NCBI RefSeq assembly: GCF_000706645.1
Contig: NZ_KL407337.1
Coordinates: 766,135-830,134 of the forward strand
Origin: Bartonella rochalimae ATCC BAA-1498
GTDB lineage: Bacteria > Pseudomonadota > Alphaproteobacteria > Rhizobiales > Rhizobiaceae
Reading direction: 5' to 3'
Length of the DNA: 64,000 nt
A program made the position numbers and the translations under genes. Shown here in pieces: positions 1 through 64,000 of the stretch. The notes beneath the pieces were generated by a model. It was not told the origin of the DNA. It did not search any database and was given only the letters and a program-made list of their open reading frames with translations. Each line of letters begins with the position of its first letter. Positions within the stretch are counted from its first letter, which is position 1.

Positions 1-315
1 TTATAAAAAATATTAACTATATGTTTTAAAATAACAATATGAATGATTATTATTTCTATAAAAATGTTGGAATAAAAATTAAACGATAAAAAGCCACAAA
101 AAGGGGAAGAATAGTGAAAAAACGTAAACAAAACCAACAATATAAAACCCCTCACCTTGATAAGAAAGTGAAGTATTGATTTTATCATTTTTTTATTTGG
201 CCAATGTAATCTCTAAATAATCTTGTGAATTTTTATCATGTAATAAAATAAATCTTTGTACTTATTAATGCAAACAAGCCAATATTCTTAAAACTATATA
301 GCTTAATGGTGATAT
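1..315. other. AT-rich non-coding left edge
   Basis: I see no open reading frame with a ribosome-binding site, no tRNA-like cloverleaf and no clear terminator here. It is very AT-rich and lies downstream of the minus-strand gene that ends at 316. The far left may be the flank of a gene outside the window. Confidence 0.5.
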
Positions 316-960
316 TCAATAAATAATAGAAAAACGAAGAGATCCTATAGAGCCTGTAAATATTTGCTTACCTTCCTGTTGAAACTGTTGGATTAACTGA
401 TCATCAATCATACGGCGATCCCACATTGTACCAAACACATTACCTTGTTTCCAATTGACTGACTTTCCAATAAGATTTTCTATATCTGATTGATTATATA
501 TTCTAGCAGTATCGTGTTCTAAAGCTGTAAATAAAGCTTGTGGTGCCCCAAGTAATTTCCCTTCTCTTGCTAAAGAATGCACCAGATTTTTCAATTGATT
601 ACTGTCCATTATTAAAGGAACATAAACCTGAAAACGACCATTTGGAACGCCATCATAATCTTGAAATTGTGATGCATCAACTTCAAAAGTGTTCCATAAA
701 GAAAGAGAATAAGTACTATCAATTAAAGAAGGTAAGATTTCTGTAAATTGAATTTTATTATTAGAATTATCGGGCAACTCTTGAAGACGTGATAATGTAT
801 CATGAAAAACTGAAGGAATAATATTTTTATTACTGATATGCGCAGATGGCACCTGAATAGTATCCTGAAGTATCTGACTTAAATTCTGCTCTTTATGTGA
901 GCTATGTTTTTGGTAGCTATCAATTCCTGGATTTACTTGAAACGAGTTAATAGAAATCAT
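316..960 (-). CDS. Hypothetical protein, no recognised family
   Basis: A protein of 214 residues that I do not recognise. There is no signal peptide, membrane span or Cys/His metal motif. The N-terminal 60 residues are rich in Ser, Asn, Gln and His and look disordered. The middle and C-terminal part (about 95-214) has alternating hydrophobic residues and conserved-looking Trp and Gly, suggesting a folded domain. An ATG at 970-972 would add four residues, but the ATG at 958-960 is preceded by GGGGGA about four bases away, so I chose the inner start. It stands alone, and its upstream region faces icd. It could be a lineage-specific gene. The frame is intact and codon use looks like its neighbours, so it is probably a real gene. 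Confidence 0.6.
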   Translation of the reverse strand: MISINSFQVNPGIDSYQKHSSHKEQNLSQILQDTIQVPSAHISNKNIIPSVFHDTLSRLQELPDNSNNKIQFTEILPSLIDSTYSLSLWNTFEVDASQFQDYDGVPNGRFQVYVPLIMDSNQLKNLVHSLAREGKLLGAPQALFTALEHDTARIYNQSDIENLIGKSVNWKQGNVFGTMWDRRMIDDQLIQQFQQEGKQIFTGSIGSLRFSIIY

Positions 961-1190
961 TATTTCCCCCATTTAAATGATACACCCCAATAATATCCTA
1001 TATTGTAATTAATATAACACAAATAAAAAGATTTCAAAATAAAAAGGAAGAATTAAAAGAACAAATATTTAAAATAAAAACTGAGTTATATATACAAAAA
1101 GCTTTTTCTAGATTTCTGTTTTTAATTTCCATCATGGATCTGAAAGTGCTATAGGAAAAATATTATTTCAATACAATAAAGGGACTCCTA

Positions 1191-2405
1191 ATGGCAAAGA
1201 TTAAAGTGACAAACCCCATTGTCGAAATCAACGGTGATGAAATGACTCGTATTATCTGGAAATATATTAAAGATAAACTCATTCATCCCTATCTCGATAT
1301 TGATCTTAAATATTATGATCTTTCCATTGAAAATAGAGAAGCAACTAGCGATCAAATAACAATTGATTCTGCTCATGCAATCAAAAAATATGGAGTCGGT
1401 GTGAAATGTGCAACCATTACTCCTGATGAAGCACGTGTTAAAGAATTTAATTTAACAAAAATGTGGAAATCACCAAATGGAACAATTCGCAATATTTTAG
1501 GAGGTGTTATTTTTCGTGAGCCTATTATCTGCAAAAATATTCCACGTCTCGTTCCAGGTTGGACAAAACCAATTATTGTCGGACGTCATGCTTTTGGCGA
1601 CCAATATAAAGCAACAGATTTCAAATTTCCGAATAAAGGAAAATTAAGTATTAAATTTGTTGGTGATGATGGCCAAATTATTGAACATGATGTCTTTAAT
1701 GCTCCAAGTGCAGGAGTTGCAATGGCAATGTATAATCTTGATGAATCAATTCGCGACTTCGCCCGCGCGTCCTTTCATTACGGACTTCAACGCAATGTCC
1801 CTGTCTATCTTTCGACCAAGAATACTATTTTAAAAGCCTATGATGGTCGTTTTAAAGATATCTTTCAAGAAATATTTGACTCAGAATTTAAAACCGAATT
1901 TGAAAATCGTAAATTATATTATGAGCATCGTCTCATCGATGACATGGTGGCTTCTGCGCTTAAATGGTCAGGTGGTTACGTTTGGGCATGTAAAAATTAT
2001 GATGGTGATGTTCAATCAGATATCGTTGCTCAAGGATTTGGTTCTCTTGGTCTAATGACTTCTGTTCTGATGACACCAGATGGTAAAACTGTTGAAGCAG
2101 AAGCTGCTCATGGTACAGTAACGCGTCATTACCGTCAGCACCAAAATAATAAAGAAACATCAACAAATTCTATTGCTTCTATTTTTGCTTGGACACGTGG
2201 ACTAACACATCGTGCTAAGCTTGATAATAATGAAAAATTAAAAAACTTTGCTACTACATTGGAAAGAGTTTGTATTAATACTGTTGAAGAAGGTTTCATG
2301 ACAAAAGATCTCGCTATTTTAATCGGTCCCGAAAAAAAATGGCTATCCACAACAGGATTTCTTGATAAAATTAATGAAAACCTAAAAAAAGAAATGACTC
2401 ACTAG
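1191..2405 (+). CDS. icd: NADP-dependent isocitrate dehydrogenase
   Basis: Oxidatively decarboxylates isocitrate to 2-oxoglutarate with NADP+ in the TCA cycle, in the cytoplasm. At 404 residues it matches the homodimeric, eukaryote-like IDH found in Rhizobiales rather than the E. coli type. The start region has [10 protein letters not shown] (14-23), and the substrate loop SPNGTIRN sits at 94-101. The [11 protein letters not shown] helix near residue 245 is followed by the [10 protein letters not shown] metal-binding stretch. The C-terminal half contains the [12 protein letters not shown] nucleotide-binding stretch. The ATG at 1191 is the only sensible start and gives full family length. The gene is monocistronic, as shown by the strong terminator just after its stop. 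Its product 2-oxoglutarate is also the signal read by the PII protein at 14.4 kb. Confidence 0.97.
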
Positions 2406-2417
2406 CATCATTCCACA

Positions 2418-2453
2418 CTCAAAGTTTTCTAAATAGAAAACTTTGAGTTTTTT
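2418..2453 (+). terminator. Rho-independent terminator of icd
   Basis: A perfect 13-base-pair stem (2418-2430 with 2435-2447) with a 4-base AAAT loop is followed directly by six T residues. It begins 12 bases after the icd stop codon. This is the clearest intrinsic terminator in the window. Confidence 0.93.
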
Positions 2454-2642
2454 CTATAAATTATTAAATCGTTCACATACAAATTCTATGATTCGCTCTA
2501 ACAGCAATCTTTCTCTATATGAATACTTTTTATTATCTGTGCCGTGTTATTTTTTATCGAAGTCACTACTATGCTGCTCTCTTTTGATGATTCCTACGCT
2601 TATATATAAGAGGCTAAAATAACTTTAAAAATCTTTTCAACT

Positions 2643-3830
2643 TTACTTAGGAAAATACTGATTATATTTTTCCATGTGCCACAAAAAACAGAACATCAGC
2701 AATCCACACAAAGTTAAAATACCTCCAAGGATAGCTGTGTGTTCATAACTATAGCCTAATTTCAAAATACATGCTCCAAATTCCGCTCCAATAGCATTCG
2801 CAATATTAAAAGCAGATTGCATCAAAGCGCTTGCTAACATCTGTGCAGGCGTAGCAATATCGATGATTTTTGCTTGTATAGAAGGCATAGATGCAAAAGA
2901 AGTCCCAATAAGAAAACATCCTAATGCTGCTGTTAGCGGAGTATATGATAAAAAGAAAAAAAGAAAAAAAACGAATGTACTCCAAAGCATAGCAAAAAAT
3001 ATCGTTGCTGAAGAACCAATCTTAACTGCAAATTTAGGACCTAAAATATTACCCACAACCATTCCCAATCCCATCAATGGCATAATAAATGGTACCCATT
3101 CAAGAGAAACATTAGAAATATAAAGCAATGTTGACTTAATATACGTAAAAACAGAAAATAATCCTGATGCACCAATTGAAACCATCGCCAAAAGAAACCA
3201 TACTTCTTTTTTCTTTAATGCACTTAATTCGTTTAAAATGCTTGTTTTAGTAATGTTAGAAACAGAAGGTAAAAATTTCCAAATAAGAAAACAACACATC
3301 AAAGAAATAATACCTACAAGAAGAAATGCAAACTGCCAACCAACAAGTTGACCAATCCAAGTTGCACTCGGTGCTCCAATAACTGTTGCAATTGTCAAAC
3401 CAAGCATAACACTACCAACAGCTTTTGACCGTTCATTTCTTTCTACCATTGAAGAGGCGACCATAGTTGCAATACCGAAATAAATGCCATGTGGAAGACC
3501 ACTGATAAATCGTAAGATTACCAATACGTTAAAGACAGAAAAAAATGAACTAATAATATTCGCTAAAGCATAACAAAACATCAACCCTATCAAAACAGCC
3601 TTATGTGGCAGCTTAGCTGTTACGATAGCTAAAATAGGTGCTCCAATCACAACTCCTAAAGCATAAGAAGAAATATATTGTCCGGCTGTAGCAATACTAA
3701 CATGTGAGCTACGCGCCATCTCCGGTTGTAAACCCATTGCAACAAACTCAGCAGTACCAATAGCAAAGCTTCCTACTGCAAGAGCTAAAATGCCAAAATG
3801 CTTGGTTTTAAAATCAATTCTAAAAGACAT
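2643..3830 (-). CDS. MFS transporter, DHA1 (AraJ/YdhP-like) family
   Basis: A 395-residue inner-membrane permease with about twelve hydrophobic spans, the normal size for a major facilitator. The N-terminal GTAEF motif in the first span (25-29) and the RFISGLPHGIYFG segment in the fourth span are typical of the AraJ/YdhP-type drug:H+ antiporter group. That group is annotated as arabinose- or purine-efflux-like, and the real substrate is unknown. It stands alone between convergent icd and tgt. There is no adjacent regulator to suggest an inducer. The reading frame is complete, with a Lys-rich tail. Family call sure, substrate open. Confidence 0.85.
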   Translation of the reverse strand: MSFRIDFKTKHFGILALAVGSFAIGTAEFVAMGLQPEMARSSHVSIATAGQYISSYALGVVIGAPILAIVTAKLPHKAVLIGLMFCYALANIISSFFSVFNVLVILRFISGLPHGIYFGIATMVASSMVERNERSKAVGSVMLGLTIATVIGAPSATWIGQLVGWQFAFLLVGIISLMCCFLIWKFLPSVSNITKTSILNELSALKKKEVWFLLAMVSIGASGLFSVFTYIKSTLLYISNVSLEWVPFIMPLMGLGMVVGNILGPKFAVKIGSSATIFFAMLWSTFVFFLFFFLSYTPLTAALGCFLIGTSFASMPSIQAKIIDIATPAQMLASALMQSAFNIANAIGAEFGACILKLGYSYEHTAILGGILTLCGLLMFCFLWHMEKYNQYFPK

Positions 3831-4275
3831 GAAAGAATTTTATCCTTAGAAAATCTTTGTCTTATTATTTTTACACTAAATATTATTCTATTAAATATGC
3901 TGTAAAATGAGCAAATAATACGTTTTTAATATCAAAAGCAATTTCTTGAAACAAAAAGAATATACAACTTTTACGTTTTACTTTCATGATGTTTTATAAA
4001 AATAAACAAAAAGCATATTAAAAAGGTAATTTTCATACTTCTTTAAGGATTTACTAACTTAGAATTAACATTGTTAATTTAGATAGTGATTAGAAACAGA
4101 AAACAAACTGCTTCTCTCCGGATCAGGTAGTGCGTGCCGGAGCAATAATTTTTATTCAATAGAGTATATCATAGAGAAATAAATAACCACAGCGCATATT
4201 TACCTTAAGGTAGCCATTTATATTCCCTAAAAGAGCTATATGAATACTTTTTTAATACAATTTTCTTTACGGACC
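3831..4275. other. Intergenic region with a GC-rich hairpin
   Basis: No coding frame is supported in these 445 bases. The one distinctive element is a GC-richer patch at about 4113-4143 in which CTCCGG (4116-4121) can pair with CCGGAG (4137-4142) across a 15-base loop. The patch is followed by an AT/T-rich stretch. It could be a small structured RNA, a weak terminator or a decayed RNA gene. Confidence 0.35.
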
Positions 4276-5430
4276 TTATCGTCCTTGCATCCATAAGGCT
4301 ACTGTATCGGAGCAAAAGTCGGCGTAACGTCCTGCTTGAATAGCATCACGAATACCTTGCATAAGTTGCTGATAATAAAAAAGATTATTCCAAGTCAACA
4401 ACATGCCTCCAAGAGATTCACCAGATTTGATTAAATGATGCAAATAAGCGCAACTATAATCACGTGCAGCAGAACAAGGCGACTGTGGATCAAGAGGATT
4501 TGGATCTTCTGCATAACGTGCATTTCGCAAATTAATTCTTCCAAAACGAGTAAAAGCTAAGCCATGACGGCCTGCACGTGTTGGCATAACACAATCAAAC
4601 ATATCTACCCCTCGAGCTACACTTTTTAAGATATCATCTGGCGTCCCTACACCCATGAGATAACGAGGCTTATCCTCCGGTAAAATTGAACAAGTAACAT
4701 CTAGAACAGCGGTCATAACATCCTGAGGCTCACCAACCGCAAGCCCTCCAATAGCATAGCCTTTCAAGTCCATTTCTTTTAATGCTTGAGCAGAGCGTTC
4801 ACGTAATTTCATATTATCTCCGCCTTGAACAATACCAAACATTGCTTTTTCTGGTTGATCACCAAAAACTTTTTTACAACGCTGTGCCCAACGCAATGAA
4901 AGTTCCATAGCAGCTTCTATTTCTCTCTCTGATGCCGGTAATGCAATACACTGATCAAGCTGCATTTGAATATCAGAATCAAGAAGACCTTGGATTTCGA
5001 TAGAACGTTCTGGACTCATATCGTAATAGGCCCCATTAATATGAGAGCGAAAAATAACACCCTGCTCCGTAATCTTACATATCCCCGAAAGAGACATAAC
5101 CTGAAAACCACCAGAATCCGTTAAAATAGGCCCAGACCAACGAATAAATTTGTGCAATCCTCCTAAACGCGCAACACGCTCAGCTCCCGGTCGTAACATC
5201 AAATGATAAGTATTACCTAAAATAATATCTGCACCAAGAGCATGTAATTGGTCCATATACATAGCCTTAACGGTTCCAACCGTTCCAACTGGCATAAATG
5301 CAGGTGTGCGAATACGTCCTCGTCCTGTTATAATTTCGCCTTGGCGAGCATATCCATCTTGAGATTTTTTTTCATAGTGAAATGCTTTTATCATCATTTT
5401 TATCTTTTTAATTTCAGGATCCCATATCAC
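4276..5430 (-). CDS. tgt: tRNA-guanine(34) transglycosylase (Tgt)
   Basis: Exchanges guanine-34 in GUN-anticodon tRNAs for a queuosine precursor base. At 384 residues it is full length; the family core begins around residue 13, so the tandem ATGs at 5397 or 5394 may be the true start instead of 5430. DSGGFQ (105-110) and FDCVMPTR (278-285) carry the two catalytic aspartates. GGLAVGE (228-234) is the preQ1-type specificity loop of bacterial enzymes. Oddly, the C-terminal zinc site is mostly gone: in the segment matching C-x-C-x2-C and the later His of the Zymomonas enzyme I see only one Cys (319), with Ala or Asp at other positions and Asn for His. In many Rhizobiales queA is next door; here 374 empty bases follow. 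Confidence 0.95.
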   Translation of the reverse strand: MIWDPEIKKIKMMIKAFHYEKKSQDGYARQGEIITGRGRIRTPAFMPVGTVGTVKAMYMDQLHALGADIILGNTYHLMLRPGAERVARLGGLHKFIRWSGPILTDSGGFQVMSLSGICKITEQGVIFRSHINGAYYDMSPERSIEIQGLLDSDIQMQLDQCIALPASEREIEAAMELSLRWAQRCKKVFGDQPEKAMFGIVQGGDNMKLRERSAQALKEMDLKGYAIGGLAVGEPQDVMTAVLDVTCSILPEDKPRYLMGVGTPDDILKSVARGVDMFDCVMPTRAGRHGLAFTRFGRINLRNARYAEDPNPLDPQSPCSAARDYSCAYLHHLIKSGESLGGMLLTWNNLFYYQQLMQGIRDAIQAGRYADFCSDTVALWMQGR

Positions 5431-5804
5431 TATTAAAATAAAAGCAATGGCTTCTTTACTGCAGCTACAAATTATGGATCTCTTTTATTCACTAACACTA
5501 AAACTAGTCAAAAAAAATTCAAAAAAATCAGCTATTAAACGATTAATAAAATAAAAAAATTATTGAGTGCAATAAAAAATATCTAATATTTTATGATACT
5601 AGCCAATAACCCTCTTTTAATTGAAAATCTTTAGAAAATGATAAAAATTTTATGAAAAATATATTTTCACCTAGATAAAAAAGTTTCTAGTACAATTTTC
5701 TATTTTGAAATCTCAACATTCAAAACTCTTTCTGCACGAAAAGACGTTATTTATATGCAGCCTTCATGCTGTAAAATTGCAAAAAATGTTACATAACATC
5801 TCTA
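5431..5804. other. Gene-free gap between tgt and cyclophilin genes
   Basis: I find no open frame and no recognisable queA remnant in this 374-base AT-rich stretch, although the flanking order (tgt, then cyclophilins, coaD, gyrA) is one in which Rhizobiales often carry queA. It must hold the tgt promoter and the end of the gyrA-coaD-ppi transcript. Confidence 0.5.
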
Positions 5805-6317
5805 TTATTTGGCATCTGCAGCAATTGTAGCTTTAATAATTGCATCTGGATCTACAACAGGCTCACCGCGCTTAATTTTATCAATATTTTCCATACCTTT
5901 AAGCACTTGTCCCCATATAGAATATTGACGATTAAGCCAAGGAGCATCTGCGAGACAAATAAAAAACTGCGAATTAGCCGAATTTGGATTCTGGCTACGT
6001 GCCATAGAAACTGTCCCACGTTTATGAGGAAGATTTGAAAACTCTGCTTTTAAGTCGGGTTTATCTGAACCACCCATACCAATACGTGACAAATTAAATT
6101 TCTGATCATTTTTTTTGCCAAACTGAACATCACCAGTTTGAGCCATGAAATCGTCAATAACACGATGAAAAACAACATTATCGTAGGCGCCCTCACGCAC
6201 AAGTTCTTTGATACGTGTAACATGAGCAGGAGCTAAATCAGGGAAAAGCTCAATTACTACTTCTCCTTTTGTTGTTTCAAGAATTAAAGTATTTTCTGGA
6301 TCTTTAGGCTCGACCAT
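5805..6317 (-). CDS. ppiB: Cytoplasmic cyclophilin-type peptidyl-prolyl isomerase
   Basis: A 170-residue cyclophilin that speeds cis-trans isomerisation of prolyl bonds in protein folding. Catalytic-core motifs are visible: FHRVIDDFMAQTGD (51-64) with the active Arg, then the NSANSQFFI strand near residue 112. It has no signal peptide, so it should act in the cytoplasm, unlike its upstream neighbour. The start ATG follows the stop of the upstream cyclophilin gene by four bases, implying translational coupling and one transcript from gyrA-coaD. The two adjacent cyclophilins are clearly paralogues, one exported and one cytosolic. Symbol assigned by location and lack of signal. Confidence 0.92.
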   Translation of the reverse strand: MVEPKDPENTLILETTKGEVVIELFPDLAPAHVTRIKELVREGAYDNVVFHRVIDDFMAQTGDVQFGKKNDQKFNLSRIGMGGSDKPDLKAEFSNLPHKRGTVSMARSQNPNSANSQFFICLADAPWLNRQYSIWGQVLKGMENIDKIKRGEPVVDPDAIIKATIAADAK

Positions 6318-6321
6318 AGTG

Positions 6322-6927
6322 TCATTCCTTTATTTCTACTTCCACTTTTTTCTCAATTTGTAAATAAGCAGCATTAATAACATCAGGATCTGTTACAGAC
6401 CCATTATTATCTGCAGTTCCTTTTTTAATTTTATCAACAACTTCCATTCCTTTTACAACTTCTCCAACAACAGTATATTGACCGTTTAAAAAAGTAGCAT
6501 CATCAAAACAAATAAAAAATTGAGAATTTGCTGAATTTAAATCTTGTGAACGAGCCATACCAACAGCACCACGTTTAAAAGGTTGCTTTGAAAACTCTGC
6601 TGGTAAATTAGAATAGTCTGAACCACCTTTACCAACATTTTTCAGATCAAAATCAACACTATCTTTTTTTCCAAATTTCACATCACCAGTTTGAGCCATA
6701 AAACCAGGAATAACGCGATGAAATACGACATTATTATAAGCACCTTCTTCTGTTAGTTTCTTAATTCGAGCAACATGTTTTGGTGCAAGATCTGGTCGCA
6801 ACTGAATAATTACATCACCATTTTTAAGAGATAAAACAAGAATATTATGCTCATCTGCAGCAGCACTAAATGAAAATAAGTAAAAAAAACATGTTAAAAA
6901 AGTAAAAATTCTAAAAAACACAATCAT
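6322..6927 (-). CDS. ppiA: Exported cyclophilin-type peptidyl-prolyl isomerase
   Basis: A 201-residue cyclophilin with an N-terminal signal sequence: about 20 hydrophobic, Phe-rich residues ending in FSAAA, with cleavage likely near residue 24. It should therefore work in the periplasm on newly exported proteins. The core motif [14 protein letters not shown] carries the catalytic Arg, and NSANSQFFI follows. An acidic-basic tail ([10 protein letters not shown]) extends past the domain. Its ATG overlaps the coaD stop by four bases and its stop is four bases before the next cyclophilin, so it is the middle gene of a coupled operon. Family certain; the ppiA symbol follows the periplasmic prediction. 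Confidence 0.91.
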
Positions 6928-7430
6928 TCTTCCCTTTGAGATTTAAATTTTGAATACAAAGCTTGTGCAACATTTGGAGGAACAAAAGGCGTAATATCTC
7001 CTCCCATAGTGACAATTTGACGCACCAATGTAGAGCTTATCATACGGCTAGAAATACTTGCTGGTAAAAAAATCGTTTGCAACTCAGGGGCCATCATTTC
7101 ATTTATTCCCGCCATCTGCATTTCATAATCAAAATCAGTACCATCACGCAATCCACGAATAAGAAATGAAGCACCAATTTCACGCGCTTTATCAATAAGG
7201 AGATTGTCAAATGAAATAACTTGTAACCGATCAGAACCTATATTCAATATATCTTTTCTCACTTGTGCAATTAAATCAACACGCTCTTCAAAACTAAAAA
7301 ATGGCTTTTTTATAGCTTGTATACCAATAGCCATCACCACTTTATTAGCTAAAACTAAACTACTTCGCAAAATATCAAGGTGACCATTTGTAATAGGATC
7401 AAAAGATCCTGCATAAAGAGCAACTGTCAT
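6924..7430 (-). CDS. coaD: Phosphopantetheine adenylyltransferase
   Basis: Transfers AMP from ATP to 4'-phosphopantetheine, the penultimate step of coenzyme A synthesis. Its 168 residues match the family. The N-terminal [15 protein letters not shown] segment (7-21) includes the T/HxGH nucleotidyltransferase signature. [19 protein letters not shown] (89-107) and the SSTLVRQI segment near 127 are also family features. It sits 33 bases after gyrA and overlaps ppiA by four bases, so it is probably co-transcribed. CoA synthesis is also represented in this window by coaBC at the right end, but the two are not linked in one operon. Confidence 0.96.
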
Positions 7431-7463
7431 CTATTTTTTCCGATGATTTTAGAGTTATTTATC

Positions 7464-10232
7464 TTAATTAATATCAACCATACCAGAATGTTTTTCACTG
7501 TCATCATCTAATTGATTGGCATCATCCTCAGGATCAGAAATGCGCTCAACCGATACAACTTTTTCACCCTTTGCTGTATTAAAAATTGTTACTCCTTTTG
7601 TAGAACGACCAGCTATACGAATCCCCTCAATAGGAACTCGAATAAGTTGTCCTCCATTTGAAACCAGCATTATTTGATCTTGCGCTTCTACTGGAAAGGC
7701 TGCTACTAGCTTACCAATTTCAACAGTTTTATTTGGATCAGTTGCGCGAATCCCCTTTCCACCGCGCCCTGAGATACGAAATTCGTAGGAAGAAGATCGC
7801 TTTCCATATCCAAACTCACTAACTGTTAAAAGCATTTGTTCACGAGCAGCAAGCTCTGCATAACGCTCATCTGTTAGTTCTGTTTCATCTCCATCTTCAT
7901 CTTCATCAACAATTACAACATCTTCCGTATCCGCACCAGCAGAACGTCGCTCATTAATTGCACGTTTAATATAAGCAGAACGCTCCACTGACGTTGCCTC
8001 AACATGCTCTAAAATAGTCATAGAAATAACCTTATCACCATCAACCATATTGATACCACGTACCCCTACCGAATTACGTCCCACAAAAACACGAACATCA
8101 ATGACTGGAAAACGAATACATTGTCCATTGGCTGTTGTCAGAACAACATCATCACGCTCTGTACAAGTTTCTACAGACAAAATTTCATCTTCGTCATCAA
8201 GTTTCATGGCAATTTTACCATTACGATTTACCTGAATAAAATCCGATAATTTATTGCGGCGTACTGTTCCACGAGTTGTTGCAAACATAACATCTAATTC
8301 ACTCCAACTTGCTTCATCTTCTGGCAATGGCATAATTGTTGTTATACGCTCTCCTTCCTGTAAAGGAAGCATATTGACCAACGCGCGCCCACGCGACTGC
8401 GGTGTACCAATAGGCAAACGCCAAACCTTTTCTTTATAAACGATCCCTCGTGATGAAAAGAAAAGAACGGGTGTATGTGTATTACTCACAAATAAGCGCG
8501 TTACAAAATCCTCATCCTTTGTGGACATACCAGAACGCCCTTTACCCCCACGACGCTGAGCACGATATGTATTGAGAGGTACACGTTTAATATAACCACT
8601 ATGGCTAACCGTTACCACCATATCCTCTGGCACAATTAGATCTTCATTGTCCATCTCAGCATTACCAAAACCAAAGACAGTGCGCCGGGGAGTCACAAAT
8701 TCCTCGCGAAGAGTGCTTAGTTCATTCTTCACAATGCCCATAATCCGTAAACGTGATGACAAAATATGAAGATAATCTGTAATATCTACCCCAATTTTAT
8801 TTAACTCATCAGCAATTTCATCACGTCCAAGTGCAGTAAGCCTCTGTAAACGTAACTCCAGAATAGCTCTAGCTTGTTCTTCAGATAAATTATATGTGTT
8901 ATCCTCATGGATAATATGACGAGGATCATCAATAAGCTTAATTAAAGATGCTACATCAGCTGCCAACCAACGCCGCTCCATTAACTGTACACGCGCCGTC
9001 TGAGGATCAGGTGCTGTGCGAATTAATGCTATAATTTCATCAATATTTGCAACCGCAATAGCAAGGCCAACTAAAACATGCGCACGCTCACGCGCCTTAC
9101 GCAAAAGATATTTTGTGCGCCGACTGACCACCTCTTCACGAAAAGAAACAAAAGCACGAAGCATATCAAGCAACGTCATTTGCTCAGGCTTTCCCCCATT
9201 CAGCGCGACCATATTACAGCCAAAAGAAGTTTGTAATGGCGTATAGCGGTATAGTTGATTCAAAACAATATCCGCAACAGCTTCTCTCTTAAGTTCAATA
9301 ACAACCCTATATCCATCACGATCAGACTCATCACGCAGATCAGAGATTCCTTCGATGCGCTTATCGCGTACTAATTCAGCTATCTTCTCAATCATCGTTG
9401 CTTTATTAATCTGATAAGGAATTTCGCTTACAATAATTGCCTGTCGGTTATTGCGAATTTCTTCAATATCAACCTTAGCACGCATAATAATTGAACCACG
9501 TCCCGTTTCATAAGCTGAACGAACACCTGAACGACCGAGAATAATACCACCTGTAGGAAAATCCGGACCAGGAATAATTTCAATTATTTCATCAAGCGTT
9601 ATATTAGGATTGTCAATTAAAGCAATACATCCATCAATGACTTCACCAAGATTATGTGGAGGAATATTGGTTGCCATTCCTACAGCAATCCCACCTGATC
9701 CATTAACTAAAAGATTAGGAAAACGTGCTGGTAAAACTATAGGTTCACGCTCACGTCCATCGTAATTATCTTGAAAATCAACCGTCTCTTTATCGATATC
9801 AGCTAAAAGTTCTTCTGCAACTTTTTCTAAACGACACTCTGTATAACGCATTGCAGCAGGAGGATCACCATCCACAGAACCGAAATTTCCTTGTCCATCA
9901 ATTAATGGATTTCGTAAAGAAAAATCCTGTGCCATACGCACCAATGCATCATAAATTGAAGCATCACCATGGGGATGAAACTTCCCCATAACTTCCCCAA
10001 CGACACCTGCTGACTTACGATAAGATTTATTAAAAGAAAGCCCCATTTCATTCATCGCATGAAGAATACGCCGATGAACAGGCTTAAGACCATCGCGCAC
10101 ATCAGGTAATGCACGCGATACAATAACGCTCATCGCATAATCGAGATAAGAGCGTTGCATTTCTTCAATAATACTAACTGGTTCAATACCGGTCAGGACA
10201 TCATGTTCTGATTGTGTAGTAAGATCGGTCAC
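7464..10232 (-). CDS. gyrA: DNA gyrase subunit A
   Basis: The breakage-reunion subunit of DNA gyrase, which with GyrB (57.6 kb) introduces negative supercoils. At 922 residues it is full length. The winged-helix region contains the catalytic Tyr130 in AAMRYTE. The C-terminal beta-pinwheel has the gyrase box (QRRGGKG near 560) and repeated blades. An acidic insertion near 770-790, rich in Asp and Glu, resembles those of other alphaproteobacteria. The start is GTG at 10230-10232; the ribosome site is weak. In the quinolone-determining region the position equal to E. coli Ser83 is Ala91, while the Asp87 equivalent (Asp95) is kept. It is the first gene of gyrA-coaD-ppiA-ppiB. Confidence 0.97.
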
Positions 10233-10471
10233 AACTTCAATACTTTCAAAAAAGAATCATTTTGATCTTTTATATCGAAAAAAATTGCAAAATGCTAATT
10301 CAGCTCTTTACAAAAAGTAAACATTTAATGATAATTTTCAATACGTTATTTTCTTTTATTAAAAATCGTATATGCAATGAATAACGCGCACGCTCCTCAA
10401 TAAAAAGTAAAATAAACATATATGATAAAATATACAAATACTTCTGAAATAGAATATCACTACTAAAGGTA

Positions 10472-10960
10472 TCAAAAAGGAATATCATCATCCAATTGAT
10501 GTGAAAAATTTCCTTCTAATTGAGTATTTTTCTGATCAAAATCATCTCTTTGATCAAAACCACTGCTTGACTGATTCACATTGGATATTTGCTCTCCACT
10601 CCCTACCCCACGGCTATCAAGCATTTGTAGTTCACCACGGTATTTTTGTAAAACAATCTCCGTTGTATAACGATCATTTCCATTTTGATCTTGCCATTTA
10701 CGTGTCTGCAACTGACCTTCAATATAAATTTTACTTCCCTTTTTTAAATATTGCTCAACAACTTTAATCAGATTTTCATTAAAAATAACGATATTGTGCC
10801 ATTCTGTCCGCTCTTTACGTTCATTCGTATTGCGATCACGCCAACTCTCTGAAGTAGCAATACGTAAATTTGCTACCTGATCACCAGAGTTCAATCGACG
10901 AATTTCAGGGTCTGCACCAAGATTACCGATTAAAATAACTTTATTAAGGCTCCCAGCCAT
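10472..10960 (-). CDS. ssb: Single-stranded DNA-binding protein
   Basis: Coats single-stranded DNA during replication, repair and recombination. The OB fold covers residues 1-110, starting with the typical [18 protein letters not shown], and includes the TEWHNIV strand. A Gln/Asn/Ser-rich flexible linker (about 115-150) leads to the acidic tip DDDIPF, which binds partner proteins. The 162-residue length fits the bacterial family. It is divergent from uvrA with about 220 bases between, a classical arrangement in which both may respond to DNA damage. However, I could not find a convincing alphaproteobacterial LexA box (GTTC/GAAC-N7-GTTC) in the shared region. Confidence 0.96.
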
Positions 10961-11184
10961 TGTATAAACTCCACAATTTCAAACCATTTATATTATAACA
11001 AAATCGAACATCAACGTATAGTTTATTTTACATAAAACACAAAAAACTACTACCTTAACTTTCTTCATTTACCAAAGTCTGCATTCTTTTCTAAATGCAG
11101 CAATTGAACACATTGTAATTTTCAAAAAATAATCTTATTTCATATTCATGATTTAAGTTTTGCTAATATGTGCCAAGGATTAAT

Positions 11185-14097
11185 ATGTCTCATCAAAAAT
11201 ATATCTCTATTCGCGGCGCACGTGAACATAACCTAAAAAATATTAATCTTGACCTCCCCCGTGATAAACTCATTGTCATAACGGGTCTCTCCGGTTCAGG
11301 GAAATCATCTTTAGCCTTTGATACAATTTACGCTGAAGGCCAACGTCGTTATGTTGAAAGCCTTTCCACTTATGCACGCCAGTTTTTGGAAATGATGCAC
11401 AAACCAGATGTCGATCAAATAGATGGACTTTCCCCTGCTATCTCCATTGAACAAAAAACAACCACCCGCAATCCTCGTTCAACAGTTGGTACTGTCACTG
11501 AAATCTACGATTATATGCGCCTGCTCTTTGCTCGTATTGGTATCCCTTATTCACCTGTTACGGGCCTCCCTATTGAGAGCCAAACAGTGAGTCAAATAGT
11601 TGACCAAATTATGACACTTCCAGAAGGTACTCGCATTTTTATTATGGCGCCTTTAATTAGAGGAAGAAAAGGTGAATATAAAAAAGAACTAACAGAACTT
11701 TTACAAAAAGGATTTCAACGTGCAAAAGTTGATGGAAAATTTTATGAAATAACTGATATACCTCCTCTTAATAAAAAATATAAACATGATATAGATGTAG
11801 TAGTAGACCGCATTATCGTGCGTAATGATATTACTGCTCGACTAGCTGATAGTATAGAAACTTGCTTACAATTAGCAGATGGGCTTGTAATTGCTGAAAT
11901 GGCAGATCAGCTTTTAACAGAAAATGAAACTGTAAAAGGATCTTTCAATAAATCAACAAATGAAACCCACAAACGACTCATTTTTTCAGAAAGGTTTGCT
12001 TGTCCTATATCTGGTTTCTCAATTCCTGAAATTGAACCACGCTTGTTTTCATTCAACAGTCCTTTTGGCGCTTGCCCTGCTTGTGATGGACTTGGTACAA
12101 AAAAAGTAATCGATCCGATAAAAATCATACCAAATGAAAATCTTACTTTAAAAGCTGGAGCTATTGCTCCTTGGTCCCAATCATCCTCATCTTATCATCA
12201 TAAAACTTTAGAAGCATTAGGAAGGGTTTATGGGTTTAAGCTCACAGATAAGTGGTCCACGCTCTCAAATGAAGCACAACACGCTATTTTATATGGAACA
12301 AAAAAAGAGATCTCCTTTTTCTATGAAGATGATGTACAGTCTTACACTACAAAAAAAACCTTCGAAGGTGTTATTCCAAACATGGAGCAACAATGGAAAA
12401 AAACAGATTCTACACATTTTCATGAAGACATTGAACCTTATATATCTTCTTCACTCTGCCCAACTTGTAATGGTTACCGTTTAAAACCAGAAGCACTTGC
12501 TATTAAAATCCATGGAATGCATATTGGGCAAATATCAGAACTTTCCATTTTAAAAGCAAGTCATTGGTTTTCCAACGTTCATCAATATCTCAATGAAAAA
12601 CAGCGCAATATATCAGCACGAATTTTAAAAGAAATCTGTGAGCGCTTAACATTTTTGAACCGTGTGGGACTCGAATATCTTACCTTATCCAGAGCTTCAA
12701 GTACACTTTCAGGTGGAGAAAGTCAGCGTATTAGACTAGCCTCGCAAATTGGCTCTGGTCTCACAGGAGTTTTATACGTATTAGATGAACCATCCATTGG
12801 CTTACATCAACGTGATAATGAACGTCTTTTAAAGACGCTATGTCATCTACGCAATCTTGGCAATACAATCATTGTTGTTGAGCATGACGAAGATGCTATT
12901 CTCACCGCGGATCATATTGTCGATATTGGTCCTGCTGCAGGCGTCCATGGTGGAGAAATCATAGCTCAAGGCCCCCCACAAAAAATTACAAACAATCCAT
13001 CTTCACTTACAGGTCAATATCTCTCAGGAAAAATGACAATTAATTTTCCTACTCAACGACGCAAAATATCAAAATCAAAAACACTTAAAGTAATTGGAGC
13101 CAGAGGTAATAATTTGAAAAATATCAATGTAAATATTCCTCTCGGAACTTTTACTTGCATAACTGGTGTTTCTGGTGGGGGAAAATCAACATTTCTTATT
13201 GAAACCCTCTTCAAAGCGGCATCACGTCATATCATGGGAAGCCATCAAATCCCAGCAAGCTACGATAAAATTGAAGGACTAGAGTTTCTTGATAAGGTAA
13301 TTGATATCAACCAATCACCTATTGGACGTACCCCACGCTCCAACCCAGCAACTTATACTGGCATTTTCACTCAAATTCGCGATTGGTTCGCAGAACTCCC
13401 GGAATCAAAAGCTCGCGGTTATCAAGCTGGACGTTTCTCATTTAATGTTAAAGGAGGACGTTGTGAAGCATGTCAAGGAGATGGTGTTATCAAAATCGAA
13501 ATGCATTTCTTACCTGATGTCTATGTTACTTGCGATGTATGCCAAGGAAAACGCTACAATAGAGAAACACTTGAAGTGAAATTTAAAAGTAAATCCATTG
13601 CTGATATACTTGACATGACAGTTGAAAAAGCAGAAGATTTTTTTCAAGCTATTCCTTCTATTCACAACAAACTCGGCATCCTTGTTAAAGCTGGTCTTGG
13701 TTATATTAAAATCGGGCAACAAGCCACAACACTTTCTGGTGGTGAAGCTCAGCGTGTAAAACTCGCTAAAGAACTTTCACGCAAAACAACCGGGCGCACA
13801 CTTTACATCTTAGACGAACCAACAACTGGTTTACATTTTCACGATATTTCCAAGCTTCTTGAAGTACTCCATGAACTAGTCGAGCAAGGTAATACAGTTA
13901 TAGTCATTGAACATAATCTTGAAGTCATAAAAACAGCTGATTGGATTATTGATCTGGGGCCAGAAGGTGGAGATAATGGAGGTGAGATTGTTGCTGTCGG
14001 CCGCCCTGAAGACATTATTAATGTCCCTTGTTCTTATACTGGTAAATTTCTAAAAGAACTCTTGCTACGTCGACCTTTACATAATTTAAAATTTTAA
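11185..14097 (+). CDS. uvrA: UvrABC excinuclease subunit A
   Basis: The damage-sensing ATPase of nucleotide excision repair, loading UvrB at lesions. An upstream in-frame GTG (11170) exists, but AAGGA at 11174-11178 sits six bases before the ATG at 11185, so I take that start, giving 970 residues. Two ABC modules are seen: Walker A GLSGSGKS near 35 and GVSGGGKS near 660; signatures LSGGESQR near 510 and LSGGEAQR near 850. The C-terminal zinc finger (CEACQGDG ... CDVCQGKR) is intact. The N-terminal one reads CPIS instead of C-x2-C, so one ligand is Ser. The gene is complete and monocistronic by appearance. Confidence 0.97.
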
Positions 14098-14270
14098 AAT
14101 AAATCACAAAATTATCAATTATCTAATAAAGCACTAATAAAAAATAACGCCTTAATTTACACCATTATTATCTTTTATAAATTTTATATTTTTTATCCTA
14201 TAAAACAATAGCGCTACATTTTATAATGCAATATAGTTATTTCTAATAAGAATAAAACGCCTTATTTTTG

Positions 14271-14300
14271 ATTTTTTCGTGAAAAAGTACTTTTTTGATA
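14271..14300. promoter_or_regulatory. Palindrome-containing motif upstream of glnB
   Basis: The sequence AAAAAGTACTTTTT is a perfect 14-base palindrome inside a longer block, TTTTTCG..GAAAAAGT..ACTTTTTTGATA, that recurs with few changes at 34326-34355 upstream of batR. A TATAAT-like -10 box lies downstream at 14329-14334. The block may be an operator or UP-like element, or part of a weak terminator for uvrA. Confidence 0.35.
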
Positions 14301-14351
14301 CATCTCATTATCGTAATCGTAAATATAGTATAATGATATATAAATTAATAA

Positions 14352-14717
<366 letters not shown>

Positions 14718-14772
14718 ATATCTATAAAATTTTATATTTTCTATTCACCTCAATCCAATAAGGAAATTGAAT

Positions 14773-16182
14773 ATGACAACCGTTTCAGACATTCTTAAAC
14801 AAATTGTAGATAATGATATACGCTTTGTTGATTTACGTTTTACTGATCCAAAAGGCAAATTGCATCATGTTACAATGGATATTGCTGAAATTTGCGAAGA
14901 TACATTCACCGACGGTGTTATGTTTGATGGTTCTTCAATTGCTGGTTGGAAAGCAATTAATGAATCCGATATGGTCTTAATGCCAGATGCAGAAACAGCT
15001 CACATTGATCCTTTTTTTGCTCAATCGACTTTGATCATATTATGTGATGTACTTGATCCTGTTTCAGGAGAGTTCTATCATAGAGATCCACGTTCTATTG
15101 CTAAAAGAGCTGAAGCTTATATGAAATCTTTAGGGATCGGTGATACAATTTATATAGGACCAGAAGCTGAATTTTTTATTTTTGATGACGTACGCTATAA
15201 AATTGATCCTTACAATACAGGTTTTAAACTTGATTCAAGTGAAAATCCGTCAAATGATGATACTGAATATGAAATGGGCAATCTTGGTCATCGCCCACGC
15301 ATGGGAGGTGGTTATTTTCCAGTCCCTCCTATTGATTCTTGCCAAGATATGCGTTCTGAAATGCTTACTGCGTTAAAGGATATGGGTGTACATGTTGAAA
15401 AACATCATCATGAAGTAGCTGCAGCTCAGCATGAATTAGGTATTCGATTTGATACACTGGTTCGTGAAGCTGATAAAATGCAAATTTTTAAATATACCGT
15501 ACATCAAATCGCCAATAGTTATGGAAAAACAGCAACCTTTATGCCCAAACCAATTCTAGGTGATAACGGTTCAGGTATGCATGTCCACATATCAATTTGG
15601 AAAGATAAACAACCAATATTTGCAGGTAATGAATATGCTGGGCTATCAGAGACTTGTTTATTTTTTATTGGTGGTATTATCAAGCATGCAAAAGCACTCA
15701 ATGCTTTCACAAACCCATCAACTAATTCTTATAAACGCTTAGTTCCTGGGTATGAAGCCCCTGTCCTTCTTGCCTATTCTGCACGCAATCGTTCTGCAGC
15801 ATGTCGTATTCCATTTGGTGCTTCACCGCATTCAAAACGTGTAGAAATTCGTTTTCCGGATGCATCATCGAATCCATATTTGGCCTTTTCAGCGCTTATT
15901 ATGGCTGGTCTAGATGGTATAAAGAATAAGATACATCCTGGTCCAGCTATGGATAAAGATCTTTATGATCTGCCACCGAAAGAGCTCAAAGACATTCCTA
16001 CAGTTTCTAGAAGCCTAGGCGAAGCACTTGAATTTCTTGATAAAGATCGCGATTTTCTTAAATCTGGCGATGTTTTTGATGATGACCAAATTAATTCCTT
16101 TATTGAATTAAAGCTGAAAGAAGTTCTGCGCTATGAAACAACCCCTCATCCTGTTGAATTTGATATGTATTATTCTGTTTAA
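14773..16182 (+). CDS. glnA: Glutamine synthetase, type I
   Basis: Makes glutamine from glutamate, ammonia and ATP, forming a dodecamer. It has 469 residues from the ATG at 14773; AAGGA at 14760-14764 supports that ATG rather than the TTG at 14767. The N-terminal beta-grasp domain (1-100) includes DGSSIAGW. The catalytic domain has the EAEFF metal site, the GSGMHVH motif, and [13 protein letters not shown]. The adenylylation tyrosine is present as Tyr398 in DLYDLPP, so activity should be controlled by GlnE as in other proteobacteria. It follows glnB in the same direction. A short hairpin (16216-16231) after the stop lacks a T-run and is a poor terminator. Confidence 0.97.
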
Positions 16183-16402
16183 TATAAGAATGAAAATTTT
16201 TGTTTGATTGTGATGGAATGCTAGAGCATTCTCATTAGAGGATTATCCTTCTATCAAATAGATTTTTATAAGGCATGTTTATTAGGAGATCATTTGAAAC
16301 TAGCGATGAGAAGATTATTATCATTACGCGTTTAGACTATTTTTCAAAAATTATGTTTGGTTTATTTTTGTATTTTGAAGTTTAATGGAATATTTCTGCA
16401 TT

Positions 16403-17143
16403 TTATTTTGATTCAGACATGAACTGATGGTGGTTATCGAAAGGGTTATAGGTTCCATACTTTTTGCGCCACTGTATAGGCTCAGTAAAGTTGCTAGACC
16501 AAAGGCCAATTTTATTGTTATAGGCGTTTTGTTCAGCACTTAAATATGTTGTTGGAACTGAATATTTATTGTCTTTTGATAGGATCAGCATGCCTTCTGC
16601 AAGCCCTATTTCTGCTAGATCGACTCCTTGCACAAAACACTGAGCATAGTGAGTTTCTTTTTCTATAACAGCTTGTTTACAAGATAAGTTATGTCCTAGA
16701 GTTTTTGTGACCAGCCATGCTGTTGTGACAGCTCCACATGGCCATTCTTGATTATCTAATTTTGCTTTTTGACGGGGTGCACATGTATCTACGCCATATA
16801 AGTGAATATTTCGGACGATAGGTTTATGCTGAGGTTGTTCAGCAGGAATTATTAATTTAAATGTGACACCACTAGTCACAGATGCGATACCATTAAACAC
16901 ACCTTCATGATTATTTGAATCGCTATTGATCCAATTGAGATCTGGGTCATTTTCTTCTAATTTTTTTGGCACACTTGTTTCATAGTGCTTATTTTGTTCG
17001 ATCTTGATCTCCATTGTATCTTGGTTTTCTTGCATTTTTAATGGTTCGAGAATATCTAGATCTGTTTTGTAATGGTTTTGGCTTATTATCCATATTCCTA
17101 TAGAGCAGATAATGTAGACAAGAATAATCGATTTAAATCGCAT
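16403..17143 (-). CDS. Membrane-anchored SNase-like protein, catalytic residues lost
   Basis: A 246-residue protein with an N-terminal hydrophobic anchor or uncleaved signal (5-21), a charged linker (25-75), and a staphylococcal-nuclease-like fold (about 84-225). Fold markers are HLYGVDT (114-120), the WPCGAVTTAWL helix (134-144), the later GVDLAEIGLAEGM segment and AYNNKIGLW. Matching to S. aureus nuclease, Asp40 is kept (Asp119), but Arg35 is His114, Glu43 is Ala122 and Arg87 is Gln168. The loop that usually reads DGDT is SGVT. It is thus probably not an active nuclease and may be a binding or structural protein facing the periplasm. Divergent from virB2 with 375 bases between, so it may share regulation with the secretion genes. 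Family call is by pattern only. Confidence 0.7.
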   Translation of the reverse strand: MRFKSIILVYIICSIGIWIISQNHYKTDLDILEPLKMQENQDTMEIKIEQNKHYETSVPKKLEENDPDLNWINSDSNNHEGVFNGIASVTSGVTFKLIIPAEQPQHKPIVRNIHLYGVDTCAPRQKAKLDNQEWPCGAVTTAWLVTKTLGHNLSCKQAVIEKETHYAQCFVQGVDLAEIGLAEGMLILSKDNKYSVPTTYLSAEQNAYNNKIGLWSSNFTEPIQWRKKYGTYNPFDNHHQFMSESK

Positions 17144-17235
17144 TTGCCCAATCCTTATTGTTTCTATATCCTACAATTTTTTATGCATCTCTGCTTTTTT
17201 CCTAGATCTTAAAGAAAGCGTCTCAACAGCATTTG

Positions 17236-17260
17236 TTGCAAATTAAACACATTTTGCAAA
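17236..17260. promoter_or_regulatory. Paired TTGCAAA motif in the virB2 upstream region
   Basis: TTGCAAA (17236-17242) and TTTGCAA/TTGCAAA (17253-17260) occur 18 bases apart, which would place both on the same face of the helix roughly two turns apart. Each half is nearly palindromic. This is a candidate binding site for a dimeric regulator between two divergent genes. No factor can be named. Confidence 0.25.
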
Positions 17261-17283
17261 GAAAAACATTATTTTACGCTCTT

Positions 17284-17314
17284 GATATTGTCATTTTGAT
17301 AAAATAACAATATC
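17284..17314. promoter_or_regulatory. Large palindrome between the SNase-like gene and virB2
   Basis: Arms 17284-17297 and 17301-17314 pair at 13 of 14 positions around a 3-base GAT centre; the outer halves are GATATTGT and ACAATATC. No T-run follows on either strand, so an operator or RNA hairpin is more likely than a terminator. It lies about 205 bases before the virB2 ATG and about 140 bases upstream of the divergent gene. Confidence 0.55.
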
Positions 17315-17518
17315 CATGTTAGCCTTTTTGGTTATAGATTTGATTAATTTCTGTCTCTCAGTCGGAGAATTCTAGTAAAGAATTTTTGTGATAGTTTGGT
17401 AGAACACTTGCGATTAAAGAATCTTAAAGTTGTAGGCCTGTAGTTTTAAAGTTTTTAAATTTGTAAAAGTAATATGATGTCAGTTTGTAATCAATATTCT
17501 TTCTGAAGAGGAGATTAA

Positions 17519-17836
17519 ATGCCAAACATTATATCTAAGCATATTTATTATATCGCTTTTGCGCTACTTTTATCAATGTTTGCAGTGTTAACCCCTGCAT
17601 ATGCTAATTCTGCTGCTGCCGGTATGGGAAATCTTGATACGGTTTTGCGGAATATTGTTACAATGATGACAGGGACAACAGCGAAGCTCATTGCAACGAT
17701 CTGTGTTGCCGCTGTGGGTATTGGTTGGATGTATGGTGTTATTGATTTACGCAAAGCGGCATATTGTGTTCTTGGTATTGGTATTGTTTTTGGTGCTTCG
17801 GCTCTTGTTGCGTTATTAATGGGGAGTTCATCATAA
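17519..17836 (+). CDS. virB2: T4SS major pilin VirB2
   Basis: The major pilus subunit of a VirB-type secretion system. The 105-residue precursor has a long signal peptide with cleavage likely after TPAYA (residue 29). The small mature part has two hydrophobic helices (about 50-72 and 78-100) separated by the short basic loop DLRK, as in all VirB2 pilins. A strong ribosome site (GAGGAG) precedes the ATG. It is the first gene of the cluster; there is no virB1 transglycosylase, which matches the Bartonella virB locus. The following virB3 starts on the base right after its stop. Confidence 0.93.
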   Translation: MPNIISKHIYYIAFALLLSMFAVLTPAYANSAAAGMGNLDTVLRNIVTMMTGTTAKLIATICVAAVGIGWMYGVIDLRKAAYCVLGIGIVFGASALVALLMGSSS

Positions 17837-18145
17837 ATGAATGAAGATACTCTTTTTCTTGCTTGCACACGACCAGCGATGTTTGCAGGTGTTACCGTAG
17901 AAGCAATGGCCTTAAATGTCATGGCAACATCTACTCTTTTTATCATAACAAGCAGCTTTTCAATGATCGGTCTTGGAGTTGGTTTGCATTTTATTTTACG
18001 CGAAATCACAAAACGCGATCATAACCAATTTCGTGTTTTATTCGCGTGGCTCAATACTCGAGGGAAACAAAAAAACCTGACAAGATGGGGTGGAGGATCT
18101 ACGTCTCCTCTCCGTCTTGTCCGTACATACAAGGAGCTAAAATAA
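17837..18145 (+). CDS. virB3: T4SS inner-membrane protein VirB3
   Basis: A 102-residue inner-membrane component that works with VirB4 in pilus assembly. The Leu/Phe-rich start contains LACTRPAMFAGV (10-21), the typical VirB3 opening. One long hydrophobic region (about 22-55) could form one or two spans, and the remainder is basic and cytoplasmic. The ATG directly abuts the virB2 stop and the virB4 GTG directly abuts its own stop, so the three are tightly coupled. Length and order both fit the family. Confidence 0.92.
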   Translation: MNEDTLFLACTRPAMFAGVTVEAMALNVMATSTLFIITSSFSMIGLGVGLHFILREITKRDHNQFRVLFAWLNTRGKQKNLTRWGGGSTSPLRLVRTYKELK

Positions 18146-20509
18146 GTGAGACAACTGTCAGTGATGAAACGGGAATCTCTACCTGAGGAATTTATTCCTT
18201 ATGTTCGTCATGTCAATCAGCATGTGATTGCATTAGACTCCCGTTGCTTGATGACAGTGATTTCTATCGAAGGAATCAATTTTGATACTGCAGATATCAG
18301 CCAATTAAATTCTTTACATACCCAATTAAATACGCTTTTGAAAAATATAGCAGATGAACGTGTCGCTTTATATTCTCACATCATTCGCCGACGCGAAAAA
18401 ATTTACCCAGAGAGTCAATTTTCTTCATCTTTTGCAACAGCTTTAGATCGGCAATACAAACAAAAAATGATTTTGCAAGATCTTTATCGAAATGATCTAT
18501 TCCTTTCGGTTATCTGGAATCCTGCAGCAGATAAAACTGAACAGTTAGCTTCTTTTTTTCACCGCTTAACGCAAGCAAAGAAGATGCAATCGGAACCAGA
18601 TTCTGAAGCTATTCGGAAAATTGAAGAGTTAAGTCAAGATCTTATACAAGGTCTGGAGTGTTATGGAGCACGGCTTTTATCTACTTACGAATACAATGAC
18701 ATTGTATTTTCTGAGCAAAGTGAATTTCTTCATCAATTGGTGGGAGGAAGACGTGAGCGCATACCCCTTACATTTGGTACTATTGCCTCAACGATTTATT
18801 CAGATCGTGTTATTTTCGGCAAAGAAATTATTGAAATTCGTCATGAAAGCAATGAACGCTTTGTTGGTATGTTTGGATGGAAAGAATATCCTTCTAAAAC
18901 ACGTCCTGGTATGACAGATGGCTTATTGACGGCGCCCTTTGAATTCATCTTAACGCAATCCTTTGTTTTTAAAAGTAAAGCAGTTGCAAGCGCTATTATG
19001 AGCCGTAAACAAAATCAAATGATTAATGTAGCTGATCGTGCCAGCTCACAAATTGATGGCCTTGATGAGGCCCTTGATGATTTAGAATCGAATCGTTTTG
19101 TTTTGGGAGAACATCATCTCTCTTTAGCTGTTTTTTCTGATCGTCTACAAGAATTGACAGAATATCTGTCGAAAGCCCGTTCATATCTTACTAATGGTGG
19201 GGCCGTTATAGCCAGAGAAGATTTAGGGTTAGAAGCAGCATGGTGGGCACAACTTCCTGGGAACTTTAACTATCGAGCACGTTCTGGAGCTATTAGCAGC
19301 AGGAATTTTGCAGCATTATCCCCCTTCCATTCCTTTCCTATTGGCAAACTCAAAGGTAATGTTTGGGGTTCTGCCGTCGCCTTATTACAAACACAGGCTG
19401 GCTCTCCTTATTATTTTAATTTTCATTTTGGTGATGTTGGTAATACCTTTGTATGTGGTCCATCAGGGTCTGGAAAAACAGTCATTGTTAATTTTCTTCT
19501 TGCACAATTGCAAAAACACAACCCAACAATAGTCTTTTTTGATAAAGATCAAGGAGCAGAGATCTTTGTTCGTGCTGGAGGAGGCAAATATAAGCCTCTG
19601 AAAAATGGTCAACCTACTGGTATTGCTCCATTAAAAGGGATGGAATACACTGAAAAAAACAAACTCTTTCTTCAGCACTGGGTCTTAAAATTAGTTACCG
19701 CGGATGGCCAAACAGTAACAGAACAAGAGCGGCAGGATATCGCTAGAGCGATTAATTCCTTAGAAAGTCTTCCTCTATCACAACGCTCCTTCAGTGCGCT
19801 TCAACTGTTTTTTGATAATACTTCCACAGAAGGTATTGCTATACGTTTACAACGTTGGATCAAAGGTAATGCTTTAGGGTGGGTCTTTGATAATGATCAC
19901 GATGATCTCAATTTAGATGCTCAATTTATAGGTTATGACATGACGGATTTCTTAGATAATGAAGAAATTCGTCGCCCTTTGATGATGTATTTGTTTAACC
20001 GCATTCTCGATCTTATTGATGGTCGACGTATCATTATTGTTATCGATGAATTCTGGAAAGCCCTTGAAGATGATTCATTTAAAGCTTTTACTCAAGATCG
20101 TCTCAAAACGATTCGTAAACAAAATGGCATGATGCTCTTTGCCACACAAAGCCCTAGAGATGCTTTGAATTCAACAATCGCTCACACAATCATTGAGCAA
20201 TGTCCTACCCAACTGTTTTTTCCAAATCAAAAAGCCAATTACAATGATTATGTTGAAAACTTTAAACTCACTGAACGTGAATTTGAGCTAATCCAATCAG
20301 AATTAAGCAGGGAATCTCGTCGTTTTCTCATTAAACAAGGCCAAAGTTCTATTGTTGCAGAACTTAATTTACGTGGAATGGATAACGAAATTGCTGTCTT
20401 AAGCGGAACAAGTAGAAATGTTGAACTCGTCAACCAAATTATAAGTGAATATGGGGCAAATCCGGATATATGGCTACCTATATTTTACAAAAGGAAACAA
20501 ACCCAATGA
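18146..20509 (+). CDS. virB4: T4SS ATPase VirB4
   Basis: The large AAA-like ATPase that drives pilus biogenesis and substrate transport at the inner membrane. It has 787 residues from a GTG; an ATG seven codons in (18164) is an alternative start. The N-terminal CagE/VirB4 domain covers about 1-400. The ATPase domain has Walker A GPSGSGKT (438-445) and Walker B IIIVIDEFW near 630, plus the ATQSP motif near 670. The frame is intact with no lost catalytic residue visible, so this ATPase at least looks functional. Its final codons overlap the virB5 ATG by four bases. Confidence 0.96.
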   Translation: MRQLSVMKRESLPEEFIPYVRHVNQHVIALDSRCLMTVISIEGINFDTADISQLNSLHTQLNTLLKNIADERVALYSHIIRRREKIYPESQFSSSFATALDRQYKQKMILQDLYRNDLFLSVIWNPAADKTEQLASFFHRLTQAKKMQSEPDSEAIRKIEELSQDLIQGLECYGARLLSTYEYNDIVFSEQSEFLHQLVGGRRERIPLTFGTIASTIYSDRVIFGKEIIEIRHESNERFVGMFGWKEYPSKTRPGMTDGLLTAPFEFILTQSFVFKSKAVASAIMSRKQNQMINVADRASSQIDGLDEALDDLESNRFVLGEHHLSLAVFSDRLQELTEYLSKARSYLTNGGAVIAREDLGLEAAWWAQLPGNFNYRARSGAISSRNFAALSPFHSFPIGKLKGNVWGSAVALLQTQAGSPYYFNFHFGDVGNTFVCGPSGSGKTVIVNFLLAQLQKHNPTIVFFDKDQGAEIFVRAGGGKYKPLKNGQPTGIAPLKGMEYTEKNKLFLQHWVLKLVTADGQTVTEQERQDIARAINSLESLPLSQRSFSALQLFFDNTSTEGIAIRLQRWIKGNALGWVFDNDHDDLNLDAQFIGYDMTDFLDNEEIRRPLMMYLFNRILDLIDGRRIIIVIDEFWKALEDDSFKAFTQDRLKTIRKQNGMMLFATQSPRDALNSTIAHTIIEQCPTQLFFPNQKANYNDYVENFKLTEREFELIQSELSRESRRFLIKQGQSSIVAELNLRGMDNEIAVLSGTSRNVELVNQIISEYGANPDIWLPIFYKRKQTQ

Positions 20510-20955
20510 AAAAATATCTGATTATGTTTTTATCATTATGCTTTATCTCTCATGCAATATCGCAATCGGGAAACACAGAAGTTGATTCATATTATCAAAG
20601 TGTCACACAACAAGGAACATCCCTATCAGAAGGTAGTCGGCCCACATCAGAAATAGCTGAATCTATTTATACTTCAGCAGTTGAAAATCAGAAAAAGATT
20701 CAAGAAATCAATAACAAATTTTCATCACAGACTCTTAAACCAGAAGAAAAAGAAGCTCTTCAAAGGGAGTTGGCTATTCTTCAAGCTAATCTTCAAGTAG
20801 ATACTCTAAAACTTCAGGCTTCTTCTATTATGAAATCGGAAAATGCTCAATCAAAAGAACAAGAACGTGAAAAAGAAGAACAGAAAAATCAGGAAGCTCT
20901 TCAACAAACACTGCAAGACAAATTGGATCAAGCTAAAGCTAAGGTCAAGTATTAA
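20506..20955 (+). CDS. virB5: T4SS minor pilus protein VirB5 (17-kDa antigen-like)
   Basis: A 149-residue exported protein. The best start is the ATG at 20506, overlapping the virB4 stop (ATGA) and preceded by AAAGGA; a longer frame from 20470 lacks a signal. The signal peptide ends near SHAISQ (residue 20). The mature part is nearly all Glu/Gln/Lys/Ala-rich helix and likely coiled coil, with an internal near-repeat (LQA/LQV). Size and position match the immunodominant 17-kDa antigen of Bartonella, encoded as VirB5. In agrobacterial VirB systems this protein sits at the pilus tip and helps host contact. A decayed copy of its 3' part follows. Confidence 0.85.
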   Translation: MKKYLIMFLSLCFISHAISQSGNTEVDSYYQSVTQQGTSLSEGSRPTSEIAESIYTSAVENQKKIQEINNKFSSQTLKPEEKEALQRELAILQANLQVDTLKLQASSIMKSENAQSKEQEREKEEQKNQEALQQTLQDKLDQAKAKVKY

Positions 20956-20977
20956 ATTGACTCCAGTTAGTCAAAAA

Positions 20978-21090
20978 GAAGAAAAGGAAGCTCTTCAAAT
21001 GTAGTTGGCTAATTTTCAAATGAATACTCTCATTCAAGCTCTTTCTATTATTAAATGGAAATCATCAATCACAGAAAGAGCATGGAGAAA
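20978..21090 (+). pseudogene. Decayed partial copy of virB5
   Basis: This stretch repeats the 3' part of virB5 (20742 onward). The first 33 bases match at 30 positions, and similarity continues through ACTCT and TTTCTATTATxAAAT with a short deletion. The copy carries a TAG stop in the matching frame (at 21002-21004), so it is not a gene. It explains most of the unusual 203-base gap between virB5 and virB6 and points to a former tandem virB5 duplicate. Confidence 0.8.
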
Positions 21091-21158
21091 ATGCAACAAA
21101 AGATCATAAATTCATATTTATCAAACATTAAAAATAAAATTGGAATGAGATAAAACTG

Positions 21159-22178
21159 ATGAAATTGATGAATGCGACAACTCAGGAGTCAGATTTTAAA
21201 TTTACTCCATTCGAAACTGTTTCTTCGTATATTTTGACACCACTCAATGATGTCGTAGATACAACAGTCAGTAGCTTATCTTCTGCTATTGCAGCACCAT
21301 TAAATCTTGCAGCCATTATTTTTATCTTTTTATATGGTTACAATGTTATGACTGGCCACGTCGCCCTTTCGATGCATAGTCTTCTTAATAATGTTATTAA
21401 AATCGTTGTTGTGACAACAATGGCAACTAATGCAGACGTATTTAATATTTATATCAAAGATATATTTTTCGGTAATTTAGCCAATGCTATTGGGAATGCG
21501 TTTAATAGCAGTCCGGTCGACTCTGATGTTTTTGATTATCTCTTATTAGTTACAAATATGCGTTATCAAGAGTTTCTAAATAATGCTTCATTTTTCAATA
21601 AAATTACGGTTGCACTGATTGGTGGTTTAATGTTTTTGGCAGTTATCTTTTTTTGTACAGTCGGTTTTATTATTCAAATGTTTGCAAAAATTACATTAAT
21701 CATGGTGATAGGTCTTGGACCTCTTTTTATTAGTTTATATTTGTTCAATGTAACCCGCAGATATTCTGATGCATGGATTACAACATTAGTTAATTTTACA
21801 ATTTTGCAAGTTCTCGTAATGATGCTTGGAACAATGATGTGCAAAATTATGCTTTATGTTTTCGATAGTTCATATACTTCAATCTATTTCTTGCTCCCCC
21901 CTGTTCTTGTCGTCTCAATAGTGGGCGTAGATCTCTTCCAATCACTTCCCACCATTGCTTCTGCACTTTCTAGTGGAGGACCATATCATCATGCTGGAGT
22001 ATCAACAGGATCACAAATGATCTCAATGGCTTCTAATACTTTGGGTTTTGTTGGAAGAAGCTTTGGTGCCGGTAGAAGTGCAGCAAGTGCAGCAGCAGCA
22101 ACGAGAGGTTCTACGGCTGCACAACACGCTGCACAAGCTGCGCAAATGATGCAAGGAGGTGGACGTGGCTCATTTTAA
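21159..22178 (+). CDS. virB6: T4SS polytopic membrane protein VirB6
   Basis: A 339-residue inner-membrane channel component. About five to seven hydrophobic spans lie between residues 45 and 270, with a conserved-looking periplasmic loop between. The C-terminal tail (about 280-339) is Ala/Ser/Gly-rich with repeated Ala runs and a closing GGGRGSF, as often seen in VirB6 proteins. Two ATG codons (21159 and 21168) are possible and neither has a strong ribosome site, which fits reading through from an upstream gene. Order in the cluster supports the call. The gap to virB7 is 177 bases with no supported gene. Confidence 0.9.
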   Translation: MKLMNATTQESDFKFTPFETVSSYILTPLNDVVDTTVSSLSSAIAAPLNLAAIIFIFLYGYNVMTGHVALSMHSLLNNVIKIVVVTTMATNADVFNIYIKDIFFGNLANAIGNAFNSSPVDSDVFDYLLLVTNMRYQEFLNNASFFNKITVALIGGLMFLAVIFFCTVGFIIQMFAKITLIMVIGLGPLFISLYLFNVTRRYSDAWITTLVNFTILQVLVMMLGTMMCKIMLYVFDSSYTSIYFLLPPVLVVSIVGVDLFQSLPTIASALSSGGPYHHAGVSTGSQMISMASNTLGFVGRSFGAGRSAASAAAATRGSTAAQHAAQAAQMMQGGGRGSF

Positions 22179-22355
22179 TCTCAAACGTCTCTTCAATGTA
22201 GCTATAGTCAATACCTTCACACACAAGATATTAACTGTATGCACAACCCATGCAAAGCTCTCCCAGCTTTTTCAAAAGATTAGTGTTCATGTTTTCGTAA
22301 AATCATGGACTGAAAAACACCAATGTTTTATTTTTCAAAATGTTTGCGAGTCCAA

Positions 22356-22673
22356 ATGATGCAACTAAAAATCACTATCATTTTGATCCTTTTGATAACA
22401 CTTACTGGTTGTGCTTCTTTAAAAAGTGGAGCCCAAAAACTTCCACGCTGTAATGGACAGAATGCTCGTATGCTCAATCATGGTAAGTGGAACTGGAATC
22501 ATCATAACATCATTCACAATACGGCGATCAAACCCATCACAACTCCTATTATCCTAAATACACAAGAAAATGAGGCACCAAAAGCTCATATTGGACTCCC
22601 CGCATCTTCTGTAGACACAATAAACCATCAAATGCCCTCTTATAAAAATGCGGAGATCACACATGAAAAGTGA
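22356..22673 (+). CDS. virB7: T4SS outer-membrane lipoprotein VirB7
   Basis: A 105-residue lipoprotein. The hydrophobic signal ends in LTGC, a good lipobox, so Cys20 would be lipidated. The mature start ([19 protein letters not shown]) has a second Cys, which could pair with VirB9 by analogy to the Agrobacterium system. The remainder is polar and Pro/Asn/His-rich. Two consecutive ATGs (22356, 22359) are possible starts. It overlaps virB8 by 11 bases. It is part of the outer-membrane core complex with VirB9 and VirB10. It is longer than the Agrobacterium form (about 55), as expected for Bartonella. Confidence 0.82.
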
Positions 22674-23331
22674 TGAATTTAAAGAATATATAAGAGAAGC
22701 GCGGTCATTTGATATTGACCGTATGTGTAGTACGCGACTACAAATGAAAATTGCTGTAGCCTTGACTGTGCTTTTTGGGTTGATGACAATCGCTTTAGCC
22801 TTAGCTGTAGTGGCATTAACACCCTTAAAAACCGTAGAGCCTTTCGTTATTCGTGTGGATAATTCTACAGGTATTGTCGATGTTGTCAGTGTTCTAAAAG
22901 AAGAACCCCAAAACTACGATGAAGTAATAACGCGCTACTTCGCCAGCAAATATATTCGTGCACGCGAAGGTTTCCAATTATCAGAGACAGAAAATAACTT
23001 TCGTATCGTTTCTCTTTTATCTTCCCTAGAAGAACAAAATCGCTTTGCCAAATGGTATTCTGGAAATAATCCAGACAGTCCGCAAAATATCTATAAAAAT
23101 ATGTCCGTGACAATCACAATAAAATCGATCTCTTTTTTAAGTAAAGATCTCGTTCAAGTACGTTACTATAAAACAATTAGAGACTCCAATGGAAAAGAAG
23201 ATATTTTCCATTGGGTTTCAGTCTTAAATTTTTCTTACGTTAATGCACGCATTTCAGTAGAAGATCGCTTAATTAACCCGCTTGGCTTTCAAGTATCAGC
23301 ATATAGATCTGATCCAGAGGTGGTCCAATGA
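22663..23331 (+). CDS. virB8: T4SS inner-membrane protein VirB8
   Basis: A bitopic protein that nucleates assembly of the T4SS. The chosen ATG (22663) has GGAG eight bases upstream; an ATG at 22648 would add five residues. A short cytoplasmic N-terminus (1-30) is followed by one span (about 31-53) and a periplasmic NTF2-like domain containing [13 protein letters not shown] and [18 protein letters not shown] near the end. 222 residues is a normal length. It overlaps virB7 and shares ATGA with virB9, so it is translated from the operon. Confidence 0.93.
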
Positions 23332-24185
23332 CTAGAGTCATAAAAATATTTTTTTTAACTCTCCTCGTTGCAATAAACTGTCATGCGTCTTTCTTATGGG
23401 CAGAAATTTCTCCCGTAAGCGCACATAAAGACAACCGAATTAGATTTATTAATTATGATCCACACAATGTGACAAAAATCATTGGATCTATTCGCTCTTC
23501 AGTACAGATTGAATTCGCTAATGATGAAAATATTGCCTATATTGGAATTGGCAATTCAGTTGCTTGGCAAGTAGCACCAGCTGGTCACTTTGTCTTTCTC
23601 AAACCGCGTGAAGTTCAGCCGATTACCAATCTACAAATCGTCACAACTCGTCAAGATGGAACAAAACGATCTTATCAATTTGAACTTCAAGTGCGTGAAG
23701 GTGATGTTTCCGTCGGTAATGACACATATTTCCTTGTAAAGTTTCGTTATCCAGAAGATGAAGCATTGCGTAAACAATTAGCTGAACAAGCCAAAGCACA
23801 AAAAAATGAAGAAGAATTTGTCGATAATATCCTCAATATGCATGAACATTTTGGACCACGCAATTGGGCTTATATCGCTCAAGGTTCACCCCTCATTGAA
23901 CCAAGTTCAGTCTATGATAATGGTAAAACTACAACATTTACCTTTTTAGACAATAATGAAATCCCCGCCATTTATCTTGTCACACTTGATGGACAAGAAA
24001 CTATCGTTCCAAAATCAATTAAAAGAAACCAGGTCATTGTTCACGCCATAGCCATGCAATTCACTTTGCGACGTGGTAACGAAGTCCTGTGTATCTTTAA
24101 TAAAGGGTTCATACCAAGAGGAATTAACCCAGAAACCGGTACAACATCACCTTCTGTCCAACGTGAAATAAACGTAGAGAAATAG
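23328..24185 (+). CDS. virB9: T4SS outer-membrane-complex protein VirB9
   Basis: A 285-residue periplasmic protein of the core complex. The signal peptide covers residues 1-26, cleaved near SFLWAE. The N-terminal domain has [12 protein letters not shown], and a Gln/Lys-rich hinge at about 145-165 separates it from the C-terminal domain, which contains NWAYIAQG and [11 protein letters not shown], the part that binds VirB7 and VirB10. The ATG overlaps the virB8 stop (ATGA); virB10 starts two bases after its own stop. Complete and unbroken. Confidence 0.94.
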
Positions 24186-24187
24186 CC

Positions 24188-25387
24188 ATGAATAATGATG
24201 AATTGGACGAAATAAATCTTAATGACCGCGATACAATAAAGGATGGTCAAGAAAAAAAAGAGGGCTTTAATTTAGGAAAAGCCATTGCTCTTCTTATTCT
24301 CTTTGGTGTCTGTATTTATTTAATATATGCAATCCTTTCAACTTCAAAAGACACAAAAAAACAGCCCATAGAATTGCCGAAAGAAGAAAGAAGCAGACAA
24401 ACAGAGCTTTTCCAATCGATAAAACCAACAATAGCTCCTCTAGAGCTAGCTGATAAAAATACCCCCCTGCTGCCTAAGGTTGAAATACCAGCGCCAACAA
24501 TCAATCAGCCAAAATCTGATCATAAACTATTAGAAGCAGCGCAACGTGCTCCCGTTTTAGCCTATTTTAATCCAAATCAGCAACAGGGTATTCCAGAAAA
24601 TAATAGCGTGCCTTCTAACCAAAGCAATGATAACTCGAATAAAACAACACAATCCTTTAATCAACTTTTCGAACCAACAAAGTTAGATGGTGTTCGTGCA
24701 TCAACGCTTGGTAACCGAAATTACATCATTGCAATGGGAGCTTCCATCCCATGTATCTTAGAAACAGCAATCAGTAGTGAACAACAAGGGTTTGTGAGCT
24801 GTATCGTTTCTAGAGATATCTTATCAGACAATGGTCGTATCGTCTTGCTCGATAAAGGAACGCAAATCATTGGTGAATATCGTGCGGGTTTAAAAAAAGG
24901 CCAATCGCGTCTCTTTATATTATGGAATAGAGCCAAAACACCAGACGGTATTATTATAACATTATCCTCACCCGCAACAGATTTCTTAGGTCGATCAGGT
25001 GTTGATGGCGATATTGACAATCATTGGTTTGAACGACTTGGTTCTGCACTTCTTGTCTCAATCGTCAGAGATGGAACAAATTATTTAAATAACCGGCTAG
25101 ATTCACTAAAAATGCCAACAACACAAGAACAAACAACAGATACCGTGTCTTCAGAAAAATATACCCTTTCTGTAGGAACATATATGGCAAAGATTATCGC
25201 GGACAATTACGCTAATATCCCTCCAACCTTGACCAAAAATCAGGGTGAAATGGTTAATGTTTTTGTTGCCCGCGACCTGGATTTCTCAACTGTATATAAA
25301 TTGAAAATTGTTGAAAATAATAAACAGGTCATTCGTCGTGCCTTTTCAGGAGACTTTCATAAAAATTCTACAGTGACATTAAAATGA
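24188..25387 (+). CDS. virB10: T4SS core-channel protein VirB10
   Basis: Spans the cell envelope and senses energy use at the inner membrane. At 399 residues it is full length. A short cytoplasmic start is followed by one hydrophobic segment (about 33-50), a Pro/Gln/Lys-rich linker (55-160) and the C-terminal beta-barrel domain (about 170-399) with TLGNRNYIIAMGASIPCILET, GTQIIGEYR and NVFVARDLDFS. The antenna helix region lies near residues 275-305. The stop overlaps the virB11 ATG. With virB7, 8 and 9 intact, the outer core could still assemble. Confidence 0.95.
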   Translation: MNNDELDEINLNDRDTIKDGQEKKEGFNLGKAIALLILFGVCIYLIYAILSTSKDTKKQPIELPKEERSRQTELFQSIKPTIAPLELADKNTPLLPKVEIPAPTINQPKSDHKLLEAAQRAPVLAYFNPNQQQGIPENNSVPSNQSNDNSNKTTQSFNQLFEPTKLDGVRASTLGNRNYIIAMGASIPCILETAISSEQQGFVSCIVSRDILSDNGRIVLLDKGTQIIGEYRAGLKKGQSRLFILWNRAKTPDGIIITLSSPATDFLGRSGVDGDIDNHWFERLGSALLVSIVRDGTNYLNNRLDSLKMPTTQEQTTDTVSSEKYTLSVGTYMAKIIADNYANIPPTLTKNQGEMVNVFVARDLDFSTVYKLKIVENNKQVIRRAFSGDFHKNSTVTLK

Positions 25388-25827
25388 AACAAAACTTCCA
25401 AAATTTAAGCGATGAAACCACTGCTATCGTTTTAACAAAACTTAAACCAATTGATAACTTTCTCAAAGATGAAAGTCTTTTTGAGATCGTTATTAATCGT
25501 CCCTATCAAGTCATGATTGAAGGAATTTCAGGATGGAAAACAATAGAAGTACCAGAATTCTCCTTTAATGAACTCATGGGTATGGCTAAAGTGATCGCGG
25601 CCTATTCTAAGCAAAGTATTTCCGATAAAAACCCAATATTATCCGCTACTTTGCCAAATAATGAGCGTATTCAAATTGTTATACCACCAGCTGTAAAAAA
25701 ACATTGATTCAGCATTCCATTTCGTAAATTATCCTCTAAAAGGTATTTACTCGAAGAGCTAGTCAAAAAAGAAGCAATTGCAATAGATGAAGAGATATCA
25801 TTCAATCTATCTATTCACTATTATTAG
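25384..25827 (+). pseudogene. virB11: virB11, truncated before its ATPase domain
   Basis: VirB11 is the hexameric secretion ATPase, normally around 340 residues. Here only the N-terminal domain is present. Residues 1-107 read well (FEIVINRPYQVMIEG, NPILSATLPNNERIQIVIPPAVKK). A TGA at 25705 then stops the frame. Reading on in the same frame for 39 codons gives a VirB11-like stretch (PFRKLSSKRYLLEELVKK), ending at TAG 25825. No Walker A, Walker B or His box follows in any frame up to the next feature. So the gene took a stop mutation and has also lost its C-terminal half. The ATG overlaps the virB10 stop. Confidence 0.9.
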
Positions 25828-25944
25828 CCTTATCATAAACTCCTTAACCTAAAGAATAAATAAGGAATTGATTATCATAAAGAGTATATGGTTACCTGTG
25901 CACATCAATCAGTAAAATTAAATAATAATTTTCATCATTAAGGG

Positions 25945-26553
25945 ATAACAAAAGATTGTAAATCTACCTTTTTAAAAGCTCTTATAGCTAACTTATCTGA
26001 GGATAAGTTCGATAGGGCTGGGGGAAACAGAGATGTGTTATTTGTACCGCAAGTTGGTTGAGTTTCTGTTATGTCTGCAATAGGTAGATATGGCTTAGCT
26101 ACAGACCGACCAATTGATTTTTCAGTTGGCGCCAAGCTTAAAGATGCTTAACGTATTATTCTACGAATATTAGGAGATAAAAATGCTTTCCATAACTTAC
26201 CAAGTGTTAAATCTAGTCACCATCGTGCTGAAACTTTAGCTCCTCCCTAAACCACGTATGCTTTCTGAGAGCGAAATACACGTACGCTACAGAAAAGTGG
26301 CGAAAGACTTGCTTAAGCTGGAGATTATAATCGCGAGTTATTAATTTTAATGAATGAGCTTATTTCTGAGGTTAGTATGGTTGCAGCAAAAGTTAACGTT
26401 ATAGAGATTATGTATAATCTTTTTAAAGATATCACTATTCTCGAAAATACCGCTAATTGGAAGGAATTCAAAAAGTATAAACAAAATCTTCATCTATTAG
26501 ATTCTAATAACATTATTATAGTAGCAGCTCAAGAACTTTCAAAGTATATATGA
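25945..26553 (+). pseudogene. Decayed open frame, unknown family
   Basis: One single frame runs for about 200 codons with an otherwise protein-like sequence but is broken by at least five stops (near 26059, 26149, 26248, 26266 and 26314). Readable parts include AGGNRDVLFVPQVG and GRYGLATDRPIDFSVGAKLKDA. The last intact part (26350-26553) encodes NELISEVSMVAAKVN and ENTANWKEFKKYKQNL, predicted helical. I do not recognise the family. The frame shows no frameshift, so decay is by substitutions. It may be a lost effector or cargo gene of the secretion locus, given its place between virB11 and the BID remnant. Confidence 0.6.
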
Positions 26554-26766
26554 GATTAAATAGGAGTAAGTCAAAATAACATTTTAATCAATAATGACAA
26601 TATCGACACATTCAGTAGCAATGAAAATTTAGCTCAAACACAAAAAAATAAAAAAAAGATAAATGTTGTATGCGCTGTCTTTTTTCGATTGTAACTAAAC
26701 TTATAATAACATTTCATTCTAAATCAATAAATTCCGAATTTAAAATACAGTGAAATAACATAAAGA

Positions 26767-27411
26767 GTGCTCATATATACCCGTATCCAAGCTAAACTAA
26801 GGCAAATTATGCATTTATCAAAAATTGTTTATGGCAACCCCAAAATATTAAATGAACAGATCAAGATGATTACTAATAATCCAAAGGTAAGCAAACAGCT
26901 TTCCACACAAATTATGTCTTCTCCTAATTCTATTGCTAATCTTGCTGGTATAGAAATATTTGGTATGAAAAACTTGGCACGTAAAAAAGCTGGAAATCAT
27001 ATTATCAAACTCGCTAATTCAATTGACAGTTACGCGTCTGCTATAAAAAATGTTGAGACAACAATAATTCAAGAGCACCAATTAGAACAAAAACGCCGTC
27101 AAACAAAGGTAAAACTACCTAGTGCAGCATTACGAGACATTCTTAACTTATCAGAAGAAAAGCGGAAGGAATTTTTATCAGATAAAAAGTTATCTTCTTC
27201 GATTGGCAAAGAACTCAAGGAATTTATGAAAGCACTCAATGCTCGTCTTTCACCAAGCGAGCATAAAAATATCCAGGAAAGTAATCATCAACAATTTGCT
27301 AAAAGTGTTGGCATCTCAGAAGACAAAGCAGTAGCAATCATAAAAGTTGCTCAAAAATCTAAAGAACTACTCCAACAAATAAAAACACCAGTATTGAATC
27401 TTGAAAAATAG
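26767..27411 (+). CDS. BID-domain protein, probable 5'-truncated T4SS effector
   Basis: A 214-residue frame that matches the BID (Bep intracellular delivery) type signal: VYGNPKILNEQI (30-41), then SPNSIANLAGIEIFGMKN (residues 60-77), the domain core, and a second helical half with LPSAALRDILNLS, LNARLSPSEHKN and FAKSVGISEDKA. In Bartonella, BID domains with a positively charged tail direct effectors or relaxases into the T4SS. No Fic or other N-terminal effector domain precedes it. The frame opens with GTG just six bases after a TAA and has no good ribosome site; an ATG at 26809 is an alternative. I infer the remaining 3' part of a Bep- or VbhT-like gene. Whether it is still expressed is unclear. 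Confidence 0.65.
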   Translation: MLIYTRIQAKLRQIMHLSKIVYGNPKILNEQIKMITNNPKVSKQLSTQIMSSPNSIANLAGIEIFGMKNLARKKAGNHIIKLANSIDSYASAIKNVETTIIQEHQLEQKRRQTKVKLPSAALRDILNLSEEKRKEFLSDKKLSSSIGKELKEFMKALNARLSPSEHKNIQESNHQQFAKSVGISEDKAVAIIKVAQKSKELLQQIKTPVLNLEK

Positions 27412-27597
27412 TTATTGTACCAAGCTAAAAATATGTTCTTTATGTGAATATATATAAATAGAAATATTTTGAAATTATCTTAATCCATATAGAGCATTGT
27501 TAATGCTACATTCAGGTGTGTAAACTCTACAGAATCTTAGTATGATGTTTAAAGAATAATCACGGTAAGATTAAATATTACAAAAAAAACAGACTAA

Positions 27598-28521
27598 TTA
27601 CTTTTTTTCAGTTATTTTATTTTTTTTACGCCATTGTGAAGGTCGTAACTCAGCCACTACAATCCCTATTATAATAAACAAACCACCCAATAAAGCTGAG
27701 GGAGATAAATACTCCCCAGCCAAACGCCCAATAATACCAGCCCATACAGGCTCACCAGCATAAATAACTGTTGCCCGAGTGGGTGAAATAGATTTCTGCG
27801 CCCAATTCATAGTCAATTGGATAACCGCACTCATTAATGCCAATCCCAAACCTACATTAAACCAAACCCACGAAAATTCAGGAATACTTTCACCCATTAA
27901 AGGCATAAAGCAAAATGCAAAGAGGCTACAAAAAAATAACTGTATAATTGTTATACGTCGGCTATCAACCTTATTTGCAAAAAATCCGATCAGTATAATT
28001 TCTCCAGCAATTGCCAAAGCTCCCAGCAGAATAAAAATTTCACCTTTTGAAAAATGAATATCTTTGAAATTTTGTCCAGAAATTAGTATGAGTCCAACAA
28101 AAGCAAACACAATACCAATCCAACTACATAAATGGGGTAGCTTTCTAAAAAAAATCCATTGTAAAATTGGAACTATCGGAACATACATCGCAGTAATAAA
28201 AGCTGCCTGACTACTAATAACAGTCTGAAGCCCTGCCGTTTGAAAAGTATAACCAAGAAATATTCCAAAACCTATAGCCATTCCAGCAAAAATTTCATAA
28301 ACAGTTATATCTTTTATAGATCGCCAAAAAATCACTGTAGTTATAAGTGTTGCAACAATAAAACGAAATCCTACAAAAAACAGAGGCCCACTATAACGTA
28401 CCGCAATATGAATAATGAGAAACGTAATACCCCACAATACTGTCGCAAAAAACAATGCCAATTCTTGCTTACTAAATAGGAGATATCTCGATTGTTTCAT
28501 TCTAGCTATAAAAGGCTTCAT
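27598..28521 (-). CDS. EamA/DMT-family transporter
   Basis: A 307-residue inner-membrane protein with about ten hydrophobic spans in two repeated EamA halves (about 20-145 and 160-295). Typical features are the WGITFLIIH opening helix, the FVGFRFIVATLI segment in span two and the SPTRATVIYAGEPVWAGIIG segment near residue 245, common to the drug/metabolite transporter superfamily. Such proteins often export amino acids or metabolites, but the substrate cannot be read from sequence. It starts 23 bases after argB ends, in the same direction, so it may be co-transcribed with arginine synthesis. Basic tail. Confidence 0.85.
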   Translation of the reverse strand: MKPFIARMKQSRYLLFSKQELALFFATVLWGITFLIIHIAVRYSGPLFFVGFRFIVATLITTVIFWRSIKDITVYEIFAGMAIGFGIFLGYTFQTAGLQTVISSQAAFITAMYVPIVPILQWIFFRKLPHLCSWIGIVFAFVGLILISGQNFKDIHFSKGEIFILLGALAIAGEIILIGFFANKVDSRRITIIQLFFCSLFAFCFMPLMGESIPEFSWVWFNVGLGLALMSAVIQLTMNWAQKSISPTRATVIYAGEPVWAGIIGRLAGEYLSPSALLGGLFIIIGIVVAELRPSQWRKKNKITEKK

Positions 28522-28544
28522 CTTTCAAATTCATCCTATATTAC

Positions 28545-29453
28545 TTAAGAAACAATGAGCGTTCCCGCTCCATGTTCAGTAAAAAGTTCAAGCAAAATAG
28601 AATGAGGCGTTTTTCCATTCAAAATCACTACACCCTCTACACCTTCTTGAATAGCTTTAATACAAGTTTCTACTTTTGGAATCATACCTCCTGAAATTGT
28701 TCCATCTTTGATAAGTTTTTTAGCTTTAGAAATGGTCAATTCCTTTAAGAGTTTCTTTTCTTTATCCAAAACACCAGAAACATCCGTTAAAAATAAAAGA
28801 CGTTTTGCTTTTACAGCACCAGCAATTGCTCCAGCAAAAATATCAGCATTAATATTATAAGTTTTACCATCTCGTCCTGGAGCAACAGGAGCAATAACCG
28901 GAATCATTTCAGAACATGCTAAAAGATCAAGCAATGTTCGATCAACTTCAACAGGTTCACCAACAAATCCTAAATCTACAATACGTTCAATATGTGAATC
29001 AGGATCAATTACAGTCTTATAAGACTTTTCAGCAAAAACCATATTACCATCTTTACCACAAAGTCCAATTGCCCATTCACCCTCAGCATTGATAAGGGCT
29101 ACAATTTTCTTATTTATTGAGCCTGCTAAAACCATTTCAACGACTTCAACAATTTTTTCATCGGTTACACGTAAACCATCTTCAAATCGTGATTCAACCC
29201 CCATTTTAGTTAAGATTTCAGCAATTTGAGGACCTCCACCATGAACAACAATAGGATTAATGCCGGACTGTTTTAACAAAGCAATATCACGAGCAAAAGC
29301 TTGTCCTAAAGCAGGATCGCCCATAGCATTCCCACCATACTTCACAACAATTGTTTCATTTTCATACTTTTGCATATAAGGTAAAGCAGATGATAAAAAT
29401 GCTGCCTGTTTTTCAAAAACTTTTTCATCATTTTTCTTGATATTACTCATCAA
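28545..29453 (-). CDS. argB: Acetylglutamate kinase
   Basis: Phosphorylates N-acetyl-L-glutamate in the second step of arginine synthesis. 302 residues from the first of two ATGs (a second ATG lies one codon later). The amino-acid-kinase fold is marked by [11 protein letters not shown] near residue 37, VVHGGGPQI near 68, and the C-terminal [10 protein letters not shown] near 255. The N-terminal helix (about 1-25) is of the type that makes hexameric, arginine-inhibited enzymes, so feedback control is likely but inferred. The gene is intact. No other arginine gene is in the window. Confidence 0.95.
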
Positions 29454-29685
29454 AGAGTCTCCGCATCATTTCTACCTTTTATTAATGGAGTTTCGGAAAA
29501 GTAAAAACAAGTTTTAACTATGCAATCCATTGAAAATCAATAATTTTTATCAAAACCACCTTAAATAATAATGAAAAACAAATAAGCATAACTTACTTAA
29601 AATGATCAAATATATAATTAATAATTTTGAGTTGTTATTAAAAATTATACATTAGCTTTTTAGGTTTTCTTTACACTAAATTTAT

Positions 29686-30816
29686 TTAATTTTGATTAGC
29701 AATATTATCAAAAAACTCCTTCATACGTGCAAAAAAACCATGTGATTGGGGTGAATTTTCATGATTTGAAAGCTTATCAAATTCTTGTAATAATGCGCGT
29801 TGTTCTTGAGTCAATTTTTGTGGTGTTTCAATAGTGATGTGAATATAAAGATCACCCTTGGCTTGTTGACGTAACATAGGCATTCCCTTACCTTTTAAGC
29901 GGAATTGACGCCCATTTTGTGTACCCTCAGGAACTTTAACCCGCGCTTTAACACCATCAAGGCTGGAAACCTCAAATTCACCCCCCAAAGCAGCTGTAAC
30001 CATTGAAATAGGCACACGACAATGAAGATCGGCGCCATCTCTCTGAAAAAATTCATGCGCTTTAATAGAAAGAAAAATATAAAGATCACCTGCAGAACCA
30101 CCACCAATACCTGCATCTCCTTCACCAGAAAGACGAATACGCGTACCATCTTCAATACCTGCTGGAATATTGACATGCAATGAACGATTTTCTTCAACTC
30201 TTCTTGTCCCATGACACTTTAAACATGGATCCGTAATAATTTCGCCACGACCATGACAAACTGGACATGTCCGTTCAATAGAAAAAAACCCTTGTGCAGC
30301 ACGTACGCGCCCAGCTCCATGACAAGTCCCACAAGTTGTTGGTTTAGAACCTTTTTTTGTACCTAATCCTTCACAAGCATCACAAACAATAGAACTTGGA
30401 ATATTAATCTGCGCAGTTTTTCCCGTAAAAGCCTCTTCCAATGTCACTTCCATATTATAGCTTAAATCAGCTCCACGTTCACGGCCATCACTACGTTTAC
30501 GATTCCCACCTCCCATAATTTCACCAAAAAAGTCTTCGAAAATATCAGCGAATCCACCACCAAATGGATGAGATCCTTCGCGGCTATTATTTTCAAAAGC
30601 TGCATGACCAAATCGATCATAAGCCGCTCGTTTTTGAGGATCTTTAAGAATTTCATAGGCTTCAACAATTTCTTTAAATTTCTGTTCCGCTTCTTTATCC
30701 CCTGCATTACGATCCGGATGATACTGCATCGCTAGCTTACGAAAAGCAGATTTCAGCTTTTTATCATCACACCCACGGGTTACGCCAAGAATTTCATAAT
30801 AATCAACCTTCATCAT
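29686..30816 (-). CDS. dnaJ: Chaperone protein DnaJ
   Basis: The J-domain co-chaperone that delivers unfolded clients to DnaK and stimulates its ATPase. 376 residues. The J domain (1-70) contains YHPDRNAGD with the HPD tripeptide. The Gly/Phe region (75-115) includes HPFGGGF. Four CxxCxGxG-type repeats (about 142-212: [32 protein letters not shown]) form two zinc centres; the last repeat has Arg for the final Gly. The C-terminal client-binding domain follows. A second ATG one codon in is possible. Lies 150 bases after dnaK, separated by an imperfect hairpin that may reduce read-through. Confidence 0.96.
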
Positions 30817-30910
30817 GTATTCCCGATAAATTTTTTGTTACCCATTCTAGATAACACTTGTTTTAATTTAGTTTTTTGAAAAACATAGAAAAAACTGCAA
30901 CTAAACAATA

Positions 30911-30941
30911 AAGCCCAGCCTTATATCTCACAGGCCGGGTT
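30911..30941 (-). terminator. Hairpin between dnaK and dnaJ
   Basis: On the minus strand AACCCGGCCT pairs with AGGCTGGGCTT around a ten-base loop, with one bulge and one mismatch. The following sequence is T-rich (TTATTGTTT) but not a clean run. It may act as an attenuator that lowers dnaJ transcription relative to dnaK, or protect the dnaK mRNA end. Confidence 0.6.
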
Positions 30942-30968
30942 ATTAATTCACCAATGCATTTGCTTTAA

Positions 30969-32858
30969 CTATTTCTTCTTATCATTAATTTCTTCAAAAT
31001 CAGCATCAACAACATCATCATTTTTCGTATCTGTTTCAGCATTAGTCTTAGCTGACGAATCTTCATACATAGCCTGCCCAAGTTTCATACTAACTTCTGC
31101 TAATTTTTGCATTTTTGTGGTGACTTCTTCAGCATCATTACTCTCAAGAGCTGTTTTCAGATCAGCTATCGCGGTTTCAATCTGACCTTTATCTTCAGCT
31201 GACAACTTATCACCATACTCATTCAATGACTTCTCAGTTGAATGGACAAGAGACTCTGCTTGATTTCTAGTTTCAACATTTTCACGACGTTTTTTATCTT
31301 CAGCAGCGTGTGCTTCTGCATCCTGAACCATCTTTTCTATATCAGCATCACTTAAACCACCCGATGCTTGAATACGAATCTGATGTTCCTTACCAGTTCC
31401 TTTATCCTTAGCAGAAACATTCACAATACCATTCGCATCAATATCAAAAGTAACTTCAATCTGAGGAACGCCACGTGGTGCTGGCGGAATACCAACGAGA
31501 TCAAATTGAGCTAATAACTTATTATCATTAGCCATTTCACGTTCACCCTGAAACACACGAATAGTCACAGCATTCTGATTATCATCAGCCGTTGAAAAAG
31601 TTTGCGACTTTTTAGTAGGAATAGTGGTATTACGTTCAATTAAACGCGTAAATACTCCACCCAATGTTTCAATACCTAAAGACAAAGGTGTTACGTCTAG
31701 AAGCAATACATCTTTTACATCACCTTGCAACACCCCCCCTTGAATAGCCGCACCCATAGCAACAACTTCATCAGGATTAACACCTTTATGTGGATCTTTA
31801 CCAAAGAAATTTTGTACAACTTCCTGTATCTTAGGCATACGGGTCATACCACCCACTAAAACAACTTCATCAATCTCACTTGCACTCAATCCTGCATCTT
31901 TTAATGCTGCTTTACAGGGCTCAATAGTTCGCTGGACTAAATCTTCAACTAAAGATTCAAACTTCGCTCGTGTCAATTTCATCGTTAAATGCTTAGGACC
32001 AGACTGATCAGCTGTAATAAACGGTAAATTAACTTCAGTTTGTTGTGAAGAAGAAAGCTCTATCTTCGCTTTTTCTGCAGCTTCCTTCAAACGCTGCAAC
32101 GCTAGTTTATCATTTTTCAGATCAATCCCTTGCTCTTTCTTGAATTCCTCTGCAAAATAACTAACTAGGCGCATATCAAAGTCTTCACCACCTAAGAATG
32201 TATCTCCGTTGGTTGATTTAACTTCAAAAACACCATCTCCAATTTCAAGAACAGAAATATCAAATGTACCACCACCAAGATCATAAACAGCTATTGTTTT
32301 TCCATCTTTCTTATCTAAACCATAAGCTAAAGCCGCTGCTGTAGGCTCATTGATAATCCGTAAAACCTCAAGCCCAGCAATTTTACCAGCATCTTTAGTA
32401 GCTTGGCGCTGTGCATCATTAAAGTAAGCAGGGACAGTAATGACAGCTTGCTCAACCTTTTCACCCAAATAAGACTCGGCAGTTTCTTTCATCTTTTGCA
32501 AAATCATTGCTGAAATTTGTGATGGAGAATATTTTTTACCTGCTTCCTCAACCCATGCATCGCCATTGTCACCTTTAACAATTTTGTAAGGTACAAGCGC
32601 TTTATCTTTTTCAACCATAGGATCATCAAAACGACGCCCAATCAAACGTTTAACTGCAAAAACTGTCCCTTCAGGATTTGTAACCGCTTGCCGTTTAGCA
32701 GGTTGTCCAACAAGCCGTTCTCCACTATCAGTGAAAGCAACAACTGAAGGTGTTGTCCGCGCTCCTTCTGAGTTTTCAATAACCTTTGAATTCGTGCCAT
32801 CCATAACAGAAACACAGGAGTTAGTTGTTCCCAAATCAATACCAATTACTTTTGCCAT
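30969..32858 (-). CDS. dnaK: Chaperone protein DnaK (Hsp70)
   Basis: The main Hsp70 chaperone. 629 residues: the nucleotide-binding domain (1-380) starts with [12 protein letters not shown] and includes [11 protein letters not shown] and [10 protein letters not shown]. The substrate-binding domain follows the [14 protein letters not shown] linker. The lid ends in a polar acidic tail with [11 protein letters not shown]. The start ATG has GTGGAG about nine bases upstream. It pairs with DnaJ downstream and GrpE at 37.6 kb. Upstream there is a 14-base tandem repeat. I see no CIRCE inverted repeat here, so control is more likely by the heat-shock sigma factor RpoH. Confidence 0.97.
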
Positions 32859-33575
32859 ATTTTAATCTCCACTCAGCAAGCTGTCTAAATCTTTATCAAG
32901 CAATCTTTATCAAGCATTTTTCTTTGACAGCTCCTTATCACATTTTATATCTTACATTAATTTTAAATTAAACAAATAATAAATTGAGAATCATAACAAG
33001 CTTGTTTCTTGGTATATAAGAATATCTCTTGATCCCTACAAGAGAATAACGAAAGAAACATCACTAAAATAAAAATTTACCCTTAATACCTTCATTTCAA
33101 AACCATTTTTACAGCATAAAATTAAATAGAATACTGTATTCCTCTTACAACTCTTATAAAAACATGAATTTATAATAAAATTATCAAGGATAGAATTAGT
33201 TTTTAGCTTTTTCTTTTTCTTCTCATAGCTATAAAAAATATCAAGTAAATATTCGTTACAAAAAATAGTTCATCGCAAATTATTATATATAATCATATTT
33301 GATTATAATGTGATCTATATTGAGACAAAGCGTTTTTTATTTTAATTATATTGTTAAAGACATTTTTTAAAATTTGCAGAAACATAAAATTAAATCGTTT
33401 GTCTTTATAATCTCTTATAATTATTTTTAGTTGTTTAACCAATATGTACATACTTTTCACTCTCTCATAAATCAATATAATGCAAACAACACTCTCCTTT
33501 ATTTTGAATAAAGTTCTTGCTCTAAATAAAAAAGCATTTATATAAAAGAAAGATAAAAAAGAGGACCAAATAATC
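32859..33575. other. Long intergenic region upstream of dnaK and the copper chaperone gene
   Basis: About 717 bases between two divergent genes without a supported coding frame. A perfect tandem repeat of the 14-mer AATCTTTATCAAGC lies at 32888-32901 and 32902-32915, close to the dnaK start. On the dnaK strand each unit contains CTTGAT, similar to the -35 element of alphaproteobacterial RpoH promoters, but I cannot find a matching -10. The remainder is plain AT-rich sequence. Confidence 0.45.
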
Positions 33576-34109
33576 ATGACTCTTATTACCAAAAGAATAA
33601 AAGATTTCTTTATATATAACACCACTGTAAAATACTTAAACAAAAATAATATTCTGAATCTCTTGTGTGTTTTTATTTTTATAGCTTGTCCCTCAGCTAC
33701 AAACGCCCACCAATATAAACTCGGTAATTTGGAAATCATTGACCCTTGGACACGTACAACAGCTAAAAATGCAAAAGTGGGTAATGGTTATCTTTACATT
33801 ATTAATCATAGCGATACTCCTGACCGGTTGATTGCCATTTCGACAAATAGAGCAAAAGAAACAGAAATTCATTCTATGTCAGTAACTAATAATATTATGC
33901 AAATGAAAAAGATACCAAATGGCATTGAAATTCCAGGAAAGGGTGAAATCATCCTTAAACCTGGCGGTAATCATATTATGTTTATAGGGCTTTCAAAACC
34001 ATTTCAACACAATGAAAAAATTAATGCAAAATTAATTTTTGAAAAAGCAGGAATAATCGAAGTTGACTTTTTGGCCAAAACAACAGGAGCAACATTTCCT
34101 TCTAAATAA
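33576..34109 (+). CDS. Periplasmic copper chaperone, PCu(A)C family
   Basis: A 177-residue exported protein. The N-terminus is long and basic, then a hydrophobic core (about 28-40) ends at SATNA, so a signal peptide of about 44 residues is likely. The domain (about 50-165) has the PCu(A)C copper motif: an H-x-M near 107 (HSM), Met residues in IMQM, and a later H-x-M (HIM) in the GGNHIMFIGL strand. Family members carry Cu(I) in the periplasm, often for cytochrome c oxidase assembly. No cox or sco gene is next to it, so the client is not clear. The long n-region could hide a later start, but no inner Met fits well. Confidence 0.82.
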   Translation: MTLITKRIKDFFIYNTTVKYLNKNNILNLLCVFIFIACPSATNAHQYKLGNLEIIDPWTRTTAKNAKVGNGYLYIINHSDTPDRLIAISTNRAKETEIHSMSVTNNIMQMKKIPNGIEIPGKGEIILKPGGNHIMFIGLSKPFQHNEKINAKLIFEKAGIIEVDFLAKTTGATFPSK

Positions 34110-34659
34110 GTTTTTTCGTAATTATTTAATTTGATTATGTTAAAATTTCCAATATTTCACTTTCTTATAAGATGTATAGTTTTGTAAAAAGTCCTATTAT
34201 CTTTCATTTATCACTGTAAACAAAACAACACTTTGCAAATAATCATTCATTATCTCTCTTTTAATCTTAATATTCCTTTTTCTATCTCAAGTTGAAATTT
34301 ATCAAATGTACCTTCAAAATTGTTTCCTTTTTCGCAAAAAGTGCACTTTTTTGATATTATTATAAACTATTATTTTAAATAACAGATAGATAAATTGAAT
34401 AAACTTACTCTGTTTTTTTAGGCAGAAACAGAGTAAAATTTGATAAAAAACATCTTAATAAAAATTTTATATCGAAAAAAGGGATCTTAATACGCACACA
34501 AGCATTACAAAATTGTAAAGAAAAATAACCTTTGCTACAAAACAAAAGGTTCTTGTCTTTGCTACAATTTGTTCCATATTTGTTTTGCAAATAAAATGTG
34601 AACTCCCATATATATAATATGAAAGGTTCGCTTCTATAGTGAGAAAGGTTTAAGAAACC
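34110..34659. other. Intergenic region upstream of batR
   Basis: 550 bases without a supported gene. At 34326-34355 lies a copy of the motif found upstream of glnB. Here the centre reads AAAAAGTGCACTTTTT, a perfect 16-base palindrome followed by TGATA. AAGG lies about 12 bases before the batR ATG. In several other Rhizobiales pckA lies divergent here; it is absent from this window. Confidence 0.45.
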
Positions 34660-35382
34660 ATGAAAGATACTCCAACCGTCACCCAAACGATTGTACTGGT
34701 TGACGATGATTGTAATATTTTAACATCTTTATCTTTTGCCCTTGAAACAGAAGGTTATCGGGTTGAAAGTTATACAGATGGATCAGCTGCACTTAAAAAC
34801 TTAACACTTCACCCTCCACATTTAGCTATTTTTGATATTAAAATGCCGCGAATGGATGGTATGGAGCTTTTGCGCCGTTTGCGTCAAAAATCTGATCTTC
34901 CAGTTATTTTTCTAACCTCTAAAGACGATGAAATTGATGAACTTTTTGGTCTCAAGATGGGAGCTGATGATTTCATTACAAAACCTTTTTCTCAACGTCT
35001 TCTTATTGAGCGAGTAAAAGCTGTTTTGCGTCGTTCTAATGCTCGCAACCAACCACTTCCGATAGGCACAACACCAGCTTCTTCTCTCAAACGTGGTGAT
35101 CTTGTTATGGACCAAGAACGCCATATATGTACATGGAAAAACAAACCTGTTATATTAACAGTTACAGAGTTTTTAATTCTGCAAACTTTAGCGCAACGGC
35201 CAGGAGTTGTTAAAAGTCGTGATGCTTTAATGGATGCTGTCTATAACGATCAAATTTATGTAGATGATCGTACCATTGACAGCCACATTAAGCGTTTGCG
35301 TAAAAAATTTAAACAAGTAGATAATGATTTTGCAATGATTGAAACGCTTTATGGTGTAGGTTACCGTTTTCATGAAGTATGA
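34660..35382 (+). CDS. batR: Two-component response regulator, ChvI/BatR type
   Basis: A 240-residue OmpR-class regulator. The receiver domain (1-125) has the acidic pocket DDD at 15-17, phospho-acceptor Asp59 in [11 protein letters not shown] and the conserved Lys in FITKPF (105-110). The winged-helix DNA-binding domain (about 145-238) ends with [11 protein letters not shown]. Receiver sequence and pairing with the next gene match ChvI/ExoR-system regulators of Rhizobiales. In Bartonella this protein is named BatR and is reported to activate virB and effector genes at blood-like pH. The virB cluster is in this same window, so it is a likely target, though decayed. The kinase follows 39 bases later. 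Confidence 0.93.
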
Positions 35383-35421
35383 AACCATTTTGCCACAATA
35401 GGTTAAACGCCGAAGAACTCG

Positions 35422-37194
35422 ATGAGAAAAAATACTTTACTAAATAAATCATCAAATAATACTTCTCCGATACAGCTTTCTATGTTTTTTCATTTGTATT
35501 TTCAGATACAGCGACTTTTGAGACAATTGTTCTTTTCCAGTCTCACACGCCGTATTGTGATTTTAAATCTTGCTGCCCTTGGTATTCTAGTTATAAGTAT
35601 TTTGTATCTTAACCAATTTCGTAATGGTTTGATTGAAGCAAAAATTGAAAGTTTACGCACCCAAGGAAAAATTATTGCTGGAGCTATTGCTGCTTCTGCA
35701 ACAATAGACACAAACTCTATTTTAATTGACCCTCAAAAACTGTTGGAATTACAAGCTGGAGAAAGTGTTACACCAATGCTTCAATCCACTGATACTTGGG
35801 ATTTTCCCATTAATTCCGAACAAGTTGCTCCACTTTTACGACGTCTTATTACACCAAAAACAACAAGAGCACGGATATATGACCGTGACGCAACTTTGCT
35901 TCTTGATTCACGTGTTCTTTATTCGAGTGGTGAGGTTTTTACTTATGATTTACCTCCTATCCAAACAAAACAAAATTTATGGGAGCACTTAAAATCATTG
36001 TTTTTTAATACACTCTATGGCAACGGTATTGCTGTTGATAGAAGACAAGCAAAAGATAATGAAGCTCTTCATCCTGAAGTTTATCTAGCATTAAATGGCT
36101 CTTCTGCCACTGCTAAACGACGTAACAGGCAAGGTCAATTAATTGTTTCAGTTGCTGTACCTGTTCAACGTTATCGTGCAGTCGTTGGTGCTCTTTTGCT
36201 TTCAACTATTGGTACAGACATTGATGATATTGTGGAAAGTGAAAGATTAGGAATTTTTAAAATCTTTGCCGTTGTTGGAAGTGTTTTCTTGGTTCTTTCT
36301 CTATTTTTAGCTCATACTATTGCGCATCCACTAAGTAAATTATCTTCCTCCGCTAATCGCGTGCGTCATGGTCGCAGTAAGAGAATAACAATTCCTGATT
36401 TTTCAAAACGTGAAGATGAAATTGGTCGTCTTTCTACCTCTATTCGTGATATGACCAACGCTCTTTATACACGCATTGAAGCCATTGAACGTTTTGCAGC
36501 CGATGTAAGTCATGAACTAAAGAATCCTCTTACCTCGCTGCGCAGTGCCGTTGAAACATTACCACTGGCTAAAAATAAAGCACAACAGACACAATTACTT
36601 GAAATCATCCAACATGACGTGCATCGTCTTGATCGTTTAATTACCGATATTTCTGACGCATCGCGATTAGATGCAGAACTTGTTCGCGAAACTGCTAAAA
36701 TAGTTGATATGGGTTCATTGTTAAAAAGCCTTATTCAAGCTATTCGTGAAATCCATTGTAATAAACAAAATATTGATATTAATTTGAATATTATTCCACG
36801 AATTAATGGCAAACCTTACCTAATTGTAGGGCATGAATTACGTTTAGGGCAGGTGATTTCCAATCTCATTGAAAATGCACGTTCTTTTGTACCTCGTAAA
36901 AATGGTAAAATTTGTATTACAATGAAAAATAATGCTTCAAATCTCATTTTAACTGTCGAAGACAATGGACCAGGTATTTGTTCAGAAAATATTGAACGTA
37001 TTTTTGAACGTTTCTATACTGATCGGTCAGGCAAAGATGCTTTTGGGAAACATTCAGGTCTTGGCCTTGCAATTAGTCAGCAAATCATTGAAGCTCATAA
37101 TGGAACTCTCATGGCTGAAAATATTATTGATCCCAAATCTAAAAAAGAAAAAATTGGTGCTCGATTTATTATCACCCTTCCACTTACCAAATAA
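35422..37194 (+). CDS. batS: Sensor histidine kinase, ChvG/BatS type
   Basis: A 590-residue membrane kinase. Two spans (about 44-63 and 284-305) flank a large periplasmic sensing domain, with HAMP immediately after the second span. The dimerisation domain carries the phosphorylated His364 in FAADVSHELKNPL. The ATPase domain has NLIENARSF (N box), VEDNGPGI (G1), and HSGLGLAIS (G2). It is the cognate kinase of the preceding regulator. In Rhizobiales this pair senses acid and envelope signals; in Bartonella the optimum is near neutral pH by report. The frame is intact. No hprK or PTS gene follows here, unlike the usual order. Confidence 0.93.
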   Translation: MRKNTLLNKSSNNTSPIQLSMFFHLYFQIQRLLRQLFFSSLTRRIVILNLAALGILVISILYLNQFRNGLIEAKIESLRTQGKIIAGAIAASATIDTNSILIDPQKLLELQAGESVTPMLQSTDTWDFPINSEQVAPLLRRLITPKTTRARIYDRDATLLLDSRVLYSSGEVFTYDLPPIQTKQNLWEHLKSLFFNTLYGNGIAVDRRQAKDNEALHPEVYLALNGSSATAKRRNRQGQLIVSVAVPVQRYRAVVGALLLSTIGTDIDDIVESERLGIFKIFAVVGSVFLVLSLFLAHTIAHPLSKLSSSANRVRHGRSKRITIPDFSKREDEIGRLSTSIRDMTNALYTRIEAIERFAADVSHELKNPLTSLRSAVETLPLAKNKAQQTQLLEIIQHDVHRLDRLITDISDASRLDAELVRETAKIVDMGSLLKSLIQAIREIHCNKQNIDINLNIIPRINGKPYLIVGHELRLGQVISNLIENARSFVPRKNGKICITMKNNASNLILTVEDNGPGICSENIERIFERFYTDRSGKDAFGKHSGLGLAISQQIIEAHNGTLMAENIIDPKSKKEKIGARFIITLPLTK

Positions 37195-37589
37195 TTTCCC
37201 TTTCAAATGAAAAAGAAAATAATAATTTTCTATACTCATTTAGGTACAAAACAAGAATAATTAATTATAAATCCTCATAAAATCAAATAATATGCAAAGA
37301 TATTTTTAAATTGAAAATTAAGAAATAAGTGAAAGAGTTTAAATTCTTTATAATACAACTAATAGCTGCAGATCTCAATTAATTGAAAACCTAAGAACTT
37401 TCTCAAATAATCTCATCGTTTTTATATCTTGAATCTCAAGTATAATTTTTTGCATAAAAGGCTCTACAAAATAATTGAATTGTTTTATATCTTCAAAATC
37501 GGAATAGTTTTAAACCATTCAATGCAATACTTTGTACGAATGTAGATTTAAAAATTGGCATTTCACGATAAAATTTTTTTCCAATATAT
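37195..37589. other. Gene-free region between batS and grpE
   Basis: About 395 bases of AT-rich sequence between two convergent genes. No frame, hairpin with T-run or repeat of note was found. In many Rhizobiales hprK and PTS genes follow the kinase; nothing resembling them remains. Confidence 0.45.
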
Positions 37590-38252
37590 TTACACCGTTT
37601 CAGATTCAACAGAAACTTCTTTTACTGCCCCCTTAGTTACGCCAACTATTGCCGGGCGTAAGACACGTTCACCAATAATATAACCTGCTTGAACAACTTG
37701 TTGAACAGTATTTTCTGGCACATCAGCATTGGGAATTTCAAACATTGCTTGATGAAAATGAGGATCAAATTTTTGTCCTTCTGGATCAATTTTTTTGACC
37801 CCATGACGCTCTAAAGCTGTCATCATTGCACGCTCGGTCATTTCAACACCTTCCACTAATGTTTTCAAACCGGAATTATTCTCACCTGCATCTTTTGGAA
37901 TTGCTGCCAATGCGCGATGCAAATCGTCAGAAACAGACAACATATCACGAGCAAAATTAGCAATTGAATATGCTTTAGCATCAGCTACATCACGAGCTGT
38001 TCGACGTCGAAGATTTTCCATATCTGCTGCAAGACGTAAAATTTGATCTTTTAGCTGCTTATTTTCATCCTGCAAAATAACCAAAGGGTCAGCAGACTGA
38101 ATTTCCTCTACCTCAGCATTTGGGTCACTTTCTCCCTCATGTATCTTTAAAAACTCATCAGAATCTTGTTTAAGTACATCACAATCAATTGGATTCTTCA
38201 AATCGCAATTTTCAAATGAAGCATCAGCAAATTTGTTCTTTTCATCAAACAT
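37590..38252 (-). CDS. grpE: Nucleotide-exchange factor GrpE
   Basis: Releases ADP from DnaK. The 220-residue protein has a long acidic N-terminal tail (1-60), then a helical coiled-coil (about 60-110) with [15 protein letters not shown], and the C-terminal beta domain with [17 protein letters not shown] and [16 protein letters not shown]. Its length is normal for alphaproteobacteria. It lies 120 bases after hrcA in the same direction, giving the common hrcA-grpE pair, while dnaK-dnaJ is 5-8 kb away. Confidence 0.96.
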
Positions 38253-38372
38253 AAAAATTCTATTCCTTCATATAATTTATACTCCTGATATCGAAATTTT
38301 TCAAACAAAAATCAAGAGCTTTTTATTTATCGGTTAGCACAATGATCGCTCCTAAGACAACATTCAACTATG

Positions 38373-39446
38373 CTAACGTAATAATTGTGATACAAGTTGA
38401 GCTGTATAATCAACCATAGGGACAATCCTTGCATAATTAAGACGTGTTGGTCCAATAACACCTACAGCACCAATGACTCTTTTCTGTGTATCACAATAAG
38501 GGGCTACCACTAAAGAAGAACCAGAAAGTGAAAATAATTTATTTTCTGAACCAATAAAAATACGCACTCCTGATCCTTCATCTGCTAAATCAAGTAACTG
38601 CGCCATGCTTTCACGTGTTTCAAGGTCATCAAACAAATATCTCAGCCGCCCTAAATCTTCTCCTGCCTTCACATCTTCAAGTAAGTTGCCCCGCCCCCGA
38701 ACAATAAGATGTATTTTATTATCTGAATCTTCTCCTCCCCAGAGAGCTAAACCAGTTTCAACAAGATGTTGAGACAATTGATGAAGAGCAGCTCGTGTCT
38801 CTGAGCATAAACGTGCAACTTCTGCTTTTGCTTCATTAAGTGTACATCCCTGTATATGAGCATTGAGAAAATTTGTTGCTTCTGTCAATTGTGCATGAGT
38901 CACACCTTCTGGTAACTGAATAATACGATTCTCAACATCGCCTTTTTGTGTCACTAAAATTGCAAGAGCGTGTTCTCTATCAAGACGTACAAACTCGATA
39001 TGTTTCAGTGTACCTTCCTGTTTCGTTGCGAGAACCAATCCTGCTCCTCGTGAAAGATCCGAAAGAATTTGACTTGCTTGAATTAAAAAATGTTCAACTG
39101 ATTGTGCATTACCAACTTCTTTAACTTTATTTTCAATGTTTTCACGTTCCTCGGTTGGTAAATCACCTACTTCCATAAATGCATCAACAAAAAATCGCAA
39201 ACCTGATTGTGTTGGCATTCTCCCTGCAGACACATGCGGCGCATAAATTAAACCAAGATGCTCAAGATCACTCATTACATTGCGAATTGTTGCAGGTGAT
39301 AACGTTTGTTGTAAAAGGCGCGAAAGATTACGTGAGCCCACCGGTTCACCATCATTAAGATAAGCCTCAACAATATGACAAAAAATATCACGTGAACGCT
39401 TATCAAGATTTTTTAAGGAGTCATCAAGGGATATTTTCTTCATCAC
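38373..39446 (-). CDS. hrcA: Heat-inducible transcription repressor HrcA
   Basis: Represses chaperone genes by binding the CIRCE element. 357 residues. The N-terminal winged helix (1-90) includes NDGEPVGSRNLSRLL and the LSPATIRNVMSDLEHLGLI recognition part. The dimerisation and inserted GAF-like domains follow, ending in GVIGPTRLNYARIVPMVDYTAQLV. Tandem ATG codons open the gene. In alphaproteobacteria HrcA usually controls groESL; no groESL and no CIRCE repeat is in this window, so its target lies elsewhere. Probably transcribed with grpE. Confidence 0.96.
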   Translation of the reverse strand: MMKKISLDDSLKNLDKRSRDIFCHIVEAYLNDGEPVGSRNLSRLLQQTLSPATIRNVMSDLEHLGLIYAPHVSAGRMPTQSGLRFFVDAFMEVGDLPTEERENIENKVKEVGNAQSVEHFLIQASQILSDLSRGAGLVLATKQEGTLKHIEFVRLDREHALAILVTQKGDVENRIIQLPEGVTHAQLTEATNFLNAHIQGCTLNEAKAEVARLCSETRAALHQLSQHLVETGLALWGGEDSDNKIHLIVRGRGNLLEDVKAGEDLGRLRYLFDDLETRESMAQLLDLADEGSGVRIFIGSENKLFSLSGSSLVVAPYCDTQKRVIGAVGVIGPTRLNYARIVPMVDYTAQLVSQLLR

Positions 39447-39926
39447 AACTGTTTCACTATTTTAAAAATCCTTCTTTATTATATAAGATTATATAAGTTT
39501 TTCAAAGATATGGTCAAATAATCTAAATACAGTGCAAAAAATATATCGAATATCTATTACAATAATACCATTATTAAATATGAATAATCACCTAAAAATA
39601 ATTCTTTTTATAATTATCGAACTGATGACAAATACAGCTCATTGTACTCTGCAATAAATTTTTAAAAATCATTTGAAATTTATTCTTTACGATATATAAA
39701 ATATTAATCCATGCTATAAAAATTCACAAATTAAAATTGATATCAATTTTATTATTTAATGAATCAATACATTAATATAAAAAATTTAAGCAACTACTAA
39801 AAAATTTTAATGATGTTGCATTGTTTCGTTGTATGCGAATTGTCAAAATCACTGTTACCAATTTTTATTCTATAAATAAACGCTGAGTTAAACCGAGATT
39901 ATTGCCTTATTTCAGGAAACATACAC
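39447..39926. other. Divergent promoter region of hrcA and rdgB
   Basis: 480 AT-rich bases with no supported gene. I looked for the CIRCE repeat (TTAGCACTC-N9-GAGTGCTAA) and did not find it. No other distinctive element was found. Confidence 0.4.
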
Positions 39927-40574
39927 ATGAGAAATATCACAATCAAAAAACTTATTATTGCTACGCATAACACTGGTAAACTCCATGAAATTACCACATT
40001 GATTGCTCCTTTTGGTATAACAACACAATCGGTAAAAGAACTTGGCTTGCCCGAACCAAAAGAAACAGGAACAACATTCGAAGAAAATGCTTATATCAAA
40101 GCTTTTGCAGCCGCAAAAGCCACAAATTTTCCTGCTTTATCTGATGATTCTGGCATGGAAATAGACGCCTTAAATGGTGCACCCGGTGTTTATACAGCTG
40201 ATTGGGCTCTCCAACCCGATGGTACACGTGATTTTGTAAAGGCTATGCAAAAAGTAGAAAATGAATTACAAAAAGTTGACCCTCTGAAAAAAAATCAACG
40301 TAAAGGTCGATTTATATCGGTTATTTGCCTTGCATATCCCGATGGACATGCGGATTATTTTCGCGGTAGTGTTGAAGGTACATTCATTTGGCCACCACGA
40401 GGAAATAAAGGTTTTGGCTTTGATCCTATTTTTTTACCTGATGGATACGAAAATACCTTTGGTGAAATGTCAACAGAACAAAAACACAGTTGGAAACTTC
40501 ATGGTCAAACTCCTCTTTCGCATCGCGCACGGGCCTTTAAACTCTTTGCGGAAAATCTTTTAGTTCTCTCATGA
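39927..40574 (+). CDS. rdgB: dITP/XTP pyrophosphatase (Ham1/RdgB)
   Basis: Removes deaminated purine nucleotides (dITP, XTP) from the pool so they are not used in DNA or RNA. 215 residues. The substrate loop THNTGKL (13-19) opens the fold, [11 protein letters not shown] and [10 protein letters not shown] (71-80) carry the metal and catalytic residues, and GFGFDPIF sits near 157. The SHRARAF motif closes the domain. A second ATG is not needed; length fits. It overlaps the next gene, hemW, by four bases (ATGA), the usual alphaproteobacterial pair. Confidence 0.95.
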
Positions 40575-41770
40575 CGAAACCCTTTGGCATTTACATTCAT
40601 TGGCCATTTTGTACGAGCAAATGTCCTTATTGTGATTTTAATTCATATGTCCGTATAAATGGAGTAGATCAACCCCGTTTTGCAAACGCTTTTGAACGTG
40701 AAATAACAACACAAGCTAAGGAAATAGGCCCTCGCCACATTACAAGCATTTTTATTGGAGGAGGAACACCTTCCCTTATGGCACCTCAAACTGTTGATCG
40801 TTTATTACAAGCTGTCGCAAAAAACTGGACAATCGATGACAAAGCTGAAATCACACTTGAAGCTAATCCTTCTAGTGTAGAAGCAAATCGCTTCCGTGGT
40901 TATCAGTTAGCAGGTGTTAACCGTTTATCTTTAGGTGTACAAGCACTCAATGATAAAGCATTACAACAACTTGGTCGTCTCCATAACGTTAAGCAAGCTC
41001 TTCATGCTATTAATTTAGCACGTGAAATTTTCCCACGTTTATCTTTTGACTTAATTTACGCACGCCCCAAACAAACACTTAAACAATGGGAAACTGAACT
41101 TTTGCAAGCCATTAATTTGGCCGCAGACCATCTCTCTTTATACCAACTCACCATAGAAGATGGAACAACCTTTAAAAAGCTTCATGCAGCAGGAAAACTG
41201 ATCCTACCAGCCTCAGAGCAAGCAGCAAATCTTTATACTCTTACCCAAGAAATAACCACTATGTATGGTCTTCCAGCCTATGAAATATCAAATCATGCGA
41301 TTCCTGGTGCTGAATCGTGCCATAATCTCCTTTATTGGCGTTATCATGAATATGCAGGTTTTGGTCCAGGTGCCCATGGACGTTTTATTAAGCAGTCACT
41401 AAAAAATTCCTCTTTTTTTTCAGAAACATTTCCATCCAAAATTGAAAATCATAGCCGGTATGTCACAATAAACGAAAAACATCCCGAAAATTGGCTTGAG
41501 TTAGTAGAAACCAAAGGTCACGGTTGTATTGACACAGAACACTTGTCTCAAGAACAACAAGCCAATGAAATGCTACTCATGGGTATGCGTCTTTCAGAAG
41601 GACTTGATCTAGCACGCTATGAAACTTTAAGTTGCCAAAGTTTATCGCGAAAAAAACTGATCCGTTTACAACAACAAGGATTAATTGAAATAACGGACAA
41701 ACAACATTTAAAAGCCACAACAACCGGACGCATTCTTCTTGATCATATTATTGGTCAATTAGCAAATTAA
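40571..41770 (+). CDS. hemW: Radical SAM haem chaperone HemW-like protein
   Basis: A 399-residue radical-SAM protein. [15 protein letters not shown] (12-26) has the CxxxCxxC cluster motif followed by the extra Cys-less aromatic DFN stretch typical of HemW rather than HemN. The GGGTPSLM motif is near residue 65. A C-terminal HemN domain follows. Once annotated as oxygen-independent coproporphyrinogen oxidase, HemW is now viewed as a haem-binding chaperone for respiratory enzymes; real HemN oxidases need further residues not seen here. It is translationally coupled to rdgB and is convergent with dapE. Confidence 0.92.
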
Positions 41771-41820
41771 AATCTTTAAAGTCTCATCTTATCATGTCAC
41801 TAAAATAATCACCACTCCAT

Positions 41821-42987
41821 TTACGCAAAAAAATCGGTGATAAAACGTTCATAAATAGAAGTTAGATTTTCTATAGCATCAAGAGTCACACATTCATCGA
41901 CCATATGCATAGTTTGCCCTGGCAAACCAAATTCAACAACCGGACAATAGTCTTTAATAAAGCGCGCATCCGATGTGCCACCAGAAGTCGAACACTCTGG
42001 AATATTTCCTGTTACACTTTTAATAGCATTCGACAAAATTCCAATTAATTTATCATTTTTGGTCAAGAAAACATCCCCTAAACTACATATCCATTCAAGC
42101 TGATAATATAGTACTTGATCATTTTCAGAGTGTACAGAAGCAAGGCGCTTCTCAATTTCAGCAACGAGTGTTTCTTTTGTCCAAAGATCATTATAACGTA
42201 TATTAAAGCGAATAACTGTTTGTGCTGGTATAATATTTACAGACAAATTTCCTGTATCAATACTTGTCAATTCTAAATGACTTGCTTGAAAATCCTTTGT
42301 TCCTTGATCCAAAGCAGTTTGTGTCAACGCTTGAATAAGCTTACTTGCTAAAGGCAATGGATTTGCTGCTCGCTCGGGAAAAGCAACATGACCTTGGCAA
42401 CCTTTAATCGTAATAATACCAGAAATCGATCCTCGCCGTCCAATTTTGATCATATCACCAACAATATTGACGCTTGTTGGCTCACCCACAATAGCCGCAT
42501 TCCATTTTTCACCTTTTTGTACTGCCCATTCTAAAAGCTTGACTGTACCGTTTATCGCGGGACCTTCTTCATCACCGGTTATTAAAAAACTTACCATTCC
42601 CTTGAGTGTTTTTTTCTTCAGAAACCGAGCCATCGCCGCTATAAAACAAGCAATCCCACCCTTCATATCAACAGCACCTCGCCCATATAATTTTCCCTGG
42701 CTTATTACTCCCTCAAAAGGAGGATAAGTCCAGTTTTCTAATTCACCGGGTGGTACTACATCACTATGGCCAGCAAACATAAGATGTGGACCTTCACTTC
42801 CTATCTTTGCATAAAGATTTTCAACATCTTCTGCATTTTTATCAACAAAAATAGGACGCTCAACACAAAACCCCATTTTTCTCAAAAAGTGCTCCAAAGT
42901 CGATAAAGCACCCGCTTCATGCGGTGTAACAGAAGGGCAACGAATAAGTGTCTGTAAAATCTGAACAGGATCTGTAAGAACAAGCAT
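41821..42987 (-). CDS. dapE: Succinyl-diaminopimelate desuccinylase
   Basis: A dinuclear zinc hydrolase that frees L,L-diaminopimelate for lysine and peptidoglycan synthesis. 388 residues. The M20 metal motifs are visible: [13 protein letters not shown] (69-81) with the His and Asp ligands region, RGAVDMKGG near 98, and the catalytic Glu pair in [12 protein letters not shown] near 134. The dimerisation (lid) domain spans about 180-290. The C-terminal [10 protein letters not shown] and MHMVDECV carry the last ligands. No dapD partner is adjacent in this window. ORF intact. Confidence 0.95.
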
Positions 42988-43189
42988 AAAAGCTATTCCA
43001 ATCTAAAAAGAACAATTTTAAAAAAACTAAACTTAATTATACAAAAGATAAAGTGAAAACCTTGAATCTATAAAAATAAAACTCCGTTATTTCATCCCCC
43101 TATAGTTCAGAATATATAACAGAACACTATCCAGTAGACAAAAACAATACAAATATAGATAAATATAGATAAAGAAGCGCATTTTTACA

Positions 43190-43921
43190 TTAGTGAAAAT
43201 TAATCCCTTGAAGTGTATGGCCATTTTTCTTTAACCAAGCTTGATAGGTTTTCCTTTCAGGACAAAGTTTTTCACAAAGAGACCAAAATCGTTTTCCATG
43301 ATTCATCTCAACAAGGTGAGCTACTTCATGGGCAACAACATACTCAACAACTTCTTTTGGCGCCATAATAAGACGCCATGAAAAAGAAAGACGACCATCT
43401 GTTGAACATGATCCCCAACGACTTCTAGTGTCCTTATAACTAATTGATTTAACCTTGCGCCCTACCTTGCGTGCATAATGAACCACTAACGGTGCTATAA
43501 TAATTTTAGCCTGTTTCTTCAAAACATCAGCAACGTGTCTTGGAAGATGCTCTAATCGACTATAAATAACGATTTGTGATTCTTGTTCAGCATTCCCTGT
43601 AATAATTTCAGCTACTCCACGTTCCTCTTTACGCAATATAATATGTAAAACCCCCAATATAGGAATTCGTGAACCTTCTTTGAGATGAAAGCTTTCATTG
43701 ATCATTCCTCCATGATGAGCAAAACGTTTTTCAATCCAAGATCGATGACTTTCAATAAACCATTCAATCATTCTTCGCTCTACTGCAAGCGGAGTGGTCA
43801 AATAAATTCCTTGCCTGGCTATATCAACACGCAAGGTAAAGCGACGTGCATTCTTGCGTTCTTTTACCCACAAAGGTATACGACGATTAGAGAGAATAAA
43901 GTCTTGTTCATACATAGCCAT
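43190..43921 (-). CDS. YgjP/M48-like zinc metallopeptidase
   Basis: A 243-residue protein of the DUF45/YgjP group of gluzincin-like peptidases. The zinc motif HEVAH (about 194-198) is followed by NHGKRFW with the third His, and TRSRWGSCS just before is the family's substrate-loop signature. There is no signal peptide or span. Cellular substrates are unknown. An ATG two codons downstream is also possible as start. It lies 34 bases after the alpha/beta hydrolase gene in the same direction, so they may form an operon. Confidence 0.87.
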   Translation of the reverse strand: MAMYEQDFILSNRRIPLWVKERKNARRFTLRVDIARQGIYLTTPLAVERRMIEWFIESHRSWIEKRFAHHGGMINESFHLKEGSRIPILGVLHIILRKEERGVAEIITGNAEQESQIVIYSRLEHLPRHVADVLKKQAKIIIAPLVVHYARKVGRKVKSISYKDTRSRWGSCSTDGRLSFSWRLIMAPKEVVEYVVAHEVAHLVEMNHGKRFWSLCEKLCPERKTYQAWLKKNGHTLQGINFH

Positions 43922-43955
43922 ATATCATGTCTCTTATAATCAATGAACATAACCT

Positions 43956-44735
43956 TTATTCAGCATTGATTCGATCAATCAAAGATACCAACACCTTTTC
44001 AAGACACTTCAAATCTTGGGGACGTGAAAATTGGTGATCCGCATCACGCACAAGTGTTAATGCTACATCATGCAAAGGCAAATAATCAAGTAAAGTTAAC
44101 GTATGTTGATAAGGTATCTTAACATCTTCCATCCCCTGCAGAATATGAATTGGACACCCAACATCTATGCATTCTTTCATAATACTGTTGTTTCGCCCAT
44201 CTTCAATGAATGCCTTTGTAAAAAGTAATGGTTCAAAACCATCGGCCAAAGGTCGCTCACAATAACCTTTTTCCTCAAGCATTTTCCATTCTTCTGCGCT
44301 TAAAGAAGGTTCCACCAAAGTCTGTGTAAAATCAGGAGCAGGTGCAATTAAGATCATCCCAACAGGCGCTTTGTTTTTTTGCGCAAGTATCATAGCAAGC
44401 CTTATAGCAATCCATCCTCCCATAGAAGACCCAATCAAAATTTGTGGACTTTCACAATAAGCTTCAATAATAGCTAAACTCTCTTTAACCCATTGCGAAA
44501 TCGTTCCTTGAAAAAAATCTCCTTCCGACTCTCCATGACCAGAATAATCAAAACGTAAACAAGAAAAATCATTTTTTTTAGCAAAACTATCAACTACCGT
44601 CGCCTTACTCCCTAACATATTAGATCGGTAACCAGGCAACCAAATCAAACCAGGAGAGCGCTTGCCTTTGTGATGACGCACAGCAAGAATCGTATTTTCA
44701 AATGAAAAAAATTGACAAGGAATATTTTGATCCAT
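43956..44735 (-). CDS. Alpha/beta-hydrolase fold protein
   Basis: A 259-residue cytoplasmic hydrolase. The strand and turn FDYSGHGESEGDF near residue 60-72, the nucleophile elbow GSSMGGW (about 102-108) and late DADH give a Ser-Asp-His triad. This is the serine-aminopeptidase-S33 or thioesterase-like layout; the substrate cannot be derived. It faces infC divergently and precedes the YgjP-like gene. It has no lipobox or signal. Confidence 0.83.
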   Translation of the reverse strand: MDQNIPCQFFSFENTILAVRHHKGKRSPGLIWLPGYRSNMLGSKATVVDSFAKKNDFSCLRFDYSGHGESEGDFFQGTISQWVKESLAIIEAYCESPQILIGSSMGGWIAIRLAMILAQKNKAPVGMILIAPAPDFTQTLVEPSLSAEEWKMLEEKGYCERPLADGFEPLLFTKAFIEDGRNNSIMKECIDVGCPIHILQGMEDVKIPYQHTLTLLDYLPLHDVALTLVRDADHQFSRPQDLKCLEKVLVSLIDRINAE

Positions 44736-44844
44736 TATTATCCTTTCTCCAAAAAGTTTTCTTTTTACAAAAGAAAATCACTGTATTTTAAAATAATATA
44801 ACAAATAATCCTTACAATGATAATGAAAAAAGCACGAATTTTTA

Positions 44845-44872
44845 TTGTTTTTCTCTCTATATATTGTATACT
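44845..44872 (+). promoter_or_regulatory. Probable infC promoter
   Basis: TTGTTT (-35, 44845-44850) and TATACT (-10, 44867-44872) are separated by 16 bases, and the expected start falls about 35 bases before the infC ATT codon. It is a fair match to the housekeeping sigma consensus, judged by eye only. Confidence 0.45.
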
Positions 44873-44912
44873 GTCATGTTTAAGAATTAATTGATATTAA
44901 GGAGCATAGACC

Positions 44913-45449
44913 ATTCGTCGACCATTTAAAATAACCCCTACCCCAAAAGATGGGTTGCGTTCAAATCATGATATTCGCGTGCCTCGTGTCCAATTAATTA
45001 ATGATGAAGGACAACATCAAGGGATTGTTACAACACAAGAAGCACTCTCTATGGCAGCAGAGGCGGGGCTTGATTTAGTTGAGATTGTGCCAAATGCAGA
45101 GCCACCTGTCTGTAAAATTATTGATTTAGGTAAACTAAAATATCAAAATCAAAAAAAGGCTGCAGAAACGCGTAAAAAGCAAAAAATTATCGAAATTAAA
45201 GAAATTAAAATGAGACCTAATGTCGATATTCATGATTATGAGGTCAAATTAAAAGCAATCCGTCGTTTTATTGATAATGGAGACAAAGTGAAAATTACTT
45301 TGCGTTTTCGTGGTCGCGAAATGGCGCACCAAGATCTTGGGATAAAACTTCTTCAGCGGGTTAAAGAAAATACAAGCGAAATTGCCAAAATCGAATCTGA
45401 ACCAAAGTTTGAAGGTCGTCAAATTATGATGGTAATAGCGCCTAAATAA
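44913..45449 (+). CDS. infC: Translation initiation factor IF-3
   Basis: Binds the 30S subunit, keeps it apart from 50S and checks the start codon. The true start is very likely ATT at 44913-44915: AAGGAG (44899-44904) lies eight bases ahead and the frame begins (I/M)[17 protein letters not shown], the usual Rhizobiales IF-3 opening. This gives 178 residues, whereas the first common start (TTG at 44955) would cut off 14 residues and has no ribosome site. The N-domain covers 1-85, the helical linker with [12 protein letters not shown] about 75-100, and the C-domain with [15 protein letters not shown] thereafter. An ATT start allows IF-3 to repress its own translation, as known for E. coli infC. 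Confidence 0.95.
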
Positions 45450-45647
45450 TTTTTAATAACAATTTCGATCCTATAAAGCTTATTTAAAGTGTGTAAATGC
45501 AATTTTTTATGTTGCTGAGATATTGTATTATACTTTTTAATAAGAAATTAATGATTTCTGTAGACAAAAGATTATTTATCAGAAGCTCTCCAACTCATCC
45601 TATAAAGGATGATTTGATCTTGCATAAAAAAATGATAGAAATGCTGC

Positions 45648-47414
45648 ATGGCCAAAACACAAATATCCTCTTCTGATAAACATCTCATCATTCGGCTTTT
45701 AAAAGAAAATTTTCATAAACATGTGTGCTGGTATAGTGTCGCCATTGTTTCAATGATCATTATTTCCTTTACCACTGTCATCAGTGCATGGATTATGCGC
45801 GATGTTGTCAATCATATTATTGATGGACAAAATTTTAATATGATTGTTTTTATTTCCAGTATTATTGCTTTTATTTTCATTCTTAAGGGGATCGCAATTT
45901 TTACTCAAACTTATTTTTTAAGCAAAGCAGGCAATAGTATTGTTGCTGAACAACAACGTAAAATTTATACACGCCTCATAAAACAAGGTGTCTCTTTTTA
46001 TCACAATAATACTTCATCGGATCTTCTTGTCCGCGTAACCCACAGTGCAACAGCAGCACGCAATATTATTGATATTATTATCACAACATTTGTGCGTGAT
46101 TTACTTTCTGTTATTGGCCTTTTGTTTGTTATGCTTATTCAAAATTTTACATTAATTGCCATTACCTTAATAGTGGGTCCATTAGCATTTTTAGGAATTC
46201 GAATAGCCTTAAAACATGTTCGCACTCTTATGGAAAAAGAGCTTCTTTCACTTGGAGAAATTATAAAAATCGTACAAGAAACAACGATTGGTATTCATGT
46301 AATAAAAGCTTTTTCACTCGAAAAATTGATGCAAAAACGCATGAATAAAGCCATTTATGATGTTGAACAACAAGCAAATAGTATCGCAATGCTTGAAGCT
46401 GCTACAAATCCAATTATGGAAACACTTGCTGGCATTGCGATTGCAGGTGTTATCTGCTTTTCCGGCTACCTTGCAAGTCAACGGACAGGCGTTCAAGGTG
46501 AATTAATGTCCTTTATTGTTGCTTTACTTTTAGCCTATGAACCAGCCAAAAGATTAGCAAATGTACGTGTTAAAATTGAATCTGGTCTGGTTAGTATCCG
46601 TACAATGTTTGAAATACTCGATCATCCTCTCACAGTTATGGAGCATAAAGAAGCTAAGGATCTTAATAAAAAACAAAATTCAATACGTTTTGAACATGTT
46701 TCTTTTGCTTATACTGATGATCAGATGGTGTTAAACGACATTAATCTAGAAATTGAAGCAGGTAAAATGACAGCATTAGTAGGACCATCCGGTTCAGGAA
46801 AATCGACTTTTATTAGCCTTCTTATGCGCCTTTATGATCCTACTCAAGGACGTATATTGATCAATGATCAAGATATTCGCTACATCACATTTCGTTCCCT
46901 TAGAAATCTTATGGCCTATGTAGGACAAGATACTTTTCTATTCCAAGGAAGCGTTAAATATAATATCGGACTTGGAAAAGAAGGAGCAAGTGATAACGAT
47001 ATTATTAAAGCAGCAAAAGCAGCCAATGCTCATGACTTTATTATGGATTTACCTAACGGTTATGACACCCTAGTTGGGGATAATGGCAATAATCTGTCAG
47101 GTGGACAAAAACAACGTATCGCCATTGCCCGTGCCATGCTTCATGACAGTGAAATCTTGCTTCTTGATGAAGCAACAAGTGCGTTAGATTCACACACTGA
47201 AGCACAAATCAATGAAGCTCTTGATCACCTTACACAAGGACGTACCACTATTGTTATTGCTCATCGTCTTTCAACGATTGCCCGTGCTCATAAAATTATT
47301 GTGATCCAAAATGGGCGTCTTATTGAACAAGGAACCCAACAAGAGTTACTAGCAAAAAAAGAAGGTGTTTATAAAAAACTTCACCATATCCAATTTGAAG
47401 AACAGAACCTTTAA
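45648..47414 (+). CDS. ABC exporter, MsbA-like half-transporter
   Basis: A 588-residue fused permease-ATPase. Six spans lie in residues 1-315. The ATPase domain has Walker A GPSGSGKST (near 376), a Q-loop (VGQDTFLFQG), signature LSGGQKQR (near 483), Walker B ILLLDEATSALD and the H-loop AHRLSTI. This is the lipid A/multidrug exporter architecture; MsbA is a reasonable functional guess because lipid A export is essential, but other half-ABC exporters look alike. The ATG at 45648 has a poor ribosome site. It stands alone between infC and the convergent tamB. Confidence 0.88.
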   Translation: MAKTQISSSDKHLIIRLLKENFHKHVCWYSVAIVSMIIISFTTVISAWIMRDVVNHIIDGQNFNMIVFISSIIAFIFILKGIAIFTQTYFLSKAGNSIVAEQQRKIYTRLIKQGVSFYHNNTSSDLLVRVTHSATAARNIIDIIITTFVRDLLSVIGLLFVMLIQNFTLIAITLIVGPLAFLGIRIALKHVRTLMEKELLSLGEIIKIVQETTIGIHVIKAFSLEKLMQKRMNKAIYDVEQQANSIAMLEAATNPIMETLAGIAIAGVICFSGYLASQRTGVQGELMSFIVALLLAYEPAKRLANVRVKIESGLVSIRTMFEILDHPLTVMEHKEAKDLNKKQNSIRFEHVSFAYTDDQMVLNDINLEIEAGKMTALVGPSGSGKSTFISLLMRLYDPTQGRILINDQDIRYITFRSLRNLMAYVGQDTFLFQGSVKYNIGLGKEGASDNDIIKAAKAANAHDFIMDLPNGYDTLVGDNGNNLSGGQKQRIAIARAMLHDSEILLLDEATSALDSHTEAQINEALDHLTQGRTTIVIAHRLSTIARAHKIIVIQNGRLIEQGTQQELLAKKEGVYKKLHHIQFEEQNL

Positions 47415-47442
47415 ATAATAGATTTTATCACTAATTTTTAAG

Positions 47443-50400
47443 TTAATAATCTTTTTCATAGAACAAACCAAAACTCGTATTTTCTTCACTTCCTATAGCC
47501 CCTTTAGCTTTAAGATGACGTGAAATATCCAAATTAATTGTTCCTTTCGTTGTTCCATTCGATCCCGCCTCAAAACCCAAGTAAATATTAGAATGTATAT
47601 AGCGTCCAACACGTAAACCTGTGTTGCCTTTTTTATCAACAACAACATCAAGATCATCGAGACCAATATGGGATCGTAAAGTATTCAATAAAGATGTGTT
47701 AGAAGCACCAGCAAGCTCAGCAGCTGCTGCTGTAAGCTGAACAATTTGAAATGGCGATAATTCGTTAAGAGAGCGATTGAAAATCAAACGCGCCAATACC
47801 TCATCCTGTGGTAAAACAGGTTGTGAAGAAAACTGAATATCAAGATTATCAATTGTTCCTTTTACTATTACATTAACACGAATATCACCATTATTATTGT
47901 TGGTAATAAAATAAACAGTAGGATTAAGATTACCGTTAAAGCTTATCTGTCCTTTATCGAAATTGAGACGTTGTGAAAGAATATCAAACCTTCCGCGAAT
48001 CATTTGTAATTCACCAACTGGACGCATACCCTGCAAAGGGCCTTTTAAATTAATGCTTCCTCCTAATTCAGCATCAACCCCTCGACCACGCACAAAAAAT
48101 TTGTTGTGTGCATTAATTTTTATATCTAACCGGATAACAGAAGAAGACTCTTCAGAAACATCTTGATTATGACCATAAGTTTTAACATTAGCTCGTTCAA
48201 GTGTTTTTTGAATCGGTGCGATTAAGTTCTTATGTTTAAGATTTAAAAATGCTGCATTTTTAAAATTATCAGGAATAAGAAGCTCTGCTTTTTCAATTGT
48301 GACATCACCACCAACAACAAGATCACGCAAAAAATAACCAGTTACTGTCATTTCGCCTGTTAATGTCGCAAAAATCATAGACCCGTCATTATAATGGGCA
48401 TGATCGAGATGAATCACTAGATCAGTCTGCAAATCATTAGAAATGCGACCTGAAGCAGAAAGAGACCCTCCATAAGAAGAAGCATAAGCATTCTCTAAAA
48501 TCACATGATCGCCATTTAGTTTGCCTTCAAACCTTATATTATCCAATTCTAAATTTGTTTGTGTATCTAAAAAGTGACCATTAGATACAGAAAAATGTCC
48601 TTTTAATTGTGGCTGAGGCAATGCACCACTGATAGTGCTCTCTATTTTTACTATTCCCGCTACATGCGCACCACGCTCAGCTACAAATTGATTCATAAAA
48701 CTAAGAGGCATCATGCCTCTAACATGCAATTCAACTTTTGAATTATTCAAAGAAATTTGTCCATTAACAGAAAGATCCAAATCCTTGGCGCCCGATGCTA
48801 CCATATGCTCAATATGAAATATTGATTTTTTATAAAAACCAAGGATATTCATATTCATCGACTCTGGTCCTTTATGAGTCATGACTGTCAAATTTTGACT
48901 AGTGAGGTCAAAATGGGCAGACAAACTCTTCCAATCTCCGCCAACATCAACCTTACCAACCACTTCTCCCCCAAAAGGCTCTCCCTTGATAAAACCATTG
49001 ACCAAATGTGCAGGAAAATTTTTTAGACTAACATGTAAATCAAAATTGCTCTTATCTAGAGGGACTTTTCCTTGTGCTTGCACCTGCAATCCATCTCCGC
49101 TTAGCTCAGCAGATAAAAGAAGAGCTTGGTTGACTGCTTTACCCTTAGCAGAAAAAGTAAAAGGCTTTATTTTCTTTTCTTGCAAAGGAGCAATCATTAA
49201 CTCTTGGCCCCTTACATCATAGATTATCTCAGGCTTTGTAAAACTTCCATGGACCATAATATCTCCTGTTAAAGTCCCGGCAGCATCAAGATCTGACTTC
49301 CAAAGATTCGCTAATGTAGCAGGCACAGCACTCATTTTAAGATGCAAATTAAGAGTATCTTGAATATTGCCTGAAAGCACGATTTCACCTTCATTGACAG
49401 AAATTCCTAACTTATTCATCGTTATTCCATTTTTATCAAAGAGGATGATCACTGGTTTAAGTAATGCTGCATGCAGACCAACTTGTTTCACATCTATAGT
49501 TTCAAGCTCCACTTTTTGTTTCACATCTTCAAATAATCCCTCTGTTATAACGCGTCCAGAAAGCTTTGCATCTGTATCATTATGTAGCACTGCTTGAACA
49601 TTAAAAACAGTTTGTCCATCGTTATTCAAAGCTTGAGCATTCAAATGATTGACCATCATAAAGGGTGTCCGAATATGTTCTGCATTAACAGAACCTTTAA
49701 ATTGTATCGCGCCAAAAGGGTTGAATATATCAGCTTGTATAGCCAATTTTTTTATTTCATTTTTTGCAAGTATAAAATTATTAACATTAGCTTTTAAATT
49801 TGCTATCTGTTGGTTATTTCTTTCATCAAAAATAAAGTCGCCCTTTACCTTCCCACTTCCTTTTTGCAAAAATAATGCAGAAAGAGTTGAAATATCGTCC
49901 GCATCAATATGCAAATTTCCTTTCAAAAAACGTTCAAAAGTTTGAGTAATATCACCGGTTATACGTGCATTACCTCCTTTAATATTGATACCCTGAAGCT
50001 TCCAGATATGATCGGTATTGTTAAAAACAGCAGATAGCTGTAATGGTTTCTCAGAAAAAGTCCCTTCTCCTTCTATAAAACCCGTTAAATAGGAGGAAAC
50101 TGGTGATGTATTATCCATAAGCACATTCATATTGAATATTGTATTTTGAAGTTTTTTACCAACCAAAAAGGCTTCAACAATTTGAGCCTTTGTACTGATT
50201 GTTATAAGACTATTATGTCCTCTAGCAGCGCCTTTAATTGTAGCAGATCCATCCATTCTTGGATCTAACAGAGAAAGATTAGATATTTGAGCAGAAAAAT
50301 CCATTTCAGCGCTTTCTCTGCCAAAATAGCCATCAGCTTTTAGATTGGCAAACTGATTTTTTAAATGGAAATCATTAACGATTAAACCTATTCTATTCCG

Positions 50401-52095
50401 CGCAATATCACCTGAAAGAAAAAGTTCTCCCTTTAATAAATGATCAACTGCTGCCCTTCCTATTTTAGCATTGTCAGTTGTGCCTAAAAATTTAAGATCA
50501 AAAGTCCCTTTAATTAAATTAAAATTTCCTTTTGCTTTAATATCCGCACCACCAGAAAATGACTGTCCATTCAACAAACCCAAAGGTGCTAATGTTTGTG
50601 CTTTTACACCAAGATCTCCTTTAAAAATAAAACGATCCATTTGTCCTTTTAACCAAATAGAAAAATCCTGAGCTTTAACACTAAAATCATGGATTGACAT
50701 TGGTTTTCCAGAAAGAATATCCGTATCAAGATGTATATAAACTGGTTGATTTAAATCTTCTGCAAAACCATCCTTAATCCTTGTAATTCCCTGAAGCATA
50801 CCATTAATCTGAATACCTACATGACGAGAAACTAAATTATCAAGATTTTCACTCACACCCCCCATATCAAAAACAGCATCACGAATATGAATATTGTCAT
50901 TGCTCAAATGATGTACAGCAAGCCGCCCTTTCCAAGTTTGTTGTCCTTTACGGCCATAATCAACTGTTAAAGCAAGATTATCTATGTGTGTTTGTGTCTT
51001 TAGCCGTGGTAAACGAGTTGATGCTTTTTCTTTATCAAAAGCTATTTTGCCATCAACAAAAAGACGTCGTAAAAATCCATCATTCGCTATTTCAGCATTA
51101 GCTACAACATCAATTGTATCGCCTTGAAGAGTCATATGATTAAGATGCATTGCACCTTCGTTTGTCATCGTTACTTTTGCTTTTAAAGCAAAATTAGATT
51201 CAAAGAAACTACGATATTGAGATTGAACAGGCATTAAACGACCAATTGTTCCATCTAAATTTGTTATGAGACTATGACCTTCTGCAGCCTCTACGAGAGT
51301 AAAATTTCCCTCCAAAATAGGTTGCTGATTAGCTTTTAAATTAAGCATAATAACCAAATCATCAAAAGTTCCATTACCTTTAATGGAGAGGTTTAATGCA
51401 GGACGCTTTTCAAGCTCAAGAATATTAGCTATAATACCATTTTGTGGTTCATCAGCAATAATATCAATTTTAGCTGTACGATCGTTTTTGGATATTTTTG
51501 TTAAGATAGAAAAATAACCTAATTCATCTAAACGTTGAAATTCTATATTAGTATCCAGCTCATCATTACTTAAGGTTAAATGCCCTTTTAATGATACATC
51601 AGAAACAAAGCCAAAAATGTCTTTTTCAAAGGTCAGATACTCAACCATCAATGTATTCACAAAAATTGCCATAGACAATTTAGGTATGGAAAACTGATCA
51701 GCTTCAAAAAAGGAAATTGAGGAGGAATTTTGTGGTTTACGTAAAAATATAATTTTTTCTGCTGAAAGCTGATTAATTTTAACATGTCCTCGCAGTAAAG
51801 CTAAACGATTCCAATCGATCTTAGCATTGTTAATTTTAAGCCAAATACCTTTGTTATCACTTATAGTAATTGTATCAATAGACGCCTGTGAAGATAATGC
51901 CCCCTGGACATTATGCAAACGAATTTGTCGATTAGGTGTGGAAAGTTTACGTTCAATAAAAGAAACAAGCCATGAACGATCATTTTCTATTTCCTCTCCG
52001 GCGAATGAATTTCCTCTTTGAACAAAGACAAAAGAGAGCATCATCAAAAGAGAAAATCCAAATAAAAAAAACCTCAAATACCACATTTTTTTCAT
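47443..52095 (-). CDS. tamB: Translocation and assembly module subunit TamB
   Basis: A very large (1550-residue) envelope protein anchored in the inner membrane by an N-terminal span (about 8-25). It crosses the periplasm as a long beta-helical groove and ends in the conserved DUF490/TamB domain (about 1200-1550) with GELQMIRGRFDILSQRL and the C-terminal FYEKDY. It works with TamA on outer-membrane protein assembly, and TamB-type proteins are also linked to lipid transport between membranes. The start ATG overlaps the last base of tamA's stop, so they form one coupled unit. Sequence repeats are of the usual beta-strand kind. Frame is intact. Confidence 0.94.
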   Translation of the reverse strand: MKKMWYLRFFLFGFSLLMMLSFVFVQRGNSFAGEEIENDRSWLVSFIERKLSTPNRQIRLHNVQGALSSQASIDTITISDNKGIWLKINNAKIDWNRLALLRGHVKINQLSAEKIIFLRKPQNSSSISFFEADQFSIPKLSMAIFVNTLMVEYLTFEKDIFGFVSDVSLKGHLTLSNDELDTNIEFQRLDELGYFSILTKISKNDRTAKIDIIADEPQNGIIANILELEKRPALNLSIKGNGTFDDLVIMLNLKANQQPILEGNFTLVEAAEGHSLITNLDGTIGRLMPVQSQYRSFFESNFALKAKVTMTNEGAMHLNHMTLQGDTIDVVANAEIANDGFLRRLFVDGKIAFDKEKASTRLPRLKTQTHIDNLALTVDYGRKGQQTWKGRLAVHHLSNDNIHIRDAVFDMGGVSENLDNLVSRHVGIQINGMLQGITRIKDGFAEDLNQPVYIHLDTDILSGKPMSIHDFSVKAQDFSIWLKGQMDRFIFKGDLGVKAQTLAPLGLLNGQSFSGGADIKAKGNFNLIKGTFDLKFLGTTDNAKIGRAAVDHLLKGELFLSGDIARNRIGLIVNDFHLKNQFANLKADGYFGRESAEMDFSAQISNLSLLDPRMDGSATIKGAARGHNSLITISTKAQIVEAFLVGKKLQNTIFNMNVLMDNTSPVSSYLTGFIEGEGTFSEKPLQLSAVFNNTDHIWKLQGINIKGGNARITGDITQTFERFLKGNLHIDADDISTLSALFLQKGSGKVKGDFIFDERNNQQIANLKANVNNFILAKNEIKKLAIQADIFNPFGAIQFKGSVNAEHIRTPFMMVNHLNAQALNNDGQTVFNVQAVLHNDTDAKLSGRVITEGLFEDVKQKVELETIDVKQVGLHAALLKPVIILFDKNGITMNKLGISVNEGEIVLSGNIQDTLNLHLKMSAVPATLANLWKSDLDAAGTLTGDIMVHGSFTKPEIIYDVRGQELMIAPLQEKKIKPFTFSAKGKAVNQALLLSAELSGDGLQVQAQGKVPLDKSNFDLHVSLKNFPAHLVNGFIKGEPFGGEVVGKVDVGGDWKSLSAHFDLTSQNLTVMTHKGPESMNMNILGFYKKSIFHIEHMVASGAKDLDLSVNGQISLNNSKVELHVRGMMPLSFMNQFVAERGAHVAGIVKIESTISGALPQPQLKGHFSVSNGHFLDTQTNLELDNIRFEGKLNGDHVILENAYASSYGGSLSASGRISNDLQTDLVIHLDHAHYNDGSMIFATLTGEMTVTGYFLRDLVVGGDVTIEKAELLIPDNFKNAAFLNLKHKNLIAPIQKTLERANVKTYGHNQDVSEESSSVIRLDIKINAHNKFFVRGRGVDAELGGSINLKGPLQGMRPVGELQMIRGRFDILSQRLNFDKGQISFNGNLNPTVYFITNNNNGDIRVNVIVKGTIDNLDIQFSSQPVLPQDEVLARLIFNRSLNELSPFQIVQLTAAAAELAGASNTSLLNTLRSHIGLDDLDVVVDKKGNTGLRVGRYIHSNIYLGFEAGSNGTTKGTINLDISRHLKAKGAIGSEENTSFGLFYEKDY

Positions 52096-54158
52096 TAGAA
52101 TGCTTGTCCTATACCGACATAAAAACCAACACGAGGATCACTTTTCTCTCGCTTAAAAGGAAAAGCTACATCAAACCGAAAAGGGCCAAAACTAGTCATA
52201 TAACGGCCTCCAATGCCCGCGCCCCATTTCATTTGTTGTGAAAAATTAAAATGCGTTTTTTCCCCTACAAAGCCGCCATCAATAAAACTCACAAATCCTA
52301 TTTTATTACTAAAGGAAAGGCGTAATTCAGCTGATCCTTCAATAAGAGAACGCCCACCAATAATAGTATCATTTTTTGTTTTGATACCAATATTACGATA
52401 AGCATATCCTCTAACAGATCCACCGCCACCAGCAAAAAAAAGTGTATCTGAAGGCAATTCAGCTATATTACCTCCAATAATTGTACCAAGCTTTACGCGT
52501 GTTGAAAAAATAAAATGCTCTTTTACATCAAACGCCCAATAAGACCGACCTTCTATTGTCATTTTTGTCACAAAATTATCAAAACGCATTTCATAAAGCG
52601 GTTCAAGAACTGCTTCACCATACAAACCCTTTGCCGCATTAACTGGATTATTACGACCATCATAAATCAAACCACTCAATAATCCAATTGTGGTGAAATG
52701 ACGGCTTCCAAAATAATCATCACGAGAATAACCATTAAAAGTAGCTACAGCAACTCGCCCTGATAACTGATCATTAAAAATATGCCTAATCCCCAACTGT
52801 CCTTTGAAAGCTTTTGTAGTATAATTATCTAAAACATCTTGTTCTCCTTTCAGTTCTGCTGCAAAATCAGTATCAGGAGTAATGATGCCAGGCTTAATAA
52901 ATGTCGCTCCCAAAAGATAATTAAAATTTTTCGGATGATAAGACTCTTCTTTTCTACTACCGATATCGCTTATTTTAGTTTCAATTTTAAGGTGCTCTGC
53001 ATGGCCAAAAATGTTATTGTGCATCCAATAAGCTTCAAGTCCTACGCCATCTAATGTTGAATAGCTACCACCAATACCAAAACGTCGTGGCTTACGTTCT
53101 TCTAAAACAAGTGTAAGTGGTAAATGACCATCAGAGCTAATTGTTTCAGCCTCACGCACAATCACTGCACGAAAAACGTCAAGTCGTGCAAGCCGTTTAT
53201 TTGCCTTAATCAACGCATCAGGATTATATTGTTGATTTGGTTTTAATCCCGTCATCCATGCAATATAAGCTGAATCTATACGTGGTTTTTGGCTCACATT
53301 ACGCACATTTAAAGAGCCGTAATAAGCCTTTTTCCCAGGATTAACTGTAATCTGCGCGTCAATAAAGCGTGCTGCATGATCAGCAACAACATCACGATTC
53401 ACAATATTGGCTTTAGCATAACCTTGTTGACGCCATCTTTCTATTAACCACCGTTCTGCTTTAAGAATAGTCTCAGATTTTGCAACAGCACCAACTTTAT
53501 AACCTAAATTTTCCACTGAAAGAATTTCACCTGTTTTATACCTTTCAAGAAAAAAAGCTTTATTGAAATTCGCAACATTAAAAACATATTGTGGTCCAGC
53601 ATCAATTGTAATGATAATATTCGAATGAGTTGGTAACTGAGACAAAGGGCTTAAATCAGAAACCTCCAAACCATTAATTTTAATACTGATGATACCACCA
53701 TAACGGCCATCAGCATAAAGGGCTGCAAGTATTGTCCGATAATTTGAACGGGCTTTAGCTAACAAACCAGATGAATTTGCTACTGTTTTACCTTGATCAG
53801 AAACAAGAGAAGATGCAGCTTTAGCTATTTTAATCCCTTCTTGTGGGGCCCCTGGTGGAGCAACCACTTCGACGGTATAAGATTTTTCTGTACTATTTAC
53901 TCCAGATGGAAAAGAAGCTGAGGTTTTTTTTCCAAATAAATGAAAACCAAAGAGCTCAAATGCGAAAACTGACCGTGTAAAAACAAAAATTAGGCATAAG
54001 GCTATCACTACGCTGTATGCGGTTATTGATTTCAAAGAAATTCTTGTCGGACACATTCCCAAATCAGATACTCTTAATAAATATTTTGATGTTTTTTTCT
54101 TATAAATAAAATCAACTAAAGAACGATAAACATTGTTTTCTATTATTAAGTTCTTCAC
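52095..54158 (-). CDS. tamA: Translocation and assembly module subunit TamA
   Basis: An Omp85-family outer-membrane barrel of 687 residues. After the export signal come POTRA repeats (about 95-350) and the 16-strand barrel with the VRGYAYRNIG motif (residues about 569-578) that marks the family, ending in the aromatic IGQAF. The GTG start at 54158 gives an unusual basic 34-residue extension ahead of the hydrophobic signal (about 43-66); an ATG at 54056 would place the signal close to the N-terminus. Neither start has a well-spaced ribosome site. TamB follows at once. Confidence 0.92.
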   Translation of the reverse strand: MKNLIIENNVYRSLVDFIYKKKTSKYLLRVSDLGMCPTRISLKSITAYSVVIALCLIFVFTRSVFAFELFGFHLFGKKTSASFPSGVNSTEKSYTVEVVAPPGAPQEGIKIAKAASSLVSDQGKTVANSSGLLAKARSNYRTILAALYADGRYGGIISIKINGLEVSDLSPLSQLPTHSNIIITIDAGPQYVFNVANFNKAFFLERYKTGEILSVENLGYKVGAVAKSETILKAERWLIERWRQQGYAKANIVNRDVVADHAARFIDAQITVNPGKKAYYGSLNVRNVSQKPRIDSAYIAWMTGLKPNQQYNPDALIKANKRLARLDVFRAVIVREAETISSDGHLPLTLVLEERKPRRFGIGGSYSTLDGVGLEAYWMHNNIFGHAEHLKIETKISDIGSRKEESYHPKNFNYLLGATFIKPGIITPDTDFAAELKGEQDVLDNYTTKAFKGQLGIRHIFNDQLSGRVAVATFNGYSRDDYFGSRHFTTIGLLSGLIYDGRNNPVNAAKGLYGEAVLEPLYEMRFDNFVTKMTIEGRSYWAFDVKEHFIFSTRVKLGTIIGGNIAELPSDTLFFAGGGGSVRGYAYRNIGIKTKNDTIIGGRSLIEGSAELRLSFSNKIGFVSFIDGGFVGEKTHFNFSQQMKWGAGIGGRYMTSFGPFRFDVAFPFKREKSDPRVGFYVGIGQAF

Positions 54159-54488
54159 CCTCTTTAATTACATTAAATCATACATTTTTTTTTAAATATG
54201 CGATTTCATATTTCTTTTCCGTTTTTTTCCATATTCACAGATTGTGAAGAACTGTGAGACAAAACTAAAATATTATATTTTTATGTTTTTAACACATTCA
54301 TTTAATCTCTTTTAAATACTTTATTGAGGCATATATTATTATAGTTAAATTTATACGAATGCCCCTCCATCACAGTGCTCTCAAATCCTGAATATATATC
54401 TTCATCAAAAAGCGTGTAGAGGCACTTCTTGATTTTTATACATAGATATGATTGTGTCTTTCAAATAAAAGAAGGGGGGAAATAAATA
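54159..54488. other. Divergent intergenic region of tamA and comM
   Basis: 330 AT-rich bases with no supported gene. GAAGGGGGGAAATAA directly before the comM ATG is a strong ribosome site. No hairpin with a T-run or repeat was found. Confidence 0.4.
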
Positions 54489-56021
54489 ATGGTCGCACAT
54501 GTTACAACGGTTGCTTTTCGTGGTCTAGAAGCAATTCCTGTTGATGTACAGGTTATGATTTCCTCCGGCAAAATAGGAATGGCTATTGTTGGATTAGCCG
54601 ATAAAGCAGTCGCAGAAAGTCGTGAACGAATACAAGCAGCTCTTCATGCCTGCGGGCTTTCTATGCCAAACAAACGAGTTACCGTTAATCTTGCACCAGC
54701 TGATTTGCCCAAAGAAGGTTCACATTATGACCTTCCCATTGCCTTAGGCTTAATGCTCGCTATGAATCTTCTTCCTTCCGATATAGCTCAAAAATATATC
54801 ATTTTAGGTGAATTATCACTTGATGGATCTATTAACTCTGTTAATGGTGTTTTACCAACTGCAATGACAGCATTATCGCTTGATAAAGGATTAATTTGCC
54901 CTCACAAATGCGGCCCAGAAGCAGCATGGGCAAACGCAGAAATGGATATTCTTGCCCCTGAAAATCTTCTTATGATAATCAACCATTTTAAAGGAACACA
55001 AATTCAAAAAAGACCACAACCACGTCAATATACCACATCAACCGAATTACCAGATCTCTGTGAGATTAAAGGACAACAATCTGCAAAACGAGCATTAGAA
55101 GTTTGTGCAGCAGGACGACATAATCTTCTATTTGTGGGTCCTCCTGGTGCAGGAAAATCTATGCTAGCCCAATGCTTACCTTCTATTTTACCACCTCTTG
55201 ATAGCCGCGAGCTTTTAGATGTTGCTCTTATTTCTTCTATTACAGGAGAAACAACACATAATACTATATCACACCATTGTCCCTTTCGTTCTCCACATCA
55301 TTCTGCCTCTATGGCTGCAATGATTGGTGGTGGCCTCAAAGGGCGGCCAGGAGAAGTATCGCTTGCTCATAATGGTGTTTTATTTCTAGATGAATTTCCT
55401 GAATTTTCTCCTCAAGTTCTTGATTCTCTTCGTCAACCTTTAGAGAGCGGAGAATGCATTATTGCCCGTGCAAATCACCATATAAGCTATCCCGCTCGTA
55501 TTCAACTCATCGCTGCAATGAACCCCTGTCGATGCGGTATGGCTGGTGAAAAAGGTCATGTTTGTTCCAAAGGTATACGGTGCCAAATTGATTATCAATC
55601 CCGTATTTCTGGTCCTTTACTTGATCGCATTGATTTACGTATCGAAGTCCCTGCTTTAACAGCAATGGATCTCATGCAACAAAAACAGTCAGAAAAAAGC
55701 TCTAATGTCGCAAAACGCGTTGCACAAGCGCGTTCTATTCAAGCTAAGCGTTTTGCAGCACTGGATCTTCCCCACATCCGAACCAATAGCGACTGTCCTG
55801 CAAAAATCATTGAACAAATTGCTATTCCCGATCAAAATGCCGCTACATTACTCCGTGATGTTAGCGAAAAGATGCACCTTTCCGCACGTGCTTATCATCG
55901 TATTCTCAAAGTCGCACGCACTATTGCTGATCTTGATCAAGCACAGCATCTTGCACGCCATCACCTTGCAGAAGCTATTTCCTATCGGTTAAACAACGAA
56001 AGACTTGTAACTATCACTTAA
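54489..56021 (+). CDS. comM: YifB/ComM-family Mg-chelatase-like AAA+ ATPase
   Basis: A 510-residue AAA+ protein. ComM is a helicase that helps branch migration during natural transformation, though it is kept in many non-competent bacteria. An N-terminal Lon-type fold (1-165) contains RERIQAALHACGL and NLAPADLPKEGSHYDLPIA. The ATPase core has Walker A GPPGAGKS (217-224), Walker B VLFLDEFPEF and the zinc-finger-like NPCRCG ... CS/CQ stretch near 350-370. The C-terminal lid has SARAYHRILKVARTIADLD. The ATG is preceded by a strong GGGGG ribosome site. Convergent with the binding protein gene, ten bases apart. Confidence 0.93.
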   Translation: MVAHVTTVAFRGLEAIPVDVQVMISSGKIGMAIVGLADKAVAESRERIQAALHACGLSMPNKRVTVNLAPADLPKEGSHYDLPIALGLMLAMNLLPSDIAQKYIILGELSLDGSINSVNGVLPTAMTALSLDKGLICPHKCGPEAAWANAEMDILAPENLLMIINHFKGTQIQKRPQPRQYTTSTELPDLCEIKGQQSAKRALEVCAAGRHNLLFVGPPGAGKSMLAQCLPSILPPLDSRELLDVALISSITGETTHNTISHHCPFRSPHHSASMAAMIGGGLKGRPGEVSLAHNGVLFLDEFPEFSPQVLDSLRQPLESGECIIARANHHISYPARIQLIAAMNPCRCGMAGEKGHVCSKGIRCQIDYQSRISGPLLDRIDLRIEVPALTAMDLMQQKQSEKSSNVAKRVAQARSIQAKRFAALDLPHIRTNSDCPAKIIEQIAIPDQNAATLLRDVSEKMHLSARAYHRILKVARTIADLDQAQHLARHHLAEAISYRLNNERLVTIT

Positions 56022-56032
56022 TGAGTTTTAAA

Positions 56033-56896
56033 TTAATAAAAACTAATTGGAAAATAACGTAAATAAAGCTCTGTCAGCTTACCATCACGCTCTAAAGATT
56101 TTAGAGCATAATTTAGAATATCAACTAAATGTGCATTCTTTTTTGCAACAGCGATTCGCATTCCTGCTCCTAAAAATTGTGGAGCTATATAAGCTCCTCC
56201 AACAAAATGACAACAATCCATTGATTGCGGATCATTTACCCATAAGGACAAAGCCAATCCGTCATCAAAAATAAGATCAATTTCATGATCCTGTAATGCT
56301 TTATAGAGCATTTTTCTATTATCAAACCCATGCCATTCAGCTTGAGGAAAATAACTATGAAACAGTTTTTCATATGCACTATTAATTAAAAATCCACTCT
56401 TTAAATACTCAAGTTTATTGCTTATCAGTTCATTAAGATTCAAAGATTTATCCGATACAAAACGCGCAGGAAAACGCAAATAAGTTCCGGTAAAAGCAAG
56501 ATATTGATGCATTTCCGTTGTTTCTTCTAAACCAGCAATCATTGCTTCTGCTTCATCGCTATTGAGATGATTTACCAATTCTTCCCGAGGCACAACTTCT
56601 ACTTCACATAATTTTTCAAGTGTTAGTTTTACGCAAATGGCACGTAATAAATCAGCATTATAGCCTGCAAGATGACCTGTTTTATCAAGAAAGTTAAAAG
56701 GAGGAAAATCAAACGTTGTAACAAAACGTAAACGCTTTATATTCGCTATATCAGGCTGTATCAAATGTTCGTGCGCATTAAAAAAAGAAGGAAGCCTGCC
56801 TCCCATCCCAACCTTTACAAAAGATGAAAAAAAAAGGACCGACGCTATAAATAAAATTCCAATAAAAGAATTTAATATATTGATGAATATATTCAT
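56033..56896 (-). CDS. ABC-type amino-acid-binding protein (family 3)
   Basis: A 287-residue exported solute-binding protein. The hydrophobic signal spans about 8-28. The binding domain opens with FVTTFDFPPFNFLDKTGHLAGYNADLLRAI, the family-3 signature, and includes DLIFDDGLALSLWV and the closing DGKLTELYLRYFP. No Cys lipobox is present, so it should be soluble in the periplasm. No permease or ATPase gene is next to it, so it is an orphan binding protein here. The ligand is probably a polar amino acid, but that is inference. Confidence 0.85.
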   Translation of the reverse strand: MNIFINILNSFIGILFIASVLFFSSFVKVGMGGRLPSFFNAHEHLIQPDIANIKRLRFVTTFDFPPFNFLDKTGHLAGYNADLLRAICVKLTLEKLCEVEVVPREELVNHLNSDEAEAMIAGLEETTEMHQYLAFTGTYLRFPARFVSDKSLNLNELISNKLEYLKSGFLINSAYEKLFHSYFPQAEWHGFDNRKMLYKALQDHEIDLIFDDGLALSLWVNDPQSMDCCHFVGGAYIAPQFLGAGMRIAVAKKNAHLVDILNYALKSLERDGKLTELYLRYFPISFY

Positions 56897-60018
<3,122 letters not shown>

Positions 60019-60139
60019 AAGCGCTTTTTTATCTTAAGCTGTATATAAACATTATGATTTTATCCGTTGTTTTTTCGTATTTGAGCATTTTTTTCACATG
60101 TCGTTTACGATAAAAGAAAAATAAGAAAGGTCATGTATT

Positions 60140-60922
60140 ATGGCGGCGGAAACAGAACGCGTAGGAATTGAAGGAGGTATGGAACATTTTTTTGGTTTCA
60201 AAAAAGTTGATGAAATGCAAAAACAATCTATGGTTGATAATGTATTTCATTCTGTTGCTGAAAACTACGACAAAATGAATGATATCTTATCTCTTGGACT
60301 TCATCGTATATGGAAAAATTCTATAGTGGCGTGGCTATCTCCCCCTGCTATTTCTAACTGGAAAGCTCTTGATGTAGCCGGTGGTACTGGCGACATTGCT
60401 TTTCGTATTCTCAACGCCTCACGCAAAAAAGCTCATGTTACAGTCCTTGATATTAATGACTCAATGCTAAACGTTGGTAAAAAACGTGCACAAAAAAATA
60501 ATCTTGCCTCTCTTATTGACTTTATTGAAGCCAATGCAGAACTTTTGCCTTTTGAAGATCAAAGTTTTGATGCTTATACTATTGCCTTTGGAATTCGTAA
60601 TGTACCACATATTGATAAAGCTCTTAAAGAAGCTTTTCGTGTTTTAAAACCAGGTGGACGTTTTTTGTGCTTAGAATTTTCAAATGTTGAAATGCCTCTA
60701 CTTGATAAAATTTATGACCTTTGGTCTTTCCATGCTATTCCCAAACTAGGTCAATTCATTGCAGGTGATCATGATGCATATCATTATTTGATTGAATCGA
60801 TTCGTAAATTTCCTAAACAAAATGACTTTGCCCATATCATCAAAAGTGCAGGCTTTTCCTCGGTATCATATCGCACTCTTACAGGTGCTATTGCAACATT
60901 ATATTCAGGTTGGAAAATTTAA
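60140..60922 (+). CDS. ubiE: Ubiquinone/menaquinone methyltransferase UbiE
   Basis: A SAM-dependent C-methyltransferase in the ubiquinone pathway. 260 residues from ATG 60140, with AAAGG nine bases ahead. The first ~35 residues include an inner Met (60179) directly after a GGAGGT, but that motif touches the ATG and cannot serve it. The [14 protein letters not shown] (36-49) opening, SAM motif [12 protein letters not shown] (78-89), and the [13 protein letters not shown] and [11 protein letters not shown] blocks are all UbiE-like. ubiB starts three bases after its stop, so the two are coupled, the common Rhizobiales order. Confidence 0.95.
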
Positions 60923-60925
60923 AAA

Positions 60926-62512
60926 ATGGTACAAATTTCTACCTATTTTCAACTTTTACGTGCATTATTTGTTTTTACGCGAGAAGGTGTTATTAGCGCT
61001 CTCCCTTGTGATGGCCTTCAAGGATTTCCAGCAGTATATCACCGTATAGCGAGCGTATTAGCACGACGTAAAACGAAAAAAAAACATCGATCTGAAAATA
61101 TATCACATGCTATCAATAAACTCGGCCCATCTTACGTCAAACTTGGTCAATTTCTTGCTACTCGGCCAGATATTGTTGGGCGCGATATTGCAGCAGACTT
61201 AGCTCAACTCCAAGATCGTGTTCAAACTTTTCCTTGTGCCGATGCAATTATTCAAATTGAAAACTCTCTCGGCCAATCTATTAATGATTTATTCACAGAT
61301 TTTCACCCGCCTATTGCAGCAGCTTCTATTGCCCAAGTTCACCCAGCTGAATACTATGATAAAACAGGCAACAAAAAAAAATGCGCCGTTAAAGTTATCC
61401 GTCCTAATATTAGAAATCGTTTTGCAAAAGACCTTAAAGGTTTTTATCTCATTGCCCATTTACAAGAACGTTATATACCTGCCTCTCGACGTTTACGTCC
61501 CGTTCGTGTTGTTGATACTTTGGCACAAACAACGCAAATTGAAATGGATTTGCGCTTAGAAGCAGCTGCTATATCAGAAATGGCTGAAAATACTCAACAT
61601 GATGCAGGTTTTCGGGTACCCAAAATTGATTGGGAACGAACGGGGCGGAATGTTTTAACAATGGAATGGATTGATGGCATAAAAATGTCTGATATTCCAG
61701 AACTTAAAAAAGCTGGTTTTGATTTAAAAGCTTTAGCCATTACACTCATTCAATCTTTTCTCCGTCATACTTTACGTGATGGCTTTTTTCATGCTGATAT
61801 GCATCCTGGTAATTTATTTGTTGATCCACAAGGATGTATTGTTGCGGTTGATTTAGGAATCACAGGACGGCTTGGAAAAAAAGAAAAGCATTTTCTTGCT
61901 GAAATTCTTTACGGTTTTATTACTCGCGATTATCATCGTGTAGCATACGCTCATTTTGAAGCAGGTTATGTCCCATCACATCATAATATTGAGAGTTTTG
62001 CTCAAGCCAACCGAGCTATTGGTGAACCTATTCATGGACAATCCGCACAAAGTATTTCTATGGCCAAATTGCTTACACTCTTATTTGAAGTTACTGAACT
62101 ATTTGATATGAAAACGCGGCCTGAACTCTTATTACTGCAAAAAACCATGGTGGTTGTTGAAGGAGTAGCACGCTCATTAGATCAAGATTTTAACATGTGG
62201 AAAGCCTCTGAACCAATTGTCAAAGAATGGATTAGCAAAAACTTAGGACCGATCGGACTTGTAAAAGATATGAGTGAAGGAACACAAGCATTGCTTTCAC
62301 TTGTACGTCAAACTCCACAATTGATACAAAATTTCCAACAGATAGAAGAAGGGTTAAGTAAAATGACAAAGACAGGACTTTATCTTTCTCCTGCTACGCT
62401 TAAACAACTTGCTTTTGAACAAAGCCGCAATAACCGTTATGGTCGCTATAGCTTATTCATTATTGCTTTTTGTTTGCTTTTTATAACTTTTTTTCTTTTT
62501 CCTTCTTTCTAA
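60926..62512 (+). CDS. ubiB: Atypical kinase UbiB/ABC1 family
   Basis: Needed for ubiquinone synthesis; UbiB-type proteins have ATPase activity and are thought to help extract lipid-like intermediates. 528 residues. The KxGQ motif is seen as LGPSYVKLGQFLATRPD (near 69-85), the Ala-rich nucleotide loop as AAASIAQVHPAEY, and the catalytic stretch as HADMHPGNLFV plus VDLGITGRL. The C-terminus has a hydrophobic span (about 509-526) that would anchor it to the membrane. The gene is three bases after ubiE. Confidence 0.94.
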   Translation: MVQISTYFQLLRALFVFTREGVISALPCDGLQGFPAVYHRIASVLARRKTKKKHRSENISHAINKLGPSYVKLGQFLATRPDIVGRDIAADLAQLQDRVQTFPCADAIIQIENSLGQSINDLFTDFHPPIAAASIAQVHPAEYYDKTGNKKKCAVKVIRPNIRNRFAKDLKGFYLIAHLQERYIPASRRLRPVRVVDTLAQTTQIEMDLRLEAAAISEMAENTQHDAGFRVPKIDWERTGRNVLTMEWIDGIKMSDIPELKKAGFDLKALAITLIQSFLRHTLRDGFFHADMHPGNLFVDPQGCIVAVDLGITGRLGKKEKHFLAEILYGFITRDYHRVAYAHFEAGYVPSHHNIESFAQANRAIGEPIHGQSAQSISMAKLLTLLFEVTELFDMKTRPELLLLQKTMVVVEGVARSLDQDFNMWKASEPIVKEWISKNLGPIGLVKDMSEGTQALLSLVRQTPQLIQNFQQIEEGLSKMTKTGLYLSPATLKQLAFEQSRNNRYGRYSLFIIAFCLLFITFFLFPSF

Positions 62513-62592
62513 CTTACGCAATATATTAAAATATTAAAGGAGACACAATTAATGAAACTATTTCTATCATTTTAATATTTCGGAGATATATT

Positions 62593-63993
62593 ATGGCGAA
62601 TATTACCCTTCGAAATGTATCACTTGAGATTCAAGAATTTCTGCGTGTACGCGCTGCGCAAAATGGTATTTCTATAGAAGAAGAAACTCTTCACATATTA
62701 AATAATCTCGCAAAAACATCCATTATATCACAACAAAAAGTAAGCACTGTTGAACAACAATCATTAAAATCAAAATCAATTCTTCTTATTATTGGTGGCA
62801 GTATTGCAGCCTATAAAGCACTTGATTTAATTCGCCGTTTGCGAGAACGTGGAGCCCATTTAAACATTATTATGACAAAAGCAGCTCAAAAATTTATTAC
62901 CTCTCTAGCTGCTGAAGTTCTCAATGGTGGTCATGTATATAACGATTTATTTTCACGTGAAGAAGAACAAGATGTTGCTCATATCCGATTAGCGCGTCAG
63001 GCTGATTTAATTATTGTAGCTCCAGCCACTGCAAATCGTATTGCAAAAATAGCCACTGGAATAGCGGATGATTTAGCTAATTGCGCCATCTTAGCAGCAC
63101 ATTGTCCACTTTTAATTGCTCCTGCAATGAATCCAGCTATGTGGACACACCCAGCGACTATTCGTAACATTGCAAAATTGTGTGCAGATGGAGTCCACAT
63201 GGTAGGACCAGAAGTAGGCGAAATGGCTGAACAAAACGAAAGAGGTTGTGGACGTATGAGTGAGCCTCTAACCATTGTAGCTTCAACAGAAGCACTTTTG
63301 GGTGCACAAAAAAAATCACTTTGTGGTCGTCACTTTATTGTAACTTCTGGACCTACTCATGAACCAATTGACCCAGTGCGTTATCTAGCTAATAGCTCAT
63401 CAGGTAAACAAGGACATGCCATTGCAATAGCCTTAGCTAACTTAGGTGCAACTGTGACACTTATTTGTGGTCCTGTTGATCTTATGGATCCAGGAGGAGT
63501 AAAAACTATTCATGTGAAAACAGCTTGCCAAATGTTACAAGCCGTACAAGAATCACTCCCCGCTGATGGTGCTATTTTTGTTGCTGCTGTTTGTGATTGG
63601 CGCAGTCAAACACAATCTTTGCAGAAAATAAAAAAGGAATCCAATCAAACACCATTTTCTTTGCACATGGTTGAAAATCCTGACATTTTAGCTACAATCG
63701 GTCATGCTCCAAATCGTCCTCCACTTGTGATTGGCTTTGCTGCTGAAACGTGCAATATCATTGCTAATGCACAAAAAAAATGTATTCAAAAAGGAGCAGA
63801 CTTCATTCTTGCTAATAATGTTTCTTTTAACGCAGATGGTAAAAACGTCATGGGTTCTGATACAAATGAAATTTTTTTCGTAAGCAAAAACAATATCGAA
63901 CATTGGCCACGTATGAGTAAACAAAAAGTAGCTGAAAAATTGGTAAATATTATTGTATCATTTTTTTCTTCTCTTGCTACCACTCATGAATAA
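62593..63993 (+). CDS. coaBC: CoaBC with N-terminal RHH/FitA-like extension
   Basis: Bifunctional phosphopantothenate-cysteine ligase and phosphopantothenoylcysteine decarboxylase of CoA synthesis. The CoaC half begins near residue 60 (ILLIIGGSIAAYKALDLIRRL), with catalytic His in DVAHIRLA, PAMN and the GCGRM cysteine. The CoaB half starts near 250 with VTSGPTHEPIDPVRYLAN and has KIKK near 345. Ahead of this lie 55 residues reading MANITLRNVSLEIQEFLRVR, a ribbon-helix-helix-like sequence typical of FitA/VapB antitoxins. The start is supported by GGAG seven bases ahead and there is no stop between the parts. The start ATG at 62593 is thus probably genuine, and the fusion is real in this sequence. 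Confidence 0.93.
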   Translation: MANITLRNVSLEIQEFLRVRAAQNGISIEEETLHILNNLAKTSIISQQKVSTVEQQSLKSKSILLIIGGSIAAYKALDLIRRLRERGAHLNIIMTKAAQKFITSLAAEVLNGGHVYNDLFSREEEQDVAHIRLARQADLIIVAPATANRIAKIATGIADDLANCAILAAHCPLLIAPAMNPAMWTHPATIRNIAKLCADGVHMVGPEVGEMAEQNERGCGRMSEPLTIVASTEALLGAQKKSLCGRHFIVTSGPTHEPIDPVRYLANSSSGKQGHAIAIALANLGATVTLICGPVDLMDPGGVKTIHVKTACQMLQAVQESLPADGAIFVAAVCDWRSQTQSLQKIKKESNQTPFSLHMVENPDILATIGHAPNRPPLVIGFAAETCNIIANAQKKCIQKGADFILANNVSFNADGKNVMGSDTNEIFFVSKNNIEHWPRMSKQKVAEKLVNIIVSFFSSLATTHE

Positions 63994-64000
63994 CGAATAG

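What the first reader, a model, noticed from the sequence alone, without database searches (positions are those of the whole stretch)
17519..25827. virB2-virB10 intact but virB11 has lost its ATPase domain
All core genes virB2 to virB10 read as full-length, but virB11 stops at codon 108, reads on for 39 VirB11-like codons, and then ends with no Walker motifs in any frame up to the next feature. No virD4 is in the window. By what is known of VirB/D4 systems, such a copy cannot move substrates alone. Either it is decaying or it borrows VirB11 and VirD4 from a second locus in the same genome.
Basis: partly seen in the sequence, partly recalled or inferred. Interest (0 to 1): 0.75.

Follow-up and report, generated by a model that had tools for sequence, protein, structure and literature searches.

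The report
Extra virB block; garbled virB11 end
A Bartonella genome carries spare, near-identical copies of a secretion machine that appear to share one motor gene elsewhere, and the "dying" motor gene seen here is partly a blending of two genes' letters in the stored sequence.

Summary
That stop looks real. The matching copy in Bartonella sp. G70 ends at the same codon, and two copies in sp. AR 15-3 end after 112. Window 25708 to about 26777 is a site-by-site blend of two unrelated genes: the genome's own virB11 3' half (other contig) and a bep effector gene that follows the cut virB11 in relatives. At 699 sites where four bep relatives agree, 13 match neither parent, and choices alternate like coin tosses (215 switches in 435 steps). 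So the "39 VirB11-like codons" and missing Walker motifs do not show decay. The genome has one unbroken virB11 frame (its start lies beyond a contig end) and one virD4, both on C2. Five related genomes share the design: several virB blocks and one chromosomal virB11/virD4 set. Full blocks that could be compared within a genome are 99.95-99.98% identical, against 80-88% between species. Multi-copy virB is in print; the block edges and the blend are what I add.

The parts
14767..16182 (+). glnA, left flank; its 3' end (from 15845) is repeated on C2 ahead of the second virB piece
   Evidence: glutamine synthetase C-terminal match of the C2 piece
15845..18299 (+). stretch repeated on C2 at 1 mismatch in 2455 bp (glnA 3' end, upstream gene, leader, virB2, virB3, start of virB4)
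17305..17486 (.). leader upstream of virB2; differs from that of the copy at the C1 contig start, although virB2 is identical as far as assembled (150 bp)
17519..17836 (+). virB2
   Evidence: below the family's cut-off
17837..18145 (+). virB3
   Evidence: below the family's cut-off
18146..20509 (+). virB4, 787 aa
   Evidence: TIGR00929 over cut-off
20470..20955 (+). virB5, by position; no specific family match
21159..22178 (+). virB6
   Evidence: PF04610 over cut-off
22323..22673 (+). virB7, by position; start codon uncertain; no family match
22648..23331 (+). virB8
   Evidence: below the family's cut-off
23328..24185 (+). virB9
   Evidence: TIGR02781 over cut-off
24188..25387 (+). virB10
   Evidence: NF038091 over cut-off
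25384..25707 (+). cut virB11: 107 codons, N-terminal part only, then a stop that the matching copy in G70 has at the same codon
25708..26777 (.). blended stretch: a site-by-site mixture of the genome's own virB11 3' half and a bep; an artefact of the stored sequence
26778..27411 (+). clean 3' end of the bep (BID region); 81-85% identical in DNA to AR 15-3 and G70
27598..29453 (-). right flank (two genes read as a membrane transporter and argB; names from reading, not from a search), shared with the cut copies of AR 15-3 copy C, G70, B. clarridgeiae and G042

Best explanation
This is one of several virB blocks in a lineage-3-type Bartonella. An old junction, older than the split from AR 15-3 and G70, joined the first third of virB11 directly to a bep gene, so this block never regained a VirB11 ATPase and has no virD4 beside it (shown in relatives; inferred here because the bep start is blended). 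From just before virB2 to about virB11 codon 105-107 the blocks are kept near-identical by recombination between copies (shown as a pattern; gene conversion is inferred). If expressed, the block supplies scaffold, pilus and VirB4 subunits to machines powered by the single VirB11 and VirD4 made from the C2 locus (inferred). The supposed remnant of virB11 is a data artefact. At the edge of the near-identical repeat, reads from the complete locus (virB11 side) and the cut locus (bep side) were merged, and the mixed or ambiguous consensus ended up as random single bases over about 1.07 kb.
For: Frames. Genome-wide: one unbroken virB11 frame and one virD4, both on C2. Unassembled copy: C1 begins with 150 bp identical to virB2 on the minus strand and C2 ends inside virB11 on the minus strand, facing the same gap. 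Blend: at 699 sites with four agreeing bep relatives the window matches both 250, virB11 only 193, bep only 243, neither 13; where the window differs from virB11 it matches the AR 15-3 bep at 0.85 (382 sites) and the converse is 0.86 (405 sites), against 0.22-0.32 with slid alignments. Choices alternate at random: 215 switches in 435 steps, 214.6 expected, near 50:50 for each base pair. virB11 and bep agree with each other at only 0.32-0.35 of sites. Relatives: the same bep is an open frame of 557-571 codons in 5 of 5 copies from 4 genomes; it follows the cut virB11 in 4 of these copies and follows virB6 in G042. Homogenisation: three AR 15-3 blocks show 3 mismatches in 8267 bp for A-B and for B-C; two G042 blocks show 2 mismatches in 9006 bp; between species 80-88%.
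Against: No reads were seen, so random resolution of ambiguity codes is inferred from the letters. The window's virB2-virB10 may itself be a collapsed consensus of two copies, so its intactness at this site is not proven; in G042 one copy has lost virB7-virB11 and AR 15-3 copy A has a broken virB6. The cut virB11 of B. clarridgeiae ATCC 51734 reads only 82 codons from its start, so the cut end is not kept everywhere. Near-identity of blocks could also reflect recent re-duplication, although the shared flanks speak for old loci. AR 15-3 copies A and C are alike well beyond the block (99.6% over 10518 bp), which suits recent copying of that pair.
Confidence: 0.86

Rival explanations
1. Window 25708-26439 is a genuinely decayed 3' half of virB11 in a dying locus.
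For: 243 residues align to VirB11 without a gap at 34% identity with 8 stops; DNA identity about 64-68% to the C2 virB11. This was my own reading up.
Against: The same letters match a bep along their whole length (46% over 563 residues), and the sites that miss virB11 are the sites that match the bep. Decay cannot do that. Relatives have the bep, not virB11, at this place.
Confidence: 0.03
2. The virB11 side is the true one and the bep letters are the intruders: the window locus really carries a whole virB11.
For: Both parents are present about equally (193 against 243 sites).
Against: The clean sequence after 26777 is the end of the bep followed by the same right flank as in AR 15-3 copy C, G70, B. 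clarridgeiae and G042. The 107-codon stop matches the cut copy of G70. The virB11 side already has its own place on C2.
Confidence: 0.06
3. The extra block is kept intact only passively: recombination copies the working block over it, and it has no role.
For: The near-identical tract stops where homology to the other copies stops. Blocks without virB11, or with broken or missing virB genes, occur in AR 15-3 and G042.
Against: Two or more blocks are kept in all five genomes examined, which suggests some use, but does not show it.
Confidence: 0.4

Closest known systems
[quoted passage not shown]
   Same: Gene order virB2-virB10, Fic/BID effector genes beside it, one virD4 of the T4SS-DNA_transf family, multiple virB copies (figure legend of PMC3610622, passages seen).
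   Different: This block has only the first 107 codons of virB11 and no virD4; it depends on another locus if it works at all.
Cut virB copies A and C of Bartonella sp. AR 15-3 (L078, L080) and the cut copy of Bartonella sp. G70 (L075)
   Same: virB11 cut at codon 107-112, the same bep next; right flank shared with AR 15-3 copy C and with G70.
   Different: Their bep reads as one open frame (557-571 codons), whereas in the window the first part is blended.
[quoted passage not shown]
   Same: A VirB-like machine that lacks a coupling protein (passage of PMC3430587 seen).
   Different: Other gene family and role; no trw search was made here.

Membership tests
VirB/VirD4 effector-translocating T4SS | VirB4 ATPase | tested here: met
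   TIGR00929 951.9 bits over a cut-off of 643.1
VirB/VirD4 effector-translocating T4SS | Core complex VirB8, VirB9, VirB10 | tested here: met
   VirB9 and VirB10 over cut-off, VirB8 match below its cut-off
VirB/VirD4 effector-translocating T4SS | Pilus parts VirB2, VirB3, VirB5 | tested here: inconclusive
   VirB2 and VirB3 match below cut-off, VirB5 no specific match
VirB/VirD4 effector-translocating T4SS | VirB11 ATPase with nucleotide-binding domain at the locus | tested here: not met
   Only the N-terminal 107 codons; no T2SSE match in the window; an unbroken frame elsewhere on C2
VirB/VirD4 effector-translocating T4SS | VirD4 coupling protein at the locus | tested here: not met
   Single match in the genome at C2:403719-405152
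VirB/VirD4 effector-translocating T4SS | BID-carrying effector gene beside the operon | tested here: met
   Window 26767-27411 matches solved Bep chains (best E 2.3e-73), although Pfam gave no match at E <= 0.001; C2 effector frames carry Fic, ID or BID domains
VirB/VirD4 effector-translocating T4SS | Translocation of effectors into host cells | not testable with these tools
   needs an experiment

The most novel reading that the evidence does not exclude
Lineage-3 Bartonella keep several virB2-virB10 blocks identical in coding sequence but under different, old leaders, while leaving only one VirB11 and one VirD4 in the chromosome. That would be a T4SS whose scaffold can be made under two separate controls and whose motor and gate are rationed from one locus. 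One leader type, at the C1 start of this genome, in AR 15-3 copies A and C and in one G042 copy, is 70-72% alike between species and 46-58% alike to the other leaders. Against this: leader type does not follow virB11 status, and 70% is no more than neutral divergence would give.
Probability: 0.2. Interest if true: 0.6.

Novelty: new member of a known kind. Interest (0 to 1): 0.32.

Why it matters
The case shows how a pseudogene story can arise from the edge of a near-identical repeat: two genes mixed letter by letter still look like a decayed homologue to a reader and even to tblastn. It warns against reading gene loss beside multi-copy virB blocks in draft genomes. The real pattern, blocks kept identical while one motor and one coupling protein serve the genome, makes it testable whether T4SS scaffold copies are useful dosage or passive passengers.

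Tried and rejected
I first took 25708-26439 for a decayed virB11 half and gave it a neutral rate by comparing it with AR 15-3. Both are withdrawn: the AR 15-3 sequence there is a bep, so those divergence figures for 25708 onward are meaningless. A blend at the upstream edge was tested and not supported: at 42 sites where the two leader types differ the window takes its own type at 32, the other at 7 and neither at 3. The dN/dS run failed to place virB6 in AR 15-3 copy A, G70 and B. clarridgeiae, and virB7 in G042, G70 and B. clarridgeiae (start or frame differs); those cells were dropped. Of 71 genus genomes searched with 25384-27430, 53 matched (listing capped); I examined the five whose match covered the downstream part at 71% or more. 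A two-vir-cluster reading with the divergent VirB-like cluster near C1:740 kb as donor was rejected because its virB11 has a stop inside and its virB4 is in pieces. Papers on lineage-3 virB copies that I remember (Engel 2011, Harms 2017) are not held, so whether the cut copies are already described there is unknown to me.

Full report
Observation. Window 17519-25387 holds open frames in the order virB2 to virB10. VirB4, VirB9 and VirB10 pass curated cut-offs, VirB2, VirB3 and VirB8 match below theirs, VirB6 passes in Pfam, and VirB5 and VirB7 are named by position. virB11 starts at 25384 and ends after 107 codons; the product matches only positions 1-81 of the 308-position VirB11 model. A genome search with the T2SSE family gave three places, none in the window. 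VirD4 has one match in the genome, on C2.

The rest of the genome. The genome has 1,534,143 bases in 3 contigs. No call names it; its close relatives are lineage-3-type Bartonella. A search with VirB11 found one frame without stops, at C2:410231-411031, identical by construction because the query comes from it, plus the window (9 stops) and a divergent cluster near C1:741 kb (1 stop). The C2 contig ends inside this virB11, so its first codons are not seen. On C2 I found a virB2-virB3-virB4-start piece, 1 mismatch in 2455 bp to the window and beginning inside a glnA fragment, then three bep frames, virD4, and on the other strand two bep frames and virB11. C1 begins with 150 bp identical to virB2 on the minus strand. 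C2 end and C1 start thus look like the two sides of one further virB copy whose near-identical middle was not assembled (inferred).

The blend. I first read 25708 onward as a decayed virB11 half. It aligns to VirB11 without a gap, 34% over 243 residues with 8 stops, but it aligns equally in frame to a relative's Bep, 46% over 563 residues with 15 stops. Those two proteins are unrelated; at aligned sites their genes agree at 0.32-0.35. At 1053 sites comparable with the AR 15-3 bep the window matches both at 323, virB11 only at 348, bep only at 325 and neither at 57. Where it differs from virB11 (382 sites) it matches the bep at 0.85; where it differs from the bep (405 sites) it matches virB11 at 0.86. 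Slid alignments give 0.22-0.32. With G70, B. clarridgeiae and G042 as the bep the figures are 0.82-0.86. Where all four bep relatives agree (699 sites): both 250, virB11 only 193, bep only 243, neither 13. At the 436 informative sites the source switches 215 times in 435 steps, 214.6 being expected for independent choices, and each pair of bases is split near evenly. Recombination would leave blocks. Independent coin tosses fit two-base ambiguity codes that were resolved at random, or a like mixing (inferred). The virB11 component ends near 26777; from there the sequence is clean bep, 81-85% identical to AR 15-3 and G70. The stored window shows no non-ACGT letter.

What stands at this place in relatives. 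In AR 15-3 copies A and C, in G70 and in B. clarridgeiae ATCC 51734 the cut virB11 is followed at once by the same bep, an open frame of 557-571 codons; in G042 the same bep follows virB6 because virB7-virB11 are missing. The cut virB11 reads 112 codons in both AR 15-3 copies and 107 in G70, while in B. clarridgeiae it reads 82 because of a frame change. The window's stop agrees with that of G70. The truncation is therefore older than these species, and the junction is virB11 to bep, not a decayed remnant.

Identity of the blocks. In AR 15-3 blocks A-B and B-C show 3 mismatches each over 8267 bp (A-B also one gap), from about 32 bp before virB2 to virB11 codon 105. A-C are 99.6% over 10518 bp, with the departures mainly at the upstream edge and identity running on through the bep, so that pair may be a recent copy. 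In G042 two blocks show 2 mismatches over 9006 bp, ending about 11 codons into virB11, and a third, cut after virB6, is identical over virB2-virB6. In B. clarridgeiae the block is one 8246-bp contig whose end overlaps two other contigs at 355 and 312 bp without mismatch. In G70 it is one 8551-bp contig whose end meets three flanks. Between the window and these species the block is 80-88% identical. Flanks are shared between species: the right flank of the cut copy in AR 15-3 copy C, G70, B. clarridgeiae and G042. The loci are old and the copies young, which is what recombination between copies gives (inferred).

Selection. Window against AR 15-3 copy B: dN/dS 0.25, 0.03, 0.08, 0.86, 0.24, 0.28, 0.10, 0.13, 0.23 for virB2 to virB10. 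VirB5 is 0.61-1.08 in all seven comparisons. Because copies recombine, this says that some copy is under constraint, not that the window's is.

One motor and gate. The four other genomes each hold one unbroken virB11 close to the query (88-91%) and one virD4 of the same size class; G70 has a further, 73% alike virB11 with its own virB4 (72%) and two further full-size VirD4-family frames, and AR 15-3 a broken extra VirD4 piece. Full virB4 frames number three in AR 15-3 and three in G042.

Leaders. The sequence from about 215 to 35 bases before virB2 falls into types. One type (C1 start, AR 15-3 A and C, one G042 copy) is 70-72% alike between species; other comparisons across types give 46-58%, AR 15-3 B and G70 are 82%, G042 and B. 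clarridgeiae 65%. The window's own leader is only 56-57% to AR 15-3 B and G70 by that measure, though blastn aligns through it. Leader type does not follow virB11 status.

What is known. PMC3610622 (passages only) says in a legend that multiple copies occur in the virB column and speaks of one of the homologs in B. clarridgeiae. Reviews PMC6519360, PMC8401265 and PMC8714903 (passages only) describe lineage-3 virB and beps but the passages I saw give no virB11-less copies. Three searches for virB copies or gene conversion in lineage 3 listed no title on this. The two papers I would expect to treat it are not held, so I do not claim that it is unpublished.

Verdict. The window block is a real, virB11-less and virD4-less virB copy of a kind known to be multi-copy.

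Noticed in passing
L052 (G000:C1:730000-749999): A second, divergent VirB-like cluster with virB4 in pieces (25-40% identity), a TrbI-like gene and a virB11 with one stop inside.
   Followed up: partly
window 20470-20955: virB5 changes fast: dN/dS 0.61-1.08 in seven of seven comparisons, unlike its neighbours.
   Followed up: partly
L078 (AR 15-3 copy A), about 8023-8957: virB6 is broken in one of the three AR 15-3 copies while the others are open.
   Followed up: partly
G010 contig C5 (Bartonella sp. G70): A further VirB-like set: virB4 72%, virB11 73% and a VirD4-family frame, perhaps plasmid-type.
   Followed up: no
L050 4272-4673: A glnA 3' fragment precedes the C2 virB piece, and AR 15-3 copy B aligns from the same point of glnA (15842-15845), so the duplication edge is shared between species.
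   Followed up: partly
L015 (Bartonella sp. G70 NODE_20): The record title gives coverage 245 for the single virB contig; other contigs' coverage was not seen, so copy number was not derived.
   Followed up: no
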